From assembly GCA_022842785.1 (NCBI GenBank), contig JALHOW010000003.1, positions 558,001 to 622,000 on the forward strand: a stretch of 64,000 nucleotides of DNA. Direction: 5' to 3'. This stretch comes from Hyphomicrobiaceae bacterium. Its GTDB lineage: Bacteria; Pseudomonadota; Alphaproteobacteria; Rhizobiales; Hyphomicrobiaceae. The position numbers and the translations under genes are program-made. Every line of letters starts with the position of its first letter. Positions within the stretch are counted from its first letter, which is position 1. Below the pieces are notes generated by a model that worked only from the letters and a program-made list of their open reading frames with translations, searched no databases and was not told where the DNA came from. Shown here one piece after another: positions 1 to 64,000 of the stretch.

Positions 1-1188
1 AGCGCCGGCGCCCTCGCCGGCATCAAGGTGATCGACCTCACTCGCGTGCTGGGAGGCCCGTTCGCGACGCAGCTGCTTTCCGATCACGGCGCGAATGTGA
101 TCAAGCTCGAGCCGCCGCAGGGTGACGAGGTGCGCGACTGGGGCCCGCCCTTCCACGGTGAGGACGCCTCCTACTTCATCGGCATCAACCGAAACAAGCG
201 CTCGGTAGGGCTCGATCTCGCGCAGCCCGAGGGGCGCGCGGTCCTGCTGCGCCTGCTCGAGGGCGCCGACGTGCTCATCGAGAATTTCAAGCCGGGCTCC
301 ATGGAAAAGTGGGGCATCGGCTACGACGAACTGGCCAAGAAGTTCCCGCGCCTCATCTACTGCAAGGTCTCGGGCTTCGGCGCCGAAGGCCCGCTCGGCG
401 GCTTTCCTGGCTATGACGCCATCGTCGGCGCCATGGCCGGCCACTACAGCGTCAACGGCAGCCCGGAGTCGGGTCCGATGCGCATTGGCCTCCCCGTCGT
501 CGACATCACGACGGGCCTCTACAGCGTCATCGGCATCATGCTCGCCATGCACGAGCGCCACAGCTCCGGCAAGGGCCAGTTCATCGATGCAGCTCTCTAC
601 GACAGCGCGATGAGCCTCATGCATCCGCACAGTGCCAACTACTTCCTCTCGGGCAAAGTGCCGGGCCTTTCCGGAAACACGCACGGCAATCTCGCGCCCT
701 ACGGCATGTTCAAGACCCGAACGTGCCATGTCATGATCGGCGCCGGCAACAATCGCTCCTTCAAGCGCGTATGCGAGGAGCTTGGCGTGCCCGAGATGGC
801 GGAGGATCCGCGCTTTGCCACCAACGGCGATCGGATCAAGAACCGCGACGAGCTCAACCGCATCATCACCGAGCGGCTCTCCCAGGTCGATGGCCAGGAG
901 TTCGCGCTTAAGCTGCTGAAGGCGGGCCTGCCCTGCGGCCCGGTGTTGAACACGGCCGAGGCGCTGAGCCATCCGCACGCGAAGGCCCGCGGCACCATCG
1001 TCGAGGCCGACTGGTACAAGGGCATTGGCACGCCGGTGAAGCTCTCGCGCACGCCGGCGAGCGTGAAGGCGCCGCCGCCGAAGTTCTCCCAGCACACGCG
1101 CGAGGTGCTGGCCGAGAATGGCTTCGACGAGGCCAGCGTCGAGCGCCTCATCGCAGCCGGCGTACTCGTCGAGAAGCGGCGCGCGTAA
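1..1188 (+). CDS. CaiB/BaiF (class III) CoA-transferase, 5' end outside window
   Basis: The reading frame is open from base 1, so the true start lies upstream and 395 residues are visible. The N-terminal stretch IKVIDLTRVLGGPFATQLLS followed by GANVIKLEPP is the Rossmann-fold signature of class III CoA-transferases. The segment ALYDSAMSL near visible residue 201 aligns with the region carrying the catalytic Asp of formyl-CoA transferase. These cytosolic enzymes move CoA between carboxylic acids through an aspartyl-CoA thioester. The substrate cannot be read from sequence: succinyl-CoA:mesaconate, oxalate and carnitine-type homologues share these motifs. No partner gene such as a dehydrogenase or hydratase is visible downstream, so context does not help. 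Confidence 0.9.
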   Translation, partial: SAGALAGIKVIDLTRVLGGPFATQLLSDHGANVIKLEPPQGDEVRDWGPPFHGEDASYFIGINRNKRSVGLDLAQPEGRAVLLRLLEGADVLIENFKPGSMEKWGIGYDELAKKFPRLIYCKVSGFGAEGPLGGFPGYDAIVGAMAGHYSVNGSPESGPMRIGLPVVDITTGLYSVIGIMLAMHERHSSGKGQFIDAALYDSAMSLMHPHSANYFLSGKVPGLSGNTHGNLAPYGMFKTRTCHVMIGAGNNRSFKRVCEELGVPEMAEDPRFATNGDRIKNRDELNRIITERLSQVDGQEFALKLLKAGLPCGPVLNTAEALSHPHAKARGTIVEADWYKGIGTPVKLSRTPASVKAPPPKFSQHTREVLAENGFDEASVERLIAAGVLVEKRRA

Positions 1189-1419
1189 TTCGCACGCCGT
1201 CTCTCCTCACTGCAATAACCAGTAATAATTCCACAAAGATTAGCCCTCTCGTTGCCGCATTTCAGCCATCGGGATTTCCAAACCTGATAGGGCTGAACGT
1301 GCGTCGGCGCGAGGTGCCGGCGAGTTTCCGTCTCTACATGCGGGGTAAGACGGGGCAGGCGCTCAGCGCTGCAGCCGGGCCGGGGCATGGCCGGGCTGCC
1401 GAACGAGGGGTGTTTGCGT

Positions 1420-2685
1420 ATGAACCCGCCGTCTGGTCCGATCAAATCGGCCGGTCTGCAAGACCAACCGGCATCGGTAGTATCTGCCGAGCCGACGACA
1501 GCGACGATCGCAACCGTGTCCGCCCCGATGGAGCAGTTCATCTGGGAGAACATGGCCGCGTCAGCGGAGGTCGATGCGCCCAGCGCGCCTGCTTGGGAAG
1601 CAGCGCGCCACGACGAGGAGCCCGGCCCGCATATTCTCGTCGTATCCGACGAGGATCAGGAGCCGCCGGATTCCTGGCGCCGCCAGCTCATCAGCGCGCT
1701 CCACGACGTTGATCGCGAGTCTCCCGACAGCCGGGCGCAACCAACTGAGCCGCCCCCCATTCCGCCCGCGGAGATCGAACGTCGGGCGCCAATTGCCTAC
1801 GCCGCGAACCGTGCGGCGCGGACGAGCGCACCGGCCCCGATCGTGCGAAGAACGCCGCGCTATCGCGTCGGCCTCGGCCTGATCGGACTGACGGCGACTG
1901 CCGGCCTCCTTTCCACGGCTCTGTCGCGTCCCGCAAACATTCCCGAGATGACCGCCAGTGCAGCAACGCCTGCGCCGTTCATGACGGGCTCGCTTGCCAC
2001 GCCGACCACGGAGGCCGAACCGTTCAAGCCCATCATGCTGAACTCGCCGGTACTGATCCGCGAGGGTATGTCGCCCACGCTTGAAGCCGTGGCGACTGTG
2101 GGTCCTGTGATCGAAACCGTGCGCACCGTTCCGGTCCAATTGGGCACACGACCTCAGGCGGCAAAGCAGATATCTGAACCGGCCCCGGCCATCGAACAGC
2201 CGACGGCGCCGCTCGCCCAGCCTCAGTCGCCCACCCCTGCCCCGTCCTCGCTCGACCGCGACGGGATGACGGCGCTCATCGCCAATAAGCCGAGCGCTCT
2301 CACAGAACCGCCTGCTGCCGCTACGCCGCCACCAGAATCCCCGGCGCGGGTGGGGCCTGCCAAAAAGACCGCAAGTGCGCTGCCCGTCCGCGAAAAGCCA
2401 GCCAAAGCACGCACGCCTCAGGTCTCCACAGCCTACCAGCGGACCATTCGGGAAAAGCCGCGTGCAAAGAGCGCCAGCAAGAAGCAGGCGCCAACCAAGA
2501 CGGCCAGCCGGTCTTCCGATCGAGCTAAGTGGGACACGCGCCGCCAGGGCTTGGGTACGAGCACCCAAGTGAAGGAAGTCGAGCCGTCGACGATGGTAAA
2601 GCTTCTGAAGTCACTGAACCCCTTCGGATCCAAGGAAGAGGTCCAGACGAAAGATGGTGCGACCGTGAAGAATATCTTCAAGTGA
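1420..2685 (+). CDS. Pro/Ala-rich single-pass membrane protein, unknown function
   Basis: The product has 421 residues with low sequence complexity. A Glu/Asp/Pro-rich N-terminal part is followed by one hydrophobic helix around residues 150-170 (VGLGLIGLTATAGLL), a long Pro/Ala/Thr-rich linker, and a Lys/Arg-rich C-terminus that ends near KLLKSLNPFGSKEE. I chose ATG 1420 because GAGGGG stands at 1405-1410 with nine bases of spacing; an in-frame ATG at 1387 has no clear ribosome site. The topology resembles TonB- or FimV-like periplasm-spanning scaffolds, but no domain is recognisable. It stands alone between a CoA-transferase and an NTF2-like gene. Confidence 0.65.
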   Translation: MNPPSGPIKSAGLQDQPASVVSAEPTTATIATVSAPMEQFIWENMAASAEVDAPSAPAWEAARHDEEPGPHILVVSDEDQEPPDSWRRQLISALHDVDRESPDSRAQPTEPPPIPPAEIERRAPIAYAANRAARTSAPAPIVRRTPRYRVGLGLIGLTATAGLLSTALSRPANIPEMTASAATPAPFMTGSLATPTTEAEPFKPIMLNSPVLIREGMSPTLEAVATVGPVIETVRTVPVQLGTRPQAAKQISEPAPAIEQPTAPLAQPQSPTPAPSSLDRDGMTALIANKPSALTEPPAAATPPPESPARVGPAKKTASALPVREKPAKARTPQVSTAYQRTIREKPRAKSASKKQAPTKTASRSSDRAKWDTRRQGLGTSTQVKEVEPSTMVKLLKSLNPFGSKEEVQTKDGATVKNIFK

Positions 2686-2787
2686 GGCACGGTCAGTTGG
2701 CTCGCTGAGCCGCACGGCGGTTGACGTTCGCCGCTGGGCATACTTCAACGGAAGCAAGCCGTTCAACGACGCTTCCGGAGGATCGCC

Positions 2788-3258
2788 ATGGCACTCACGA
2801 CGCTGCTCTCAGGATTTACCGCTGCGGTCGAAAAGGGCGATGGCAACGCGCTCGCCGACTGTTTCACGGCCGACGGCATCTATGACGATTACTTCTTCGG
2901 TCCGAGCAAGCCCGGCCGCGAGGGCATCGTCGAGATGCTCACGCACTTCTACGAGGGCGGCGAAAATTTCCGCTGGGACTTCTTCGATATCGTCGAGGCA
3001 GGTGACCTCGGGTACGCGAGCTATCGCTTCAGCTATTCGTCGAAGCTGCCTGAGGTCAAAGGCACGCGCGTCGTCTTCGAGGGGATGAGCCGCTTCAAGC
3101 TCGAGGACGGCAAGATCAAGCATTATGCCGAAGTCTTCGACCGCTCGATCCCGCTCGCACAGCTCGACTTCGCACCAGAGCGCCTGAAGAAGATCGCGAC
3201 GAAGTATGCGTCAAACCTCAAGGCGACGCCCGCCATGGCGCGCCACGCGAAGGTATGA
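2788..3258 (+). CDS. NTF2-like / SnoaL-type nuclear transport factor 2 fold protein
   Basis: The product has 156 residues and an N-terminal helix with FTAAVEKGDGNALADCF, then FTADGIYDDYFFGPSKPGREGI and the strand pattern typical of SnoaL-like cone-shaped alpha+beta barrels. Proteins of this family act as small-molecule isomerases, hydrolases or non-catalytic binders, and the sequence does not say which. A good ribosome site (GGAGG at 2777-2781) precedes ATG 2788. No signal peptide is visible, so it is probably cytosolic. It is monocistronic, with a convergent ridA 154 bases downstream. Confidence 0.75.
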   Translation: MALTTLLSGFTAAVEKGDGNALADCFTADGIYDDYFFGPSKPGREGIVEMLTHFYEGGENFRWDFFDIVEAGDLGYASYRFSYSSKLPEVKGTRVVFEGMSRFKLEDGKIKHYAEVFDRSIPLAQLDFAPERLKKIATKYASNLKATPAMARHAKV

Positions 3259-3287
3259 CAACGTTCCGCTTGAAACTTTCCAAGTAA

Positions 3288-3375
3288 CGGCCGAAGGCCG
3301 TGAAGCAGGAATTCCGACAGGCGAGGCAGTTCCGCGGCGCGTGCAGCCGTCACGCCAAAGGCGTGCTTTCAGCAC
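3288..3375. repeat. Cluster of short triloop hairpins between convergent genes
   Basis: Three small inverted repeats follow each other in the gap between the NTF2-like gene and ridA: CGGCCGAAGGCCG at 3288-3300, CACGCCAAAGGCGTG at 3351-3365 and GTGCTTTCAGCAC at 3363-3375. The first two have a GAA or AAA loop on a GC stem. Similar hairpins occur at 39676-39692 and 48608-48686. They may help end transcription of the convergent genes, but there is no T-tract. Confidence 0.5.
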
Positions 3376-3412
3376 GACGGCGTACGCGTCCGCGGAAAGA
3401 AAAACGCCGGCA

Positions 3413-3796
3413 CTATTTGCCGGCGTACGCGATCATCTCGATCTCGACGCGCGCGCCCATAGGCAGCCCCGCGACCTGGATCGTCGAGCGCGCCGGATAA
3501 GGCTCGCTCATGTACGTCGCGTAAACGCCGTTGACCGCCTGGAAGTCACCGAGGTCCATCAGGAAGATCGTCGTCTTCACGACATTGCCGAAGCCGAGGC
3601 CCGCGGCTTCGAGGATGGCTTTCAGATTCTCGAGGCACTGCTTCGCCTGCGCGGCGATATCACCCTCGACGAGCTTGCCCGTCGCGGCATCGAGCGGGAT
3701 CTGCCCCGAGATGTGCACGTAGTCGCCCGAAGCAACGGCCGCTGAATACGGCCCGATCGGCTTGCTCTTCGGCGTCGTGATGGCTTTGCGTGTCAT
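3413..3796 (-). CDS. RidA family enamine/imine deaminase
   Basis: The product has 127 residues, the usual RidA length. It shows PIGPYSAAV near the N-terminus, VHISGQIPLD, the KAILEAAG segment and the C-terminal YPARSTIQV motif, whose Arg binds the carboxylate of 2-aminoacrylate in characterised members. RidA proteins hydrolyse reactive enamines and imines released by PLP enzymes. I start at the ATG read from 3796, which matches family length; an upstream extension would add 32 unrelated residues. It lies downstream of mdh on the same strand, 96 bases away, with a repeat hairpin between them. Confidence 0.9.
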   Translation of the reverse strand: MTRKAITTPKSKPIGPYSAAVASGDYVHISGQIPLDAATGKLVEGDIAAQAKQCLENLKAILEAAGLGFGNVVKTTIFLMDLGDFQAVNGVYATYMSEPYPARSTIQVAGLPMGARVEIEMIAYAGK

Positions 3797-3819
3797 GTCG
3801 TTAGCGTCCTGTGGCAATC

Positions 3820-3878
3820 GCCGCGGGCATACCGCCACGAAGGAATGCGTGAGCACCTCTTCCCAGCAGCCCGCGGCA
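3820..3878 (-). repeat. Post-stop stem-loop repeat, copy 1 (after mdh)
   Basis: Read on the minus strand, this element starts with CCGCGGGCTGCTGGGAAGAG about 14 bases after the mdh stop and ends with GCCCGCGG, giving a GC stem of about 8 base pairs around a loop of some 40 bases. A 27-base part (3852-3878) matches 5071-5097 with one mismatch. It may act as a transcript 3' end or mRNA stabiliser between mdh and ridA. Confidence 0.6.
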
Positions 3879-3892
3879 ACCAAAAATGACAA

Positions 3893-4948
<1,056 letters not shown>

Positions 4949-5041
4949 TTAGCGGGAAACGCGCGGTGGGGCAAGATTGTCCGGTGCGGTTCAGCCCTGT
5001 TGGCGAGGCTTTGGGAATTACCGATGAAGGCCGCTACGCGG

Positions 5042-5097
5042 CGCGGGCATAGCACTGCGGATGGTTGCGAAGCACCCCTTCCCAGCAGCCCGCGGCA
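5042..5097 (-). repeat. Post-stop stem-loop repeat, copy 2 (after M20 peptidase gene)
   Basis: This is the second copy of the element at 3820-3878. It begins one base after the stop codon of the M20 peptidase gene. A 27-base block at 5071-5097 matches 3852-3878 except for one base, while the distal arm (GCGCGGGCATA at 5041-5051) can fold back on the proximal CCGCGGGC. The loop sequence between them has diverged, which suggests that the folded shape and the conserved arm matter. Confidence 0.6.
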
Positions 5098-5098
5098 C

Positions 5099-6217
5099 TC
5101 AAGCAAGCGTCTCGAACAGCCGCTTCTGCAGCATCATGCGCGGGACGAGCGACGAGATGAAAAGGTGCTCCTGCAGCGTATGCGCGCCATTACCGTCGAC
5201 GCCGAGACCGTCGAGGGTCGGCACCTTGTGCGCGGTGAAATTGCCGTCGCTGCCGCCGCCCGTCGAAAGATCGTGCAGCTCGAAGCCAAGCTCGGCGGCA
5301 AGCCCCTTGGCGTGCGCAAAGAGCGACGCGATCCCTGCGTTCTTCTCGAAGGGCGGCCGGTTGAGACCACCTTCGATGGTCAGCTGAACGGCCGGATTGT
5401 GCGGCTTGAGCGCCTTGAGGCGCGCGTCGAACTCCTGGCCATCGGCAAAGCTCAGCACACGCATGTCGATCGTCGCCGTGCAGTGCTCGGGGACGACGTT
5501 GTCTGCGGTGCCGCCCTTGATCTGGCCGATATTGAAGGTCACGCCGCGCTTGTAGTCCGTCCAGCCATCGATGGTGACGGCCTGGCGCGCGACCTCGGTG
5601 ATCGCGTTGAGTCCTTCCTGGTGCTTGCTGCCGGCATGCGCCGGACGCCCGCGCGCGCTCATGACATAGCGCCCGACGCCCTTGCGGCCCGTCACGACAC
5701 GGCCGCCATCGCGCGCCGGCTCGGTCACGAGAACGTACTTTGCCCGCTCAGCCTCGGCCTCGATGAGGCTCCGCGACGTGGTGCTACCCGTCTCTTCGTC
5801 CGCCACGTAGAGAAATCGGATAGGAAGGCCGTTCGGCGTCGGTCCAGCGGCGATGGCGCGATAAGCGCAGAGCGCGATGTAGGCGCCGCCCTTCATATCG
5901 TAGATGCCGGGGCCATAGGCCTTGTCGCCCTCGATGCGGAAGGGGAGGTCCTTCGCCAGCGTGCCCTTGGGATGCACCGTGTCGAGATGGCAGAGCACGA
6001 GGATGCCGGGCCCATCGCCGCCCCACGCCGATGTAATGCGCAGATGGTCGCCGCGGCCCTTGGTGCCGGGAATGCGCTCGACCGTGGCTCCCGCCGCCTC
6101 ATAGTCGGCCGCGCATTTCGACATCATGCGGTTGACGCCCTCGACGTCGGCCGTCTGGCTCTCGATATCGACCCAGGCTTTGAGGCCCGCGAGAATTTCC
6201 TCAGCCGTGATGTCCAT
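5099..6217 (-). CDS. M20 family metallopeptidase (glutamate carboxypeptidase-like)
   Basis: The product has 372 residues with the M20 zinc-site set: CHLDTVHP (first His and Asp), YDMKGGAY (bridging Asp), DEETGS (catalytic and ligand Glu), TEPARDG, and a C-terminal HTLQEHLF with the last His. A lid/dimerisation domain sits between GRPAHAG and the C-terminal part. The family includes CPG2 carboxypeptidases that remove C-terminal Glu, aminoacylases and deacetylases; the sequence is closest to the CPG2-like group, but the substrate is not determined. There is no signal peptide. Start ATG 6217 gives a full-length protein. The gene lies 74 bases downstream of the EamA exporter on the same strand. 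Confidence 0.88.
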   Translation of the reverse strand: MDITAEEILAGLKAWVDIESQTADVEGVNRMMSKCAADYEAAGATVERIPGTKGRGDHLRITSAWGGDGPGILVLCHLDTVHPKGTLAKDLPFRIEGDKAYGPGIYDMKGGAYIALCAYRAIAAGPTPNGLPIRFLYVADEETGSTTSRSLIEAEAERAKYVLVTEPARDGGRVVTGRKGVGRYVMSARGRPAHAGSKHQEGLNAITEVARQAVTIDGWTDYKRGVTFNIGQIKGGTADNVVPEHCTATIDMRVLSFADGQEFDARLKALKPHNPAVQLTIEGGLNRPPFEKNAGIASLFAHAKGLAAELGFELHDLSTGGGSDGNFTAHKVPTLDGLGVDGNGAHTLQEHLFISSLVPRMMLQKRLFETLA

Positions 6218-6291
6218 GTCCCCGTTCTCCCTCGAAGAACTGCCCCGTTGCCGTCCTTCTTACCCGGTCGAGCGCAGGTGGCCATTCACGT

Positions 6292-7197
6292 TTACGCGCG
6301 GCTTTTCAGCGCTGTTCGAGATTCACGCCACGTAACGAACAGCGTCGAGCCGACGATGAGAGCGGCCCCGAACCACGTCGACCAGCCGGGGATCTCGCTG
6401 AAGAAGATGAACCCCCAAATGACCATCCAGAGGAGCCGCACATAGTCGGCGGGCATGAGCGTGCTGGCGTCGGTCATACGGAGTGCCTGGATGTAGCAAA
6501 AGTTACCGAGAGCCGCGACGACTCCCATGCCGACCAGCGCGAGCCAGGCATCCCCGCTCGGCATGATCCAGACGGGTATGGTCGCGAGCCCCGCGATCGG
6601 CGTCGTCATCAGCGGCTGATAGAACGAGATGGTTATCGAGCTGTCGTATCGCGCCAGATCCTTGGCGATGAGCAGTGAAATTGCCCAAAGAATGCTGGAC
6701 CCGACAGCTGCAATGGCCGCGATCGACACCGTTTCGATGCCCGGCCTGAGCACGACAGCGGCGCCCGCAAGCCCGATCACCACTGCACTTGCGCGCACGG
6801 GACCGACCTTCTCGCGGAAATACAGCGCCGCCCCGATCGTGATGAAGATCGGAGTCGTGAAGCTAAGCACGCCGGCATCGGCGAGCGGCATGTTGGCGAG
6901 CGCGTAATACCAGGACCACATGGACGCGACGCCGATGACACCACGAGCGATCTGGAGCGGCAGGTTGTTCGTGCGCCAGGAGATCTTGCCCGGCCTGAAC
7001 ACGAACGGTGCCGTCATCAGCAGGGTAAACAGCCCGCGCAGAAAGACGATCTCGATGGACGGCAGCTCGGGGCTGACATAGCGCACGCCGAGATGCAGCA
7101 GCGACGAGTTGAACCCCGCGCACAGCATCAGAAGAACGGCTACGACGACGGTATTTCGCCCGGCCGAGCCCACCGCGGCGGCTTCATGGCCGGTCAT
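6292..7197 (-). CDS. DMT superfamily EamA-type transporter
   Basis: The 301-residue protein contains about ten hydrophobic helices arranged as two EamA repeats, for example VVVAVLLMLCAGFNSSLLHLG, ASMWSWYYALANMPLADAGVLSFTTPIF and the second-half ALGNFCYIQALRMTDASTLMP. Such drug/metabolite exporters act in the inner membrane, and the substrate cannot be predicted. It shares strand and close spacing with the M20 peptidase downstream, so export of a peptide or amino-acid product is possible but speculative. Confidence 0.88.
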   Translation of the reverse strand: MTGHEAAAVGSAGRNTVVVAVLLMLCAGFNSSLLHLGVRYVSPELPSIEIVFLRGLFTLLMTAPFVFRPGKISWRTNNLPLQIARGVIGVASMWSWYYALANMPLADAGVLSFTTPIFITIGAALYFREKVGPVRASAVVIGLAGAAVVLRPGIETVSIAAIAAVGSSILWAISLLIAKDLARYDSSITISFYQPLMTTPIAGLATIPVWIMPSGDAWLALVGMGVVAALGNFCYIQALRMTDASTLMPADYVRLLWMVIWGFIFFSEIPGWSTWFGAALIVGSTLFVTWRESRTALKSRA

Positions 7198-7229
7198 TTA
7201 CCCTCATCCTGCCTTGTGTGGCCCGACCT

Positions 7230-7307
7230 TCAAACGAGGCCGAGCACACCGAAGAAGCCAACGGCAAGCGCGCCGGCAAAAGCCAGCAGGAACAACAGCC
7301 ACCTCAT
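7230..7307 (-). CDS. Candidate 25-residue single-helix membrane peptide
   Basis: A short frame encodes MRWLLFLLAFAGALAVGFFG and then VLGLV, almost wholly hydrophobic after a positive N-terminus. A strong purine-rich ribosome site (GGGAGGGA) lies about eight bases before the ATG on the minus strand. It sits alone between the EamA gene and the mini oxidase-like gene. Size and composition fit small membrane proteins that modulate transporters or oxidases. Its coding status rests only on the ribosome site and composition. Confidence 0.4.
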   Translation of the reverse strand: MRWLLFLLAFAGALAVGFFGVLGLV

Positions 7308-7464
7308 CGCGCGCTCCCTCCCTGGGAGTATGCCGCGCAGGCGATGGCAGCTTTGCCCAAGCTCCGCCTAGGCTTACCGCTCTTCTGCCGGCCGGGCCGA
7401 ATGGCCCGCAGCACGACACCAGCGCACTATGGCAAGCGCGGCGCCACTTGGGTAGAGGCCGCGT

Positions 7465-7851
7465 TTAAGCGCTGGCGCGCTGATCGCCCCGCGAAAAGAT
7501 CACGTAGGCGAATATCAGGACGCCGAGGCCGACGATCATCGAGCCGCCCGCCAGCAGAGGCTCGAACTGCGGGTAGCCGGTATACTTGAGGTAAAGTGCG
7601 GGCAGCATGATCACCAATCCCAGCACATAAACAACGTAGTGCGCCATCGCGATGCGCCGCTCCGCCTTAGCCGGCTGCAAGGCGTAGTACCCGCCGAAAA
7701 GGCCAGACGTCACCCAGCCGAGCAGGAGTGTGTGGGCGTGCGCCGGCATTGCCGAATGATCCTGGGCAATTCCCATCTGCAGCCCGAGCCCGACGCCGAT
7801 CAAAAGGAATATTGTCGCCGTTTTGATGAAGAGCTGTGAAATACGCGGCAT
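7465..7851 (-). CDS. Small four-helix heme-copper-oxidase-like membrane protein
   Basis: The 128-residue product has four predicted membrane helices. The motif HSAMPAHAHTLLLGWV at residues 32-47 resembles the heme-ligand helix of NorB/CcoN-type oxidase subunits (HxHxLLLGW). A second His (RIAMAHYVVY) lies one helix later. Full subunit I proteins have at least 12 helices, so this is a stand-alone mini version related to proteins often labelled cytochrome-c oxidase in Hyphomicrobiales. ATG 7851 precedes a natural first helix; an upstream extension adds non-membrane residues. Function, and whether heme is bound, are unknown. Confidence 0.65.
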   Translation of the reverse strand: MPRISQLFIKTATIFLLIGVGLGLQMGIAQDHSAMPAHAHTLLLGWVTSGLFGGYYALQPAKAERRIAMAHYVVYVLGLVIMLPALYLKYTGYPQFEPLLAGGSMIVGLGVLIFAYVIFSRGDQRASA

Positions 7852-8116
7852 GGAAATTCTCCCTCGGTCGCCGATGCTGGCGCCCTGAACATAGCTCAGC
7901 CGGATCTCGCCCGCGAGAGTGCCGCCTGATGCGCCGCGAAGTTGACTTGCCCGCGGGCCGCCCATATAAGCCCAGCACTCTTTCGGAGATGCGGGCGTAC
8001 CGTTTCCGGCGACCACGCTGGGAAGCGGCGCGCCGATTGGTGTTGCAGCGACCACGCTGCGCCTATGGGATGCGCCCGGCGGACCTGCTGCCGAGGCAAG
8101 CAATGGAGAACGTACC

Positions 8117-8251
8117 GTGAAGCGGACCTATCAGCCGAGCAAGCTTGTGCGTAAGCGCCGGCATGGCTTCCGCGCCCGCATGGCGACCGTCGGCGGCCGC
8201 AACGTCCTCGCGCGCCGGCGCGCCAAGGGCCGCAAGCGCCTGTCGGCCTGA
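8117..8251 (+). CDS. rpmH: 50S ribosomal protein L34
   Basis: The frame uses a GTG start at 8117 and encodes 44 residues beginning [20 protein letters not shown] and ending in an Arg/Lys-rich tail with KGRKRLSA, an unmistakable L34. L34 is a small basic protein of the large ribosomal subunit. As in most bacteria it is followed by rnpA (118 bases downstream), yidC and engB, all on the plus strand and probably co-transcribed. Confidence 0.97.
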
Positions 8252-8368
8252 GCCTGACGTGCGTCACGTCGGCGCGGAGGTCGGTCGCGCCATTGGGCAG
8301 CGGATCGCGCAGCCGCCGGATGTGGCGACATAGCTTCGGCGCGGCGTCCTGGTGTTTTCGGTGATCGG

Positions 8369-8905
8369 ATGCACCTGATGGCCATCGCGACACTGAAGCG
8401 GCGTGCAGAGTTCCTCCGAGTTCGTGGCGGTCGACGCTGGTCAACCCCCGCGTTCGTTATCGAGATGCGGGCACGTTCCGGGAGCGATCGACCCATGAGG
8501 GCCGACATTGGGGCCGAGACAGGCGAGCAGGTCCGGGAAACCGAGGATCGGCTCACCCTGCATACGCCCTCTCCCGATGGCCCAGCACGCTTCGGCTTCA
8601 CCGCCACCAAGAAGCTCGGCAATGCCGTCGCGCGCAACCTGATCCGCCGCCGCCTCAAGGAGGCTGTGCGGCTCGTCGCCCCAGGGCGCGCCCGGGCAGG
8701 TTGCGACTATGTACTGATCGCACGGGAGGCGGCGGCCACCCGCTCTTTTGCGACTCTCGAGCGCGATCTCGCCACGGCCTTCGACGCACTCCACGCACCG
8801 GCCACCGGCGGACAGCGCACATCGCGCCAGGAAACACGCGGCGGCAGCCGTCCCTCATCGACGCGCGGCCGGGCCGGAAGCCCGCGCCCTGCTAGCGAAG
8901 GCTGA
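8369..8905 (+). CDS. rnpA: Ribonuclease P protein component
   Basis: RnpA binds the catalytic RNA of RNase P in 5' maturation of tRNA. The signature GFTATKKLGNAVARNLIRRR followed by LKEAVR holds the RNR motif that contacts the RNA. The N-terminal LKRRAEFLRVRGG is also typical. At 178 residues it is longer than the usual 115-135, because of an acidic insert around residues 37-62 and a Gly/Ser/Arg-rich C-terminal tail after residue 140. ATG 8378 is an alternative start. The gene ends seven bases before yidC; the yidD gene often found between them is missing. Confidence 0.92.
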   Translation: MHLMAIATLKRRAEFLRVRGGRRWSTPAFVIEMRARSGSDRPMRADIGAETGEQVRETEDRLTLHTPSPDGPARFGFTATKKLGNAVARNLIRRRLKEAVRLVAPGRARAGCDYVLIAREAAATRSFATLERDLATAFDALHAPATGGQRTSRQETRGGSRPSSTRGRAGSPRPASEG

Positions 8906-8912
8906 CAACCCG

Positions 8913-10811
8913 ATGATGCAGCAAGACGACAACCAGAAGAACCTCCTGCTCGCGATCGTACTGTCGATCGGCGTGCTGCTCTTCTGGCAGTTTTATTATG
9001 CCGGCCCGAAGATGCAGCATGAGCGCGACCGCGTCGCCCGCCAGGAGCAGACGCAGCAGTCGCCGGCCCCGGGCACTCCGGGCGCGGGCCAGCCCGTAGT
9101 GGCCCCCGATGGCTCTCCGGTCGCCGCCCCCGGCAGCGCTCCAGTCGCCGCACCGGGCACCGTACCGGGCGCTGCCACCCCTGGCGGCGCCGTGCACACG
9201 CGCGAAACCGCGCTCAAGTCCTCGCCTCGCATTTCCATTGCAACGCCGAGCCTGACGGGCTCCGTCTCGCTGCGCGGCGGCCGCATCGACGACCTCGTGC
9301 TCGTGAAGTACCGCGAGCAGGTGTCGCCGACGAGCCCGAACGTCGTTCTGTTCTCGCCCGCCGATGCGCCGAACGCCTATTTCGCCGAGCACGGCTGGGT
9401 TGCCGCCGGCGGCAGCACTGCCAAGCTGCCCGGCCGCGATACCGTCTGGACAGCCGAGTCGACCGGCCAGCTCACACCCGCCAATCCTGCGCGCCTCACC
9501 TGGGACAATGGCGAAGGGCTCGTCTTCCGCCGCATCATCTCGGTCGACAACGAGTACATGTTCACGGTCCGCGACGAGGTCGAGAACAAGTCGCAAACCG
9601 CGCAGTCGCTCTTCCCCTATGCCCGCATCTACCGCGTCGGCATCCCCAAGCTCGAAGGCTTCTTCATCCTGCATGAGGGCCTGATTGGCGTGATCGGCGA
9701 GCAGGGCCTGCAGGAGATCAAGTACGCCGACGTCCTCAAGGAGGGCGGCAACAAGACGATCGACAAGGCGCTCGGTGGCTGGCTCGGCATCACCGACAAG
9801 TATTGGGCCGCGGCCGTCGTCCCGAGCCAGACGATGGAGTATCGGGCGAGCTTCATCGGCATTCCGGGCGTCCCTGGCCAGCGCGAGGCCTTCCAGACCG
9901 ATTATCTCGCCACCATGGTCACCGTCGCCCCGGGCGCGACGGGCTCGACCGAAGGCCACCTCTTCGCCGGCGCCAAGGAAGTCAATGTCATCGACGGCTA
10001 TGCCGAGAAGCTGACGATCAAGAAGTTCGACCTGCTCGTCGATTGGGGCTGGTTCTACTTCATCACAAAGCCGCTCTTTCACCTGATCCACTGGCTGGCG
10101 AGCTGGTTCGCGAGCCTTGGCGCCACCGCGAACTTCGGCCTCGCGATCCTTGGGACGACCGTCCTCGTCAAGCTCGTCTTCTTCCCCCTCGCCAACAAGT
10201 CCTACGAATCCATGGCGAAGATGAAGAACCTGCAGCCCGAGATGGAAAAGCTGCGCGAGCGCTATAAGGATGACAAGGCGAAGCAGCAGCAGGAGCTGAT
10301 GGCGCTCTACAAGAAGCAGAAGATCAACCCGCTTGCGGGCTGCCTGCCCATCCTTCTGCAGATCCCGGTCTTCTTCGCGCTCTACAAGGTGCTGTTCGTG
10401 ACCATCGACATGCGTCACGCGCCCTTCTACGGCTGGATCAAGGATCTCTCTGCGCCCGATCCGACCTCGCTCTTCAATCTGTTCGGCCTGCTGCCCTACT
10501 CGGTGCCCGACTTCCTGCACATCGGCGTCTGGCCGATCATCATGGGCATCACGATGTGGGTCCAGATGCAGCTCAACCCGCAGCAGCCCGACCCCATCCA
10601 GCAGAAGATCTTCAACTGGATGCCGGTCCTGTTCACGTTCCTGCTGGCGTCCTTCCCGGCGGGCCTCGTGATCTACTGGGCCTGGAACAACGTGCTTTCG
10701 CTGCTCCAGCAGTACGCGATCATGCGCAAGAACAACACCGAGGTGCATCTCTGGAAAAACCTCGGCATCGAGAAGTGGCTGGCGGCGCGGCGCGCCGCCG
10801 ATAAAAAGTGA
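8913..10811 (+). CDS. yidC: Membrane protein insertase YidC (Oxa1 family)
   Basis: The 632-residue product begins [20 protein letters not shown], giving the first membrane helix, followed by a Pro/Gly/Ala-rich linker, a large periplasmic domain (about residues 100-370) and the five-helix Oxa1 core from about residue 380. Core motifs are [35 protein letters not shown] and the C-terminal LPAGLVIYW-like [13 protein letters not shown]. The groove charge is Lys (about residue 420) instead of the Arg of E. coli. It inserts inner-membrane proteins with or without SecYEG. Its last four bases overlap engB. Confidence 0.97.
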
Positions 10812-11461
10812 CCGGCGGCGCTTCGCCTCAGGACGACGCCGGTGACCGCCTCTTCCGCAGTCACTGGATCTTCCTCAAGAGTGTGCCGTCGCTCGAAGTC
10901 CTGCCGGAGGCCGACCGGCCCGAGGTCGCCTTTGCCGGACGCTCGAACGTCGGCAAGTCGACCCTCATCAACGCCCTCGTCGACCAGCACGGGCTGGCGC
11001 GCGCCTCGAACACCCCCGGGCGCACGCAGGCGCTGAACTATTTCGGCCCAGAGCGCCCGGAGCCGCCCTTCTATCTCGTCGATATGCCGGGCTATGGCTT
11101 CGCCAAGGCACCCAAGGAGATGGTGGAAGCCTGGACGGCGCTCGTGCGCGACTATCTGCGCGGCCGCCCGAATCTCGCCCGCACCTTCCTGCTCATCGAT
11201 GCCCGACATGGCCTGAAGCCGGTCGACCGCGAGCTCATGAAGCTCCTCGATACCGCCGCGGTCTCCTTTCAGGTCGTTCTGACCAAAGCGGACAAACTCA
11301 CACCCAAGGCACTCGAGCACATCATTGCTGCAACGCGGCAGGAACTCGGCGCACACCCTGCCGCCATGCCGGAGGTAATCGCAACCTCCTCGGAGAAAAA
11401 GCAGGGGTTCTCTGAACTGCGCGCGGCTGTGGCCACGATCGTGCTCGGCATAAGAAGCTGA
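10808..11461 (+). CDS. engB: Ribosome biogenesis GTP-binding protein EngB/YsxC
   Basis: The product has 217 residues with the full GTPase set: G1 [10 protein letters not shown]2 region SNTPGRTQ, G3 DMPGYGFA, G4 TKAD and a G5-like SSEKKQG. EngB assists assembly of the large ribosomal subunit. It starts at a GTG that overlaps the yidC stop by four bases, implying translational coupling at the end of the rpmH operon. Confidence 0.95.
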
Positions 11462-11794
11462 GGCGCACGCTTGGTCCGACGGACTGCGCATGAGAATCGG
11501 TTCGCGTGCCGCGAAATGCCGCAGCACCGCTGGCAAGGCCAGTGTCGCATCGCAGGCGCGACCTCGGTAAGCACCATGCACGGAATGCGCACGCTCGACA
11601 TTTCGTGGTGGCCGCATGGGCGGGCGGCCTGATCGAATTCCGTGCAAATTTGTGCGCCGCGATGGCTGCTGCGCTAGTTTGCACCCTTGAGCCCTTCAAA
11701 TGTGCGGCTATAACGTGGTCGCGACGGGCGACGAATTTGTCGGATTGAGGGCGACCTGGGCGAGCGCAAGGCGCCTGGGCGATGCTGGGAGCGG
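11462..11794. other. Intergenic region before the cox operon
   Basis: These 333 bases hold no convincing gene. The only notable signal is a possible sigma-70 promoter at 11687-11714 pointing into coxB. Short frames on both strands lack ribosome sites and recognisable proteins. Confidence 0.5.
11687..11714 (+). promoter_or_regulatory. Possible housekeeping promoter of the cox operon
   Basis: TTGAGC at 11687-11692 and TATAAC at 11709-11714 are separated by 16 bases, giving a fair -35/-10 pair about 80 bases before coxB. The flanks are AT-rich against the GC-rich background. No FNR-type or RegA-type site was recognised. Confidence 0.35.
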
Positions 11795-12730
11795 ATGGGA
11801 ATGAGAAACGGTCAAGGCGGCTTCGGGTGGGCGGCCAGGCTTTCAGCACGGGTCGGCAGCTTGGCGTCGGGAGTGGCACTCGCGGGGCTGGCTACGAGCG
11901 CTCTCGCGCAGCAGACCACGGGTCAGCCGCATTACTGGCAGATGGGGCTCCAGGACTCCGTCACCGAAATCAGCGACGGCATTCACTGGTTCCACAACGT
12001 CCTCGTGAACCCCATCATCATCGGCATCACGATCTTCGTGATGATACTGATGGGCTACGTCATGTACAAATTCAGCGAGAAGCGTAACCCGACGCCCTCG
12101 ACCACCACGCACAATCAGCTCCTCGAAGTGGCTTGGACCGTGATTCCGGTCCTGATCCTGCTGGTGATCGCCGTTCCCTCGTTCAAGCTTCTCTACGCCC
12201 AGTACGACTATCCGAAGCCCGACCTGACGATCAAGGCGACGGGCAACCAGTGGAACTGGACGCACGCCTACCCCGACCAGGGCAATTTCAGCTTTACCTC
12301 GGTCATGCTCAACGACCAGGAGCGTGAGGAGCTGATCAAGAAGGGCATTCCGGCGCCGCGCCTTCTCGCCGTGAACAACGAGGTTTTCGTGCCGGTCAAC
12401 AAGGTCGTGCACGTGCTGGTGACGGCGAGTGACGTGATCCACAACTGGACGATCCCGGCCTTCGGCTCGAAGGTCGACGCCGTCCCCGGCCGTATCACGG
12501 CGACGTGGTTCAGGGCCCGCACGGAAGGCGTGTACTACGGCCAGTGCTCAGAGCTGTGCGGTAAGGACCACGCTTTCATGCCGATCGCTGTTCGCGTGGT
12601 CAGTGATGCCGTGTTCAATGAGTGGACCGCCGCCGTCAAGGCCCGCGACCGCAACAAGGTCCGCGAAATCCAGGAGCGCACGGCGCTCGCCCATGCCGGG
12701 CCGAAGATCGCCGCGGCGCCGACGCGCTAA
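11795..12730 (+). CDS. coxB: Cytochrome c oxidase subunit II
   Basis: Subunit II accepts electrons from cytochrome c at the dinuclear CuA centre of the aa3 oxidase. The product has 311 residues: a cleavable signal peptide (about residues 1-35, ending near SALAQQ), two membrane helices (around VLVNPIIIGITIFVMILMGY and VAWTVIPVLILLVIAVPSF), and a periplasmic cupredoxin domain. CuA ligands are visible in VIHNWTIPAFG (His) and GQCSELCGKDHAFMPI (two Cys, Glu, His, Met). It is the first gene of coxB-ctaD-ctaB-coxF-ctaG-ctaE. ATG 11801 is an alternative start. Confidence 0.97.
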   Translation: MGMRNGQGGFGWAARLSARVGSLASGVALAGLATSALAQQTTGQPHYWQMGLQDSVTEISDGIHWFHNVLVNPIIIGITIFVMILMGYVMYKFSEKRNPTPSTTTHNQLLEVAWTVIPVLILLVIAVPSFKLLYAQYDYPKPDLTIKATGNQWNWTHAYPDQGNFSFTSVMLNDQEREELIKKGIPAPRLLAVNNEVFVPVNKVVHVLVTASDVIHNWTIPAFGSKVDAVPGRITATWFRARTEGVYYGQCSELCGKDHAFMPIAVRVVSDAVFNEWTAAVKARDRNKVREIQERTALAHAGPKIAAAPTR

Positions 12731-12845
12731 CGCCGGACCGGGCGCGCACGAGACGAGAAGTTGACCGGCTGCATCGCAGCCGCCACCGGCAAAGCACAGG
12801 AAGCAAGGCTCATGCCCTTCCCGCAGCCGGCGGAACGCAAGATGA

Positions 12846-14501
<1,656 letters not shown>

Positions 14502-14561
14502 GAACAATCTCCCGGATGCCGCCCCACGGCGGCATCCGAACTTGAGAGACGAAACGACGCC

Positions 14562-15494
14562 ATGAGCGATGTGACTGTCCCTTACACACGCAAGAGCCTC
14601 ACCGAGGCTCCCGGCGGGACCGTCGGCGACTTCATCGCCTTGATGAAGCCGCGCGTGATGTCGCTCGTCGTCTTCACCGCCCTCGTCGGCCTCGTTGTCG
14701 CGCCGGGCGATCTCCATCCTGCGCTCGCGGTCATCGCGCTGATCTGTATCGCGGTCGGTGCCGGCGCCTCGGGCGCGCTCAACATGTGGTACGACGCCGA
14801 TATCGATGTGCGCATGGCGCGTACGGCCGGCCGCCCCATCCCGCGCGGCAGCGTGACACCCGAGGAGGCGTTCTCCTTCGGCATGGTTCTGTCGATTGGC
14901 TCGGTCGTGACGCTCGGCGTGCTCGTGAACTGGGTTGCGGGCGCACTGCTCGCGCTCACGATCGCTTTCTACATCGTGATCTACACGATGTGGCTCAAGC
15001 GCTCGACACCACAGAACATCGTCATTGGCGGCGCCGCCGGCGCCTTCCCGCCGATGATCGGCTGGGCCGCCGTCACGGGTGGCGTCAGCATCGAGAGCAT
15101 TCTGATGTTCGCGATCATCTTCATGTGGACGCCGCCGCACTTCTGGGCCCTCGCTCTCTTCCGCACCGGTGACTATGAGCGCGCAGGCGTGCCCATGCTC
15201 CCGGTCGTCGCGGGCGAGAAGGAGACGCGGCGCCAGATCGTGATCTACTCCGCGCTTCTCGTGCCGCTCGGCGTCGTGCCGGCGGTCATCGGCCTCGGTG
15301 GTGCTGCCTACGGCATCATCGCCACGGTGCTTGGCGCCATCTTCCTGGGCCTTGCACTCAGCCTCTGGCGCGCTGAGGAAGAGGCGAAGCGCATTGAGAT
15401 CGCCAAGCGGCTCTTCGCCTTCTCGATTCTCTATCTTTTCGGCCTGTTCGCGGTGCTGCTCGTCGAGCGCCTCGCGGCGGGTTTCATGAGCTGA
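14562..15494 (+). CDS. ctaB: Heme O synthase (protoheme IX farnesyltransferase)
   Basis: The 310-residue UbiA-type prenyltransferase adds the farnesyl tail to heme b, making heme O on the way to the heme a used by subunit I. Motifs are [15 protein letters not shown] near the N-terminus, [19 protein letters not shown] (first Asp-rich Mg-diphosphate site) and the second Asp-rich loop [17 protein letters not shown]. About nine membrane helices are visible. It sits between ctaD and the small coxF-like gene in the same operon. Confidence 0.96.
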
Positions 15495-15508
15495 GTTAGG
15501 ACGCGGAT

Positions 15509-15655
15509 GTGGCGGAGCATGACGATCAAGAGGCAAAACGCCGTCAGCGGATGCGCTCGATCGCTATCGGGCTCGCGCTTGCGGGGCTCGTGTTGCTCTT
15601 CTATGTCGCCACGCTCGTGCGTCTCGGCGGCAATGTGCTGAACCGGCCGCTCTGA
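15509..15655 (+). CDS. CoxF-like small membrane protein of the cox operon
   Basis: This frame encodes 48 residues starting from GTG 15509 (an in-frame stop at 15497-15499 excludes an earlier start). After a charged head (MAEHDDQEAKRRQRMRS) comes one membrane helix (IAIGLALAGLVLLFYVATLV) and a short tail ending NRPL. The size, topology and place between ctaB and ctaG match the small CoxF-like proteins annotated in alphaproteobacterial cox operons, whose role in oxidase assembly is not well defined. TAGGA at 15497-15501 can serve as ribosome site. Confidence 0.75.
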   Translation: MAEHDDQEAKRRQRMRSIAIGLALAGLVLLFYVATLVRLGGNVLNRPL

Positions 15656-15719
15656 GCGCCGGTAACGTGAGGATCGGCAAGCGGCACCCGCCGCTGTCTG
15701 GGAGTTGAATGGAAGCGCG

Positions 15720-16358
15720 ATGAGCACGGCGCACGACAAGCCCGAGGACGCAGCAGCGGCCCAGACCGCTATGAGCGCGCGCAACCGCCGTGTTGCCGTG
15801 ATCTGCGCCGGCGTGGGCTTCAGCATGCTCGGAATGGCCTACGCTGCCGTGCCGCTCTACGATCTCTTCTGCCGCGTAACGGGCTATGGCGGGACCACGC
15901 AGCGCGCCGAGCGCCCGGCGGACACCACGCTCTCGCGTTCCATGACCGTGCGGTTCGATGCGAATGTCGGCGGCGGCTTGCAGTGGGAGTTCGCGCCCGT
16001 GTCAGGCCCGCAGACGCTGCCCATCGGCGAGAATGGCCTCGCCTTCTATCGCGTCACGAACACATCGGATCGCCCGATCGTCGGCACCGCGACCTATAAC
16101 GTCGCGCCCGAGCAGGCCGGCGTCTTCTTCAACAAGCTCGCGTGCTTCTGCTTCACCGAGCAGCGCCTCGAACCCGGCGAGTCCATGGAAATGCCGGTCA
16201 GCTATTTCGTCGATCCGGAGATCGTGAAGGATCCGGACGCCTCACGCCTCTCGACGATTACGCTGTCGTACACGTTCTACGAAGTAAGGAAGCCGGCCGC
16301 CGCCGCGGCTGCAGACAAGACGAAGGCCGCGCCCACCAAGCCGGGGCAGGGAACTTAA
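15720..16358 (+). CDS. ctaG: Cytochrome c oxidase assembly protein CtaG/Cox11
   Basis: The 212-residue protein has one N-terminal membrane anchor ([23 protein letters not shown]) and a periplasmic immunoglobulin-like domain. The copper-binding CFCF motif occurs in [12 protein letters not shown]. Cox11 delivers copper to the CuB site of subunit I. I start at ATG 15720; a TTG at 15705 would add five residues. It precedes ctaE by 61 bases. Confidence 0.95.
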
Positions 16359-16419
16359 GGATCAGGCGCCGCTGACGCGCGCCAAGCAGGACGAGACGGG
16401 GACAAGGGAGCTCAACGGA

Positions 16420-17325
16420 ATGGCCGACGCCCACGCCAAGCATCATGACTATCACCTGCTCAATCCGAGCCCCTGGCCGCTCATCGGCTCGGTGTCCGCG
16501 TTCGTGCTCGCCGTCGGCGCCATCGTCTGGATGAAGTCCATGAACGGCGGCGCAGGCGTGTTCGGCCTGAAGGGCTCCTGGCTCTTCGGCATCGGCGTCA
16601 TGGGCGTCCTCTACACCATGTTCATGTGGTGGCGGGACGTCATCAAGGAGGCGCACGCCGGCGACCACACGCCCGTCGTGCAGATCCACCTGCGCTACGG
16701 CATGATCATGTTCATCGCCTCGGAGGTGATGTTCTTCGTTGCGTGGTTCTGGGCGTTCTTCGATGCCGCGCTCTTCCCGGCTGCGATCCATCCGCTGCAG
16801 AACAGCGACCAGGTGATCGGCATGGTCGATCGCAATGCGCTCACCGGCGGCGTCTGGCCACCGAAGCCCTCCGAGAACTTCCACGCCACGTTCGATCCCT
16901 GGGGTCTGCCGCTCGTCAACACGCTCGTGCTGCTGCTCTCGGGTACGACCGTCACCTGGGCACACCATGCGCTGCTCGAGAACAACCGCAAGGGCCTCAT
17001 CTGGGGCCTGACGCTGACCGTCATTCTCGGCGTCTTCTTCACGATCCTGCAGGCCTACGAGTATGGCCACGCAGCCTTCAACTTCCACGGCCACATCTAC
17101 GGCGCCACATTCTTCATGGCGACCGGCTTCCACGGCGCGCACGTGCTCATCGGCACGATCTTCCTCGCCGTCTGTCTCGCCCGAGCGCTCAAGGGGCACT
17201 TCACCCCCAAGCAGCACTTCGGCTTCGAGGCCGCGGCCTGGTACTGGCACTTCGTCGACGTGGTCTGGCTCTTCCTGTTCGCCTGCATCTACGTCTGGGC
17301 AGCGGGCGTACCGGCTGCGCACTGA
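16420..17325 (+). CDS. ctaE: Cytochrome c oxidase subunit III
   Basis: The 301-residue subunit has seven membrane helices with typical segments [38 protein letters not shown] and [14 protein letters not shown], and the terminal [14 protein letters not shown]. It binds lipids and stabilises proton uptake into subunit I. GGGAG at 16406-16410 with spacing of about nine bases supports ATG 16420. It closes the cox operon; the DUF983 and surf1 genes that often follow in relatives are not here. Confidence 0.97.
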
Positions 17326-17448
17326 GGCCCTTGGGTAGAATTCGGGCCGGCTGCCTCTTCACAGCCGCCAACGGAACGTCAAAGATCGGGGCGGACAGCA
17401 ATGTCCGCCCCGAATGTTTCAGCAGCCCGTTCAAGTCGAGGAAACCCC

Positions 17449-18453
17449 ATGAGCGCGAAGCCGAAGGTCGCCGTCATCGGCACGGGCGGCACGATCACCG
17501 CCATGAGCAGCCTCGGCTCGCTCGACCTCATCGAGTACGGCAATGCCGGCACGATGCTCGAGGCCGACCAACTCGTCGCGCTCTACCCGCAAGTCCACGA
17601 AGTCGCCGAAGTCATCTCCATCCGCTTCAAGGCGGTCCCCTCACCGGCCATCTATTTCCCGGAATGGAAGGCCCTCGTCCTCGCCGCCGAGAAAGCCGTA
17701 GCCGAGCATCCGGGCCTCGCCGGCATCGTCATTCTGCACGGCACGGCTACGCTCGAAGAGACCGCCTACGCACTCTCGCTCACGGCCAAGGTGGACGTGC
17801 CCATCGTCGTTGTCGGCGCCCAGCGCCCGTCGAGCGCGCTCTCCTCCGATGCCGGCCTCAATCTCGTGAATGCCATCCGCACGGCAGCCAGCCCCGAAGC
17901 GCGCGGCCTCGGCGTGCTCGTTCTTCTCAATGACGAGATCCAGGCGGCGCGCGAGGTGACGAAGACCTCCACCGGCCGCCTTCAGACCTTCCGCAGCCCC
18001 GACTTCGGCGCGCTCGGCCATGCCGACGGCGACCGCATTTCCTTCTATCGCCGCCCCGTTCGCCGCGCCGCGCCGGACACCGAATTCGACATCCGCACGC
18101 TCGATGCACTTCCTCGCGTCGATATCGCTTACTCGTACACGGGTGACGATGGCACGGCGACGCGCGCATTCGTGGCCGCAGGCGCCAAGGGCATCATTGC
18201 CGCCGCCTTTGCGCCTGCGATGCTCGTTCCCGCCGAGCTTGCCGCTTTCAAGGAGGCGATTGCTGCAGGCGTCGTAGTCGTCCTGGCGACGCGGGCGGGC
18301 TCGGGCCGCGCCTTCGCCTCGCGGCCCATGCGCGAAGCGGGTCTCATCTCGGCCGATAACCTCACGCCGCAGAAGGCCCGCATTCTGCTCGCGCTCGCTC
18401 TCACGAAAACCAGCGATCCGGAACGCCTGCGCGAGATCTTCGCCACATACTGA
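17449..18453 (+). CDS. Asparaginase/glutaminase family protein with altered active site
   Basis: The 334-residue protein has the N-terminal IGTGGTI motif with catalytic Thr15, and the second motif reads HGTATLEETAY at residues 97-107. In E. coli AnsB this motif is HGTDT, where Thr89 and Asp90 act on the substrate; here the Asp position is Ala100, while Thr99 and the catalytic Lys (VTKTSTG, Lys172) are kept. It is a cytosolic type without signal peptide. The hydrolase fold is secure, but L-asparagine as substrate is less so. It may be co-transcribed after ctaE, or lead its own unit; GAGGAAA precedes the ATG. Confidence 0.85.
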   Translation: MSAKPKVAVIGTGGTITAMSSLGSLDLIEYGNAGTMLEADQLVALYPQVHEVAEVISIRFKAVPSPAIYFPEWKALVLAAEKAVAEHPGLAGIVILHGTATLEETAYALSLTAKVDVPIVVVGAQRPSSALSSDAGLNLVNAIRTAASPEARGLGVLVLLNDEIQAAREVTKTSTGRLQTFRSPDFGALGHADGDRISFYRRPVRRAAPDTEFDIRTLDALPRVDIAYSYTGDDGTATRAFVAAGAKGIIAAAFAPAMLVPAELAAFKEAIAAGVVVVLATRAGSGRAFASRPMREAGLISADNLTPQKARILLALALTKTSDPERLREIFATY

Positions 18454-18465
18454 TCGGGCGCACGT

Positions 18466-19791
18466 TCAGAACCCGACACGCACGAGCCACAGCGTGATCA
18501 CCGGGAACATGACAAGGATCACGGTGCGGACCATGTCGCTCAGAACAAAGGGCAAGGCGCCGCGATAGGTCTCGCTCAGTGGCACACCTTGCGCCATCGA
18601 GTTGATGATGAAGAGGTTGAGTCCCACGGGCGGCGTGATGAGGCCGACCTCGACGACGATCAGCACCAGAATGCCGAACCAGATCGCGGTCTCCTCGGGG
18701 TTCAGTCCAAAATCGAGCGCCATGACCACGGGGAAGAACACCGGAATGGTCAGAAGCATCATCGAAAGCGAATCCATGACGCAACCGAGAATGATGTAGA
18801 CGATCAGGATCAGCGTGAGGATCGTGAGTGGCGAAAGCCCCGAAACCTGCGCCCAGTCCGCGGCAATTTGCGGTAGCTGCGTCAGCGCGAGGAATGTATT
18901 GAAGGCCGCCGCGCCGAGAATGATGAAATAGATCATCGCGGAGGCTGCGGCGGTCTCGAGAATGCATGCAACGAACGTTGGCCTGTCGAGGCGCCCCGTG
19001 ATGAGCGCATAGACGCCCGTCGCGACCGCACCGACCGCCGCACCCTCCGTCGGCGTGAACCAACCGACATAGATGCCGCCGATCACCAGCGCGAAGATCA
19101 ATGCGACCGGCCAGACGCCCTGCATCGACTGCCAGCGCTCGGCCATGGATTTGCGCGGCGCCACTTCGCCTGCCGAGCTCGGTGACACCCGGACGAAGAT
19201 CGAGACCGTGATCACGTAGCCGATGGCCGCCAATATGCCCGGGATCAGCGCCGCCATGAACATCTTGACGATGTTCTGCTCGGTCAGCACGGCATAGATC
19301 ACGAGCACGATCGACGGCGGGATGAGAATGCCGAGTGTGCCGCCGGCCGCCAGCACACCTGTCGCCAGCGCGCCGGAATATCCGTTCTTGCGGAGCGCCG
19401 GCAGGGCCACCTGCCCCATGGTCGCCGCTGTTGCAAGCGACGAGCCGCACACTGAACCGAAGCCAGCGCAGGCACCGACAGCCGCCATGGCGAGACCGCC
19501 GCGGCGATGGCCGACCCAGTCGGCAGCGGCACGAAACAGCGACTCCGAAAGCCCCGATCGCGTCGCGAACTGCCCCATGAGCAGGAAGAGCGGGATGATC
19601 GAGAGCGAGTGGCTCGAGAACGTGTCGTACGTGAGCGTCTTCAGTGCCGAAATCGCCGGGACCATCGAGCCGGTGATGATCCACGTGCCAGTGAGACCGG
19701 TCAGCAGCATGGCCGCACCGATCGGCATGCGCAGGAACATGGCGCCAAGCGCCAGCGCGAAGGCAGTTGCCGCGAGTGCCGCGCCGCTCAT
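18466..19791 (-). CDS. dctM: TRAP transporter large permease (DctM family)
   Basis: The 441-residue membrane protein has around 12-13 helices and DctM signatures such as RMPIGAAMLLTG, IPLFLLMGQFATRSG, CAGFGSVCGSSLATAATMG, GGTLGILIPPSIVLVIYAV and a C-terminal PPVGLNLFIINS. It forms the transport channel of a tripartite, Na-driven uptake system with the DctQ and DctP proteins encoded immediately upstream. Its ATG overlaps the dctQ stop by four bases. The symbol refers to the family; the cargo is unknown. Confidence 0.93.
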   Translation of the reverse strand: MSGAALAATAFALALGAMFLRMPIGAAMLLTGLTGTWIITGSMVPAISALKTLTYDTFSSHSLSIIPLFLLMGQFATRSGLSESLFRAAADWVGHRRGGLAMAAVGACAGFGSVCGSSLATAATMGQVALPALRKNGYSGALATGVLAAGGTLGILIPPSIVLVIYAVLTEQNIVKMFMAALIPGILAAIGYVITVSIFVRVSPSSAGEVAPRKSMAERWQSMQGVWPVALIFALVIGGIYVGWFTPTEGAAVGAVATGVYALITGRLDRPTFVACILETAAASAMIYFIILGAAAFNTFLALTQLPQIAADWAQVSGLSPLTILTLILIVYIILGCVMDSLSMMLLTIPVFFPVVMALDFGLNPEETAIWFGILVLIVVEVGLITPPVGLNLFIINSMAQGVPLSETYRGALPFVLSDMVRTVILVMFPVITLWLVRVGF

Positions 19792-20366
19792 ATGTGCGCT
19801 CCACCTTCCGTGCCCTGCCCGCCGGCAATGGCCTCGTTGAGACTGCGCCAGACTGTGTAGAAGCACGTGAGCACGAAGACGGCGGCGCCGACCACACCTG
19901 CCGCATAGCCCCACCAGACCGGCATCTGAAGGATCATGCTCGTCTCGCCATAGGCGAGCTTGTCGCGAAAGCCGAGCCAGAGCTGCCACGTCACGATCAA
20001 TGAGATGATGCTCATCGCGATATTGCCGATGACCGCGAGCGATGCCCAAAAGCGCGCCGGCAGATAGGGGGCCAGCATGTCCACAGTGACATTGCCCTGG
20101 CGGAACTGGCACCAGGGCAGAAAGGCGAAGATAGCGACCGCGCACCCGGCTTCGACCAGCTCGAAGTCACCCGGCACGGGACCGAGCCCCATGCGCGTGA
20201 ACGCACGCCCGACGATCGACACCACGGACATCACGGCCAGTGACACGAGCACGATGCCGCCCGCGATCGCCAGGATGCGCGCGATGGCGCCGACGACGCG
20301 CCCCACCGCCGCCTCGGCCGCCGGCGCAATGCCCGCCTGCTTCTCCGCGCGCATTTGATCGGACAT
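19788..20366 (-). CDS. dctQ: TRAP transporter small permease (DctQ family)
   Basis: The 192-residue protein has four membrane helices and the DctQ-type segment VELVEAG-like FELVEAGCAVAIFAFLPWCQF followed by QGNVTVDML. It pairs with DctM to make the membrane part of the TRAP transporter. It is downstream of dctP (91 bases) and overlaps dctM by four bases, so the three genes form the operon dctP-dctQ-dctM on the minus strand. Confidence 0.9.
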   Translation of the reverse strand: MSDQMRAEKQAGIAPAAEAAVGRVVGAIARILAIAGGIVLVSLAVMSVVSIVGRAFTRMGLGPVPGDFELVEAGCAVAIFAFLPWCQFRQGNVTVDMLAPYLPARFWASLAVIGNIAMSIISLIVTWQLWLGFRDKLAYGETSMILQMPVWWGYAAGVVGAAVFVLTCFYTVWRSLNEAIAGGQGTEGGAHI

Positions 20367-20457
20367 GTGAAGCCCCCTCAGGCCACCTCGCTCACGTCGC
20401 AGAGAGGAGGGAACGCAACATTCCCTCCTCGTATTCGCAGTGCCCCGCAGGCGCTGC

Positions 20458-21510
20458 TCACTCCGGTCCGGCGTACTTGGCGATCAAGTCTCGCGCATCC
20501 TTCAACATGGCCGCGGCAGGCAAACCCTTGTCGGTCATTTCCTTGACCCAAGCTTCCGCGATCGGTGCCGAAGCTGCCTTCCAGCGCGCCGTCTCGGCGG
20601 CATCGAGCGTGATCATCTTGTTGCCGGCGGCCTTGGCGGCCTCGATGCCGGGCGCATCACCCTCATCCATGACACGCCCAACCCACTTCGATGTCGCCAT
20701 GCCGCTGTTGGCGTCGATGATCTTCTTGATGTCGGCAGGGAGCCCGTCGTACTTGGCCTTGTTCATCGCGAAGAGGAAGAAGCTCGTATAGAGACCGCGG
20801 CTTCCCGTGAAATTCGTGTGCGACTGCACGAGCTGGGCAACCTTGAGCGGCGTCGTGACCTCCCAAGGAATGACCGTGCCGTCGATCACGCCCTTGGAGA
20901 GCGCCTCAGGCATGGCCGGGACAGGCATCCCCACCGGCGTTGCGCCGAGGGCTGCGATGAGCGCGGTCGCCTGCCGCGTCGGGCCGCGCAGCTTCAGGCC
21001 CTTCATATCCTCGAGCTTGGCAACCCCGTTACCTTTCACGTGCAGCAGCCCAGGCCCATGCACGTGCACGGCAATGATATGGACGCTCTCCAGCTCCTTC
21101 TTGAGATACTTCTCGTAGAACTCCCACGCGGCCTGGCTCGTCGCTTCTCCGCTCGCAGGCAGGAAGGGAAGCTCGAACACCTCCGAGCCAGGGAAACGGC
21201 CGGGCGTGTAACCCGACAGCGTCCACACGATATCGACCACGCCGTCGCGTGCCTGATCGATCAGAGCCGGTGGACGTCCGCCGAGTTGCATCGACGGATA
21301 GATCTCGACCTTGAGCTTGCCGGCCGCTTCCTTGGTGACCTTCTCGGCCCACGGCGTGATGAAATTCTTCGGCACAGGAGCCGGGGCTGGCAGAAAATGA
21401 TGGATGCGCAGCGTCACGTCCTGCGCCACGCCGGCCATAGGCCAGACCGAAACCGCCGCAGTAAGCGTCAGCGCCGCCAAACCGAGATGGATGCCCAATC
21501 GCGATCTCAT
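20458..21510 (-). CDS. dctP: TRAP transporter solute-binding protein (DctP family)
   Basis: The 350-residue periplasmic protein has a signal peptide ending near GVAQD at residue 30, then VTLRIHHFLPAPAPVPKNFI, the central KGLKLRGPTRQATALIAALGATPV with the Arg that salt-bridges carboxylate ligands in this family, and PMPALPEAL-like VPAMPEALSKGVIDG. The conserved Arg implies an organic-acid ligand. A ribosome site (GGGAGGAG) precedes the ATG at 21510, and a 12-base palindrome lies 19 bases upstream. Neighbouring malonyl-CoA decarboxylase hints at malonate, but this is inference. Confidence 0.93.
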   Translation of the reverse strand: MRSRLGIHLGLAALTLTAAVSVWPMAGVAQDVTLRIHHFLPAPAPVPKNFITPWAEKVTKEAAGKLKVEIYPSMQLGGRPPALIDQARDGVVDIVWTLSGYTPGRFPGSEVFELPFLPASGEATSQAAWEFYEKYLKKELESVHIIAVHVHGPGLLHVKGNGVAKLEDMKGLKLRGPTRQATALIAALGATPVGMPVPAMPEALSKGVIDGTVIPWEVTTPLKVAQLVQSHTNFTGSRGLYTSFFLFAMNKAKYDGLPADIKKIIDANSGMATSKWVGRVMDEGDAPGIEAAKAAGNKMITLDAAETARWKAASAPIAEAWVKEMTDKGLPAAAMLKDARDLIAKYAGPE

Positions 21511-21528
21511 TCCACTCCTCCCAATTGT

Positions 21529-21540
21529 TTGGAATTCCAA
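21529..21540. promoter_or_regulatory. 12-base palindrome TTGGAATTCCAA in front of dctP
   Basis: TTGGAATTCCAA is a perfect inverted repeat in the 135-base region between divergent dctP and the hydrolase gene. It lies between the likely promoter and ribosome site of dctP, a good place for a repressor. Shape and length fit GntR/FadR-type operators. No regulator gene is adjacent. Confidence 0.4.
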
Positions 21541-21645
21541 GTTTTGCGCTAAGCTATTCTGGTGCCGCCGCGCAGGCAACCGTTTGCTCACCCATACCAA
21601 AGGTGGAGTCGAACCGAGTGTGCCCGCCCACCCGTAGGGACAAGC

Positions 21646-22530
21646 ATGACAATCGACTGGTCCGGAAAGATCGCCGAGACGGACGAACTCAGCATCAATT
21701 ACGCGCGCGGCGGCAGAGGACCCGCCGTCATCTTTCTGCACGGCTGGCCCGAGTTCAACCGGACCTGGCTGCACGCGATGCCACCGCTCGCCGAGAAATT
21801 CGACTGTATCGCGCCTGACCTTCGCGGCTTCGGGCGTACGATCTCGAAGGTGCCACGCACGGCAGACGGCACGCCCGTCAACAAACTCGCCGGCGATGTG
21901 CTGGCGCTCGCTGACGCACTCGGCATCGAGCGTTTTGCCGTCGTCAGCCATGACGTTGGTTCATTCGTCGCGCAGCAAACGGCGATCGCCGCGCCGGATC
22001 GCGTGTCGGCCCTGTTCTTCTTCAACTGTACGTATCCGGGCATCGGCAAACGCTGGGGCGAGTACAGTCACTTCCGCGAGACCTGGTACCAGCAGTTCCA
22101 CCAGAAGGATTTCGCAGCCGCACTCGTCGGCTCATCGCGCGAGGCGTGCCGCATCTACTTCCGTCACTTCCTCACGCACTGGAGCCATCAGAAGCAGGCG
22201 TTCGATCCCTATCTCGAAGAGTGGGTCGACAACTTCATGCGCCCCGGCAATCTGCAGGGTGGCTTCGACTGGTACGTCGGCATCGCCAGAATTCGCGCGC
22301 TCACTGCATCGGGTGCACTGCCGCCGCCCCCACCGATCGCTGCGCCATCATATTTCTACTGGGGCGCGCACGATCCGGTGCTGCGGTTCGACTTCTCCGA
22401 CAAGCTCGGCGACTACTTTACGAACTTCACGCTCGAGAAGGCGGAGGATGCGGGCCATTTCGGCCACTTCGAGCAACCAAAGCGCGCCAACGAGCGCCTG
22501 CTCCGGTTCCTCAGCACGCACGCGAAATAG
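21646..22530 (+). CDS. Alpha/beta hydrolase, epoxide hydrolase or dehalogenase-like
   Basis: The 294-residue enzyme has the HGWP oxyanion motif (LHGWPEF, residues 31-37), a nucleophile elbow SHDVGSF with Asp103 in place of Ser, and a C-terminal His in AGHFGHFEQP. An Asp nucleophile and HGxP are diagnostic for epoxide hydrolases and haloacid/haloalkane dehalogenases that work by an alkyl-enzyme ester. The lid domain (residues 130-215) has several Tyr and Trp that could activate the substrate oxygen. ATG 21646 follows AGGGA. A repeat-derived terminator follows the gene. Confidence 0.87.
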   Translation: MTIDWSGKIAETDELSINYARGGRGPAVIFLHGWPEFNRTWLHAMPPLAEKFDCIAPDLRGFGRTISKVPRTADGTPVNKLAGDVLALADALGIERFAVVSHDVGSFVAQQTAIAAPDRVSALFFFNCTYPGIGKRWGEYSHFRETWYQQFHQKDFAAALVGSSREACRIYFRHFLTHWSHQKQAFDPYLEEWVDNFMRPGNLQGGFDWYVGIARIRALTASGALPPPPPIAAPSYFYWGAHDPVLRFDFSDKLGDYFTNFTLEKAEDAGHFGHFEQPKRANERLLRFLSTHAK

Positions 22531-22550
22531 ATCATAAAGACGGGCGGGTC

Positions 22551-22612
22551 CGGGAGGGTGTTCCCTCCCGGTGGGGGTTCGGGGGCTAGCCCCCGTCGCG
22601 CTGGAGGCGCGA
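22551..22612 (+). repeat. GC-hairpin intergenic repeat, copy 1
   Basis: This stretch is a string of perfect hairpins: GGGAGGG-TGTT-CCCTCCC at 22552-22569, the palindrome GGGGGCTAGCCCCC at 22581-22594, and TCGCGC...GCGCGA at 22596-22612. Related arrangements occur at 51211-51262 on the same strand and at 48430-48500 on the opposite strand. It looks like a REP-type element, here between the hydrolase gene and a convergent MBL gene. Confidence 0.65.
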
Positions 22613-22635
22613 GCAGGGCTCGCCGCCCTGCACCC

Positions 22636-22676
22636 GCGGGGGGGACGCCCCCGCACCCCCGCTTTTTATGATTTTT
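22636..22676 (+). terminator. Rho-independent terminator after the hydrolase gene
   Basis: GCGGGGG at 22636-22642 can pair with CCCCCGC at 22656-22662 (or with 22648-22654), followed directly by TTTTTATGATTTTTT. It ends the plus-strand transcript and reaches to within four bases of the stop codon of the convergent MBL gene. Confidence 0.75.
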
Positions 22677-22679
22677 TCG

Positions 22680-23477
22680 CTACCCGATCCGTGGGGCGTC
22701 GAGCTTGTGCACGGTGCCGGCAGTCTCGGGCTTCCAGGCAGGGTAGCGCTTCAGGATAAGCGGATCGTGGCCGGGAATGACGTTCTTCAGCCCGCCCGCC
22801 ATCTTCTCCAGGCGATCGTAGCTTCTGAGCGTCGCTTCGACATCGACGCTGATGAAGAACGGCTTCCGCTTCTCGATGTTCTCGTAGAAGTGCACCACGT
22901 CGGACGCGAGCATGACCGGCCCGTGGTCGGTCATCACGCGGATGGCCTGGATGCCCTTGCTATGACCCGGCATGTGATGGACGGTCACCCCCGGCGCGAC
23001 CTCGCCATCACCGTCGTGGAACTGAACGCGGCCCGAGTAGACGCTCTTCACCATCTGGCAGACGTGGTCGACCGTGAAGGGCCCGCGCATGGCGTTATCG
23101 CACATGCAGCGGCCCGTGGCGTAGGCCATCTCGGATTCCTGCAGATGGAAGCGCGCCTTCGGAAAATGGTCGAGCGTACCGGCGTGGTCGTAGTGGAGGT
23201 GCGTGACGATGCAGGTGTCGAGGTTTTCCGCGTCGATGCCGATGCGCTGAAGTGCCTCACGCGGCTCGAGATCGATCTTGCGCCCGCGGGGCGCGGCTTC
23301 CTTGTGGTCGAATCCAGTATCGATCAGGATCGTGCGGTTCTTGTTGCGCAGCACGAACACGAAATAGTCGATCGGCATGGGCGCCGCATGGTCGTCCGGA
23401 TGGAGGAAGTTGTCGGCGCGCGTGCGGTTCGTCATGGCGCCGTACTTCACGGCCAGAATCTCGTAGGTCTCGGACAT
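22680..23477 (-). CDS. MBL-fold hydrolase, N-acyl homoserine lactonase family
   Basis: The 265-residue protein has the zinc motif THLHYDHAGTLDHF (HxHxDH), a further His in HHMPGHSKG, the bridging Asp in LASDVVHF and a final His in VIPGHDP. Length and motif spacing fit the AttM/AiiA-like lactonase group, which opens acyl-homoserine or gamma-butyrolactone rings. No luxI/luxR homologues are in the window, so quorum quenching is only one option. The start ATG is at 23477, preceded by GGAGG. Confidence 0.85.
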   Translation of the reverse strand: MSETYEILAVKYGAMTNRTRADNFLHPDDHAAPMPIDYFVFVLRNKNRTILIDTGFDHKEAAPRGRKIDLEPREALQRIGIDAENLDTCIVTHLHYDHAGTLDHFPKARFHLQESEMAYATGRCMCDNAMRGPFTVDHVCQMVKSVYSGRVQFHDGDGEVAPGVTVHHMPGHSKGIQAIRVMTDHGPVMLASDVVHFYENIEKRKPFFISVDVEATLRSYDRLEKMAGGLKNVIPGHDPLILKRYPAWKPETAGTVHKLDAPRIG

Positions 23478-23599
23478 CGCGGCTCCTCCATCGGGGGTGG
23501 TTTCTGCTTGAACGGCAGAATGGCGTGCCGATGGGCAGCCGTCGAGAAAAACCGCCATGCAGAGTCATGGAACCGCAATGCGCCTTAGGGCATAATTGA

Positions 23600-25084
23600 G
23601 TGAAGCTCGATCCGCTGCCGGATCAAACCAGTGAGGTCGCCCGCGTGCCCGTCAATGTCTCGTTCCTGCAGGAGCTGCTCAGCACGGTCGCCGAGCAGGG
23701 CCGCCAGTATCTGCCGCGCGCGCTCCTCGGCAATGGTCCCGACGAGGATATCACCGCCCTCTCGGCAGCTCTCATGTCAGTGCGCGGCGAAGCCTCGGGC
23801 GTTGCCATTGCACGGCGCATTCTCGACGATTATCGCAAGCTGGACCCGGACCATCGCCGCACGTTCTTCCGCTATCTCGTCGAGCACATCCGGCCCGATG
23901 AGCGCCAGGTCGAACAGGCCGCCTCGGCCTACGTCGCCACACCCGGCGAAGCGACGCTGAAGTCCCTCCAGCACGCCGTCGAGAGCCCACGCCAGGAGTT
24001 TTTCCGCCGGCTGAACCTCGCACCCGGCGCCACGGCCGAGATCGTCGCCATGCGCCGCGATCTCCTGCGCCTGCCGAAATCCGAACTCGGCGCGCTCGAC
24101 ACCGACCTCATGCACCTCCTGCACTCGTGGTTCAACCGCGGCTTCCTTGTGCTGAAGCGCATCGACTGGCAGACGCCCGCCGCCATCCTCGAGAAGCTCA
24201 TCCAGTACGAGGCCGTTCACGAGATCAAGGGCTTCGAGGATCTGCGCCGCCGCCTCGATCCGGCTGACCGGCGCTGCTACGGCTTCTTCCATCCCTCGCT
24301 CGTCGATGAACCGCTCATCTTCGTTGAGGTCGCGCTGATGGGAGACATTCCCGCCAGCATCCATTCCGTGCTCGGCGAAGCGCGCAAGAACGGTAACGAC
24401 ACCCCACCGCCGACGACGGCCGTCTTCTACTCGATCTCGAACTGCCAGGAAGGGCTCAAGGGCATTTCCTTCGGCAACTTCCTCATCAAGCAGGTCGTCG
24501 AGGATTTGGCGCGCGAGCAGCCACAGCTCAAGACCTTCGTCACGCTCTCGCCGGTGCCGACCTTCGCCCGCTGGCTCGACCGTGTTATGGCCGACGACCA
24601 GGAGGGCGTCGTGACGGAGGCGGATCGCGAAGTGTTGCAGACGCTGCGCAATCCGGGCTGGATCGAGGACGAGGAGGAAGGCGAGGCTCTGCGCGCTTCC
24701 CTGCTGGCACTCGCCGCCCATTACTTCCTCGTTGCCAAGGCGGCCGACGGGCGCCCCGTCGATCCTGTCGCGCGCTTTCATCTCGGCAATGGTGCCCGCC
24801 TCGAGCGCATCAACTGGCTCGGGGACGTCTCGGAGAAGGGTCTGCGCGAGGCGCACGGGCTCATGGTGAATTACCGCTACGACCTCAAGGAAATCGAGCG
24901 CAATCACGAGGCTTATGCCAACGAAGGCGAGGTCGCGGCCTCGCGCGCTGTGCGCCAGCTCGCCCGACCGGTCGGCAAGACCAAACCGAAGCTCCCGACG
25001 CCGAAGGCTCTTCTGCAGTTACCGCTCCGGTCGTCAGAGCCGACAAGCGAAAAACCCAGCGGTGATGGGAAGAAGGGCGACTGA
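23600..25084 (+). CDS. Malonyl-CoA decarboxylase
   Basis: The 494-residue enzyme turns malonyl-CoA into acetyl-CoA and CO2. It has an N-terminal helical domain and a C-terminal GNAT-like catalytic domain with the signature FHPSLVDEPLIFVEVAL, TAVFYSISNCQEGLKGISFG and TLSPVPTFARWL; the Ser-His pair of characterised enzymes lies in SISNCQ and in the FHPSLV segment. The start is GTG 23600. No malonyl-CoA synthetase (MatB) is adjacent. The histidine-phosphatase gene follows 23 bases later and is probably co-transcribed. Confidence 0.92.
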   Translation: MKLDPLPDQTSEVARVPVNVSFLQELLSTVAEQGRQYLPRALLGNGPDEDITALSAALMSVRGEASGVAIARRILDDYRKLDPDHRRTFFRYLVEHIRPDERQVEQAASAYVATPGEATLKSLQHAVESPRQEFFRRLNLAPGATAEIVAMRRDLLRLPKSELGALDTDLMHLLHSWFNRGFLVLKRIDWQTPAAILEKLIQYEAVHEIKGFEDLRRRLDPADRRCYGFFHPSLVDEPLIFVEVALMGDIPASIHSVLGEARKNGNDTPPPTTAVFYSISNCQEGLKGISFGNFLIKQVVEDLAREQPQLKTFVTLSPVPTFARWLDRVMADDQEGVVTEADREVLQTLRNPGWIEDEEEGEALRASLLALAAHYFLVAKAADGRPVDPVARFHLGNGARLERINWLGDVSEKGLREAHGLMVNYRYDLKEIERNHEAYANEGEVAASRAVRQLARPVGKTKPKLPTPKALLQLPLRSSEPTSEKPSGDGKKGD

Positions 25085-25107
25085 TCGCGCTCGCCGGGAG
25101 CTGGGCC

Positions 25108-25680
25108 TTGAGCACGATCTTCTTCATCACCCATCCGGAAGTGGTGATCGATCCCGCCACGCCGGTGCCGCGCTGGCACCTGAGCGACGTGGGCATCGCG
25201 AAGATGCGCGCCTTCGCTGCTGCGCCGTCGATGCGTGACATCAGGACCATTTGGGCGAGCACAGAGACCAAGGCCATCGAAGGTGCCGGCATTCTCGCCG
25301 CAGCGCACGGCCTGCCCGTCGCCGTACATCCCGGCCTCGACGAGAACGACCGCAGCGCGACCGGCTTCCTGCCGCCTGATGAATTCCAGCGCGTGGCCGA
25401 CCAGTTCTTCGCTCATCCAGATGAGAGTGTGCGAGGCTGGGAGCGTGCAGTCGACGCCCAGCAACGCGTCGTCGCAGCTTTCGAGGCGATCATCGCTGCG
25501 CCCGCCGCGGGCGATATCGCCATCGTGGCGCACGGCGGCGTCGGCACACTGCTCTACTGCCATCTTGCCGGGCTGGCGATCAGCCGCCAGCACGACCAGC
25601 CTGCACAGGGCCATTATTGGAGCTATGCGCTCACGTCGCGATCGCTGCTCCACGCTTGGCGCTCTATCGTCGCGGACTGA
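25108..25680 (+). CDS. Histidine phosphatase superfamily protein with THP in place of RHG
   Basis: The 190-residue protein has the phosphoglycerate-mutase fold. The phospho-His is kept in FFITHPEV (His9), but the usual Arg-His-Gly reads Thr-His-Pro, and the second Arg of the phosphate pocket is Lys55 (STETKAIEGA). The acidic ENDR segment (Glu79) and the second His (VAHGGVG, His142) are retained. Start is TTG 25108 after GGGAG. Loss of both Arg argues for a changed substrate or lower phosphatase activity. It probably shares a transcript with malonyl-CoA decarboxylase. Confidence 0.82.
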   Translation: MSTIFFITHPEVVIDPATPVPRWHLSDVGIAKMRAFAAAPSMRDIRTIWASTETKAIEGAGILAAAHGLPVAVHPGLDENDRSATGFLPPDEFQRVADQFFAHPDESVRGWERAVDAQQRVVAAFEAIIAAPAAGDIAIVAHGGVGTLLYCHLAGLAISRQHDQPAQGHYWSYALTSRSLLHAWRSIVAD

Positions 25681-25698
25681 AGTGCGGACTTGGTGAGC

Positions 25699-26346
25699 CT
25701 ACCACCGCAGCACAAGGCGCCCGAGAAGCGCTCCTGCCGCAGTCGGAATTGCCATGCCGATCCCATACCAGATGAGAACGAAGGGCAGCGCAGTCTCCCC
25801 GCAAGAAAAGGCATAAACCAAGGCAGCCGTGGCACCGGCCGTTAGGCCGGCGACCGCACCAGCAAGGGTGAGCCGGGTCGGTGCCATCCGGCGCAGGACG
25901 GCGAGCGTGATCGCCATCACCGGCATGGCCAGCAATGCAATGAGCCAGGGACACACAGCCGAGGTCGATCCCATGATCATGCGGCCATATTCATTCGGCG
26001 ATACACGCCACAGCTCGGCTACCGCAAGGCTAGCCATTGCCATAAGCGCGAGCACCATGCCGACCCACGTACGCCGCGCGACTTGCGCCTCCGGACGCGC
26101 GAGACGCAGCGTGGCTGCGAGGCCAAGCACCGCAAGCAGCGCCGGATAAGCAAGCTTCGCCCAGAAGGCCAACGACGCGATGGCGCCCGCCATGTCCGAC
26201 CGTATGCCCCACAGCGCCAGCACGACAGTCGCGGCGAACGCACCACCGACAACAACGCCAAGGCCCACGCGCCGCGCGACGAGGCCCTGCGGCGTCGCAC
26301 TGAGGTCGCCGGAGAGCTGGTCGATGAGCTCGGGCGTCGTGGTCAC
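25699..26346 (-). CDS. nrsF: NrsF-type anti-sigma factor (DUF1109), six-helix membrane protein
   Basis: The 215-residue protein has six membrane helices and matches the DUF1109/NrsF family, which sequesters the ECF factor SigF at the inner membrane. The N-terminal cytosolic stretch TPELIDQLSGDLSATPQGLVARR likely binds the sigma factor. Two cysteines, Cys132 (SAVCPWL) and Cys182 (FSCGETAL), are the only ones present; in Caulobacter NrsF, as I recall, an equivalent pair is needed for sensing metals or oxidants. Its start overlaps the sigF stop by four bases. Confidence 0.88.
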   Translation of the reverse strand: MTTTPELIDQLSGDLSATPQGLVARRVGLGVVVGGAFAATVVLALWGIRSDMAGAIASLAFWAKLAYPALLAVLGLAATLRLARPEAQVARRTWVGMVLALMAMASLAVAELWRVSPNEYGRMIMGSTSAVCPWLIALLAMPVMAITLAVLRRMAPTRLTLAGAVAGLTAGATAALVYAFSCGETALPFVLIWYGIGMAIPTAAGALLGRLVLRW

Positions 26347-26927
26347 GGCGTGTCGGTCCCTTTGAATCGCTGCGCCAGCAACTTCATGCCGCGGTGAATG
26401 GCGATCTTCACCGCGGATTCCGAGACCCCATGCTTCGAGGAGACCTCGGCGATGGAGCGTCCGTCGATCTTTACCGCGCGAATGTACTGGCTCGTTCGCT
26501 CGGGCAATTCCCCGAGCACCTGCTCCACGTCGAGGCGCGCCGCGCTCGGCTCAGGCACATCACTCTCGAATGCTAATTCGTCGGCATCCTCGATCGGGAT
26601 ACTCGTTCTGATCTTTTTTCGCCGGAAATGGTCAATGAGCTTGTAGCGCGCAATGGCGTGCAGCCACGCGGTGAAGGGACGGCTGATCTCGTACGTGAAG
26701 CGCCGCTGATGCACGGCCAGCAAGGTCTCCTGAACGAGATCCTCGACATCCGCGCTCTCGCGACCGAGGCGCCGGGCGAAGTAAACACGCAAGCGATCCG
26801 CGACATCCGCGAGCAGCCGGCGATAGGATGGCTCGTCGCCAGCCAGCGCACCGATCATCAGGGATCTCAGGCGTTCCTCGACCTGCTGCAGGGCTGGCGC
26901 GCTCCAAAATGGGCTCGGCGTTCTCAC
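26343..26927 (-). CDS. sigF: ECF RNA polymerase sigma factor, SigF-like
   Basis: The product (about 194 residues) shows region 2 (YFARRLGRESADVEDLVQET, FTAWLHAIARYKLIDHFRR) and region 4 (ELPERTSQYIRAVKIDGRSI, VSESAVKIAIHRGMKLL). Genes for NrsF next to it and a diverging Met-rich protein and MsrPQ match the Caulobacter SigF regulon. The start is uncertain: GTG 26927 gives an N-terminus ahead of the conserved LRSLMIGALAGDEPSYRRLL, but other GTG codons lie just upstream. I see no SigF-type promoter in front of this gene itself. Confidence 0.88.
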   Translation of the reverse strand: MRTPSPFWSAPALQQVEERLRSLMIGALAGDEPSYRRLLADVADRLRVYFARRLGRESADVEDLVQETLLAVHQRRFTYEISRPFTAWLHAIARYKLIDHFRRKKIRTSIPIEDADELAFESDVPEPSAARLDVEQVLGELPERTSQYIRAVKIDGRSIAEVSSKHGVSESAVKIAIHRGMKLLAQRFKGTDTP

Positions 26928-26998
26928 GCGCACTCGCGCGACCACGCCGCTTATCGGCGAAGACCGCACTCTCCACCTATCACAACGCCGTGATGCCT

Positions 26999-27024
26999 GT
27001 AACCACGCAGCGGGCCGGCGCGAA
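26999..27024 (+). promoter_or_regulatory. SigF-type promoter (GTAACC-N16-CGAA)
   Basis: GTAACC at 26999-27004 is followed after exactly 16 bases by CGAA at 27021-27024, 64 bases before the Met/Lys-repeat gene and pointing toward it. From memory, this is the consensus described for SigF-dependent promoters in Caulobacter crescentus. The adjacent sigF-nrsF pair makes it a strong candidate. Confidence 0.7.
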
Positions 27025-27087
27025 TTCTTCTGCATCGCCACCGCACAGCGCGGCCGAGCGGATCACACCCGGGAGGACGAGCCCACC

Positions 27088-27327
27088 ATGAGCCAAAACA
27101 TCATCCAGGCCACACTGGTCGCAACCGCACTGACGATAGGGGCGCTGTCCTCCGTTCAGGCTCAGGATTCCATGAAGAAGGACATGATGAAGTCCGATTC
27201 GATGAAGTCGGATGGCATGAAGATGAAGAAGTCGGACACCATGAAATCGGGCGGCATGAAGGATGGTGTCATGAAGGAGGGTGGGATGAAGTCCGGAGAC
27301 ATGAAGCCGGGCGAGAAGATGAAATAG
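27088..27327 (+). CDS. Secreted Met/Lys pentapeptide-repeat protein (MXKDX family)
   Basis: The 79-residue product has a signal peptide (residues 1-26, VQAQD cleavage region), then about ten tandem Met-Lys-centred repeats such as [16 protein letters not shown] and GMKSG, to a KMK end. Methionine makes up roughly one fifth of the mature chain. It fits the MXKDX pentapeptide family. No enzyme domain exists; periplasmic metal binding or scavenging of oxidants through Met is likely. It lies downstream of the SigF-type promoter and 185 bases before msrP. Confidence 0.85.
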
Positions 27328-27511
27328 CGCACGCCCGCTCCAGGCGGCCGGGGACGGCGGATTGTTCGCGATATCGCCGCTCGAATGTTCCGCTCCCTCG
27401 GTCGCAGGACACCACGCCGTTTCAATTGAGCGTTATGAACACTTCCGGCCCTTCACGAAGCCGCCACACCGCCTTATTCATCTACAGCGACCTCGGAGGA
27501 GGAATCCGGCC

Positions 27512-28477
27512 ATGCTGATACGCATCCCTAATGCCAGTGACGCCCGTCCCTCGGAGATAACAGATCGGTCTACCTACTTCGGGCGACGCGAGTTCATGCT
27601 CGGGGCAGCTGCCTTCAGCGCCGCTGCCGCGCTTCCATTCGGCGCGATTGCCGCGCCTCTCTCGGCGACGAAGAGCCCGCTCTCCACGAACGAGACCCCG
27701 ACTCCGCTGAAGGACGTGACCAGCTACAATAACTTCTACGAGTTCGGCACCGACAAGGGCGATCCTGCCAAGAACGCCCACACGCTGACGACGAAGCCGT
27801 GGAAGGTGAAGGTCGATGGCCTCGTCGACAAACCGGCCGACTACGACCTCGACGACCTGATCAAGGATATCGCGCTCGAGGAGCGTATCTATCGCATGCG
27901 CTGCGTCGAGGGCTGGTCCATGGTCATTCCATGGGTCGGCGTACCGCTGGCGAGCGTCCTCGCGCGCGTTTCGCCGCAAGGCAGCGCCAAGTATTTGGCC
28001 TTCGAGACGCTCGTGCGTCCGGAGGAAATGCCGGGCCAGAAGGGCTTCTTCCAGGCCATGAAGTGGCCGTACGTGGAAGGCCTGCGACTCGACGAGGCCA
28101 TGCATCCGCTGACGATCCTCGCCGTCGGGCTTTATGGCGAGAAGCTGCCCAACCAGAATGGCGCGCCCATACGCCTCGTCGTCCCGTGGAAATACGGCTT
28201 CAAGAGCATCAAGTCGGTCGTTCGGATGACGCTCACGGACAAGCAGCCGATCACGTCCTGGAGCCGCGAGAACCCACGCGAGTACGGCTTCTACTCGAAC
28301 GTCAATCCGGCCGTTGACCATCCGCGCTGGAGCCAAGCCACCGAGCGGCGCATCGGCGATCAGGGCGGCAGCTTTGGCGGCCTGTTCGCCAAGCGCCATC
28401 CCACACTCCTCTTCAATGGCTACGCCGAGCAGGTCGCGAGCCTCTATTCCGGGTTGGACCTCAAGGCGAACTACTGA
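27512..28477 (+). CDS. msrP: Periplasmic protein-methionine-sulfoxide reductase, catalytic subunit MsrP
   Basis: The 321-residue molybdoenzyme has a Tat signal ([18 protein letters not shown], residues 24-41) and a sulfite-oxidase-like domain with [20 protein letters not shown], where Cys131 ligates molybdopterin. MsrP reduces R- and S-methionine sulfoxide in envelope proteins using quinol electrons passed by MsrQ. ATG 27512 follows GGAGGAGG. It is followed after three bases by msrQ. I see no SigF motif directly in front, so read-through from 26999 may drive it. Confidence 0.95.
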
Positions 28478-28480
28478 GAA

Positions 28481-29119
28481 ATGGCCACACGATCCAGGCA
28501 AAGGAGCACGCTCTCGCGCCTGATTCTCGGCGCCGACCCGCAGCGGCGCACGCTCTACATCGCCGGCATGACCCCGGCCGTTCTGTATTTCTACTGGGGA
28601 TTGACCAATCAGCTCGGCGCCGATCCGCAGAATGTTCTCGAACGCGCGCTCGGCCTTTGGGCGCTGCGCTTTCTGATCGCAAGCCTCGCCATCACACCCT
28701 TGAGGCAGCTCGGCGGCCCAAGTCTCTATCGCTTTCGCCGCGCCATAGGGCTGCTCGCCTTCTACTACGCGGCGCTGCATCTCACGGTCTACATGGTGCT
28801 CGACAAGGGGCTAGACCTCCCCTCGATCATCGCCGACATCATCAAGCGGCCCTACATCACGGTTGGGATGCTGGCCTTCGCGATACTGGTCCCGCTCGCA
28901 GTGACGTCGAATGGGCCGATGATCCGCCGCCTCGGCGCAAACTGGCGCAAGTTGCATCGCCTCGCGTACGTGGCGGCGGCAGCGGCCGCTCTCCACTTCA
29001 TTATGCTGGTGAAAGTCTGGCCGGGGGAGCCGCTCATCTACGCCGGCCTCGTCGCCGCGCTCCTGCTCTTCCGCCTCGCCAACTCGCTACGCCCGCGGGC
29101 TCGGCCGGCACGATCCTAG
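28481..29119 (+). CDS. msrQ: MsrQ heme-binding membrane subunit
   Basis: The 212-residue protein has six membrane helices of the ferric-reductase-like fold, with His in YAALHLTVYMVL and WRKLHRLAYVAAAAAALHFIM, which bind b-type heme in E. coli MsrQ. It passes electrons from the quinone pool to MsrP. It begins three bases after the msrP stop, consistent with one transcript. Confidence 0.94.
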   Translation: MATRSRQRSTLSRLILGADPQRRTLYIAGMTPAVLYFYWGLTNQLGADPQNVLERALGLWALRFLIASLAITPLRQLGGPSLYRFRRAIGLLAFYYAALHLTVYMVLDKGLDLPSIIADIIKRPYITVGMLAFAILVPLAVTSNGPMIRRLGANWRKLHRLAYVAAAAAALHFIMLVKVWPGEPLIYAGLVAALLLFRLANSLRPRARPARS

Positions 29120-29199
29120 GAATGTTCCGCCGACACTGCCCGCACATGCATGACGGCCGCCCTTGACGGCCCCGCTCGCGCACGGTACGCACGATCTAC

Positions 29200-29216
29200 A
29201 TTAGATCAATTCTAAT
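29200..29216. promoter_or_regulatory. Irr-type iron control element before mbfA
   Basis: ATTAGATCAATTCTAAT is an inverted repeat with six-base arms (ATTAGA/TCTAAT) and five central bases. It agrees at 11 of 12 positions with the Irr box TTAGAA-N3-TTCTAA, as I recall that consensus. It ends 15 bases before the mbfA GTG start, so bound Irr would block transcription when iron is scarce. Confidence 0.65.
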
Positions 29217-29231
29217 CTGGATCCCGCGCAC

Positions 29232-30224
29232 GTGCTGACCCGCCTCTCTCTCATCTCCTCGACCGGCAAGCGCCGCTTCGACGAGCTTACCGAGCAGGAG
29301 ATCCTCGCTCTCGCCATCTCCTCCGAGGAGGAGGACGGTCAGATCTACACGGCCTATGCGGAACGCCTCAGGACCCAATATCCCGCCACTGCCGCCATCT
29401 TCGAGGACATGGCCGCCGAGGAAAACCAACACCGCCGCCGCCTGATCGAAGCCTACCAGCGCCGGTTCGGCGATTTCATCGTGCCCATCCGCCGCGAGCA
29501 CGTGGCCGGCTACTACACGCGCCGCCCCGTCTGGCTCGTCACGAATCTCGACCTCGACACCATCCGCAACGAAGCCGTCGATATGGAGCGTCAGGCGCAC
29601 GACTTCTACGTCGCCGCCGCGGGCCGCTCGACGGACGCCGACACGCGCAAGCTGCTCGGCGATCTTGCTGCCGCCGAAGCCGGCCATCAGGCCAAGGCGG
29701 ACCGTCTCGAGGAAAAACATCTCGGCGAGGGCGCCCGCGAGGAGGAGGATCTCGCCGCTCGCCGCCAGTTCGTGCTGACGTGGGTGCAGCCCGGCCTCGC
29801 CGGCCTCATGGACGGCTCCGTCTCGACGCTCGCGCCGATCTTCGCCACGGCCTTCGCTACTCAGAACCCGTGGACCACCTTTCTCGTCGGTCTTTCCGCC
29901 TCGGTCGGTGCCGGAATCTCCATGGGCTTCACCGAAGCCGCGCACGACGACGGCAAGCTCTCAGGCCGCGGCGCGCCGTGGAAGCGCGGTCTCGCCTCGG
30001 GCGTCATGACCACCATCGGCGGGCTCGGTCACGCGCTGCCCTATCTCATTCCCGATTTTTTCATCGCGACGATCATCGCGCTCATCGTCGTCTTCATCGA
30101 GCTCTGGGTCATCGTGTGGATCCAGAACCGCTACATGGAGACCCCCTTCGGCCGGGCGACGTTTCAGGTCGTGCTCGGCGGCGGCCTCGTGCTCGCCGCC
30201 GGCATACTGATCGGGGCCTCGTAG
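29232..30224 (+). CDS. mbfA: Membrane-bound ferritin MbfA (iron exporter)
   Basis: The 330-residue protein joins an N-terminal ferritin-like diiron domain (EEEDGQIYTAYAERL, AAEENQHRRRL, AAEAGHQAKADRL; residues 20-165) to a C-terminal VIT1/CCC1-type membrane domain with about five helices (VQPGLAGLMDGSVSTLAPIF, GAGISMGFTEAA, GGGLVLAAGILIGAS). MbfA exports iron and protects rhizobia from iron and peroxide stress. Start is GTG 29232; a ribosome site is weak because the operator lies just upstream. The last 19 codons are echoed by a remnant at 32840-32896. Confidence 0.94.
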   Translation: MLTRLSLISSTGKRRFDELTEQEILALAISSEEEDGQIYTAYAERLRTQYPATAAIFEDMAAEENQHRRRLIEAYQRRFGDFIVPIRREHVAGYYTRRPVWLVTNLDLDTIRNEAVDMERQAHDFYVAAAGRSTDADTRKLLGDLAAAEAGHQAKADRLEEKHLGEGAREEEDLAARRQFVLTWVQPGLAGLMDGSVSTLAPIFATAFATQNPWTTFLVGLSASVGAGISMGFTEAAHDDGKLSGRGAPWKRGLASGVMTTIGGLGHALPYLIPDFFIATIIALIVVFIELWVIVWIQNRYMETPFGRATFQVVLGGGLVLAAGILIGAS

Positions 30225-30417
30225 CGATCGCGAGTTTGCAGTGCGCGGTCGGACCTGCGCGACACTACCAATCCAGCACATCCAATTTCAGGGTCTTTGC
30301 CGATGCCCGGCATCAACCCACGCCTAGATAGTCCATGACGCATAGCGCGTGCGTGTCAGCCATCGCGTTCGATCGGCTGCACCGTGTCGGAGACAATCTC
30401 GAAATCGGAGGGTCATC

Positions 30418-32808
30418 ATGGCGAAGAAAGCAAAGCCTGTGCTCGAGCAACCTGAAGCGCGCGAAACCTTCTCACGCCACATCCTCCCAATCCCAGATCC
30501 CAAGCATGTTGGACTGACGACCTATGACGCTAAGGATCCGGCAACGAAATATCCGCCGATCCGAATGCTGCGACCGCCCAAAGGCGCGCCAAATGTACTG
30601 ATCGTTCTCATCGACGACGTCGGCTTCGGTGCCTCGTCTGCATTTGGGGGGCCCTGTCACACGCCCACGGCCGAGCGCCTCGCAAAAGGTGGTCTGAAAT
30701 TCAACCGCTTCCACACGACTGCATTGTGCTCGCCGTCGCGCCAAGCGTTGCTCACCGGACGCAATCATCATTCGGTCGGCATGGGTGCTATCACCGAGAT
30801 GGCGACGTCGGCGCCGGGTAACGACAGCATCCGTCCGAAGGACAAGGCCCCGCTCGCAGAAATTTTGAAGCTCAACGGCTACTCGACCGCACAGCTCGGA
30901 AAGTGCCACGAGGTCCCGTACTGGGAAGTGTCGCCCATCGGGCCCTTCACCCAATGGCCGACCGGCTCGGGCTTCGAGTACTTCTATGGCTTCGTCGGCG
31001 GCGAGGCGAACCAATATTATCCGGGGCTTTACGAGGGAACGACGGCAGTCGAGCCGCCGAAATCGCCCGAAGAGGGCTACACGCTGACCGAAGATCTCGC
31101 CGATCGCGCGATAACCTGGATACGCCAGCAGAAGGCGCTCGTGCCGGACAAGCCGTTCTTCATGTACTTCGCACCCGGCGCGACGCACGCGCCGCACCAC
31201 GTGCCCAAAGAGTGGTCGGACAAATATAAAGGCAAGTTCGACGCCGGCTGGGACAAGCTGCGCGAAGAGACATTCGCCCGGCAGAAGAAGCTCGGCGTCA
31301 TTCCGCAGGACGCCAAGCTGACGGCTCGGCACAAAGAAATCCCTGCCTGGGACGAGATGGACGCGAAACTGAAGCCCGTGCTGGCGCGACAGATGGAGAT
31401 CTACGCGGGGTTCTTCGAGCAAGTCGACCACCATGTCGGACGCATGATCGATACGCTCGAGGAGCTGGAGATCATCGACGACACGCTGATTTACTACATC
31501 CTTGGCGACAATGGCGCTTCGGCAGAAGGAACGATCAACGGCTGCTTCAATGAGATGACGACCCTGAACGGCATGCCGGGCATCGAAACGGTCGACTTCC
31601 TGCTTTCCAAGATCGACGATTTCGGCACCTCCAAGGCGTACAATCACTACGCCGTCGGCTGGGCTCATGCGCTCTGCACGCCCTATCAGTGGACCAAGCA
31701 GATCGCCTCTCACTGGGGCGGCACCCGCAACGGCCTCGTCGTGCACTGGCCGAACGGGATCGAGGGCAAAGGCGAGATCCGTAGCCAGTTCCATCACGTC
31801 ATCGACGTCGCGCGGACCGTCCTCGATGCGGCACACCTGCCGGAACCAACCATCGTCAACAGCATCGCCCAAGCGCCATTCGAAGGCGTCAGCATGTTGT
31901 CGTCATTTGCCGATGCGAAAGCAGCCGAGACGCATGACGTGCAGTACTTCGAGATGATGGGCAACCGCGGCATCTATCACCAGGGATGGACCGCGTGCAC
32001 ACGTCACCGGACGCCCTGGAAGGCGGATCCTCCGCCGCCATTCGATCAAGACGTCTGGGAGCTGTATGGCCCCGACGACTGGACACAGGCGAACGACATC
32101 GTAGCGAAAAACCCGCAGAAGCTTGCCGAGCTACAACGGCTCTGGCTGATCGAGGCCGTGAAATACAATGTCATTCCGCTCGATGACCGTGGCTTCGAGC
32201 GCGTCAATCCAGACATCGCCGGAAGGCCACAACTTATCCGCGGCACGAAGCAGATCCTGTTCCCGCATATGCGGGTCAGTGAAGCCTGTGTGCTGACGCT
32301 CAAGAATAAATCGCACTCGGTCACCGCCGCGGTGAACATCGCCAATGGTCCCGCGGAAGGCGTGATCGTCACGCAAGGGGGCGAGGCCGGCGGTTGGACG
32401 CTCTACGTCAAGGACGGCAAGCTGAAGTATTGCTACAATTTCTTCGGCATCGAGCACTACTTTGCCGAAGCCGAGAACATCATACCGACGGGCAAGCATC
32501 AGGTCCGGATGGAGTTCAAGTACGACGGCGGCGGTCTCGCCAAAGGCGGCGACGTGACGCTCTACTACGATGGCAAGTCCGTGGGCAAAGGCCGGGTCGA
32601 TAAGACACAGCCGATGGGCTACTCAGCCGACGAAGCCGCCGACGTTGGGTCGGACACCGGCTCGCCCGCCTCACCTGACTACGGACCTACCGGCAATGCC
32701 TTCCGTGGCGGCGGCATCGACTGGGTCCAGATCGATATCGGCGACGATGATCACAACCACCTCATCACGCCCGAGGATCGCATTCGAATTGCCATGGCAC
32801 GTCAATGA
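30418..32808 (+). CDS. Sulfatase (arylsulfatase family)
   Basis: The 796-residue enzyme belongs to the alkaline-phosphatase-like sulfatases. NVLIVLIDDVGFGASSAFGG (residues 59-78) supplies metal-binding Asp pairs, and TALCSPSRQALLTGR carries Cys104, the CxPSR residue converted to formylglycine. DNGASAEG and HVIDVARTVLDA are typical later motifs. A C-terminal jelly-roll-like part (from about residue 610) follows. There is no signal peptide. ATG 30418 follows GGAGGG. It sits between intact mbfA and an mbfA 3' remnant, so it may have been inserted there. Its maturase is not in the window. Confidence 0.92.
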   Translation: MAKKAKPVLEQPEARETFSRHILPIPDPKHVGLTTYDAKDPATKYPPIRMLRPPKGAPNVLIVLIDDVGFGASSAFGGPCHTPTAERLAKGGLKFNRFHTTALCSPSRQALLTGRNHHSVGMGAITEMATSAPGNDSIRPKDKAPLAEILKLNGYSTAQLGKCHEVPYWEVSPIGPFTQWPTGSGFEYFYGFVGGEANQYYPGLYEGTTAVEPPKSPEEGYTLTEDLADRAITWIRQQKALVPDKPFFMYFAPGATHAPHHVPKEWSDKYKGKFDAGWDKLREETFARQKKLGVIPQDAKLTARHKEIPAWDEMDAKLKPVLARQMEIYAGFFEQVDHHVGRMIDTLEELEIIDDTLIYYILGDNGASAEGTINGCFNEMTTLNGMPGIETVDFLLSKIDDFGTSKAYNHYAVGWAHALCTPYQWTKQIASHWGGTRNGLVVHWPNGIEGKGEIRSQFHHVIDVARTVLDAAHLPEPTIVNSIAQAPFEGVSMLSSFADAKAAETHDVQYFEMMGNRGIYHQGWTACTRHRTPWKADPPPPFDQDVWELYGPDDWTQANDIVAKNPQKLAELQRLWLIEAVKYNVIPLDDRGFERVNPDIAGRPQLIRGTKQILFPHMRVSEACVLTLKNKSHSVTAAVNIANGPAEGVIVTQGGEAGGWTLYVKDGKLKYCYNFFGIEHYFAEAENIIPTGKHQVRMEFKYDGGGLAKGGDVTLYYDGKSVGKGRVDKTQPMGYSADEAADVGSDTGSPASPDYGPTGNAFRGGGIDWVQIDIGDDDHNHLITPEDRIRIAMARQ

Positions 32809-32839
32809 TCGCGGGCAGCCAGCCTGCGCCACCATCCGG

Positions 32840-32896
32840 GTTTTGCTAGGCGGCGGCTTAGTGCTGGCCGCCAGTATCCTGATCGGGGCGTCTTAG
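32840..32896 (+). pseudogene. 3' remnant of a second mbfA-like gene
   Basis: These 57 bases read VLLGGGLVLAASILIGAS-stop and match the last 18 codons plus stop of mbfA (VVLGGGLVLAAGILIGAS) with 46 of 57 bases equal. Most differences fall in third positions, so the copy diverged while still coding rather than being a fresh duplication. No start, ribosome site or upstream mbfA sequence remains; the sulfatase gene ends 31 bases before it. Confidence 0.7.
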
Positions 32897-33037
32897 GCGC
32901 ACTCGAGCTGCAACAACATTCGGCTCCAGGCACCCGGGAACCTCCAGCACCGCGTCAGGGTTATCACTGAGGCGGCCAATGTCCCTATCAAGTAGCTCGC
33001 CTGAGGTCATGAATCTTGAGCTACTCGAGCCCAAAGC

Positions 33038-34213
33038 ATGTTTGACGAGAAAAGGCGGTTTGCCCGCGACTTGCGCATCGACTTTCTTCGCGGCATCGCC
33101 CTTCTGACGATCTTCATCGATCACGTTCCCTACAACAGGTGGGCTGCCGTAACGCAGCAGAACTTCGGCTTCTCCGACGCGGCCGAAACGTTCGTGGCCT
33201 TGGCTGGCTATTCCGCCGTGCTGGCCTATGGACGTTACCTCGACAAGCCGTCGCCGGCTGAAGGCGTGCGCAAAATCGCCAACCGCATCGGCATCATCTA
33301 CGCCTACCACATGGGGACATTGCTGTTCGTCGCAGCCATGCTGCTGCTGTTGACGCGCATCTCAGGAGATATGCAGCTCGTCGAACTGCTGAAGTTCGGA
33401 ACGTTGCTTTCCGGCGATCCAGCTGCTGCCGCAGGCGCTGCACTGCTTCTCAATCAGCCGACGTTCTTCGACATTCTGCCGCTCTACGTGGTCCTGCTGG
33501 CGATCTTTCCAGCCTTGTATCTCGTGCTGCGACGAAGCATTCCCTTGGGCCTTGCGCTGTCGGCAGTGCCCTGGGCGCTAACCCAGTTCATTCCGCTCAA
33601 CCTGCCGACACTTTCTGGCGAGCCATGGCATTTCAACCCGTTCGCCTGGCAGTTCCTCATGGGATTGGGCATGGCCGCAGCGCTCAAAGTGAAGCGCAAT
33701 GAGCTGCAGCCCTCGCCCGTATTCATTGCGCTCGCGATATCGGTGCTCGTGGTTTCCTTCGTTTTGCGAGCCCCTTGGACACGGTGGCCGTTGCACACGG
33801 GGACCGCGCCCGTCGCCCTCGAGCCGTACGGCGATCTGATGGTGAAAATGACCCTGGGTCCCGCACGCCTGCTGCATTTCATCGCTTTCGGATACCTGCT
33901 TCTCGTGCTGTTGCCGCCACGGGCCTCGTGGCTCAAGACTGGCCTTGCACGTACAGTCGCCGATGCGGGGCGAAACTCGCTCGAGGTCTTCTGCCTCGGC
34001 GTCATGCTCTCGGTGATGGGCGGCGCCATCGTCATCGCCGCAGGCCACGACGCCACCGCCGAAAGCTGGGTCACAGCGACGGGCGTCGTGACGCTGCTGT
34101 TGTTTGGTACAGCCCTCGCGCGCGAGATGCGCGCAAGGAAGAAGACGCGGCAAAGGCAGTCGGGTAATCTTGGTCACGCCGTCGCGCCGCAGCGGCGTGC
34201 TGCGCTGCACTAA
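33038..34213 (+). CDS. opgC: OpgC-domain membrane acyltransferase-like protein
   Basis: The 391-residue protein has about ten membrane helices. The N-terminal RDLRIDFLRGIALLTIFIDHVPYN contains the Arg-Asp/His pattern of OpgC/acyltransferase-3-like enzymes, followed by GFSDAAETFVALAGYSAVLAYG. OpgC adds succinyl groups to periplasmic glucans. The C-terminus (from about 365) is basic and probably cytosolic. The ribosome site before ATG 33038 is weak. No opgG or opgH lies nearby, so the acceptor could differ. Confidence 0.87.
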   Translation: MFDEKRRFARDLRIDFLRGIALLTIFIDHVPYNRWAAVTQQNFGFSDAAETFVALAGYSAVLAYGRYLDKPSPAEGVRKIANRIGIIYAYHMGTLLFVAAMLLLLTRISGDMQLVELLKFGTLLSGDPAAAAGAALLLNQPTFFDILPLYVVLLAIFPALYLVLRRSIPLGLALSAVPWALTQFIPLNLPTLSGEPWHFNPFAWQFLMGLGMAAALKVKRNELQPSPVFIALAISVLVVSFVLRAPWTRWPLHTGTAPVALEPYGDLMVKMTLGPARLLHFIAFGYLLLVLLPPRASWLKTGLARTVADAGRNSLEVFCLGVMLSVMGGAIVIAAGHDATAESWVTATGVVTLLLFGTALAREMRARKKTRQRQSGNLGHAVAPQRRAALH

Positions 34214-34360
34214 TTCCGTCGAGATCCGCGCAGGTCTCCGATGCGAAATTTTATCGACAGATAGTCCGTACATTTACGTACACTACGCCCTTGCAGAGAG
34301 GGCCCGTTATCAACCATGATGAAGGGTCAAAAATCACGTAGGGGTTTCCTGGGAGGCGGG

Positions 34361-35752
34361 ATGAGGGGTTTGGTTGGGCGGCCGTTTGTTGCATTGTTTA
34401 TTGCCTTTTTGACTATCGTCCTTTCACCGCTCCAAGCGCATGCCGCCTCCGGTAGCATCGATCTAACCGCGCATCCCGTCGGTTTTCTGATGCTCTTCAT
34501 CTTCTTCGTGGCCTACGGCTTCGTGGCCGTCGAGGAAGTCATCCAGTTGCGCAAGTCGAAGCCCGTCATGCTGGCGGCGGGTCTCATCTGGGCAATACTC
34601 GGCGTCGTCTACACCCTGAACGGCCAGAGCGCCGTCCTCGAGGCCGCCGCCAAGCACGTGATCCTCGACTACGGCGAGCTGATGCTCTTCCTCATCGTGG
34701 CCATCACCTACGTCAATACGATGCAGGAACGGCGCGTCTTCGATGTGCTGAGGACGAAGCTGGTCAGTCTCGGGCTCTCCTATCGGCAGCTTTTCTGGCT
34801 GATCGGCTGTCTTGCCTTCTTCGGTTGTCCCATCATCGACAATCTGACCACAGCTCTCGTCATGGGCGCCGTGGTCGTGGCTGTCGGCGTCGGCAACTAC
34901 AAGTTCATCGTCATGGGCTGCATCATCATCGTGGTGGCGGCCAATGCCGGCGGCGTGTACTCGCCGTTCGGTGACATCACGTCACTCATGGTCTGGCAGA
35001 AGGGCAAACTCTCGTTCTTGGAGTTCTTCCATCTTTTCGTTCCGGCGCTGGTGAACTTTCTCGTGCCAGCGGTGATCATGCATTTCAGCGTCCCCTTGGG
35101 GACGCCGGCTGCCGTGAGCGAAGTGAGAAAAATGAAGCCTGGCGGATTGGTCGTCCTCCTTCTGTTTCTGGCCACCATCACCACCGCCATTTCGTTCAAG
35201 AGCATCTTCCAGCTGCCCCCCGCCCTCGGCATGATGCTGGGTCTCGGCTACCTGCAGATGTACAGCTATCTGCTCCAGCAGAAAGGCCGGCGCCGCAACG
35301 ACCATGCCTTTGGCTTCGACTCCTTCAGAGAGATCGGCCGGGTGGAGTGGGACACGCTCCTGTTCTTCTTCGGCGTCATTTTTGCCGTAGGTGGCCTCGG
35401 CGTCGCCGGCTATCTCGCGATTCTTTCGAACTTCCTCTATGTCGACCTCGGCCCCACCTACGCCAATGTCGCCATTGGCATTCTGGGTGCGGCGTTCGAC
35501 AACATCCCGCTGATGTTCGCGGTGCTCACCATGAACCCGGAGATGTCGACCGGCCAGTGGATGCTCATCACCCTGAGTACGGGCGTCGGCGGAAGCCTCG
35601 TTTCCATCGGAACGGCGGCAGGCGTGGCTCTGATGGGCCTCGTACGCAACCACTACACGTTCCTCAACCACCTCAAATGGGCGTGGGCGATTGGGCTGGG
35701 CTACATCGCAAGTATCCTCACGCACCTGTGGTGGAACGCGGCGTTCATGTAG
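34361..35752 (+). CDS. nhaD: NhaD-type sodium:proton antiporter
   Basis: The 463-residue protein begins with a signal-like segment ending LQAHAAS, then some 12 helices including the NhaD features FGCPIIDNLTTALVMGAVVVAVG and VVAANAGGVYSPFGDITSLMVW, and GILGAAFDNIPLMFAVLTM. It swaps Na or Li for protons across the inner membrane. I prefer ATG 34361 (GGGAGG just before it); ATG 34316 would add 15 residues. About 90 bases upstream, GTACATTTACGTAC at 34268-34281 is an inverted repeat that could bind a regulator. Confidence 0.92.
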   Translation: MRGLVGRPFVALFIAFLTIVLSPLQAHAASGSIDLTAHPVGFLMLFIFFVAYGFVAVEEVIQLRKSKPVMLAAGLIWAILGVVYTLNGQSAVLEAAAKHVILDYGELMLFLIVAITYVNTMQERRVFDVLRTKLVSLGLSYRQLFWLIGCLAFFGCPIIDNLTTALVMGAVVVAVGVGNYKFIVMGCIIIVVAANAGGVYSPFGDITSLMVWQKGKLSFLEFFHLFVPALVNFLVPAVIMHFSVPLGTPAAVSEVRKMKPGGLVVLLLFLATITTAISFKSIFQLPPALGMMLGLGYLQMYSYLLQQKGRRRNDHAFGFDSFREIGRVEWDTLLFFFGVIFAVGGLGVAGYLAILSNFLYVDLGPTYANVAIGILGAAFDNIPLMFAVLTMNPEMSTGQWMLITLSTGVGGSLVSIGTAAGVALMGLVRNHYTFLNHLKWAWAIGLGYIASILTHLWWNAAFM

Positions 35753-35834
35753 CCGACGAGAAAGGGGGCTGGGCCTGCCATGGCCCAGCCCCTGATCATT
35801 CCCACATCACGAAAAAAGCGGCCGGCGCGGCGCC

Positions 35835-36614
35835 TCAGCTCCCCTTGAACTTCGGGCGGCGCTTTTCGCGGAAGGCCGTGATGCCTTCGATGAAATCATC
35901 CGTCGCCATGACCGTGCCCTGTGCGAACGCTTCCGCATCGAGGAACTCGTCGAACGAGGCGTCGTAAGCCTTCGAGACCATCTTCTTGAGGAGGCCATAG
36001 GCGATCGTCGGCCCGTTCGCGAACTGCTCCGCGACCTCCATGGCCTTGTCCATCAGCTCGCCCGGCGCCACCACCCGCGAGCAAAGTCCAATCTGCAGGG
36101 CCTCCTCCGCGCTCACCTTGCGGCTCGTCAGGAGCATATCCTTGGCCCGGAGTGTCCCGACGGCGCGCGGCAGCGTCGCCAGCAATCCGAGGTCGGGCAC
36201 CACGCCGATCTTGACGAACCCCGTCGTGAAGTAGGCCGACGTCGACGCGATCACGACATCGCCCATGAGCGCGAGCGACACGCCAGCACCGGCGGCCGCG
36301 CCATTCACCGCCGTCACGATCGGCTTTTCGGCCTTCAGCAGCCGACCCGACCAGCGGTAGGAGCGGCGCATACGCTCGCGAGTGTCCGAGGGCTTGGCGC
36401 GCGCCATGTTCCGGATGTCGCCGCCCGCGCAGAAGGCATCGCCCGTGCCTGTGATGAGAATGCAGCGCACGCTGTCGTCTTCGAGCAGCCCGGATACATT
36501 GGCATCGAGGCCGGCCTTGATGCCGGCGGACATGGCATTCATCGACTTCGGCTCATTGAGCCGGACAATGGCGACGCCATCCTTGCGGGTCACGATGACC
36601 GATTCCTCCGACAT
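35835..36614 (-). CDS. Enoyl-CoA hydratase/isomerase family protein
   Basis: The 259-residue crotonase-fold protein shows VAIVRLNEPKSMNAMSAGI, the oxyanion loop GTGDAFCAGGDIRNMA and GAAAGAGVSLALMGDVVIAS. At the second acidic position it has PDLG in VVPDLGLLATLPRAVG, an Asp where many hydratases have Glu, so its reaction (hydratase, isomerase or other) is open. ATG 36614 is preceded by AGGAGG. It is divergent from the acyl-CoA synthetase gene 128 bases away, and the two may act in one degradation pathway. Confidence 0.88.
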   Translation of the reverse strand: MSEESVIVTRKDGVAIVRLNEPKSMNAMSAGIKAGLDANVSGLLEDDSVRCILITGTGDAFCAGGDIRNMARAKPSDTRERMRRSYRWSGRLLKAEKPIVTAVNGAAAGAGVSLALMGDVVIASTSAYFTTGFVKIGVVPDLGLLATLPRAVGTLRAKDMLLTSRKVSAEEALQIGLCSRVVAPGELMDKAMEVAEQFANGPTIAYGLLKKMVSKAYDASFDEFLDAEAFAQGTVMATDDFIEGITAFREKRRPKFKGS

Positions 36615-36742
36615 GCGGCGTGCCTCCTGGTTGAATTGTTCTGTGCGCGAATTCTAACCGCCGCCTAGGCCGTTCGCCAGCTTGCTTTGCCACACAGGCC
36701 CATGCTCAACTGAACGAAAAGATCAAAAGCGGGAGGTTCCCC

Positions 36743-38290
36743 ATGGGGGCAGAGGACGGGCTCGTGCGCGGCATCGTGAGCGGCGCGCATGTCATCGATC
36801 AGGCCACATTCGACGCCCGCATCGAGCGAGCCGCGGCCGGCCTCGCCACGCTCAGCGTCGGCCAGGGCGACTGCGTCGCAATCCTCATGCGCAACGACAT
36901 CGCCTTTCTGGAAGCCTCCTACGCCGCCATTCGCCTCGGCGCCTACGCCGTGCCCATCAACTGGCACTTTCATCCCGAAGAGATCGGCTACATCCTGCGC
37001 GACTGCAAAGCCAAGGCGCTAGTCACCCACGCCGATCTGCTCGATGCCGCACGACGAGCCGCCTCGCCCGGCCTCACCATCCTGGCTACCCCCACGCCCG
37101 ATGCGATCGCGCGCGCCTTTGCCATTCCACCGGAACGCTGCGCCCTCCCGTCCGATACTCAAAGCTGGGACGACTTTATCGAAGCGCACGCCCCCTGGTC
37201 CGGCGCCGCGCGCCCGCAAACGCTCAGCATGATCTACACGTCCGGCACGACCGGCCACCCGAAGGGCGTGCGTCGCGCACCGCCAACGCCCGAGCAACAG
37301 GAGGCGCTCAACGAGGCGCGGCGCGTCGTCTATGGCGTTTCACCCGGCATTCGCACGATCATGGCGGGGCCGCTCTATCACTCCGCACCCAATGCCTTCG
37401 TGCTGCGCGCCGCGCGCCTCGCCGAAGCGCTCATCCTCATGCCGCGCTTCGAGCCCGAGGAACTCCTCGCAACCATCGAGCGCCAGCGCATCGACACGCT
37501 CTTCATGGTGCCGACCATGTTCGTGCGCCTCATGAAGCTGCCCGACGAGGTCCGTCGCCGCTATGACGTCTCCTCGCTGCGTTTCGTCATGCACGCAGCC
37601 GCGCCCTGCCCCGTGCACGTCAAGCGCGACATGATCGAATGGTGGGGGCCTGTCATCTGGGAATTCTACGGTGCGACCGAGAGCGGCGCCGTCACCATCG
37701 TCTCGAGTGAGGACTGGCTGCGGAAGCCCGGCACAGTCGGCCGTCCCTCGAAGGGCGCGACGCTCTCCATCCAGGACGAGCAGGGCCGCGAGGTGCCGCA
37801 GGGCGAGATCGGCGAGGTCTTCTCGTCGATCAACTACTATCCCGAGTTCACCTACCACAATCTCCCCGAAAAGCGGGCCGAGATCGAGCGTCGCGGCCTC
37901 ATCACCGTCGGCGACATGGGCTACATCGATCCGGACGGCTATCTCTTTCTCTGCGATCGCAAGCGCGACATGGTCATCTCCGGCGGCGTGAACATCTACC
38001 CCGCCGAGATCGAAGCGGTCGCGGTGGCACTCCCGGGCGTCAAGGACTGCGCGGTCTTCGGCATTCCGGACGAGGAGTTCGGCGAGGCGCTCATCGCGCT
38101 CGTCGAGCCCATGCCGGAACATGCGCTCGACACCGAAGCTGTGCGCGCGCACCTGCAATCGCATCTCGCGAGCTACAAGGTGCCGCGCCGCATCGAGATC
38201 GCACACGACCTGCCGCGTGAGGACTCCGGCAAGATCTTCAAACGCCGCCTGCGCGAGCCCTATTGGAAGGATGCGGGTCGGCGCATCTGA
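36743..38290 (+). CDS. AMP-dependent acyl-CoA synthetase
   Basis: The 515-residue ANL-family enzyme activates a carboxylic acid through an acyl-AMP. Motifs are MIYTSGTTGHPKGVRR (P-loop), WEFYGATESG, VGDMGYIDPDGYLFLCDRKRDM with the ribose-binding Asp, and the C-terminal PREDSGKIFKRRLRE with the catalytic Lys. The substrate is unknown; similarity is to medium- or long-chain and bile-acid-type ligases. Good ribosome site GGGAGG. It lies next to a crotonase-fold gene and convergent to an MFS gene one base away. Confidence 0.92.
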   Translation: MGAEDGLVRGIVSGAHVIDQATFDARIERAAAGLATLSVGQGDCVAILMRNDIAFLEASYAAIRLGAYAVPINWHFHPEEIGYILRDCKAKALVTHADLLDAARRAASPGLTILATPTPDAIARAFAIPPERCALPSDTQSWDDFIEAHAPWSGAARPQTLSMIYTSGTTGHPKGVRRAPPTPEQQEALNEARRVVYGVSPGIRTIMAGPLYHSAPNAFVLRAARLAEALILMPRFEPEELLATIERQRIDTLFMVPTMFVRLMKLPDEVRRRYDVSSLRFVMHAAAPCPVHVKRDMIEWWGPVIWEFYGATESGAVTIVSSEDWLRKPGTVGRPSKGATLSIQDEQGREVPQGEIGEVFSSINYYPEFTYHNLPEKRAEIERRGLITVGDMGYIDPDGYLFLCDRKRDMVISGGVNIYPAEIEAVAVALPGVKDCAVFGIPDEEFGEALIALVEPMPEHALDTEAVRAHLQSHLASYKVPRRIEIAHDLPREDSGKIFKRRLREPYWKDAGRRI

Positions 38291-38291
38291 C

Positions 38292-39533
38292 CTACCCGCC
38301 CTTGTCGCCGGCAAGCTCTCGTGGCCGCATGAGCCGGAACGCAACAAGCGCCACGAGCATCAGCGCGGCCACACTACCAAACCCCGCCACCCATCCGGCC
38401 GGCGACATGCCGCCAGCGCGGTCGAGGCTCCAGCCGACCACAATCGGCCCCACAAACCCGCCTGCATAACCGAGCGATGAGTGCACGGCGAGTGTCGCGC
38501 CACGCCGCGCAGGCTCTGCCGTGCCTGCTGCGCCCGCGGTGAGCGACGAGGAATCGAGCCATACAACGAGCCCATAGACGAGCAGCAACGCCACCGCGAG
38601 CCAGTAAGACCAGACACCGACGAAGCCGATGGCCAAAGCCGTCACAATCGATCCGGCCATTGCAAGCTGAATGAGGCGACGCCTGCCGAGCCGAATGGCC
38701 ATCTCATTGCCGCTGACACTTGCCGCCACGCCCACCAAGCCGAGCAGCGTCATGACTGCCGCTGGAGAAAGCACAGACGCGCCCGCACCCGTGCTTGCCG
38801 CAACGTATCCAAGAAAGGCCACGCCCCATCCGCGCAGCGCGCTCATCTCCAGCGTGTGAACGCAGTAGCCGATCGCGTAGGCCATGGCCGAACGGTTGCG
38901 CAGGACGGGTAGGAAGTTGAACAAGCCGCCGCCATCACTCGGCTTGGCAGCCGGCGCCGTCCGGCGCGGGACGAAGAGCGCAATCATGCACCACGCGATG
39001 GCGGCTGTCAGAGCAGCCGCAAAGAACGCAAGCTGCCAGCCACCGAGGTTCGCGAGCAGATCTCCCGTCGCGAAGGAAAGAGCGCCGGAAATGCCGATGC
39101 TGGCCGCGTGCCCTGTCACCGCCCGCGACATCATCTTCGCGTCGACTTGATCGGCAAGCAGCTTGAGGCCGGTCATGTACGTCCCGGCCCAGCCAAGTCC
39201 GGTCAAGGCGCGGAAGCCCATGGCCGACCAGTAGCCCTCGGCGAAAAGCGCGAACCCGCCATGCCCCGCGACCGTCGCGCCGACCCCGAAGAGGTAGACG
39301 TACTTCGCATCCACGCGATCGGTCAGCGTCACGAGGATCGGCACGGCGAGCATGTAGGCCGCGTAGAAGCTCGCCGTGATCCATCCCGCCTGCGTGTTGG
39401 TGAGATCCCAAAGTGGGATCATGCGCGGCAGCAGCGCCGGCCAGAAAAAGGCGCCGATCTGCACCAGCACCTGAGCTGCGCAAACGATCGCCACGAGGCG
39501 CCGCGCCGCCGCTTGTTCCTCAGCCCCCTGCAT
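38292..39533 (-). CDS. MFS transporter
   Basis: The 413-residue protein has 12 membrane helices with the MFS loop between helices 2 and 3 (LTDRVDAKYVYLFG) and LGWAGTYMTGLKLLADQ in helix 4. ATG 39533 is preferred over a TTG nine codons upstream, being preceded by GGCAGGGA. The stop lies one base from the acyl-CoA synthetase stop. Uptake of an acid that the synthetase activates is conceivable, but the substrate is unknown. Confidence 0.9.
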   Translation of the reverse strand: MQGAEEQAAARRLVAIVCAAQVLVQIGAFFWPALLPRMIPLWDLTNTQAGWITASFYAAYMLAVPILVTLTDRVDAKYVYLFGVGATVAGHGGFALFAEGYWSAMGFRALTGLGWAGTYMTGLKLLADQVDAKMMSRAVTGHAASIGISGALSFATGDLLANLGGWQLAFFAAALTAAIAWCMIALFVPRRTAPAAKPSDGGGLFNFLPVLRNRSAMAYAIGYCVHTLEMSALRGWGVAFLGYVAASTGAGASVLSPAAVMTLLGLVGVAASVSGNEMAIRLGRRRLIQLAMAGSIVTALAIGFVGVWSYWLAVALLLVYGLVVWLDSSSLTAGAAGTAEPARRGATLAVHSSLGYAGGFVGPIVVGWSLDRAGGMSPAGWVAGFGSVAALMLVALVAFRLMRPRELAGDKGG

Positions 39534-39675
39534 TTCCCTGCCCCAATTCCCGCAAGCCAAGCGCTTCTTTGAACTCGTAGGCGCTGGCCATCAAGTCTCA
39601 AAAGCGAGGAACGGACCTGTCCTGCAAGCGGATCACAGGATCGCGCCAGAAGCGGGTGAAGAGCAAGCAGCCTGT

Positions 39676-39713
39676 TCGCGCCAAAGGCGCGACCATCTCA
39701 GCGCCAAAGGCTG
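39676..39713. repeat. Two triloop hairpins at the end of ubiB
   Basis: TCGCGCCAAAGGCGCGA (39676-39692) is a perfect seven-base stem on an AAA loop, just after the ubiB stop. A weaker similar hairpin at 39699-39713 overlaps the last ubiB codons. The first belongs to the same small-hairpin class as 3351-3365 and 48608-48622 and may mark the ubiB transcript end. Confidence 0.5.
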
Positions 39714-41287
39714 ATCGCAATTCCAACGAGTGCCAGCGCTCCGACCCACAGCGCCACGCGGCCCCACCGCTCCTGTCGCGCATCTGCCGCCGCAAGCCGC
39801 TCGACGGTCTCATCATCGAGGCGCACGCCACTGCGCGCGGCCTCGGCGAGCGCGAGCAGCGTCCGCTCGGCTTGCCCCAGCAGCGCCGGGACATCGCCCA
39901 GCAAGCGCCCGATCTCGCCTGCACCCTCGCGCGCATCCTTGAGTGCACCTGCCGGGCCGAGATTACTCTCGACCCATTCGCGCGCGATGGGCTCGGCCGC
40001 CGTCCAGATGTCGAGGTTGGCATCGAGCCCGCGCGCGACGCCTTCGACGACGACCATCGTCTTCTGCAGGTTTATCAACTCCGGCCGGGTCTGCATGTCG
40101 AAGACTTCGGTGTAGGCAAAGAGCTGCCCCAACAAATCCGCCATGGAAATCTCGCCCGCCGGCCGTCCCTGAATGGGCTCGCCGATCGCACGCAAGGCCT
40201 GCGCGAAGACTTCGACCGGATGATGCGGCGGCACGTATCCCGCCCAGAAATGCACTTCCGCGGCGCGGCGGTAATCGCGCGTGATAATGCCGTGCAGGAT
40301 TTCCGCGAGAAAGCGGCGCTCCTTGTGCCCGAGCCGCCCCATGATGCCGAAGTCCACCGCGACGACATTGCCTTCGCGGTCCACCATCAGGTTGCCCTGG
40401 TGCATGTCGGCGTGAAAGAAGCCATCGCGCATGGCATGGCGCAGGAAGGACTGCAGCACGGTGAGCCCGAGCGCGCGACGGTCGTTACCGGCGGCTTCGA
40501 GGCGCGCGTTGTCGGCAATCGGAATGCCGTCGATCCACTCGAGCGTGAGCACGCGCTTCGAGGTCCGCTTCCAGTCGACGCTCGGCACGCGAAAGCCGGC
40601 GTCGCCCTTGATGTTCTCCGCCATCTCCGAGATCGCCGCCGCCTCCAGCCGCAGATCCATCTCGATCTCGGTCGTGCGTGCGAGCGTCTCGACCACGGCA
40701 ACGGGCTTCAGGCGCCGTGTCGGTGCGTGGAAACGCTCGATCATACGGGCGGCGAAGAAGTAACTGTCGAGATCGCGCTTGAAGCGGCGCTCGACATCGG
40801 GGCGCAGCACCTTGACCGCGACTTCGCGGCGCTGACCGTCCTCGATCACGACGGCCTTGTGCACCTGGGCGATAGAGGCCGCAGCCACAGGCGGTCCGAA
40901 TTCGGCGAAGTGGTCCTCGACGCGTCCGCCGAGCGCAGCTTCGATCGCGGCGCGCGCCTCGGCCTGCGAGAACGGCGCCATGCGGTCCTGCAGGTTCGAG
41001 AGGTCGCGCGCAAGTTCCGGCCCGATCACGTCGGCCCGCGTCGCGAGAAACTGCCCAAGCTTCACGTAGCTCGGCCCGAGCCGCGTCAGCGCGCTGCTCA
41101 CACGCACGTCGGCACTTTCGCCGCGCCGGAACGGCCAGGCGAGCACGCGCACAGGCCACGTCGCGGCACGCGCCAGGCGCAGTGGCCAGGGCACAGGCAC
41201 GCCCTTCGGCACAAAGCGTACGCCATGCTGGGCGAGGACCAGCCCGGCGCGCGCGAGGCGCAGGAGGTTGAGAATTGGGCCAGCCAT
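39698..41287 (-). CDS. ubiB: UbiB family kinase-like protein of ubiquinone biosynthesis
   Basis: The 529-residue atypical kinase/ATPase supports ubiquinone synthesis at the inner membrane. It has the KxGQ motif SYVKLGQFLATRAD, the Ala-rich loop AAASIAQVHKAVV, the Lys in VAVKVLRP, the catalytic-like HADMHQGNLMV and the metal site VDFGIMGRLG. A C-terminal membrane helix (LWVGALALVGIAISLW) anchors it. In many relatives it sits beside ubiE and coaBC; here it is alone and divergent from the DUF1287 gene. ATG 41287 is chosen for the conserved N-terminus. Confidence 0.95.
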   Translation of the reverse strand: MAGPILNLLRLARAGLVLAQHGVRFVPKGVPVPWPLRLARAATWPVRVLAWPFRRGESADVRVSSALTRLGPSYVKLGQFLATRADVIGPELARDLSNLQDRMAPFSQAEARAAIEAALGGRVEDHFAEFGPPVAAASIAQVHKAVVIEDGQRREVAVKVLRPDVERRFKRDLDSYFFAARMIERFHAPTRRLKPVAVVETLARTTEIEMDLRLEAAAISEMAENIKGDAGFRVPSVDWKRTSKRVLTLEWIDGIPIADNARLEAAGNDRRALGLTVLQSFLRHAMRDGFFHADMHQGNLMVDREGNVVAVDFGIMGRLGHKERRFLAEILHGIITRDYRRAAEVHFWAGYVPPHHPVEVFAQALRAIGEPIQGRPAGEISMADLLGQLFAYTEVFDMQTRPELINLQKTMVVVEGVARGLDANLDIWTAAEPIAREWVESNLGPAGALKDAREGAGEIGRLLGDVPALLGQAERTLLALAEAARSGVRLDDETVERLAAADARQERWGRVALWVGALALVGIAISLWR

Positions 41288-41485
41288 GGGGCAGGGTTGT
41301 CCGTTGGAAGCGTGTGTCAGCAGGTGGCGGACGTTTGCCACGATCAGGCCGTGCGTCAAGCAGAATGGCGCCGAGCGGTTACAGCGGATTTTCCGGCTGC
41401 TCGGCTTGTATCACCCCCGTCGTTATGGATAACTCTGATCGGGACAAAAATTGCCGGCCATGAACAGGCCGGGGGGATAGCTGAA

Positions 41486-42856
41486 GTGAAGAAGAACAAC
41501 GGGCGCCGCAAGGCCAATGCCCGGCGGAAGAATGGGCGGCAGTCGGCGCCGCCCAATATGCCCGCACGCGCGCTCCCGGTCGCCGCGACAGCGCCTGCGC
41601 GCGAGCGCGGCCCTGCTCCGCGCACGACCATCTCGGCGCCGGCTCAGCGCCACATCGATTGGCCGGCACTCGCCATCCTTGTGCTGCCGCTGACCTTGAT
41701 GACGCTGCTGCACGCCTATCGCATCGACCCATCGCATGTCGTCACAAGGCCCACCGCGTGGCACGGCGATCTCAAACGTGAGGCCATGCCCGTGTTTCCG
41801 GAGCCGGCACATCATCTGACACGCGCACCCGCCGAGCCGCCACTTCCGGAATGGCATGGCAAGCTCGCGCTCGAAGCTATGCCTCTCTTTCCCGAGCCGA
41901 CGAACCACGCCTCCCTTGCGCCGGACGCGCCCGCGGCGCAGGCACAAGTGGAGGTGCCGCCACCTGACGCGCCGGAGACCGTCGTCACGGCTACTGAGCC
42001 GGCGCAAAGCACCTCAACGGCCGAAGTTGCGCCTATTGCAGGCGACGGCCAGGCTCGGACCGATGTCGCGATGCTCGCCGAACCTCAAGTATCCGTGCTC
42101 GAACCGCTCCCCCAACCTTGGCACGGCGACCTCTCACGCGAGGCCATGCCGCTCTTCCCTGAACCGACCAACAGCACCCGCGAGCGCCCGCCAGCTCCGC
42201 CATCCGTTGCCGCACTTCCGCCGCCCATGTGCGTGCCCGATGAGGCGCCACAATCAGCGAGCGCTGTTCCGCCTGCCAACTTCGGCCGCGCCCTCGCGGC
42301 TGCGGCGCTCGCGCAAACGGATGACTTCGTCATCTACAATGCGCGCTATGTGAGCCTCGCCTTTCCGGGCGGCGACACGAAGCCCCTCTACGGCGTCTGC
42401 ACCGACGTCGTCATCCGCGCCTACCGCGCACTCGGCATCGACCTGCAGGAAGTCATCCACGCCTCACGCCTCGGCCGCGGAGATGCGAGCATCGATCATC
42501 GCCGCGTCGAGGTCGTGCGCCGATTTCTCACGCGCTACGGCACGAGCCTCCCCATCTCCGAATTTGCCGAGGACTATCGCCCCGGCGACATCGTCACTTA
42601 TCACCGGCCCGAGGGACGCATCTCCCAGTACCACATCGCGATCGTGACCGACCGGATCGCGCCATCCGGGCGTCCGCTCATCGCCCACAATCGCGGCTGG
42701 GGGCCGCAGGTCGAGGATGCGCTCTTCGTCGACCGCATGACGGGGCACTACCGACTGTCGCGCGAGCAGGTCGAGGCCTTCCAACGCACACGCCCGCCGC
42801 GCGTGAGCGAGCGCCGTCGCCGCACGGCCGAGAGTGCCACGACCACGCGCCGTTAG
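41486..42856 (+). CDS. DUF1287 protein with N-terminal membrane anchor and threefold WHG repeat
   Basis: The 456-residue product starts at GTG 41486 with a Lys/Arg-rich head, a membrane helix (about residues 59-77), a Pro/Ala/Glu-rich linker, and a C-terminal DUF1287 domain (about 280-430) with LYGVCTDVVIRAYRALGID, DYRPGDIVTYH, HIAIVTDR and HNRGWGPQVED. DUF1287 resembles NlpC/P60 hydrolases, and Cys in GVCTDVV plus His in YHIAIV may be catalytic. The linker carries three copies of WHG-D/K-L-x2-EAMP-V/L-FPEP at residues 92-109, 123-140 and 212-229. A cell-wall role is inferred. Confidence 0.82.
   Translation: MKKNNGRRKANARRKNGRQSAPPNMPARALPVAATAPARERGPAPRTTISAPAQRHIDWPALAILVLPLTLMTLLHAYRIDPSHVVTRPTAWHGDLKREAMPVFPEPAHHLTRAPAEPPLPEWHGKLALEAMPLFPEPTNHASLAPDAPAAQAQVEVPPPDAPETVVTATEPAQSTSTAEVAPIAGDGQARTDVAMLAEPQVSVLEPLPQPWHGDLSREAMPLFPEPTNSTRERPPAPPSVAALPPPMCVPDEAPQSASAVPPANFGRALAAAALAQTDDFVIYNARYVSLAFPGGDTKPLYGVCTDVVIRAYRALGIDLQEVIHASRLGRGDASIDHRRVEVVRRFLTRYGTSLPISEFAEDYRPGDIVTYHRPEGRISQYHIAIVTDRIAPSGRPLIAHNRGWGPQVEDALFVDRMTGHYRLSREQVEAFQRTRPPRVSERRRRTAESATTTRR
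41759..42172 (+). repeat. Three in-frame 54-base repeats inside the DUF1287 gene
   Basis: Copies lie at 41759-41812, 41852-41905 and 42119-42172. Each encodes 18 residues with the invariant pattern W-H-G-x-L-x-x-E-A-M-P-x-F-P-E-P. The linkers between them differ in length and sequence, and codon choices vary among copies, so protein-level selection has kept the motif. Confidence 0.85.
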
Positions 42857-42858
42857 TC

Positions 42859-43935
42859 CTATCCTGCCCCGCCGGCCGTCACGGCCTTCTCGATGACCGA
42901 CCTGAAATCCGTCGGCGCGATCGTCAGCAGGTCCGGCCTCGAGGCTGCAAAGAAGCCGTCCACGGCGGCGCCCACTTCCGCGATCGGCACACCACGCAGT
43001 GCAGCTTCGAGATCGAGCACCATGCGCGGCGGCGTCACGAAGAAATCGCCGGTCAGCAGCAGCTCGCGCACCCGCCGCGCACCACCCGCGCCTTCGAGGC
43101 GAACATACGCGGAGACCGTCCCCCCTGCTCCCGTCAGCGATGCCTCGCTGACTTCGGCGCTTCGCGGATTGTCGATCTCGAAAACGAAATCATCGGTGCC
43201 GATCGTCTCGTTGTGGATCTTCTTCGCCAGCACTTCCTCGGCTTCGCTCGGCGCACCGGCCTCGAGGTCCAGCCCCAACTTCTCACGGAAGCCGAGCAGC
43301 ACCGCCTCCTGAACCTTGGCGATCTCCGGCGCCGTACCGCCGAGCAATGCCTTCAGCGTCGTCACGCGCTGCTCGGCCTTGTCGAGATCACGCTTCTGCA
43401 GCTTCGCCGCCGGCACATTGAGGCAGGCCATCATGCGCGCCGGATCGACGTCGATGAGTACCGTGCCCTGATAGAATAGCGTGTCCCCATCGAAGAAGCC
43501 GCCCGTGCCGCACAGCTTCTGGCCGCCGACCTCGATGTCGTTACGCGGCCGGAAGCGCGCCTCGATGGAGAATGTCTTGGAGAGCCCGTGCGCAACCGCC
43601 TCGCAGATCGCGCGCGTGTAATCGCCGAGCGAGGGCATGGGGAGGCGCTTACGCGACAGCACCAGCTCCCAGCCGATCTGGCCCTCGTCGAAGTATATGG
43701 CGCCGCCGCCCGTGATCCGCCGCACGAGCCCGATGCCGTTCGCGCGGCAGTGGTCGACCTTCACCTCGTGGCTCATGGCCTGATGGCGTCCGATCAATGC
43801 CGTCGGCGGAAAGCGTAGAAAACGCACCGTATCGGGTATCTCGCCAGCCTTGTGCAGCTCGATGAGCGCTTCATCGAAGGCAATCTGGGCGCGGCCATCG
43901 CGCAGGCCTGTGTCGATCACGCGGAATGTGGGCAT
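42859..43935 (-). CDS. Lipoate-protein ligase family protein (LplA-like)
   Basis: The 358-residue enzyme has the biotin/lipoate-ligase fold with RRITGGGAIYFDEGQIGWEL, the adenylate-binding NDIEVGGQKLCGTGGFF (Lys) and a C-terminal accessory domain (about residues 245-350). It would attach lipoic or octanoic acid to lipoyl domains through a lipoyl-AMP. No lipoyl-accepting gene (gcvH, lbpA, odhB) is in the window. Its N-terminus FRVIDTGLRDGRAQIAFDEAL is also used by scavenging-type ligases. ATG 43935 is chosen for family fit. Confidence 0.85.
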   Translation of the reverse strand: MPTFRVIDTGLRDGRAQIAFDEALIELHKAGEIPDTVRFLRFPPTALIGRHQAMSHEVKVDHCRANGIGLVRRITGGGAIYFDEGQIGWELVLSRKRLPMPSLGDYTRAICEAVAHGLSKTFSIEARFRPRNDIEVGGQKLCGTGGFFDGDTLFYQGTVLIDVDPARMMACLNVPAAKLQKRDLDKAEQRVTTLKALLGGTAPEIAKVQEAVLLGFREKLGLDLEAGAPSEAEEVLAKKIHNETIGTDDFVFEIDNPRSAEVSEASLTGAGGTVSAYVRLEGAGGARRVRELLLTGDFFVTPPRMVLDLEAALRGVPIAEVGAAVDGFFAASRPDLLTIAPTDFRSVIEKAVTAGGAG

Positions 43936-44035
43936 TGTTCTCTCCCTTCGTGCGGCGCCATTCATAGGTGTGCGGACATAGGTGTGCTGGGCGCCGGATC
44001 GTGTTCGAACGCGATCATAGAGTGAGCCGGAGCGG

Positions 44036-44055
44036 ATATTCAATAATTTGAATAT
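44036..44055. promoter_or_regulatory. AT-rich 20-base inverted repeat in a divergent promoter region
   Basis: Eight-base arms ATATTCAA and TTGAATAT flank a TAAT centre, and the outer bases AGCGG/CCGCT are also mirrored, though shifted by three bases on one side. It stands 101 bases from the lipoate-ligase start and 131 bases from the amidohydrolase start. An AT-rich palindrome in this GC-rich genome is a plausible regulator site. No consensus was recognised. Confidence 0.45.
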
Positions 44056-44186
44056 TTACCGCTGCAGCGGGCTTTTGGAGCTTATCCCTAGGGGAACATA
44101 CGGCATTACCCGGATAGGCGCGCTGTACGCTGCGGGACCTACTGGCCTGCAGCGCAGGGCAAAGGCCCCCGCATCGGAGGCTTCCC

Positions 44187-45527
44187 ATGACGCCCGCCAG
44201 CATCCGCGTGATCGCAACGGCACTCGGTCTGTTCCCGGCTTGCGCTTTCGCTCAGCAGGCGTCGGCACCCGCCCTCGTCACGCTCTTCGAGAACGTCCGC
44301 ATCTTCGACGGCAGAACGGCCACGCTTTCGGCATCCTCCCACGTGCTGGTGCGCGGCAACACGATCGCACGTATTTCATCGAGCCCGATTTCCGCAGAGA
44401 CGGGCGCGACCGTCATCGCCGGCGGCGGACGCGTGCTCATGCCCGGCCTCATCGACATGCACTGGCACACCATGCTGGTCCGCATGACGCCACCGATGAT
44501 GCTCGCCAGTGACGCCGGCTACATGAACCTTCAGGCCGGAGCCGAGGCCACGGCCACGCTCATGCGCGGCTTTACGACCGTCCGTGATCTGGGTGGCCCC
44601 TCTTTCGGATTGAAGCGTGCCATCGACGAGGGCCTCGTGCCCGGGCCACGCATCTATCCATCGGGCGCCATCATCACAGTTACCAGCGGACACGGCGATT
44701 TCCGCCAGTTCTCCGACCTCCCGCGCAAAATGGGAAGCGCGACCACCCGCGTCGAACAACTCGGCGGTAGCATGATTGCCGACAGCCCAGACGAAGTCCG
44801 GGTGCGCGTGCGCGAACAACTCATGCAGGGCGCGTCGCAGATCAAGCTCACCGCAGGTGGTGGCGTGGCCTCTCCGTTCAGCCCCCTCGATGTGACCACG
44901 TTCAACGAAGCCGAGCTTCGCGCCGCCGTCGAAGCTGCCGAGAACTGGGGCACTTACGTCTGCACGCACGCCTACACGCCGGCCTCGATCCAGCGGTCGA
45001 TCGCTGCTGGCGTCAAATGCATCGAGCACGCGCATCTCATGGACGACGCCACAGCGCAGCTCATGGCGGAGAAAGGCATCTGGCTGAGCACCCAACCCTT
45101 CCTCGACGTCGCGGGAACCGAAGGTTTGGGCCCGGCCAACCAGGCCCGCAAGCAGCAGGTCGTCACTGGGACCGAGAGAGTCTACGCGCTCGCAAAGAAG
45201 TACAAGCTCAAGACGGCATTCGGGACCGACATCCTCTTCTCGGCAGCCATGGCCGCACGGCAAGGCCGCATGCTTGCCGATCTCACCCGCTGGTACACGC
45301 CCGGAGAAACCCTCATCATGGCGACGTCTGGCAATACCGAGCTGCTTGCGCTCTCGGGTGCCCGTAATCCCTATCCCGGCAAGCTCGGCGTCGTGGAAGA
45401 GGGCGCGTTCGCCGACCTGCTGCTCGTCGACGGCAATCCGCTGGAGAACATCGAGCTGGTTGCTGCCCCTGACAAAAGCTTCCTGATCATCATGAAGAAC
45501 GGACGCATCTACAAGAACACGCTGTAG
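44187..45527 (+). CDS. Secreted amidohydrolase family protein
   Basis: The 446-residue enzyme has a signal peptide (residues 1-22, ending FAQQ), VRIFDGRTATLS, the metal motif PGLIDMHWHT (HxH as HWH), the bridging Lys in SQIKLTAGGG, later His in VCTHAYTP and IEHAHLMDD, and Asp in AFGTDILF. It fits the periplasmic Xaa-Pro/Xaa-Arg dipeptidase-like (imidazolonepropionase-related) group of metal-dependent hydrolases. The C-terminal GVVEEGAFADLLLVDGNPLENI is typical. Ribosome site GGAGG at 44177-44181. Confidence 0.9.
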   Translation: MTPASIRVIATALGLFPACAFAQQASAPALVTLFENVRIFDGRTATLSASSHVLVRGNTIARISSSPISAETGATVIAGGGRVLMPGLIDMHWHTMLVRMTPPMMLASDAGYMNLQAGAEATATLMRGFTTVRDLGGPSFGLKRAIDEGLVPGPRIYPSGAIITVTSGHGDFRQFSDLPRKMGSATTRVEQLGGSMIADSPDEVRVRVREQLMQGASQIKLTAGGGVASPFSPLDVTTFNEAELRAAVEAAENWGTYVCTHAYTPASIQRSIAAGVKCIEHAHLMDDATAQLMAEKGIWLSTQPFLDVAGTEGLGPANQARKQQVVTGTERVYALAKKYKLKTAFGTDILFSAAMAARQGRMLADLTRWYTPGETLIMATSGNTELLALSGARNPYPGKLGVVEEGAFADLLLVDGNPLENIELVAAPDKSFLIIMKNGRIYKNTL

Positions 45528-45632
45528 CCTTCTGGCATCAGGAGCGCGTCCATCCTTCGCCAATTGCTTTGGCATCATGCAACGGGGTCGCTAAATTGAC
45601 CGCCCGCCGCGCATGATCGCCGAAGGTTTCTG

Positions 45633-46262
45633 ATGCCCGCAAAATCGCACGCCTTATTGACTATCACACTGCTCGGCAGCCTCCTCGCGCTCGCCGCGCC
45701 GGCCAGTGCTTTCGAGACCTACAAGGTCGTCGGCGTTGCGGCTGGCGACAAGCTCGCGGTCCGCGAGGAGCCCGAAGAGGGCGGCAAGCCCACGGACTGG
45801 AAAGAACTCGCGAGTATCCCGGCGGATGCCACCAATGTTCTCGGCACCGGTCGTTCCAAAGAGATCAACAAGCAGCGCTGGTCAGAGGTCGTCGTCGGCT
45901 CGGTCACAGGTTGGGTGAATGCGCGCTTTCTTACAGCCGACGATCCTGTGGATCTCAAAGGCGAGATATTTCACTGCGCCGGTACGGAACCCTTCTGGGG
46001 CGTCACGCTCTCGCCCAAGGCAGGCGAGTTCTCCGATCCGGACTCGAAATCGAAACTGACCGTCGAGCGCGTGCATCCGTCCGTGGCCCGCCTCTTTCCG
46101 CTGCTTTATCGCCTCCGCGACGAGAAGGGGCAGTCACTCCGCGCGACGGTCACGCATCAGCAATGGTGCAGCGACGGCATGTCGGACTACGACTATGCCT
46201 TCCAGGTCCTGCTGTCGGACGATGAAAACCTATTCGAGGGCTGCTGCTTCCTGAAGCGGTGA
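45633..46262 (+). CDS. Secreted SH3-like domain protein (COG3650-like)
   Basis: The 209-residue protein has a signal peptide (residues 1-26, APASAFE), then a bacterial SH3-type domain (YKVVGVAAGDKLAVREEPEE to VTGWVNARFL, about 28-100), and a C-terminal domain with FHCAGTEPFWGVTLSP and WCSDGMSDYDYAFQVLL, resembling the COG3650 membrane/periplasmic family. Four Cys in the C-terminal half could form disulfides. The role, perhaps peptidoglycan binding, is not determined. It is convergent with the lipoprotein gene. Confidence 0.75.
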   Translation: MPAKSHALLTITLLGSLLALAAPASAFETYKVVGVAAGDKLAVREEPEEGGKPTDWKELASIPADATNVLGTGRSKEINKQRWSEVVVGSVTGWVNARFLTADDPVDLKGEIFHCAGTEPFWGVTLSPKAGEFSDPDSKSKLTVERVHPSVARLFPLLYRLRDEKGQSLRATVTHQQWCSDGMSDYDYAFQVLLSDDENLFEGCCFLKR

Positions 46263-46277
46263 GGACTGAAGCCCCAC

Positions 46278-46925
46278 TCACCGCATCGCGATCGGCAGAT
46301 TGTTCAGCGAGTCGATGTACCATTTCTCGGCTTCGACGATCGCCGGGTTCTCGCCGTTCGCGTAGATCCAGCTGTCGACCGCCCAACGCTGGCCGTTGCC
46401 CTTCTCGACGAGCACCGCCGTCCAGTGCGTCCAGCCCGAGATGCCCCTGAGGAGGTTCTCCTTGGACATTGGGCGAGTAATCGTGTGGTTCTTCAGAAGC
46501 CCGTTGTGGTCGAGCACCTTGAGATAGCTCGTCGTGTTCGTCGCCTCGTCCACGCAATCCTGCTGCGTGGGATCGCCCGAGGCCGCGAAATCCATGCCGG
46601 GGCGGTCCTTGTCGGTGCCGATCTGCTTGCCGACCCTTGTCTCCATCCAACCAATAGCGTAGGCAACACTACGGCGCTCGCCCTTGGCGTCGTCCGTATT
46701 GCGCATCTTCGCCATCAGCTTGCGCAGCTCGGCGATGTCCTGATCGGTGAAGCGGAAGCGCGTCTGCATCTTGCAGCCATAGGCATGGCAAACATGCACG
46801 ACGTTCCCATCGGGTGCCTGGGACTTGAACTCTGCGTAGTGCAGGGATACCGGACCCTCGCGCTCGTAGGTGCAGCCCGACAGCAGCGCGCCAAGTACCA
46901 ATCCAATCAAAGCCGTAGCGCGCAT
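46278..46925 (-). CDS. Lipoprotein with a possible Cys-His-Asp transglutaminase-like triad
   Basis: The 215-residue product has a lipobox LLSGC (lipid Cys18). After a Cys pair (VCHAYGCKM, 46 and 51), the C-terminal half has QQDCVDEATN (Cys124), GWTHWTAVLV (His167) and RWAVDSWIY (Asp184). Order and spacing recall the Cys-His-Asp triad of bacterial transglutaminase-like proteinases, whose motif is DC-x-D/E, H-x-V-L and L-D. That reading is mine; no assignment is certain. ATG 46925 gives a proper lipoprotein signal. It diverges from trmFO. Confidence 0.72.
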   Translation of the reverse strand: MRATALIGLVLGALLSGCTYEREGPVSLHYAEFKSQAPDGNVVHVCHAYGCKMQTRFRFTDQDIAELRKLMAKMRNTDDAKGERRSVAYAIGWMETRVGKQIGTDKDRPGMDFAASGDPTQQDCVDEATNTTSYLKVLDHNGLLKNHTITRPMSKENLLRGISGWTHWTAVLVEKGNGQRWAVDSWIYANGENPAIVEAEKWYIDSLNNLPIAMR

Positions 46926-47032
46926 GCCCCTAGCCGAGCCCCTCAACCCCAACCCCGGTACCAGCAAGCGATGATTCGCCGCCAAATGCCAATGTCCTTG
47001 CGCGGACGAGATTGTCCACACAAAACAACACC

Positions 47033-48430
47033 ATGACCAAAGAAAGACCTTTACATGTGATCGGTGGGGGACTCGCCGGCTCCGAGGCCGCCTGGCAGAT
47101 AGCCTCGGCCGGCGTTCCGGTGGTCGTTCACGAAATGCGCCCCGTACGGATGACCGAGGCCCATCAGACCCAGAGCCTCGCCGAGCTGGTCTGTTCGAAC
47201 TCCTTTCGCTCCGACGACTGGGCCAACAACGCCGTCGGCCTCCTCCATGAGGAAATGCGCCGCGCGGACTCGCTCATCATGGCGGCAGGCGACACCCACA
47301 AGCTCCCGGCCGGTGGCGCCCTCGCCGTCGATCGGGACGGCTTTGCCGCCGAGGTCACGGCGCGGCTCGAGGCTCATCCGCTGGTGACGATCGCGCGAGA
47401 GGAAGTGGCCGGCCTGCCGCCCGCGGACTGGGAGAGCGTCATCATTGCAACGGGGCCGCTGACCTCGCCTGCTCTCAGCGCCGCCGTCGCCGGCCTCACC
47501 GGCGAAGGCGAGCTCGCCTTCTTCGATGCCATCGCGCCGATCGTGCACCTGCACAGCGTCGACGAGACCATCGCCTGGCGTCAGTCACGCTACGGCAAGA
47601 CCGGCCCGGCCGGCACCGGCGCCGACTACATCAATTGCCCACTCAGCAAGGACGAGTACGAAGCCTTCATCGACGCGCTCCTCGCCGGTGAAAAGACGTC
47701 CTTCAAAGAGTGGGAAGCGAACACGCCCTACTTCGACGGCTGCCTGCCGATCGAGGTCATGGCCGAACGCGGCCGCGAAACTCTCCGCTTCGGCCCCATG
47801 AAGCCCGTTGGCCTCGACGATCCGCGCACGGGCCGCTGGCCTCATGCCGTCGTCCAGCTCCGCCAGGACAATGCGCTCGGCACGCTCTGGAATATGGTCG
47901 GCTTCCAGACCAAGCTCCGCCACGCCGAGCAGACGCGCATCTTCCGCATGATCCCCGGCCTGCAGAACGCCGAATTCGCACGTCTCGGCGGCCTCCACCG
48001 CAACACCTTCCTCAACAGCCCGCGCCTGCTCGACAGCAACCTCCGCCTCAAGTCCATGCCGCGTCTGCGCTTCGCCGGTCAGATCACCGGTGTCGAGGGT
48101 TATGTCGAAAGCGCCGCCATAGGATTGCTCGCCGGACGCTTCGCCGCCGCCGAGCGTCTCGGCAGCACGCTCGCACCACCACCGCCGACCACGGCTCTCG
48201 GAGCGCTCATCGCGCACATCACGGGCGGTCACGTCGAAGCGAGTGGTGAGGGGCCACGCTCCTTCCAGCCGATGAACATCAACTTCGGCCTCTTCCCGGC
48301 CATCGAAGAACCGCGCACCGACGCAGACGGCAAGCGCATCAAGGGCAAGGAAAAGGGCTTCGCTCGCAAGCGTTTGATGGCCGAGCGCGCGCTCGCGGAT
48401 ATTGGTGGGTGGTTACGGGCTGCCACATGA
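47033..48430 (+). CDS. trmFO: tRNA (m5U54) methyltransferase TrmFO, folate-dependent
   Basis: The 465-residue flavoprotein methylates U54 of the tRNA T-loop with methylene-THF and FADH2. It starts [17 protein letters not shown] (FAD site), has [26 protein letters not shown] (Cys used in catalysis in characterised TrmFO), and [22 protein letters not shown] with a second functional Cys. The C-terminus has [12 protein letters not shown] 47033 gives the canonical start; a TTG at 47012 would add seven residues. A hairpin terminator follows. Confidence 0.96.
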
Positions 48431-48500
48431 TCGCGCTTTCAGCGCGACGGGGCTTTCGCCCCTGGCCCCAATCGGGGGACACCCCCGAACCCCCGTCCTT
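48430..48500 (-). repeat. GC-hairpin intergenic repeat, copy 2 (inverted)
   Basis: Read on the minus strand, this segment gives GGGGGTTCGGGGGTG, then CCCCCGATTGGGG, GGGGC-GAAA-GCCCC and GTCGCGC. The order CCGATTGGGG...CCCCGTCGCG matches the plus-strand element at 51211-51262, and the outer parts match 22551-22672. It directly follows the trmFO stop. Confidence 0.6.
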
Positions 48501-48503
48501 TTT
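48473..48503 (+). terminator. Rho-independent terminator after trmFO
   Basis: CGGGGG at 48473-48478 can pair with CCCCCG at 48482-48487 or with 48490-48495; TCCTTTTTATAAT follows. It resembles the terminator at 22636-22676 in sequence (a G-run, a C-run, another C-run, CTTTTTAT), so both derive from the same repeat. Confidence 0.7.
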
Positions 48504-48607
48504 ATAATGGGAGTCTGCTGCCACCGCGGTAACCTCTCCGCATGGTCGTCGCTCGCAGCCCGCACCAAAATCACAAAGGCGGGTGGGTTCGGGAGGGTGT
48601 GCCTCGT

Positions 48608-48686
48608 CGCGCCGAAGGCGCGCCACAAGAAACCAAGAGCGCGAGGTCATGCCGAAGGCATGGGTCTCGCTCGCAGCGAAGCTGCG
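48608..48686. repeat. Three consecutive GAA-triloop hairpins before the cinA-type gene
   Basis: CGCGCCGAAGGCGCG (48608-48622), CATGCCGAAGGCATG (48648-48662) and CGCAGCGAAGCTGCG (48672-48686) each have a six-base perfect stem and a GAA loop. The middle one is further enclosed by GCGAG (48641-48645) and CTCGC (48666-48670). They lie in the leader of the gene at 48710. Confidence 0.6.
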
Positions 48687-48709
48687 ACATTCACAAGGGG
48701 AACGCTCAA

Positions 48710-49198
48710 ATGCAAACGCTGCTGCCCATCGCCGCCGAGATCGCGGAGATCCTGAAGGCACGCAAGGAAACGATCGCGATCGCGGAGTCCTCGACGGGTG
48801 GGCTCATCAGCGCGGCGCTGCTCTCGGTGCCGGGCGCGTCCGCCTATTACCTCGGCGGCGCCGTCGTCTACACGCGACAGGCACGCGCAGCGCTGACAAC
48901 CATCACCGATGACGACATGCGGAAGGTGCGCTCGGCCAGTGAGCCCTATGCGGCGCTGCTCGCTAAGCAGGCGCGCGAGCAAATGGGCGCGACCTGGGCG
49001 CTCTCGGAAACAGGCGCCACCGGCCCGACCGGCAACCGCTATGGCGATGCGGCGGGCCATTCCTGCATGGCGGTCTCCGGCCCCGCCAACGCCGTCATCA
49101 CGCTGGAGACGGGTTCACCCGACCGCGAGGCCAACATGCGGGCCTTCGCCGAGCGCGCGCTCACGCTTCTCAAGGAAACGCTCGGCAAGGCGCGCTGA
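48710..49198 (+). CDS. CinA C-terminal-type nicotinamide-nucleotide amidase (PncC family)
   Basis: The 162-residue single-domain protein has KETIAIAESSTGGLISAALL, YYLGGAVVYT and SETGATGPTG, the motifs of the CinA C-terminal amidase. In E. coli PncC this domain deamidates nicotinamide mononucleotide in the NAD salvage cycle. Here the N-terminal MoaB-like domain of full CinA is absent. ATG 48710 follows AAGGGGA. A longer frame upstream is formed only by repeat hairpins. Confidence 0.9.
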   Translation: MQTLLPIAAEIAEILKARKETIAIAESSTGGLISAALLSVPGASAYYLGGAVVYTRQARAALTTITDDDMRKVRSASEPYAALLAKQAREQMGATWALSETGATGPTGNRYGDAAGHSCMAVSGPANAVITLETGSPDREANMRAFAERALTLLKETLGKAR

Positions 49199-49199
49199 A

Positions 49200-50408
49200 C
49201 TACTCCGCCGGCTGTGTTTGCGATCGCGCAAGCACAGTCTCGCGGCCGGGCCCTGGATCGAGCGGTACGAGCAGCGACAGCATCAGCGATGTAAACGCGA
49301 TGCAGGCGCCCAGCCAGAAGATGATCGAGTAGTTGATCGTCCCGAGCAGGCCGAAGCTCACGGGGATCGCCACTGCAGCAATGTGGTTGATCGTGAAGGC
49401 GACCGACGCCGTCGCTGCCATGTCTGCGGGGTCGCCGATCTTCTGGAAGTACGTCTTCTGCGCCAGGATGAGCGTGAAGAAGATGCCGTCGATGATGAAG
49501 AGGCCGGCCGCGACATGGGGGCTGTCCGTCATCGCGTAGCCGATGAACACGCAGATAAGCACGCTGTTCTCGAGCATGATGGTGTTGCGCTCGCCCCACT
49601 TCTGCACGAGACGGCCGAGCCGCGGCGCGAAGAATGTGTTGAGCGATGACGTGACCAGCATGAGCATGGCCATGTCGGCAACCGTGTAGCCGAACTTCTT
49701 GACCAGCAGAAACCCGCCGAACGCCATGAAGAGCTGGCGCCGCGCGCCGCTCATGAACGTCAGCGCATAGTAGAGGCCATAGCGCTTACGAAAGACGAGC
49801 CCTGAGCGCTGGCGCACCGGCCCCTCGAAGCGCTTGAAGTAGAACATCGCAACGACGGTGAGGAAGGCGCACGACAGCCCGAGAATGGCGTAAAGCGCCG
49901 CATAGTTACGCCAGCCGAGCCACCACACGATTGCGAGGCAGCCATAGGCGACGAACTGCGCCGCCGCGCCAGCACTGATGATGCGACCGATCAGTGAGGG
50001 CGCCTGTGCTTTCGGCAGAAGCTGGAGCTGCAGTGATGTATTGACCGTCTCGAAGTAGTGGAAGCCGACCGACATGATGAAGGTCGACATCAGCACGCCC
50101 ATGAGCGTCGGGTTGCTGCCCGTCAGCGCAACACCGAGGCCGAGCAGCACCAGCGCGATATAGCCGAGCACCTGCTCGCGCATGATCATGAGCCAGATGG
50201 CCACGGTGAAGGCGAGAAAGCCCGGGATCTCGCGCACCGTCTGCGTCAGGCCCGCCTCGAACCAGCCAAAGCCCACCGCCTCGATGGTGTAGTTGTGCAG
50301 CATGGCATTCCAACCGGCAAAGCCGAGCCAGTTGATGAAATGCAGCGCCATCAGGAATCGCACGGCCGAATGAATGGCCAGCGGATCGGCAGAACGAGGG
50401 TCAGTCAT
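49200..50408 (-). CDS. MFS transporter
   Basis: The 402-residue protein has 12 predicted membrane helices. Its N-terminal half (FINWLGFAGWNAMLHNYTIE, ETVNTSLQLQLLPKAQAPSLIGR) and LLVKKFGYTVADMAMLMLVTSS mark a distinct, uncharacterised MFS subgroup that lacks the classic loop 2-3 motif. The C-terminal tail is short and polar. Its stop is one base from the cinA-type gene on the other strand. Substrate unknown. Confidence 0.87.
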   Translation of the reverse strand: MTDPRSADPLAIHSAVRFLMALHFINWLGFAGWNAMLHNYTIEAVGFGWFEAGLTQTVREIPGFLAFTVAIWLMIMREQVLGYIALVLLGLGVALTGSNPTLMGVLMSTFIMSVGFHYFETVNTSLQLQLLPKAQAPSLIGRIISAGAAAQFVAYGCLAIVWWLGWRNYAALYAILGLSCAFLTVVAMFYFKRFEGPVRQRSGLVFRKRYGLYYALTFMSGARRQLFMAFGGFLLVKKFGYTVADMAMLMLVTSSLNTFFAPRLGRLVQKWGERNTIMLENSVLICVFIGYAMTDSPHVAAGLFIIDGIFFTLILAQKTYFQKIGDPADMAATASVAFTINHIAAVAIPVSFGLLGTINYSIIFWLGACIAFTSLMLSLLVPLDPGPGRETVLARSQTQPAE

Positions 50409-50524
50409 GTGGAGCCCCGTGAAATTGACGAGGGACGCTGCGCCGCGTCGCCAATTGCGTCAACCGCGGATTTCGCAGGGCGCCACTGTCTTTATCGCTA
50501 TGCAATGCGAGCGAAGTGACTCCT

Positions 50525-51124
50525 CTAAGGTTTGAGCTTTTCTGCTTCTTCTATCAAAGAGGTAAGATACGCGAGGGTCAGTTCCGCTACTGCAACCGGA
50601 TGTCTGATCTCGAGAGTCCGACCGAGATGGGCTGTCGGTGGGTCGAATTCATCCCCGAAGCGTATGTCCTTGACGCGCACAAGCCGAGCGCTGTTACCCA
50701 TGACAGCCTCGATCCTGATTTTCATTTTCTCCGGAGGTTTGCCTTTGGTGCGAAATGATAGAGGTCTGTTGGGATCATCAATGATCTCGTACCCCTCGCC
50801 CTCTGCCATCCGAAACTGTCGATTTCTGAAAGTTTGGAGTCCACTCTCTAGGCCGTGCTCTTCGGAATTGCGCGCATGATGAATGTACGAAAGGAGTTCG
50901 TCGCTCTTACGCTCGTGTTTCTTGCGGCCGAACCATGCGCTAGAAACTCCATTGGATTTCGCGCCCTGTTCTAGCTTGGAATAGATTGATCCGGCCGCCA
51001 TCACAAAGTCGGTCCATGCGTCTTCGAACTCGACAGGCTGAATGGTTCTGTCCTGCATTTTAGCTACAGCTGCTTTGATGCGCTCCAAGCGGCGTCGTGC
51101 GTGCTTAATTGCAGTCGGGTGCAT
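50525..51124 (-). CDS. HEPN-like protein, candidate RNase or toxin-type domain
   Basis: The 199-residue product is not a family I can name. Its N-terminal part is helical (residues 1-58), followed by LLSYIHHARNSEEHGLESG, where Arg85-Asn86 to His90 fits the R-x4-H motif of HEPN nucleases with the polar residue after Arg. The C-terminal half (from about 115) seems beta-rich and may bind a partner. Base composition is clearly less GC-rich than the flanks, and a REP-like repeat lies just upstream, suggesting transfer. No MNT/antitoxin gene is adjacent. Confidence 0.75.
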   Translation of the reverse strand: MHPTAIKHARRRLERIKAAVAKMQDRTIQPVEFEDAWTDFVMAAGSIYSKLEQGAKSNGVSSAWFGRKKHERKSDELLSYIHHARNSEEHGLESGLQTFRNRQFRMAEGEGYEIIDDPNRPLSFRTKGKPPEKMKIRIEAVMGNSARLVRVKDIRFGDEFDPPTAHLGRTLEIRHPVAVAELTLAYLTSLIEEAEKLKP

Positions 51125-51210
51125 GAGTATTCCAATACCGGCAAAGAAGAAAGACGAGGCAATGGAACCTGACTCGGTGGAGCGCGGGCACCGCGCTTTG
51201 CGTTAGGCAA

Positions 51211-51262
51211 GGGGAGGGTGTGCCTCCCGATTGGGGTGCGGAGACTAGTCCCCGCGTCGCGT
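51211..51262 (+). repeat. GC-hairpin intergenic repeat, copy 3
   Basis: GGGAGG-GTGTG-CCTCCC (51212-51228) is followed by GATTGGGG, GACTAGTC within GGAGACTAGTCCCC, and GCGTCGCG. The block order matches 22551-22612 and, inverted, 48430-48500. It fills much of the gap between the HEPN-like gene and the HIBADH-type gene. Confidence 0.6.
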
Positions 51263-51269
51263 AGCGGCC

Positions 51270-52160
51270 TTACACATTGCCCTCGTCCTTCATGACCTTG
51301 CGGATGACCGGCGTATAGCGATCGCCGTCGCCGGCCATGATCGCTTCGTCGAAGAGCGTCGCTACGAGATCGGCACCGCGCGCCTTGATGCCGGCCATCT
51401 TCGCAAGATCGCGCGCATAAGAGAGGTCCTTCTGCGCATAGCGCACCGAGAAGGCCCCCTCGGGATAGTCCTGCGGCAGCAGGTGCTTCATGCCGTGATT
51501 GCGCAGCACGAAGCTGTCGGCGGACCCCTTCGACATGGTCTCCAGCAACAGCTTTCCGTCGACGCCCGAGGCTTCGGCAATCGAGAGTGCTTCCGCGACG
51601 GCCATCGTGGTCTCGAACACAACCATGTTGTTCATGATCTTCACCACCTGCCCGGCACCGACCTCACCACAGTGCGTGATCTCGTTGCCCATGGTCTCGA
51701 GGATAGGCTTCAGGCGTGCGAAGACTTCAGGAGATCCCCCGACCATGATCGAGAGCGTGCCGTCGACGGCCGCGCGGCGTGTGCGCGCGATCGGGGCATC
51801 GGCGAAATCCGCACCCTTGGCCGCAAGATCGGCTGAAAGCTTGCGCATGAGCGCAGGAGGTGCCGTCGACATATCGACCAGCGTCTGGCCCGAGCGCATG
51901 AGCGCAACGAGACCTGATGCCCCTTCCGTGACGATCTCGACCTCGCGGCCGCCCGGCAGGCACATGATGACCACATCGGCCGCCTGGGCGAGGCCCCGCA
52001 GCGAAGTTGCAAGCCCGACGTTATCGGCCTTGAGGCGCTCGAGCGGTTCCTGGCGCTGGTCGAACGCGACGACCTTCCACGGGCCCTTGCGGGCAAGGTT
52101 CCGGCACATGGCCTCGCCCATGACGCCGAGACCGATGAAGCCGATCGTCGAAATGCTCAT
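51270..52160 (-). CDS. 3-hydroxyisobutyrate dehydrogenase-family NAD(P) oxidoreductase
   Basis: The 296-residue beta-hydroxyacid dehydrogenase has the cofactor loop GFIGLGVMGEAM, the hinge DMSTAPPALM, the substrate motif DAPIARTRRAAVDGTLSIMVGG and the catalytic Lys in GAGQVVKIMNNM. The Asp at the end of the second strand (VVAFDQRQEP) suggests NAD over NADP. Substrates may be 3-hydroxyisobutyrate, tartronate semialdehyde or similar. The usual Gly-Gly after the substrate-motif Arg is replaced by TRRAA, so specificity may differ. ATG 52160 follows GAGGAAGAG. Confidence 0.9.
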   Translation of the reverse strand: MSISTIGFIGLGVMGEAMCRNLARKGPWKVVAFDQRQEPLERLKADNVGLATSLRGLAQAADVVIMCLPGGREVEIVTEGASGLVALMRSGQTLVDMSTAPPALMRKLSADLAAKGADFADAPIARTRRAAVDGTLSIMVGGSPEVFARLKPILETMGNEITHCGEVGAGQVVKIMNNMVVFETTMAVAEALSIAEASGVDGKLLLETMSKGSADSFVLRNHGMKHLLPQDYPEGAFSVRYAQKDLSYARDLAKMAGIKARGADLVATLFDEAIMAGDGDRYTPVIRKVMKDEGNV

Positions 52161-52200
52161 TCTCTTCCTCCGGTATTCCCTGCTTGGCGCGCCACCGTCT

Positions 52201-53391
52201 TCAGTCGCACTCACTTTTTCTATAAGGGCCGTACTCGGCAAGCGCGAGCCGCTGCTGCGCCATGTAGTCCCGCTCTTCCACGAGATAGCGGGCGACCGCT
52301 TTGCGAAAACCCGGATCGGCAATCCAATGGACGGAATAGGTCGGCGTCGGCATGTAGCCGCGCGCGAGCTTGTGCTCGCCCTGCGCGCCCGCCTCGACAC
52401 GCGCGAGCTTCATCGCGATAGCGATCTCGATGGCCTGGTAGTAGCAAAGCTCGAAATGCAGGAAGGGGTGGTGCTCGATCGCGCCCCAGTAGCGGCCGTA
52501 GAGGCAATCGCCGCCGATGAGATTGAGCGCGCCGGCGATGTATTTGCCTTCACGCCGCGCCATGACGAGCAGGCAGCGATCGCCCATGATCTCGCCGAGG
52601 AGCGAATAGAACTTGCGATTGAGATAGGGCCGCCCCCACTTCCGGCTGCCCGTATCCATGTAGAACTCGAAGAACGCATCCCAGTGCGCTTCGGTAATGT
52701 TGCGCCCGCGGAGGTGCTCGATGCTGAGGCCGGGAATGCTCTGCGCCTCGGCGCGCTCCTTGCGCACGGCCTTGCGCTTGCGTGAAGCAAGGCTCGCGAG
52801 AAAATCGTCGAAGGTCGCGTAACCCGCATTCTGCCAGTGGAACTGCTGGTCAGTGCGCTGGAGCCAGCCGGCATCCGCACCAATGCGCGACCACTCGTCC
52901 TCGCTCAAAAAGGTTGCATGCACGGACGACGCATCGGCTTCCTTGGCGAGCGCAACGGCGCCGGCGAGCAGCAGCCGCTCGCGCATCTCCGCCCCCTCCG
53001 CCGCACCGACCATGAAACGCCGCCCCGGCACAGGCGTGAACGGCACGGCGATCTGGAGTTTGGGATAGTAGCGTCCGCCCGCCCGCTCATAGGCCTCGGC
53101 CCAGCCGTAGTCGAAGATGTACTCGCCCTTGCTGTGGCTCTTGAGATAGCAGGGCGCGACACCGGTGATCGCGCCATCCTGCTCCAAGGCCAGATGGCAC
53201 GGCGACCAGCCCGTGCGGCGGCCGACTGTTCCTGAGCGCTCCAGTGCCAGAAGAAAGGCGTGCGTGGTGAAAGGATTGAGCGTCGCCGGATCCGGGTTCG
53301 CGAGCGCGTCCCAGACGGCGGCATCGATACTCTCGATCGCGGGATGCACGCGGACGTGCGGCTCAGTACTCAGCGGTACCTCTCCCTGCAC
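52201..53391 (-). CDS. GNAT/FemAB-like protein (COG3146 family)
   Basis: The product, about 396 residues, belongs to the COG3146 proteins with a double acyltransferase fold. Typical segments are NPFTTHAFLLALERSGTVG, FDYGWAEAYERAGGRYYPKL, FDDFLASLASRKRKAVRKER and HFELCYYQAIEIAI with ARVEAGAQGEHKLARGY. Members may transfer aminoacyl or acyl groups in envelope or lipid synthesis, though function is unproven. The start is uncertain: GTG 53391 is used here; GGGAGAGG just downstream could also serve a later start. The rpsA terminator lies just beyond. Confidence 0.82.
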   Translation of the reverse strand: MQGEVPLSTEPHVRVHPAIESIDAAVWDALANPDPATLNPFTTHAFLLALERSGTVGRRTGWSPCHLALEQDGAITGVAPCYLKSHSKGEYIFDYGWAEAYERAGGRYYPKLQIAVPFTPVPGRRFMVGAAEGAEMRERLLLAGAVALAKEADASSVHATFLSEDEWSRIGADAGWLQRTDQQFHWQNAGYATFDDFLASLASRKRKAVRKERAEAQSIPGLSIEHLRGRNITEAHWDAFFEFYMDTGSRKWGRPYLNRKFYSLLGEIMGDRCLLVMARREGKYIAGALNLIGGDCLYGRYWGAIEHHPFLHFELCYYQAIEIAIAMKLARVEAGAQGEHKLARGYMPTPTYSVHWIADPGFRKAVARYLVEERDYMAQQRLALAEYGPYRKSECD

Positions 53392-53410
53392 AACATCACG
53401 GAACAGCGCC

Positions 53411-53451
53411 CAACAAAAAAGGCGCCGCGAACGTGGCACGTTCGCGGCGCC
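53411..53451 (-). terminator. Rho-independent terminator of rpsA
   Basis: A perfect 13-base stem (GGCGCCGCGAACG at 53421-53433 with its complement at 53439-53451) around a five-base loop is followed, on the minus strand, by six T (53415-53420). It lies 19 bases after the rpsA stop. Confidence 0.92.
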
Positions 53452-53469
53452 CTTGTCGACCTACAGATT

Positions 53470-55200
53470 TTACTGCTTCTCTTCTTCTTCGCCACCCTCA
53501 CGACGCTTCAAGGCAGCCTTGAAGATATCGCCGAGCGAGGCACCGCTGTCGCTCGAACCGTACGTAGCGACCGCCTGCTTCTCTTCCGCGATTTCGAGCG
53601 CCTTGACCGACACCTGGATGCGGCGCGTCGTCTTGTCGACGCTGATCACCGCCGCATCGACCTTGTCGCCGACGTTGAACCGCTCGGGCCGCTGCTCGGA
53701 GCGGTCACGCGAGAGATCCGAACGCTTGACGTAGGTCGTGATGTCGGTGTCTGCGATCCGGACCTGGATGCCGTTCGCTTCGACCGCGATGACTTCGCAC
53801 GTGACGGGATCGCCCTTCTTGAACTTGGCGATCGTGTCGAGCGGGTCACCGGCGACCTGCTTGATGCCGAGCGAGATGCGCTCCTTGGCGCTGTCGACGT
53901 CGAGCACGACGGCTTTGACGTTGTCGCCCTTCTTGTAGTCCTTGATCGCCTCGTCGCCCGACTTGTTCCAGTCGAGGTCGGAGAGATGGACCATGCCGTC
54001 CACACCGCCGTCGAGGCCGATGAACAGGCCGAACTCGGTGATGTTGCGCACCGGTCCCTCGACGAACGAACCTTTGGGATGCGTCGTGAGGAAGCCATCC
54101 CACGGATTCTCCTGGGTCTGCTTGAGACCGAGGCTGATGCGGCGCTTGTTGGGGTCGACCTCGAGCACCTGCACGTCCACCTGCTGGCTCGTCGAGACGA
54201 TCTTGCCGGGGTGCGTGTTCTTCTTCGTCCAGCTCATTTCCGAGACGTGGATCAGGCCCTCGACGCCCGGCTCCAGCTCGACGAACGCGCCGTAGTCGGC
54301 AATGTTCGTGATCGTGCCGGAGAAGCGCGTGCCGACCGGATACTTCGCCTCGATGCCCTGCCAGGGATCGGACTGCAGCTGCTTCATGCCGAGGCTGATG
54401 CGCTGCGTATCCGGATTGATGCGGATGATCTGCACCTTCACGGTGTCGCCGACATTGACGACATCGCTCGGATGATTGACGCGGCGCCACGCCATATCGG
54501 TGACGTGCAGAAGGCCGTCGATGCCACCGAGGTCGATGAACGCGCCATAATCCGTGATGTTCTTGACCACGCCGTCGATGACCTGGCCTTCGGCGAGGCG
54601 GGCGACGATCTCGGTCCGCTGCTCGGCCCGCGTCTCCTCGAGCACCGAGCGGCGCGAGACGACGATGTTGCCGCGGCGGCGGTCCATCTTGAGGATCTGA
54701 AACTGGGTCGGCTGGTTCATAAGCGGGCCGATGTCGCGCACCGGACGGATGTCCACCTGCGAGCCCGGCAGGAACGCCACGGCGCCGTCGAGGTCGACCG
54801 TGAAGCCGCCCTTGACCTTGTTGAAGATGACGCCCTCGACCTTTTCGTTGGCCTCGAACCTCTTCTCGAGGCGCGTCCAGCTCTCCTCGCGGCGGGCCTT
54901 GTCGCGCGAGAGGACGGCCTCACCGAGCGCATTCTCGACGCGCTCCAGGTAGACCTCGACCTCGTCGCCGACCTTGAGCTCGCTGTTGCGGCCGGTGCCG
55001 CCGAACTCCTTCAGTGCGACGCGGCCTTCCATCTTGAGGCCGACATCGATGACGGCGAGATCCTTCTCGATCGCCGTGATCTTGCCCTTGACGACCTGGC
55101 CCTCGAAGGCGCCGTTGCCGCCGGAAAGGCTCTCGTTCAGCAGGGCCTCGAAGTCGGCCCGCGAGGGGTTCATTTCATGGGGTGCAGCAGTCGTGCTCAT
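53470..55200 (-). CDS. rpsA: 30S ribosomal protein S1
   Basis: The 576-residue protein has six S1 RNA-binding repeats. The first two are degenerate and bind the ribosome; the later ones (for example VIDGVVKNITDYGAFIDLGG, FSGTITNIADYGAFVELEPG, VEGPVRNITEFGLFIGLDGG) have the standard G-x-V-x4-x-GAFV pattern. S1 brings mRNA to the 30S subunit. The acidic C-terminus ends REGGEEEEKQ. ATG 55200 gives MSTTAAPHEMNPSRADFEAL. It is the last gene of aroA-cmk-rpsA. Confidence 0.97.
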   Translation of the reverse strand: MSTTAAPHEMNPSRADFEALLNESLSGGNGAFEGQVVKGKITAIEKDLAVIDVGLKMEGRVALKEFGGTGRNSELKVGDEVEVYLERVENALGEAVLSRDKARREESWTRLEKRFEANEKVEGVIFNKVKGGFTVDLDGAVAFLPGSQVDIRPVRDIGPLMNQPTQFQILKMDRRRGNIVVSRRSVLEETRAEQRTEIVARLAEGQVIDGVVKNITDYGAFIDLGGIDGLLHVTDMAWRRVNHPSDVVNVGDTVKVQIIRINPDTQRISLGMKQLQSDPWQGIEAKYPVGTRFSGTITNIADYGAFVELEPGVEGLIHVSEMSWTKKNTHPGKIVSTSQQVDVQVLEVDPNKRRISLGLKQTQENPWDGFLTTHPKGSFVEGPVRNITEFGLFIGLDGGVDGMVHLSDLDWNKSGDEAIKDYKKGDNVKAVVLDVDSAKERISLGIKQVAGDPLDTIAKFKKGDPVTCEVIAVEANGIQVRIADTDITTYVKRSDLSRDRSEQRPERFNVGDKVDAAVISVDKTTRRIQVSVKALEIAEEKQAVATYGSSDSGASLGDIFKAALKRREGGEEEEKQ

Positions 55201-55504
55201 ATAGGCTCCAATCTGTTCAATGCGGGATACGGGCTAGCCGACCGTGGTCCGCCGCCCGTGTGTTCGAAGTCGGAACGCCGCTTACGGGATGTCCCGCGCC
55301 GGCTCTTGGCCATGCGCGCCACACCCCCGAAACTGCGTCGGTTGTTCTGGCTTGTGTGCTCGAGTGCCACCGGCGGAGGGCGAGGCCCGCAGCTCTGATT
55401 AGGTCCGCCGTTTCAGCGGGCCGAGCTGGCTGATCTTCCTCTTGATCAGTCCTGGGTAGGTGAAGCAAGGGTCAGATAGCGCTTCGGGTGCCCGAAAGCA
55501 AGGG
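55201..55504. other. Gap between cmk and rpsA (rpsA leader)
   Basis: These 304 bases hold no gene I can support. GCAAGGGTCA occurs twice (55465-55474 and 55498-55507), enclosing a small hairpin CTTCGGG...CCCGAAAG. It probably contains the rpsA promoter and 5' leader, but I cannot place a clear -35/-10 pair. Confidence 0.4.
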
Positions 55505-56146
55505 TCAACGTGGTGCCGAGCGCCGGGTCGTGACGTAGGAAACGATGGCCAGTGCCGCCTCGAAGGCCGCCTCGATGTCCATTTCCGTCGTATCGAGGAG
55601 GACGGCATCCGGTGCCTGCTGGAGGGGGGCGGCCGAGCGGCTCGCATCGCGGGCATCGCGCTGGCGGATGACGTCGAGCACCTCCTCGAACGTCACATTC
55701 TCCCCCCGGCGCACATATTCCTCGAAGCGGCGGCGGGCCCGCACCTCGACGTCCGCCATGACGAAGATCTTCACATCCGCGTCCGGGCAGATGACCGTGC
55801 CGATATCGCGCCCGTCCAGCACGGCACCGGGCGGCGTCCTGGCGAAATTGCGCTGAAAGTCGAGGAGGGCTGCCCGGACGGAGGGGTGCTTCGCCACGAC
55901 CGATGCCGCTTCGCCAATGGCCGTCGACCTGAGCGCCGGATCGCCGAGCGAGGCCGCATCGAGGGCAGCCGCCGCGCGAGCGCCCTCCGCCTCGTTCTCC
56001 AGGTCGGCGCCGGCCGCCAGGACGTCCCGCGCGACCGCCCGGTAGAGCAGGCCCGTATCCAGCCAGACATACCCGAAGTGGCCGGCAATGCGCTGCGCGA
56101 GCGTCCCTTTGCCGGAAGCTGCCGGGCCATCGATGGCAATGATCAT
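55505..56146 (-). CDS. cmk: Cytidylate kinase
   Basis: The 213-residue kinase phosphorylates CMP and dCMP with ATP. It has the P-loop [11 protein letters not shown] at residues 5-15, [12 protein letters not shown] (CMP site), [16 protein letters not shown] and the lid region [16 protein letters not shown], with [15 protein letters not shown]. It lies 45 bases downstream of aroA, a classic pairing. Confidence 0.96.
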
Positions 56147-56191
56147 GACCCCAGCACCCAGTTTGCCCCCCGGATCGCCCCCATGAGGACC

Positions 56192-57529
56192 TCAGGCTCC
56201 CGCGTCATAGCGTGCGCCGAGCTGCTCCATGAGCCCACGGAACTCGGGGAAGCTCGTCGCGATCACGCGGCTGTCGTCGACCGTCACCGGCTTCTCGCTG
56301 ACCAACCCGAGCGTCAGAAACGCCATGGCAATACGGTGATCGAGATGCGTCGCGACCGTGCCGCCGCCCTTCACCGTCTTGCTGCCCGTCACGATCAGCG
56401 TATCGCCTTCGACCTCCGCCGCGACGCCATTGGCCGCGAGACCGGCCGCCGTTGCCGCAAGGCGGTCGCTCTCCTTCACCTTCAGCTCGGCGAGCCCTTC
56501 CATGCGCGTCGCTCCTTCGGCAAAGGCCGCGACGGCCGCCAGCACGGGATACTCGTCGATCATGGACGGCGCCCGCTCCGGCGGCACCCGCACGCCTTTG
56601 AGCCGTTTGCCACCACGCGCGCGAACATCGGCGATCGGCTCGCCACCCTCCTCGCGCATGTTCAGAAGCGTGATATCCGCGCCCATTTGCTGGAGCGTCT
56701 TGTAGAAGCCCGTGCGTGTCGGGTTGTAGAGAATGCCCTCGACGGTCACATCGGAATCCGGCACCAGCACCGCAGCGGCAATAAGAAACGCCGCGGAGGA
56801 CGGATCGCCCGGCACCGTGACTGGCTTCCCTTCAAGCTCGGCATTGCCTTTGACCGTGATCCGTGTGCCGTCGGCAGTCTTCCGCGTCTGCACATCGGCG
56901 CCGAAGTAGCGCAGCATCCGCTCGGTGTGGTCGCGCGTCGCTTCCTTCTCGATGACGGTCGTCTCACCCATGGCATGAAGACCCGCGAACAGGATCGCGC
57001 TCTTCACCTGCGCACTCGGTACGGGAAGCACATACTCCATGGGCACGAGCTGATCCGTCCCGCGCACGGTCAGTGGCAGCGTGTCCTTGTTGTCGACGGT
57101 CTCGAGCCCCATCTGGCGCAGCGGGTTCAGCACGCGGCCCATGGGCCGGCGCGAGAGCGAGGCATCACCGATCAGCTTCACTTCGATCGGGTGGCCGGCG
57201 ATAATCCCGAGCATCAGGCGCGTGCCCGTGCCTGAGTTCCCAAAATCGAGCGCTTCCGCTGGCTGCTTGAGCCCGCCGACGCCGCGTCCGGTGACCTCCC
57301 AGACATTGCCCTTCTTCGTCGCCGGCGCGCCGAGGGCTGTCACTGCGTGCGCCGTGTTGACCACATCCTCGGCCTCGAGCAGGCCGCGAATGCGCGTCAC
57401 GCCGGTCGCCACCGCGCCGAGCATGAGCGCCCGGTGCGAGATCGACTTGTCGCCCGGTACGCGCACGGTGCCGCTGAGCGCGCTCGTCTGCTTTGCGGTC
57501 AGCGGTTTTGCTTGATTTGCGTTACTCAT
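56192..57529 (-). CDS. aroA: EPSP synthase (3-phosphoshikimate 1-carboxyvinyltransferase), class II-like
   Basis: The 445-residue shikimate-pathway enzyme joins phosphoenolpyruvate to shikimate-3-phosphate. It has PGDKSISHRALMLGA, LDFGNSGTGTRLMLGII, RRPMGRVLNPLRQMG and IDEYPVLAAVAAFAEG. RPMGRVLNPLR and DKSISHR point to class II (the Agrobacterium CP4 group). In GNSGTG the key position of the PEP loop is Gly rather than the Ala found in CP4. ATG 57529 gives a complete protein. Confidence 0.96.
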   Translation of the reverse strand: MSNANQAKPLTAKQTSALSGTVRVPGDKSISHRALMLGAVATGVTRIRGLLEAEDVVNTAHAVTALGAPATKKGNVWEVTGRGVGGLKQPAEALDFGNSGTGTRLMLGIIAGHPIEVKLIGDASLSRRPMGRVLNPLRQMGLETVDNKDTLPLTVRGTDQLVPMEYVLPVPSAQVKSAILFAGLHAMGETTVIEKEATRDHTERMLRYFGADVQTRKTADGTRITVKGNAELEGKPVTVPGDPSSAAFLIAAAVLVPDSDVTVEGILYNPTRTGFYKTLQQMGADITLLNMREEGGEPIADVRARGGKRLKGVRVPPERAPSMIDEYPVLAAVAAFAEGATRMEGLAELKVKESDRLAATAAGLAANGVAAEVEGDTLIVTGSKTVKGGGTVATHLDHRIAMAFLTLGLVSEKPVTVDDSRVIATSFPEFRGLMEQLGARYDAGA

Positions 57530-57639
57530 TGCTACGTCCGCGTTGACAGGGTCTAGACCTACCCCGGAATCAGATTTGCCCGCTTATAGCCTGCGGATCG
57601 CAGCTCGGCCAATTTTCGGAGCGCGGCTTAGCTCGGAAA

Positions 57640-58119
57640 TTACCCAACGGCAGGTTCCTGAAGTGGCCTTCGACCAATGTTTTCCGCCACCATCAGCAGA
57701 TAGCCATCAGGGTCTTGCACGAAGACCTCTCGCTGACCGCTTTCATGGTCGCCAGTCGCGCGCCACACCTCGCGCGGCCCGAGATAGATTGGCCAATCCC
57801 GCTCGGCCAGCGCGGCTAACACTGGCCCGATGTCCGCCAAGTATATTTGAAACATGGCCCCTTGGCCGAGAGGTGGTTCCAAAGCCCCCGTTTCGAAGCG
57901 GCCATGCCGTTGGCACAGCATGATCTGATGCCCTTCCGAGTGCTCCAGATAGACGAACCGCTCATCAGGTCTGTCGAAGGCGACCCCGAAGGCAAGAACC
58001 CCCTGCCAGAACGAGAGGCTGGCGGCCAGATCGTTCACATGAAGCTCGACAACCATGCGCGCCCAGCCACTCAGCGGGCGCCCGGCCATGTTGCTGTCTT
58101 GTGCACTAAAGCCAGCCAT
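57640..58119 (-). CDS. VOC (glyoxalase/bleomycin-resistance fold) protein
   Basis: The 159-residue protein has paired beta-alpha-beta-beta-beta units: VVELHVNDLAASLSFWQGVL, RFVYLEHSEGHQIML, then FQIYLADIGPVLAALAERDW and EVFVQDPDGYLLMVAENIG. Metal ligands could be His in ELHVND and Glu in VAENIG. Members isomerise, resist antibiotics or open rings; the role here is unknown. ATG 58089 is an alternative start. Confidence 0.85.
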   Translation of the reverse strand: MAGFSAQDSNMAGRPLSGWARMVVELHVNDLAASLSFWQGVLAFGVAFDRPDERFVYLEHSEGHQIMLCQRHGRFETGALEPPLGQGAMFQIYLADIGPVLAALAERDWPIYLGPREVWRATGDHESGQREVFVQDPDGYLLMVAENIGRRPLQEPAVG

Positions 58120-58175
58120 CTCTGCCTCTGCCCGGATGCGGATCGACTAGCGCACCGTGCGCGGAGGGTGGCTAC

Positions 58176-59027
58176 CTAATTCTGGCTTTCCTTGCGCCGG
58201 GACATGAAGGCGAGGCGCTCGAAAAGGTGCACGTCCTGCTCGTTCTTGAGCAGCGCGCCATGGAGCGGCGGGATGAGCTTCCTCGGATCTGTTTCGCGCA
58301 GCGTCTCGGGGCCGATGTCCTCGTTCATGAGGAGCTTGATCCAGTCGAGCAGCTCCGAGGTCGAGGGCTTCTTCTTGAGGCCCGGCACATCGCGCATGTC
58401 GTAGAAGATCTTGAGCGCCTCCGAGACGAGCCGCCCCTTGAGATCCGGGAAATGGACCTCGACGATGGCCTTCATGGTCTCGGAATCGGGGAACTTGATG
58501 TAGTGGAAGAAGCAGCGGCGCAGGAAGGCGTCCGGCAGCTCCTTCTCGTTGTTCGAGGTGATCATCACGATCGGGCGCTTCGCAGCCTTGATCGTCTGGC
58601 CCGTCTCGTAGACGAAGAACTCCATGCGATCGAGCTCCTGGAGGAGGTCGTTCGGGAATTCGATGTCCGCCTTGTCGATTTCGTCGATCAGAAGCACGGG
58701 GCGCACGTCGGCTGTGAACGCCTCCCAGAGCTTGCCACGCTTGATATAGTTCGAGATGTCCTTGACCTTCTCGTCGCCGAGTTGGCTGTCACGCAGGCGC
58801 GACACGGCGTCATACTCATAGAGACCCTGCTGGGCCTTGATGGTCGACTTGATGTGCCACTCGATGAGCGGCGCGCCGAGCGCCTTGGCGACCTCCTGTG
58901 CAAGCACGGTCTTGCCGGTCCCTGGCTCCCCCTTGATGAGGAGCGGACGCTCGAGCGTGATCGACGCGTTCACCGCGACCTTCAGATCGTCGGTCGCGAC
59001 GTAGGACTTGCTTCCCGTGAACTTCAT
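58176..59027 (-). CDS. MoxR-type AAA+ ATPase
   Basis: The 283-residue ATPase has Walker A GEPGTGKT (residues 35-42), Walker B VLLIDEIDKADIEF, sensor 1 VMITSNNEKELPDAFLRRCFF with the Arg finger, and a C-terminal lid. MoxR proteins act as chaperones that insert metals or mature complexes, usually with a VWA (CoxE-like) partner. That partner gene, normally just downstream, is absent here; a VOC gene follows instead. Confidence 0.92.
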   Translation of the reverse strand: MKFTGSKSYVATDDLKVAVNASITLERPLLIKGEPGTGKTVLAQEVAKALGAPLIEWHIKSTIKAQQGLYEYDAVSRLRDSQLGDEKVKDISNYIKRGKLWEAFTADVRPVLLIDEIDKADIEFPNDLLQELDRMEFFVYETGQTIKAAKRPIVMITSNNEKELPDAFLRRCFFHYIKFPDSETMKAIVEVHFPDLKGRLVSEALKIFYDMRDVPGLKKKPSTSELLDWIKLLMNEDIGPETLRETDPRKLIPPLHGALLKNEQDVHLFERLAFMSRRKESQN

Positions 59028-59258
59028 GAAGCCTCGCAGATGGGCGCAAAAAACCGCGGCAGATTAGGGGCTCGGCTGAGCCTGGGCAACCGGAACCCTC
59101 CCTCCCCCCTGGGATGCGGCCATGTGCCTGGGGAGGGTGGACCCCAAGATCTTGGGTGTACCGTACGCCATCACCCCCAAGCCATTGGCTGAGCCGGTAA
59201 ACGCTGCTAAGAGGGCCGCCGACAGGCACGAATTATCCTTCAACTCCGGGATCCGCCC

Positions 59259-60560
59259 ATGCCGACCGCCGCGCGCGCACGTGAAGCGCAGAACCCCTTC
59301 TTCGCCCAGTCCCTCGCCGAGGCTGATCCCGAGGTGTTCGGCTCAGTCGGTCGAGAGCTCGTGCGCCAGCAGACCGAGATCGAGCTGATCGCGTCGGAGA
59401 ACATCGTCTCGCGCGCCGTGCTGGAGGCCGCCGGCACTGTTCTCACCAACAAGTACGCCGAAGGTTATCCCGGCAAGCGCTACTACGGCGGCTGCCAGTA
59501 CGTCGATGAGATCGAGACGCTCGCCATCGAGCGGGCCAAGAAGCTCTTCGGCGCCAAGTTCGCGAACGTCCAGCCGAACTCGGGCAGCCAGATGAACCAG
59601 GCCGTGTTCCTGGCGCTGCTACAGCCCGGCGATACCTTCATGGGCCTCGACCTCAATGCGGGCGGGCATCTCACACACGGCTCGCCGGTCAATATGAGCG
59701 GCAAGTGGTTCAAGGTCGTACCCTATGGCGTGCGCAAGGAAGATCAGCTCATTGACCTCGACGAGGTCGAGCAGATCGCCAAGGCCAACAAGCCCAAGCT
59801 GATCCTGGCCGGCGGCACGGCCTATTCGCGCTTCTGGGACTGGGCACGCTTCCGCGCGATCGCGGACAGCGTGGGTGCCTATCTCATGGTGGATATGGCC
59901 CACATCGCGGGCCTCGTGGCCGGTGGTGTACATCCTTCACCCGTCCCGCACGCGCATGTCGTGACGACAACGACGCACAAATCACTCCGCGGGCCTCGTG
60001 GCGGCATCATCCTCAGCAATGACGAGGATATCGCCAAGAAGATCAATTCGGCGGTGTTCCCGGGCCTCCAGGGTGGCCCGCTCATGCACATCATCGCGGC
60101 CAAGGCCGTGGCGTTCCAGGAGGCGTTGCAGCCCTCGTTCAAGGTCTACGCCCAGGCCGTCGTGGACAATGCCAAGGTGCTCGCCGAGACCATCAAGGCA
60201 GGCGGCTACAACATCGTCGCGGGCGGCACGGACAACCATCTCCTGCTCGTCGACCTGCAGCCGAAGAAGCTCACCGGCAAGGCGTCCGAGATCGCGCTCG
60301 GGCGGGCGCACATCACGTGCAACAAGAACGGCGTGCCCTTCGATCCGCAGAAGCCATTCGTGACGTCGGGCATTCGCCTCGGCACGCCAGCCGGCACCAC
60401 GCGCGGTTTCGGCACGGGCGAATTCAAGCAGATCGGCCGCATGATCATCGAGGTTCTCGACGGTCTCGCGCGCAATGGTGATGCGGGCGACGCTCAGGTC
60501 GAGCATCGCATCCGCGAGGAAGCCATCGCGCTCTGTGAACGCTTCCCGATCTACGACTGA
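59259..60560 (+). CDS. glyA: Serine hydroxymethyltransferase
   Basis: The 433-residue PLP enzyme interconverts serine and glycine with tetrahydrofolate. It has [57 protein letters not shown] and the PLP Lys in [15 protein letters not shown]. It leads glyA-nrdR-ribD. I saw no glycine riboswitch in the 231 bases upstream, which contain only a GC inverted repeat (CCCTCC...GGAGGG, about 59097-59146). Confidence 0.97.
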
Positions 60561-60610
60561 AGCCAGGCCCGCCAGAACCGGGCCCGCCTGCCCCACCTGG
60601 AGGCCAACCG

Positions 60611-61132
60611 ATGCGCTGCCCCTACTGCGCGAGCGAGAACAGCCAGGTCAAGGACAGCCGCCCGACCGAAGAAGGCGCGGCGATCCGTCGGCGTCGCATC
60701 TGCCCTGATTGCGGCGGCCGGTTCACGACCTTCGAGCGCGTGCAGCTGCGCGAGCTCATCGTCGCCAAGCGCTCGGGCCGCCGCGTCCCTTTCGATCGCG
60801 AGAAGCTCGCCCGCTCTGTGGAGCTTGCCGCGCGCAAACGCCCTGTGGAAGGCGAGCGTATCGAGCGGATGTTAACCGGCATCGTGCGCCAGCTCGAAAG
60901 CATGGGTGAGACCGAGGTAACATCCTCCGTCATAGGTGAATTGGTCATGGAGGGCTTGCGCGCCCTCGATCCCGTCGCCTATGTGCGCTTTGCCTCGGTG
61001 TACCGGGACTTCCGCGAGGCGGCCGACTTCCACGAGGTGCTCGGCGAGATCGCGGGCCGGCCGCTCGGGCTCAACGATGACGCGCCCGACGTGGCGCCGC
61101 CGGTCATCCCCGGCGTGGACTTGAAGCAGTGA
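60611..61132 (+). CDS. nrdR: Transcriptional repressor NrdR
   Basis: The 173-residue protein has an N-terminal zinc ribbon ([35 protein letters not shown]) and an ATP-cone domain ([22 protein letters not shown] to [11 protein letters not shown]). NrdR senses dATP/ATP and represses ribonucleotide reductase genes. ATG 60611 follows GGAGG. ribD starts five bases after it. Confidence 0.97.
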
Positions 61133-61136
61133 GCTG

Positions 61137-62279
61137 ATGCCGACCCCAAGCGCTGAATTCGACCGACACATGATGGACATTGCGTTGCGCGTCGCGCGGC
61201 GTGGGCTTGGCACGACTGCGCCCAATCCGTCCGTCGGCGCGGTCGTCGTCAACGAGGACACGGGCGAGGTCATCGCGCGCGGCTGGACGCAGCCGGGCGG
61301 ACGACCGCACGCCGAGAAGGAAGCGCTGCAGCGCGCCGGCGAGCGCGCGCGCGGCCGCACCATGTACCTCACGCTCGAGCCTTGCGCGCACACCGGCCGC
61401 CTGCCGACCTGCGCCGATGCCATGGTCAGTTCGGGCCTGAAGCGTGTCGTCTGCGCGATCCCCGATCCCAACCCGATCGTCTCCGGACGCGGCTTCGCCC
61501 AGCTCAGTGAAGCCGGCATCAAGGTCGAAATCGGCGTTCAGGCCGACGAGGCGCGCCTCGTGACGCTCGGCCACATTCTGTCGCAAACGGCGCAGCGTCC
61601 GTTCGTGCAGCTCAAAATGGCCCTCGATGCCAACCATGCCGTCGCGGCCGGCAATGGCGCGCCCGTCTGGGTGACGAGCCCCGAGGCGCGCGCATATGCC
61701 CATCTGCTGCGCGCCGAGGCGGACGCCATTCTCGTCGGCGCCGGTACAGTGCTTGCCGATGACCCAGCCCTGAACTGCCGGCTACCCGGCCTTTCCGGCC
61801 GCTCGCCACGGCGCATCATCGTTGACGGCGCGCTCCGCACACCAGCAACGGCCAAGGTGTATTCGGCGGCCGACAGCAAGCCAGGCGCCCGCTATCCCAT
61901 GGTCTGGCTGGCGACACGCGCCGATGAAGCTCGACTGATGGCGTCGGCGCACGCTGCCAACCGCGGGCACGTAACCTTCGACATTCATCCCGAAGGCAGC
62001 GGCCAGATCGTGCTTTCGACACTGCTTGCGCGCCTCGCCAAAAACGGCGTCACGCGCCTGCTGGTCGAAGGCGGACCGCAAATGTGGGCGGCTTTTCTCA
62101 CTGCGGGCCTTGCCGACGAGGTCATCATCGCTGTCAGTCCGTCGAAAAGCACCGGCCCCGTTATTCAGGTCGCAGGCCCCGACCTCGAGCAACATTTCGC
62201 TGCCCAAGACCTTGTCTGTGTCGCCCGCAGCATGTCCGGCCCCGATACGCTCCACGTCTTCCGCAGGGAAAGCGAATGA
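61137..62279 (+). CDS. ribD: Bifunctional riboflavin deaminase-reductase RibD
   Basis: The 380-residue enzyme catalyses two steps of riboflavin synthesis. The deaminase part (1-150) has GTTAPNPSVGAVVV, RPHAEKEAL (zinc His and proton-relay Glu) and EPCAHTGRLPTCADAMV (zinc Cys pair). The reductase part (150-380) has RPFVQLKMALDANHAVA and the NADPH site LLVEGGPQMWAAFL. The ribE/ribH genes that often follow are replaced by a thioesterase whose start overlaps the ribD stop. Confidence 0.96.
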   Translation: MPTPSAEFDRHMMDIALRVARRGLGTTAPNPSVGAVVVNEDTGEVIARGWTQPGGRPHAEKEALQRAGERARGRTMYLTLEPCAHTGRLPTCADAMVSSGLKRVVCAIPDPNPIVSGRGFAQLSEAGIKVEIGVQADEARLVTLGHILSQTAQRPFVQLKMALDANHAVAAGNGAPVWVTSPEARAYAHLLRAEADAILVGAGTVLADDPALNCRLPGLSGRSPRRIIVDGALRTPATAKVYSAADSKPGARYPMVWLATRADEARLMASAHAANRGHVTFDIHPEGSGQIVLSTLLARLAKNGVTRLLVEGGPQMWAAFLTAGLADEVIIAVSPSKSTGPVIQVAGPDLEQHFAAQDLVCVARSMSGPDTLHVFRRESE

Positions 62280-62746
62280 ACCCGTTCCGCTACTACACGC
62301 GCGTGCGCTATCAGGACTGCGACGCCCAGCACGTCGTGTTCAACGCCCGCTATGGCGACTACGTCGACCTCGCCGTGACGGAGTTTCTGCGCGCGACATT
62401 TCCGGGACGCGATCCCTTCGACGGCTCGCTCGAAATCCAGGTCGTGCGTCAGCTCATCGAGTGGACGGCGCCAGCGCGCTTCAATGACGTGTTGGAGATC
62501 TCCGTGCGCCCTGTCCGGCTCGGGAACACGTCCGTCACTCTCGGCTTCGAGCTCAGGGTCGCGGGCTCACGGGACACTATCGTTACGGCGGAGGTGGTCT
62601 ACGTCGTGGTCGACCCGTCGATCTGGAAAAAGCGCCCGCTGACGGCCGACGAGCGCGCCCGCTTCGAGGCCGGGGCAGCTGGCCGGATTACGGACCATGG
62701 CGGCCATTTCCCGATCCAGGCTCCGAGCAACGCCGTCCTGGAGTAG
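62276..62746 (+). CDS. 4-hydroxybenzoyl-CoA-thioesterase-like (hotdog) thioesterase
   Basis: The 156-residue hotdog-fold protein has YYTRVRYQDCDAQHVVFNARYGDYVDLAVTEFL, where the Asp in QDCD fits the catalytic Asp of the 4HBT family, and RQLIEWTAPARFNDVLEISV. It likely hydrolyses an acyl-CoA. The ATG at 62276 overlaps ribD by four bases, implying translational coupling. Confidence 0.88.
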   Translation: MNPFRYYTRVRYQDCDAQHVVFNARYGDYVDLAVTEFLRATFPGRDPFDGSLEIQVVRQLIEWTAPARFNDVLEISVRPVRLGNTSVTLGFELRVAGSRDTIVTAEVVYVVVDPSIWKKRPLTADERARFEAGAAGRITDHGGHFPIQAPSNAVLE

Positions 62747-63414
62747 TGGCGGTCGGCTGGGCTGGCGCCAATTCCGGCAATCCGACGATTCCTGCCCACC
62801 CGAGCGGCGGACAGAGCCCGAAATCGCCTGATTTTGTGCTGAACGACTGCCTTGTTCGAAGGCCAGCCAATGAATTGACAGTACGATCCACACTGATCTA
62901 TGTATCCGCCCCATCCCGACTCGGCGTAAAGGAGCGCAAGGAGACTCCTCGCCGCATCGGAGTCGCGGCACAGGTTGCCAGGCGGCAGACCCTCAGCGGG
63001 AGACCTAGGCAAGGTCCCGAAGCGGGTCGGGAAAGAGCCGTTGCCGGGGGCGGCACCGCGTTAGGACAGGCAAACAAAAGGCAAGGCTGGGTCCGGCTTT
63101 CGACGGGCTGTCATATGCGTTTTGTACAGGCTCTGACGACGGCGAAACCCTGTCGCGCGAAAAGGAGATCTCTGTTGGCCGTTAACCGTGATGGCCCTGG
63201 CCGCCAGCGAAGCACGTGCTTCGAAGGTCGCAGTCATTGCCATGATTTCGTGCCGGCTACGTGCCAGAAGCCCGCTCTGGCACTTCTTATGCATGAAAAT
63301 CTCGACAGTTAAGACGGGTCAGCATCGGTCGTGGCGTTTGAGAATAAAGACTATTGACGGTGCCCTCTCCCTTTCCCCGGGATCGGCACCCATCTGAGGG
63401 GAATGAGAAGAAAA
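62747..63414. other. 668-base region without a supported gene, upstream of ptsN
   Basis: I see no convincing protein. Signals present are TTGACA at 62876-62881 (-35-like), the perfect palindrome CGAAGCACGTGCTTCG at 63208-63223, a GTGCCAGA...TCTGGCAC hairpin near 63261-63284, and a possible 45-codon frame from TTG 63174 with an AAGGAG ribosome site. rpoN and hpf, which usually precede ptsN, are not here. A non-coding RNA or a decayed gene is possible. Confidence 0.4.
63208..63223. promoter_or_regulatory. 16-base perfect palindrome upstream of ptsN
   Basis: CGAAGCACGTGCTTCG is fully self-complementary. It lies 191 bases before the ptsN start and could be a regulator-binding site. No matching consensus is known to me. 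Confidence 0.3.
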
Positions 63415-63879
63415 ATGGACCTCGGTGACCTGATAAAGCCGGAGGGCGTCATCGCCCTCATGAAGGCCAAGAGCAAGAAGCAGGTGCTCCATGATCTTGC
63501 TCAGAAGGCAGCGGAGCTGACCGGCCTCGACGAACGAACCATTTTCGAGACCCTGCTCCAGCGCGAACGGCTCGGCTCGACCGGACTGGGTCGCGGCATT
63601 GCCATACCGCACGGCAAGCCGCCGGGCCTCAACCGGATCGTGTGCCTGTTCGCGCGCCTCGAAACGCCGATCGACTTCGACGCGACCGACGGCGAGCCTG
63701 TCGAACTGGTCTTCCTGCTGCTCGCGCCCGAGCAGGCCGGCGCCGACCACCTCAAGGCGCTCGCCCGCATTTCGCGTCTGCTGCGGGATCCGCTGGCTCT
63801 CGAGAAGCTCAAGGCCTCGCGTGACCGCGCGACCCTGCACGCCGTGCTCACCGAGCCTGCAACTTCGCACGCGGCCTAA
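63415..63879 (+). CDS. ptsN: PTS IIA-like nitrogen regulatory protein PtsN (EIIA-Ntr)
   Basis: The 154-residue protein has DLIKPEGVIALMKAKSKKQ, LLQRERLGSTGLGRGIAIPHGK with the phosphorylated His, and VFLLLAPEQAGADHLKALARISRLL. It takes phosphate from NPr and regulates potassium uptake and nitrogen or carbon responses. ATG 63415 follows GAGAAG; ATG 63403 would add four residues. Its usual neighbours rpoN and hpf are missing; uppP lies convergent downstream. Confidence 0.95.
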   Translation: MDLGDLIKPEGVIALMKAKSKKQVLHDLAQKAAELTGLDERTIFETLLQRERLGSTGLGRGIAIPHGKPPGLNRIVCLFARLETPIDFDATDGEPVELVFLLLAPEQAGADHLKALARISRLLRDPLALEKLKASRDRATLHAVLTEPATSHAA

Positions 63880-63884
63880 CGGGG

Positions 63885-64000
63885 CTATCCCAATACGAGC
63901 AAGGCCCCGAGCCCGAGGCCGCCGATGATGATCCGCCACCACGCGAAGAGCGCGAAGCCGTGGCGGCTGACGAAATCGAGCAGGTAGCGCACGACAATCA
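63885..64000 (-). CDS. uppP: Undecaprenyl-diphosphatase UppP, C-terminal end only
   Basis: Only the last 38 codons are in the window. They read [20 protein letters not shown] and then [16 protein letters not shown]-stop, matching the final helix region of UppP/BacA, where an RHGF-x-xF-x-W-Y/W-R segment precedes the last membrane helix. UppP recycles the lipid carrier of peptidoglycan synthesis. The start and catalytic motifs lie beyond the right edge, so the call rests on the C-terminus alone. Confidence 0.75.

Follow-up and report, generated by a model that had tools for sequence, protein, structure and literature searches.

A SigF/NrsF locus in a Hyphomicrobiaceae bacterium that probably combines a methionine-rich sink protein with MsrPQ repair, and a conserved dyad before the sink promoter

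What does a SigF/NrsF locus with a methionine-rich secreted protein and a methionine sulfoxide reductase do, and are its genes under one control? We examined such a locus in a stretch of 64,000 nucleotides (the window) from a Hyphomicrobiaceae bacterium. The genes lie where the first-pass annotation had placed them, nrsF and sigF diverging from a gene for a Met/Lys-repeat protein followed by msrP and msrQ (Table 1); the gene set that it called complete is present, although it had missed the conserved dyad that accompanies the mrpX promoter. Its proposal of a sink-and-repair cycle under SigF/NrsF fits a kind of system already described in the literature and studied by experiment, and for that reason the functional reading, a periplasmic methionine sink with methionine sulfoxide repair, is probably correct, though not novel. 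That the SigF promoter also drives msrPQ is less well supported. We put at roughly three in four the probability that this is a SigF/NrsF oxidant-response locus of the MrpX kind, with sink and MsrPQ repair, of group ECF16 as assigned from the NrsF partner and the promoter rather than with an ECF classifier.

Table 1. Features of the SigF/NrsF locus (positions in the window).
Feature	Position	Strand	Remarks
nrsF, membrane anti-sigma factor	25699..26346	minus	Pfam NrsF 205.7 bits (cut-off 26.8)
sigF, ECF sigma factor	26343..26933	minus	sigma-70 regions 2 and 4; adjoins nrsF
Dyad ATCACAACGCCGTGAT, putative operator	26979..26994	.	form ATCAC-N6-GTGAT; 4 bp before mrpX -35
SigF-type promoter of mrpX	26999..27024	plus	GTAACC-N16-CGAA; exact match, exact also in G002 and G004
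mrpX-like gene, 79 aa	27088..27327	plus	penta_MxKDx 39.9 bits, just under cut-off 41
Element TCAATTGAGCGTTATG before msrP, possible separate msrPQ promoter	27422..27437	plus	TCA-N7-GTTATG
msrP, periplasmic molybdopterin methionine sulfoxide reductase	27512..28477	plus	NCBIfam 482.6 bits (cut-off 207)
msrQ, haem-binding membrane subunit	28481..29119	plus	168.8 bits (cut-off 130); PF01794

On the NCBIfam NrsF equivalog model, NrsF reaches 123.8 bits, below the cut-off of 300. Two of its cysteines are invariant among 14 aligned NrsF proteins (C122 and C172 in the numbering of the aligned segment; C132 and C182 in that of the whole protein, 215 residues long) and should correspond by position to C131 and C181 of Caulobacter NrsF, substitution of which gives higher SigF-dependent expression (PMC3511200, excerpt). 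SigF scores 191.4 bits on NF009191 (cut-off 171) and 70.3 on the sigma70-ECF superfamily (cut-off 42.9). Its conserved core begins at about 26864 and its start would be the GTG at 26933 or 26927; the mechanical reading frame, which extends to 27041, is unlikely, as it would cross the dyad and the mrpX promoter. The mrpX-like product has a signal peptide as judged by eye, and its last 54 residues contain 12 Met, 14 Lys, no Cys and no His; its homologues in two congeners score 48.2 (G004) and 36.3 bits (G002), above and below the penta_MxKDx cut-off. MsrP has twin arginines at residues 25-26 and Cys131 within RCVEGW, and aligns with E. coli YedY (1xdq) over 263 residues (E=3.1e-109). MsrQ retains His100, His159 and His172, which we take to be haem ligands. 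To our knowledge, no Met-rich peptide is linked to MsrPQ in E. coli.

In the proposed mechanism, whose switch and sink function are taken over by analogy from published homologues, oxidants such as hypochlorite would be sensed through NrsF, probably via a conserved cysteine, and NrsF would then release SigF, which would transcribe mrpX. The small Met/Lys-rich protein would be exported to serve as a sacrificial sink of methionines, and MsrPQ would reduce methionine sulfoxides with electrons from the quinone pool. The gene content, the promoter motif and their conservation come from the present analysis.

Sink-and-repair has been published for sigF/nrsF-mrpX-yedY1 of Azospira suillum PS (Melnyk et al. 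2015, mBio, via excerpts of PMC4623255 and PMC5748585) and for bcrS-abcS/bcrXQP of Brucella melitensis (PMC8315932, excerpt). As far as these excerpts describe them, the Azospira locus has the sigma/anti-sigma pair, the Met-rich periplasmic peptide and a periplasmic methionine sulfoxide reductase in common with ours, but here the reductase is a canonical MsrP with MsrQ, whereas YedY1 of Azospira, judging by the betaproteobacterial locus L090, would be of the YedY1-cytochrome b561 type. The Brucella locus shares the MXKDX protein, a reductase pair, divergent ECF16 sigma/anti-sigma genes and the GTAAC/CGAA promoter; its gene order X-Q-P, matching that of the Phyllobacterium loci L045 and L048 (X, then cytochrome b561, then YedY1), differs from the X-P-Q found here, where the pair is a true MsrPQ and a sigF-side promoter was not found. 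In uropathogenic E. coli (UPEC), c3566-c3568 also combine a Met-rich peptide with an MsrPQ-like pair, but under the two-component system C3564/C3565; the enzymes share just 27.6% and 23.1% identity with MsrP and MsrQ, c3566 is annotated as cytochrome B, and for E. coli MsrPQ itself the regulator given is the two-component system YedVW (PMC8550376, excerpt). EcfF/OsrA of Bradyrhizobium japonicum is likewise an ECF16 sigma and anti-sigma pair, with a six-helix anti-sigma factor, two functional cysteines and methionine sulfoxide reductases in the regulon; ecfF is autoregulated, and no MrpX is described in the excerpt of PMC3420878. Bufferin (Buf1/DUF2282) loci share the kind of sigma/anti-sigma pair and the promoter type, but where ours would have a Met sink they carry a modified, Cys-based copper peptide (PMC12452194, excerpt).

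The first-pass annotation had set the SigF-type promoter over the module, 64 bases before the Met-rich gene. For mrpX this holds, with 63 bases between the end of the motif and the ATG; none was seen for sigF or msrPQ. GTAACC-N15-18-CGAA is expected 0.08 times per 64 kb by shuffling, but allowing up to two mismatches brings it down to background (40 found, 33 expected). The mrpX promoter is convincing only because it stands before a fitting gene and is exactly conserved in two congeners. A genome-wide regulon drawn from GTAAC-N17-CGAA was dropped, as the whole genome has 15 sites against 32 for the reversed-pattern control; we claim no wider SigF regulon because, by our reading, only the mrpX site precedes a fitting secreted ORF. 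On the sigF side the best match has four mismatches in the window and three in G002 and G004; such a promoter is present at many other loci and absent at some, and is treated as a variable trait.

One hundred SigF loci were tallied, the 80 named ones being the best of a longer listing and not an even sample. Among these matches, 20 loci have an MrpX-like gene, of which 15 also have an MsrP-like reductase: YedY1-type with cytochrome b561 in 12, and true MsrP (482 bits) with MsrQ in the remaining three, all from this genus. At the other five the stretch read holds no reductase; linkage is thus not obligatory. Locus L054, first counted as MrpX, was dropped together with L057, since the Met-rich ORF of each looks like a DUF305-type protein. 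Four YedY1-type proteins scanned give 75.9-97.9 bits on the MsrP model, in contrast to 482.6 here, and the partners at L048 and L090 are PF00174 (lipoprotein) plus PF01292 (cytochrome), where the window has the PF01794 protein MsrQ. In the SigF+NrsF tree the genus groups with Chelatococcus and G390 (support 1.0 for the five), and each of these two has MrpX plus YedY1. The MrpX-MsrPQ pairing looks derived, since the YedY1 type is what the closest SigF relatives in other genera carry; in this genus, we infer, general-purpose MsrPQ stands in for the YedY1-cytochrome b561 pair that commonly neighbours mrpX. The combination of MXKDX protein, NrsF and MsrP is rare: among 142 genomes sampled evenly across the class, TIGR02953 matches five (none above cut-off), NrsF 26 and MsrP over cut-off 80; of the five, only the window genome also has NrsF and MsrP. 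Congener G001 (87% complete) has msrPQ with no MXKDX match; MsrPQ is therefore not dependent on the sink.

This bears on the strongest alternative, that msrPQ is a mere neighbour, a housekeeping envelope-repair unit with its own promoter and outside the SigF regulon, leaving mrpX as the sole SigF target here; we consider this a serious possibility, although at clearly less than even odds. TCA-N5-8-GTTATG, a pattern picked after inspection and with four of its five carriers in one genus, occurs in 5 of 29 msrP upstream regions, with start points between -81 and -92 (shuffled sequences gave 0.04 on average and 2 at most). The N7 form precedes msrP in G000, G001, G002, G004 and G018, that is, even in two genomes with no MXKDX match (G001 and G018), and in G002 an opposite-strand ORF, seen by eye, separates mrpX from msrP. 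Since the element is present where msrP is unlinked to mrpX, and given the opposing ORF, the case for SigF-driven transcription of msrPQ is weakened and msrPQ may keep its own promoter. MsrP also clusters with family and genus relatives, hence it looks resident rather than foreign, and it is the only MsrP above cut-off in the window genome. On the other hand, mrpX and msrP lie on the same strand, 184 bp apart, and a search of the gap found neither a terminator-like nor a sigma-70-like site; their linkage is kept in all three genus genomes with an MXKDX match (window, G002 and G004), and the three Brucella genes share a transcript (PMC8315932, excerpt). An RNA attenuator in the gap was rejected (unremarkable folding, z -0.30, and no terminator-like site). 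Separate and shared transcription of msrPQ could both hold.

The dyad before the mrpX -35 is expected 0.03 times per window, and its arms are identical in the window, G002 and G004. Its own genome has ATCAC-N6-GTGAT at three places (one for the reversed control), with no convincing link found for the other two. Within the order, a relaxed form precedes 26 of 40 output-side SigF promoters and none of 46 sigF-side ones, and the strict form 20 of 40 and 1 of 46, counted after removal of 16 loci that repeat an already represented place and with the order taken as its members in the genome set plus named genera that we assigned to it, the window itself being placed with Rhizobium and Chelatococcus on the strength of its matches; outside the order, 1 of 41 output-side promoters matches the relaxed form. 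The dyad is probably the site of a second regulator, which would tune mrpX apart from sigF. That it instead belongs to the SigF promoter itself, or has simply been inherited from a common ancestor, seems doubtful to us. In favour of this reading, the distance to the -35 is almost fixed, many of the loci are closely related, the relaxed pattern was defined after inspecting the data, and the strict form is missing from 6 of 24 MrpX/YedY1-type output promoters and was found in just 2 of 16 output promoters first examined once the pattern was fixed; but sigF-side promoters of the same sigma factors and output promoters outside the order practically lack it, the frequency in single-base shuffles is 0.0002, and the arms persist while the sequence between them varies. 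A link to MrpX outputs (18 of 24 MrpX/YedY1-type against 1 of 35 bufferin outputs) was withdrawn because it is confounded with taxonomy, most bufferin loci coming from other orders; weaker forms also precede other output types in the same order among later loci.

Returning to the dyad as an operator, we tentatively propose, at slightly under even odds, a Met-sink promoter that acts as a two-input switch. One input would be SigF, set free by oxidised NrsF; the other would be a regulator that binds as a dimer to a dyad of the type ATCACR-N4-YGTGAT, whose centre lies about 12 bp before the -35. Throughout the order this second input would act at output promoters of SigF loci but not at those of sigF; in this genus resident MsrPQ, keeping its own promoter, would have replaced the dedicated YedY1-cytochrome b561 reductase, and sink and repair would be controlled apart.

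A last alternative, that the Met-rich protein is mainly a periplasmic buffer for Cu, Cd or Cr, with SigF/NrsF driving metal-buffering peptides and MsrPQ repairing general envelope damage, is improbable. In its favour, a bufferin-type (DUF2282-like) gene lies in one stretch with the same sigma/anti-sigma pair at 43 of the 100 loci among the matches listed, the SigF locus of G001 encodes a DUF2282 peptide, bufferins sequester copper (PMC12452194, excerpt) and chromium and cadmium induce the Caulobacter SigF response (PMC3511200, excerpt), but a mature Lys-rich protein devoid of Cys and His would be a poor metal ligand set, three quarters of the listed MrpX-like loci hold the reductase, and homologues are reported, in the excerpts consulted, as hypochlorite scavengers.

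For the sink-and-repair reading, two features go beyond the published modules: the genus pairs the sink with a different repair enzyme, and a dyad upstream of the promoter is common to its relatives. The first suggests that a Met-sink response may run with two unrelated electron-transfer partners, and the comparison with bufferin loci that one kind of sigma/anti-sigma pair may drive a methionine sink at some loci and a copper-binding peptide at others. The dyad gives experiments a direct starting point for finding a second regulator of oxidant defence at the envelope in this order.

Translation of 25000-30000 placed all genes of the locus and confirmed the first-pass arrangement, in which nrsF and sigF diverge from a gene for a putatively secreted Met/Lys-repeat protein resembling the MXKDX type (mrpX), followed by msrPQ.

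Features of the SigF locus (window positions)
Feature	Position	Strand	Evidence
nrsF	25699-26346	minus	translation; Pfam NrsF 205.7
sigF	26343 to about 26933	minus	translation
dyad ATCACAACGCCGTGAT	26979-26994		4 bp upstream of mrpX -35; 0.03 expected in window
mrpX (79 residues)	27088-27327		penta_MxKDx 39.9, cut-off 41
msrP	27512-28477		MsrP family 482.6, cut-off 207
msrQ	28481-29119		MsrQ family 168.8, cut-off 130

MrpX falls just under its family cut-off, and NrsF, which has two cysteines invariant across 14 aligned homologues, scores 123.8 against the NCBIfam NrsF equivalog (cut-off 300). MsrP matches E. coli YedY (1xdq) with E = 3.1e-109 and has Cys131 within RCVEGW and twin Arg at 25-26. 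The mechanical ORF start of sigF (27041) lies past the mrpX promoter; GTG at 26933 or 26927 is the more likely start. The proposed SigF-type promoter before mrpX was upheld: GTAACC-N16-CGAA is exact at 26999-27024 and unchanged in two congeners of the same arrangement (G002 and G004). Chance would give 0.08 matches to the variable-gap form in the window, where allowing up to two mismatches brings the motif to background level. GTAAC-N17-CGAA has 15 sites across the genome versus 32 for the reversed control and is thus not commoner, so no larger SigF regulon is readable from the motif.

According to published reports, a Brucella locus of the same kind is co-transcribed, with a mapped start, and induced by HOCl, and its peptide was proposed as a sink regenerated by the reductase (PMC8315932, citing Melnyk 2015 for Azospira). 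Other published work describes higher tolerance upon nrsF deletion (PMC5748585), a UPEC system of a Met-rich peptide and MsrPQ-like enzymes (PMC8550376), control of Met-O reductases by an ECF16 pair in Bradyrhizobium (PMC3420878), and the GTAACC-N16-CGAA motif and two NrsF cysteines in Caulobacter (PMC3511200). The sink-and-repair cycle suggested for the window is partly supported, and a cycle of this kind had already been published. The window's locus is a variant, differing in its canonical MsrPQ, in its gene order X-P-Q and in that no sigF-side promoter was found (best candidates with four mismatches in the window and three in G002 and G004); many other SigF loci have SigF promoters on both sides.

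We labelled 100 loci by content, comprising the window, further relatives and the best 80 of 390 relatives in a SigF-alignment scan of named genomes, an uneven sample. Bufferin-type loci numbered 43 and other types 30; 12 had MrpX with YedY1-cytochrome b561, six had this reductase pair without MrpX, five had MrpX without reductase, three had MrpX with canonical MsrPQ (window, G002, G004) and one had MsrPQ without MrpX. By the MsrP model (cut-off 207), YedY1-type proteins score 97.9 (L048), 75.9 (L090), 82.4 (L122) and 85.4 bits (L053); for L048 and L090 the pair consists of a PF00174 and a PF01292 protein, and the remaining pairs were assigned by similarity. Across 142 genomes sampled evenly from the class, TIGR02953 occurs in five (none above cut-off), NrsF in 26 and MsrP over cut-off in 80. 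The linked triple of Met-rich protein, MsrPQ and SigF/NrsF is uncommon. At L119, a proteobacterial MAG locus, canonical MsrPQ adjoins SigF/NrsF, and the stretch yielded no Met-rich peptide. A DUF1223 gene, a possible further SigF target, adjoins the MrpX-like gene or separates it from sigF at L044 (Pfam) and at L045, L053 and L193 (by similarity).

The SigF+NrsF tree (99 loci) has a clade of five sequences, with support 1.0, that joins the genus to Chelatococcus and G390, with G390 as nearest sister at only 0.53; the G390 and Chelatococcus loci are both YedY1 type. In the MsrP tree the window protein joins G004, G002, then the congener G001 (node support 0.34) and G018 (0.94), a placement as would be expected of a resident gene. 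No MXKDX match occurs in G001 (87% complete) or G018. Together, these observations suggest that canonical MsrPQ is a resident enzyme and that its pairing with MrpX is derived. The G001 SigF/NrsF locus (L015; L126) has a DUF2282 bufferin-type peptide gene in the place expected for mrpX (L015), and its msrPQ is on another contig (L191).

The 184-bp mrpX-msrP gap has an unremarkable fold, and no terminator-like or sigma-70-like site was found within it. An element TCA-N5-8-GTTATG, whose first base lies at -81 to -92 relative to msrP, occurs in 5/29 loci, a thirtieth being left out of the count (G000, G001, G002, G004, G018), versus a mean of 0.04 and a maximum of 2 in single-base shuffles, the pattern having been picked after inspection and four of its carriers being one genus. 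The G002 gap is about 760 bp, with an opposite-strand ORF (L124 3736-4496) resembling, by eye, a GFA-family protein. This shared element and the ORF argue against simple read-through from mrpX into msrPQ. Further downstream, a dyad (TTAGATCAATTCTAA, 29201-29215) resembling an Irr/iron-control box directly precedes the iron exporter gene mbfA (29232-30224) and is kept as TTAGA-N5-TCTAA in G002 and G004.

Both arms of the dyad before the mrpX -35 are identical among the window, G002 and G004. Its strict form (TCAC-N5-7-GTGA near -35), first read off 15 loci that are themselves among those counted, occurs at 18/24 output promoters (those facing the target gene) of MrpX/YedY1-type loci and at 0/22 sigF-side promoters of the same loci; elsewhere it occurs at 1/35 bufferin outputs, 0/6 other outputs and 0/51 further sigF-side promoters. 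MrpX loci lacking the dyad include L127, L194 and L090. Among loci first examined afterwards, with repeats of places already read left out, 2/16 output promoters have the strict form and seven more have looser forms, one at another distance. A relaxed form (CAC-N4-6-CGTGA, 3-6 bp before -35), defined after seeing the later loci, occurs in the window's own order at 26/40 output and 0/46 sigF-side promoters (strict, 20/40 and 1/46) and in other orders at 1/41 and 0/47 (strict, likewise 1/41 and 0/47), several loci being near-identical relatives, so that lineages are fewer than rows; its frequency in shuffles is 0.0002. No such dyad was met in the available portions of the literature searched, PMC8315932 and PMC3420878 included; the inverted repeat in the latter is a different sequence at a different promoter (ecfQ). 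Within this order, conservation of the dyad is seen ahead of SigF promoters on the output side. It is the most novel element of the locus and a putative site for a regulator.
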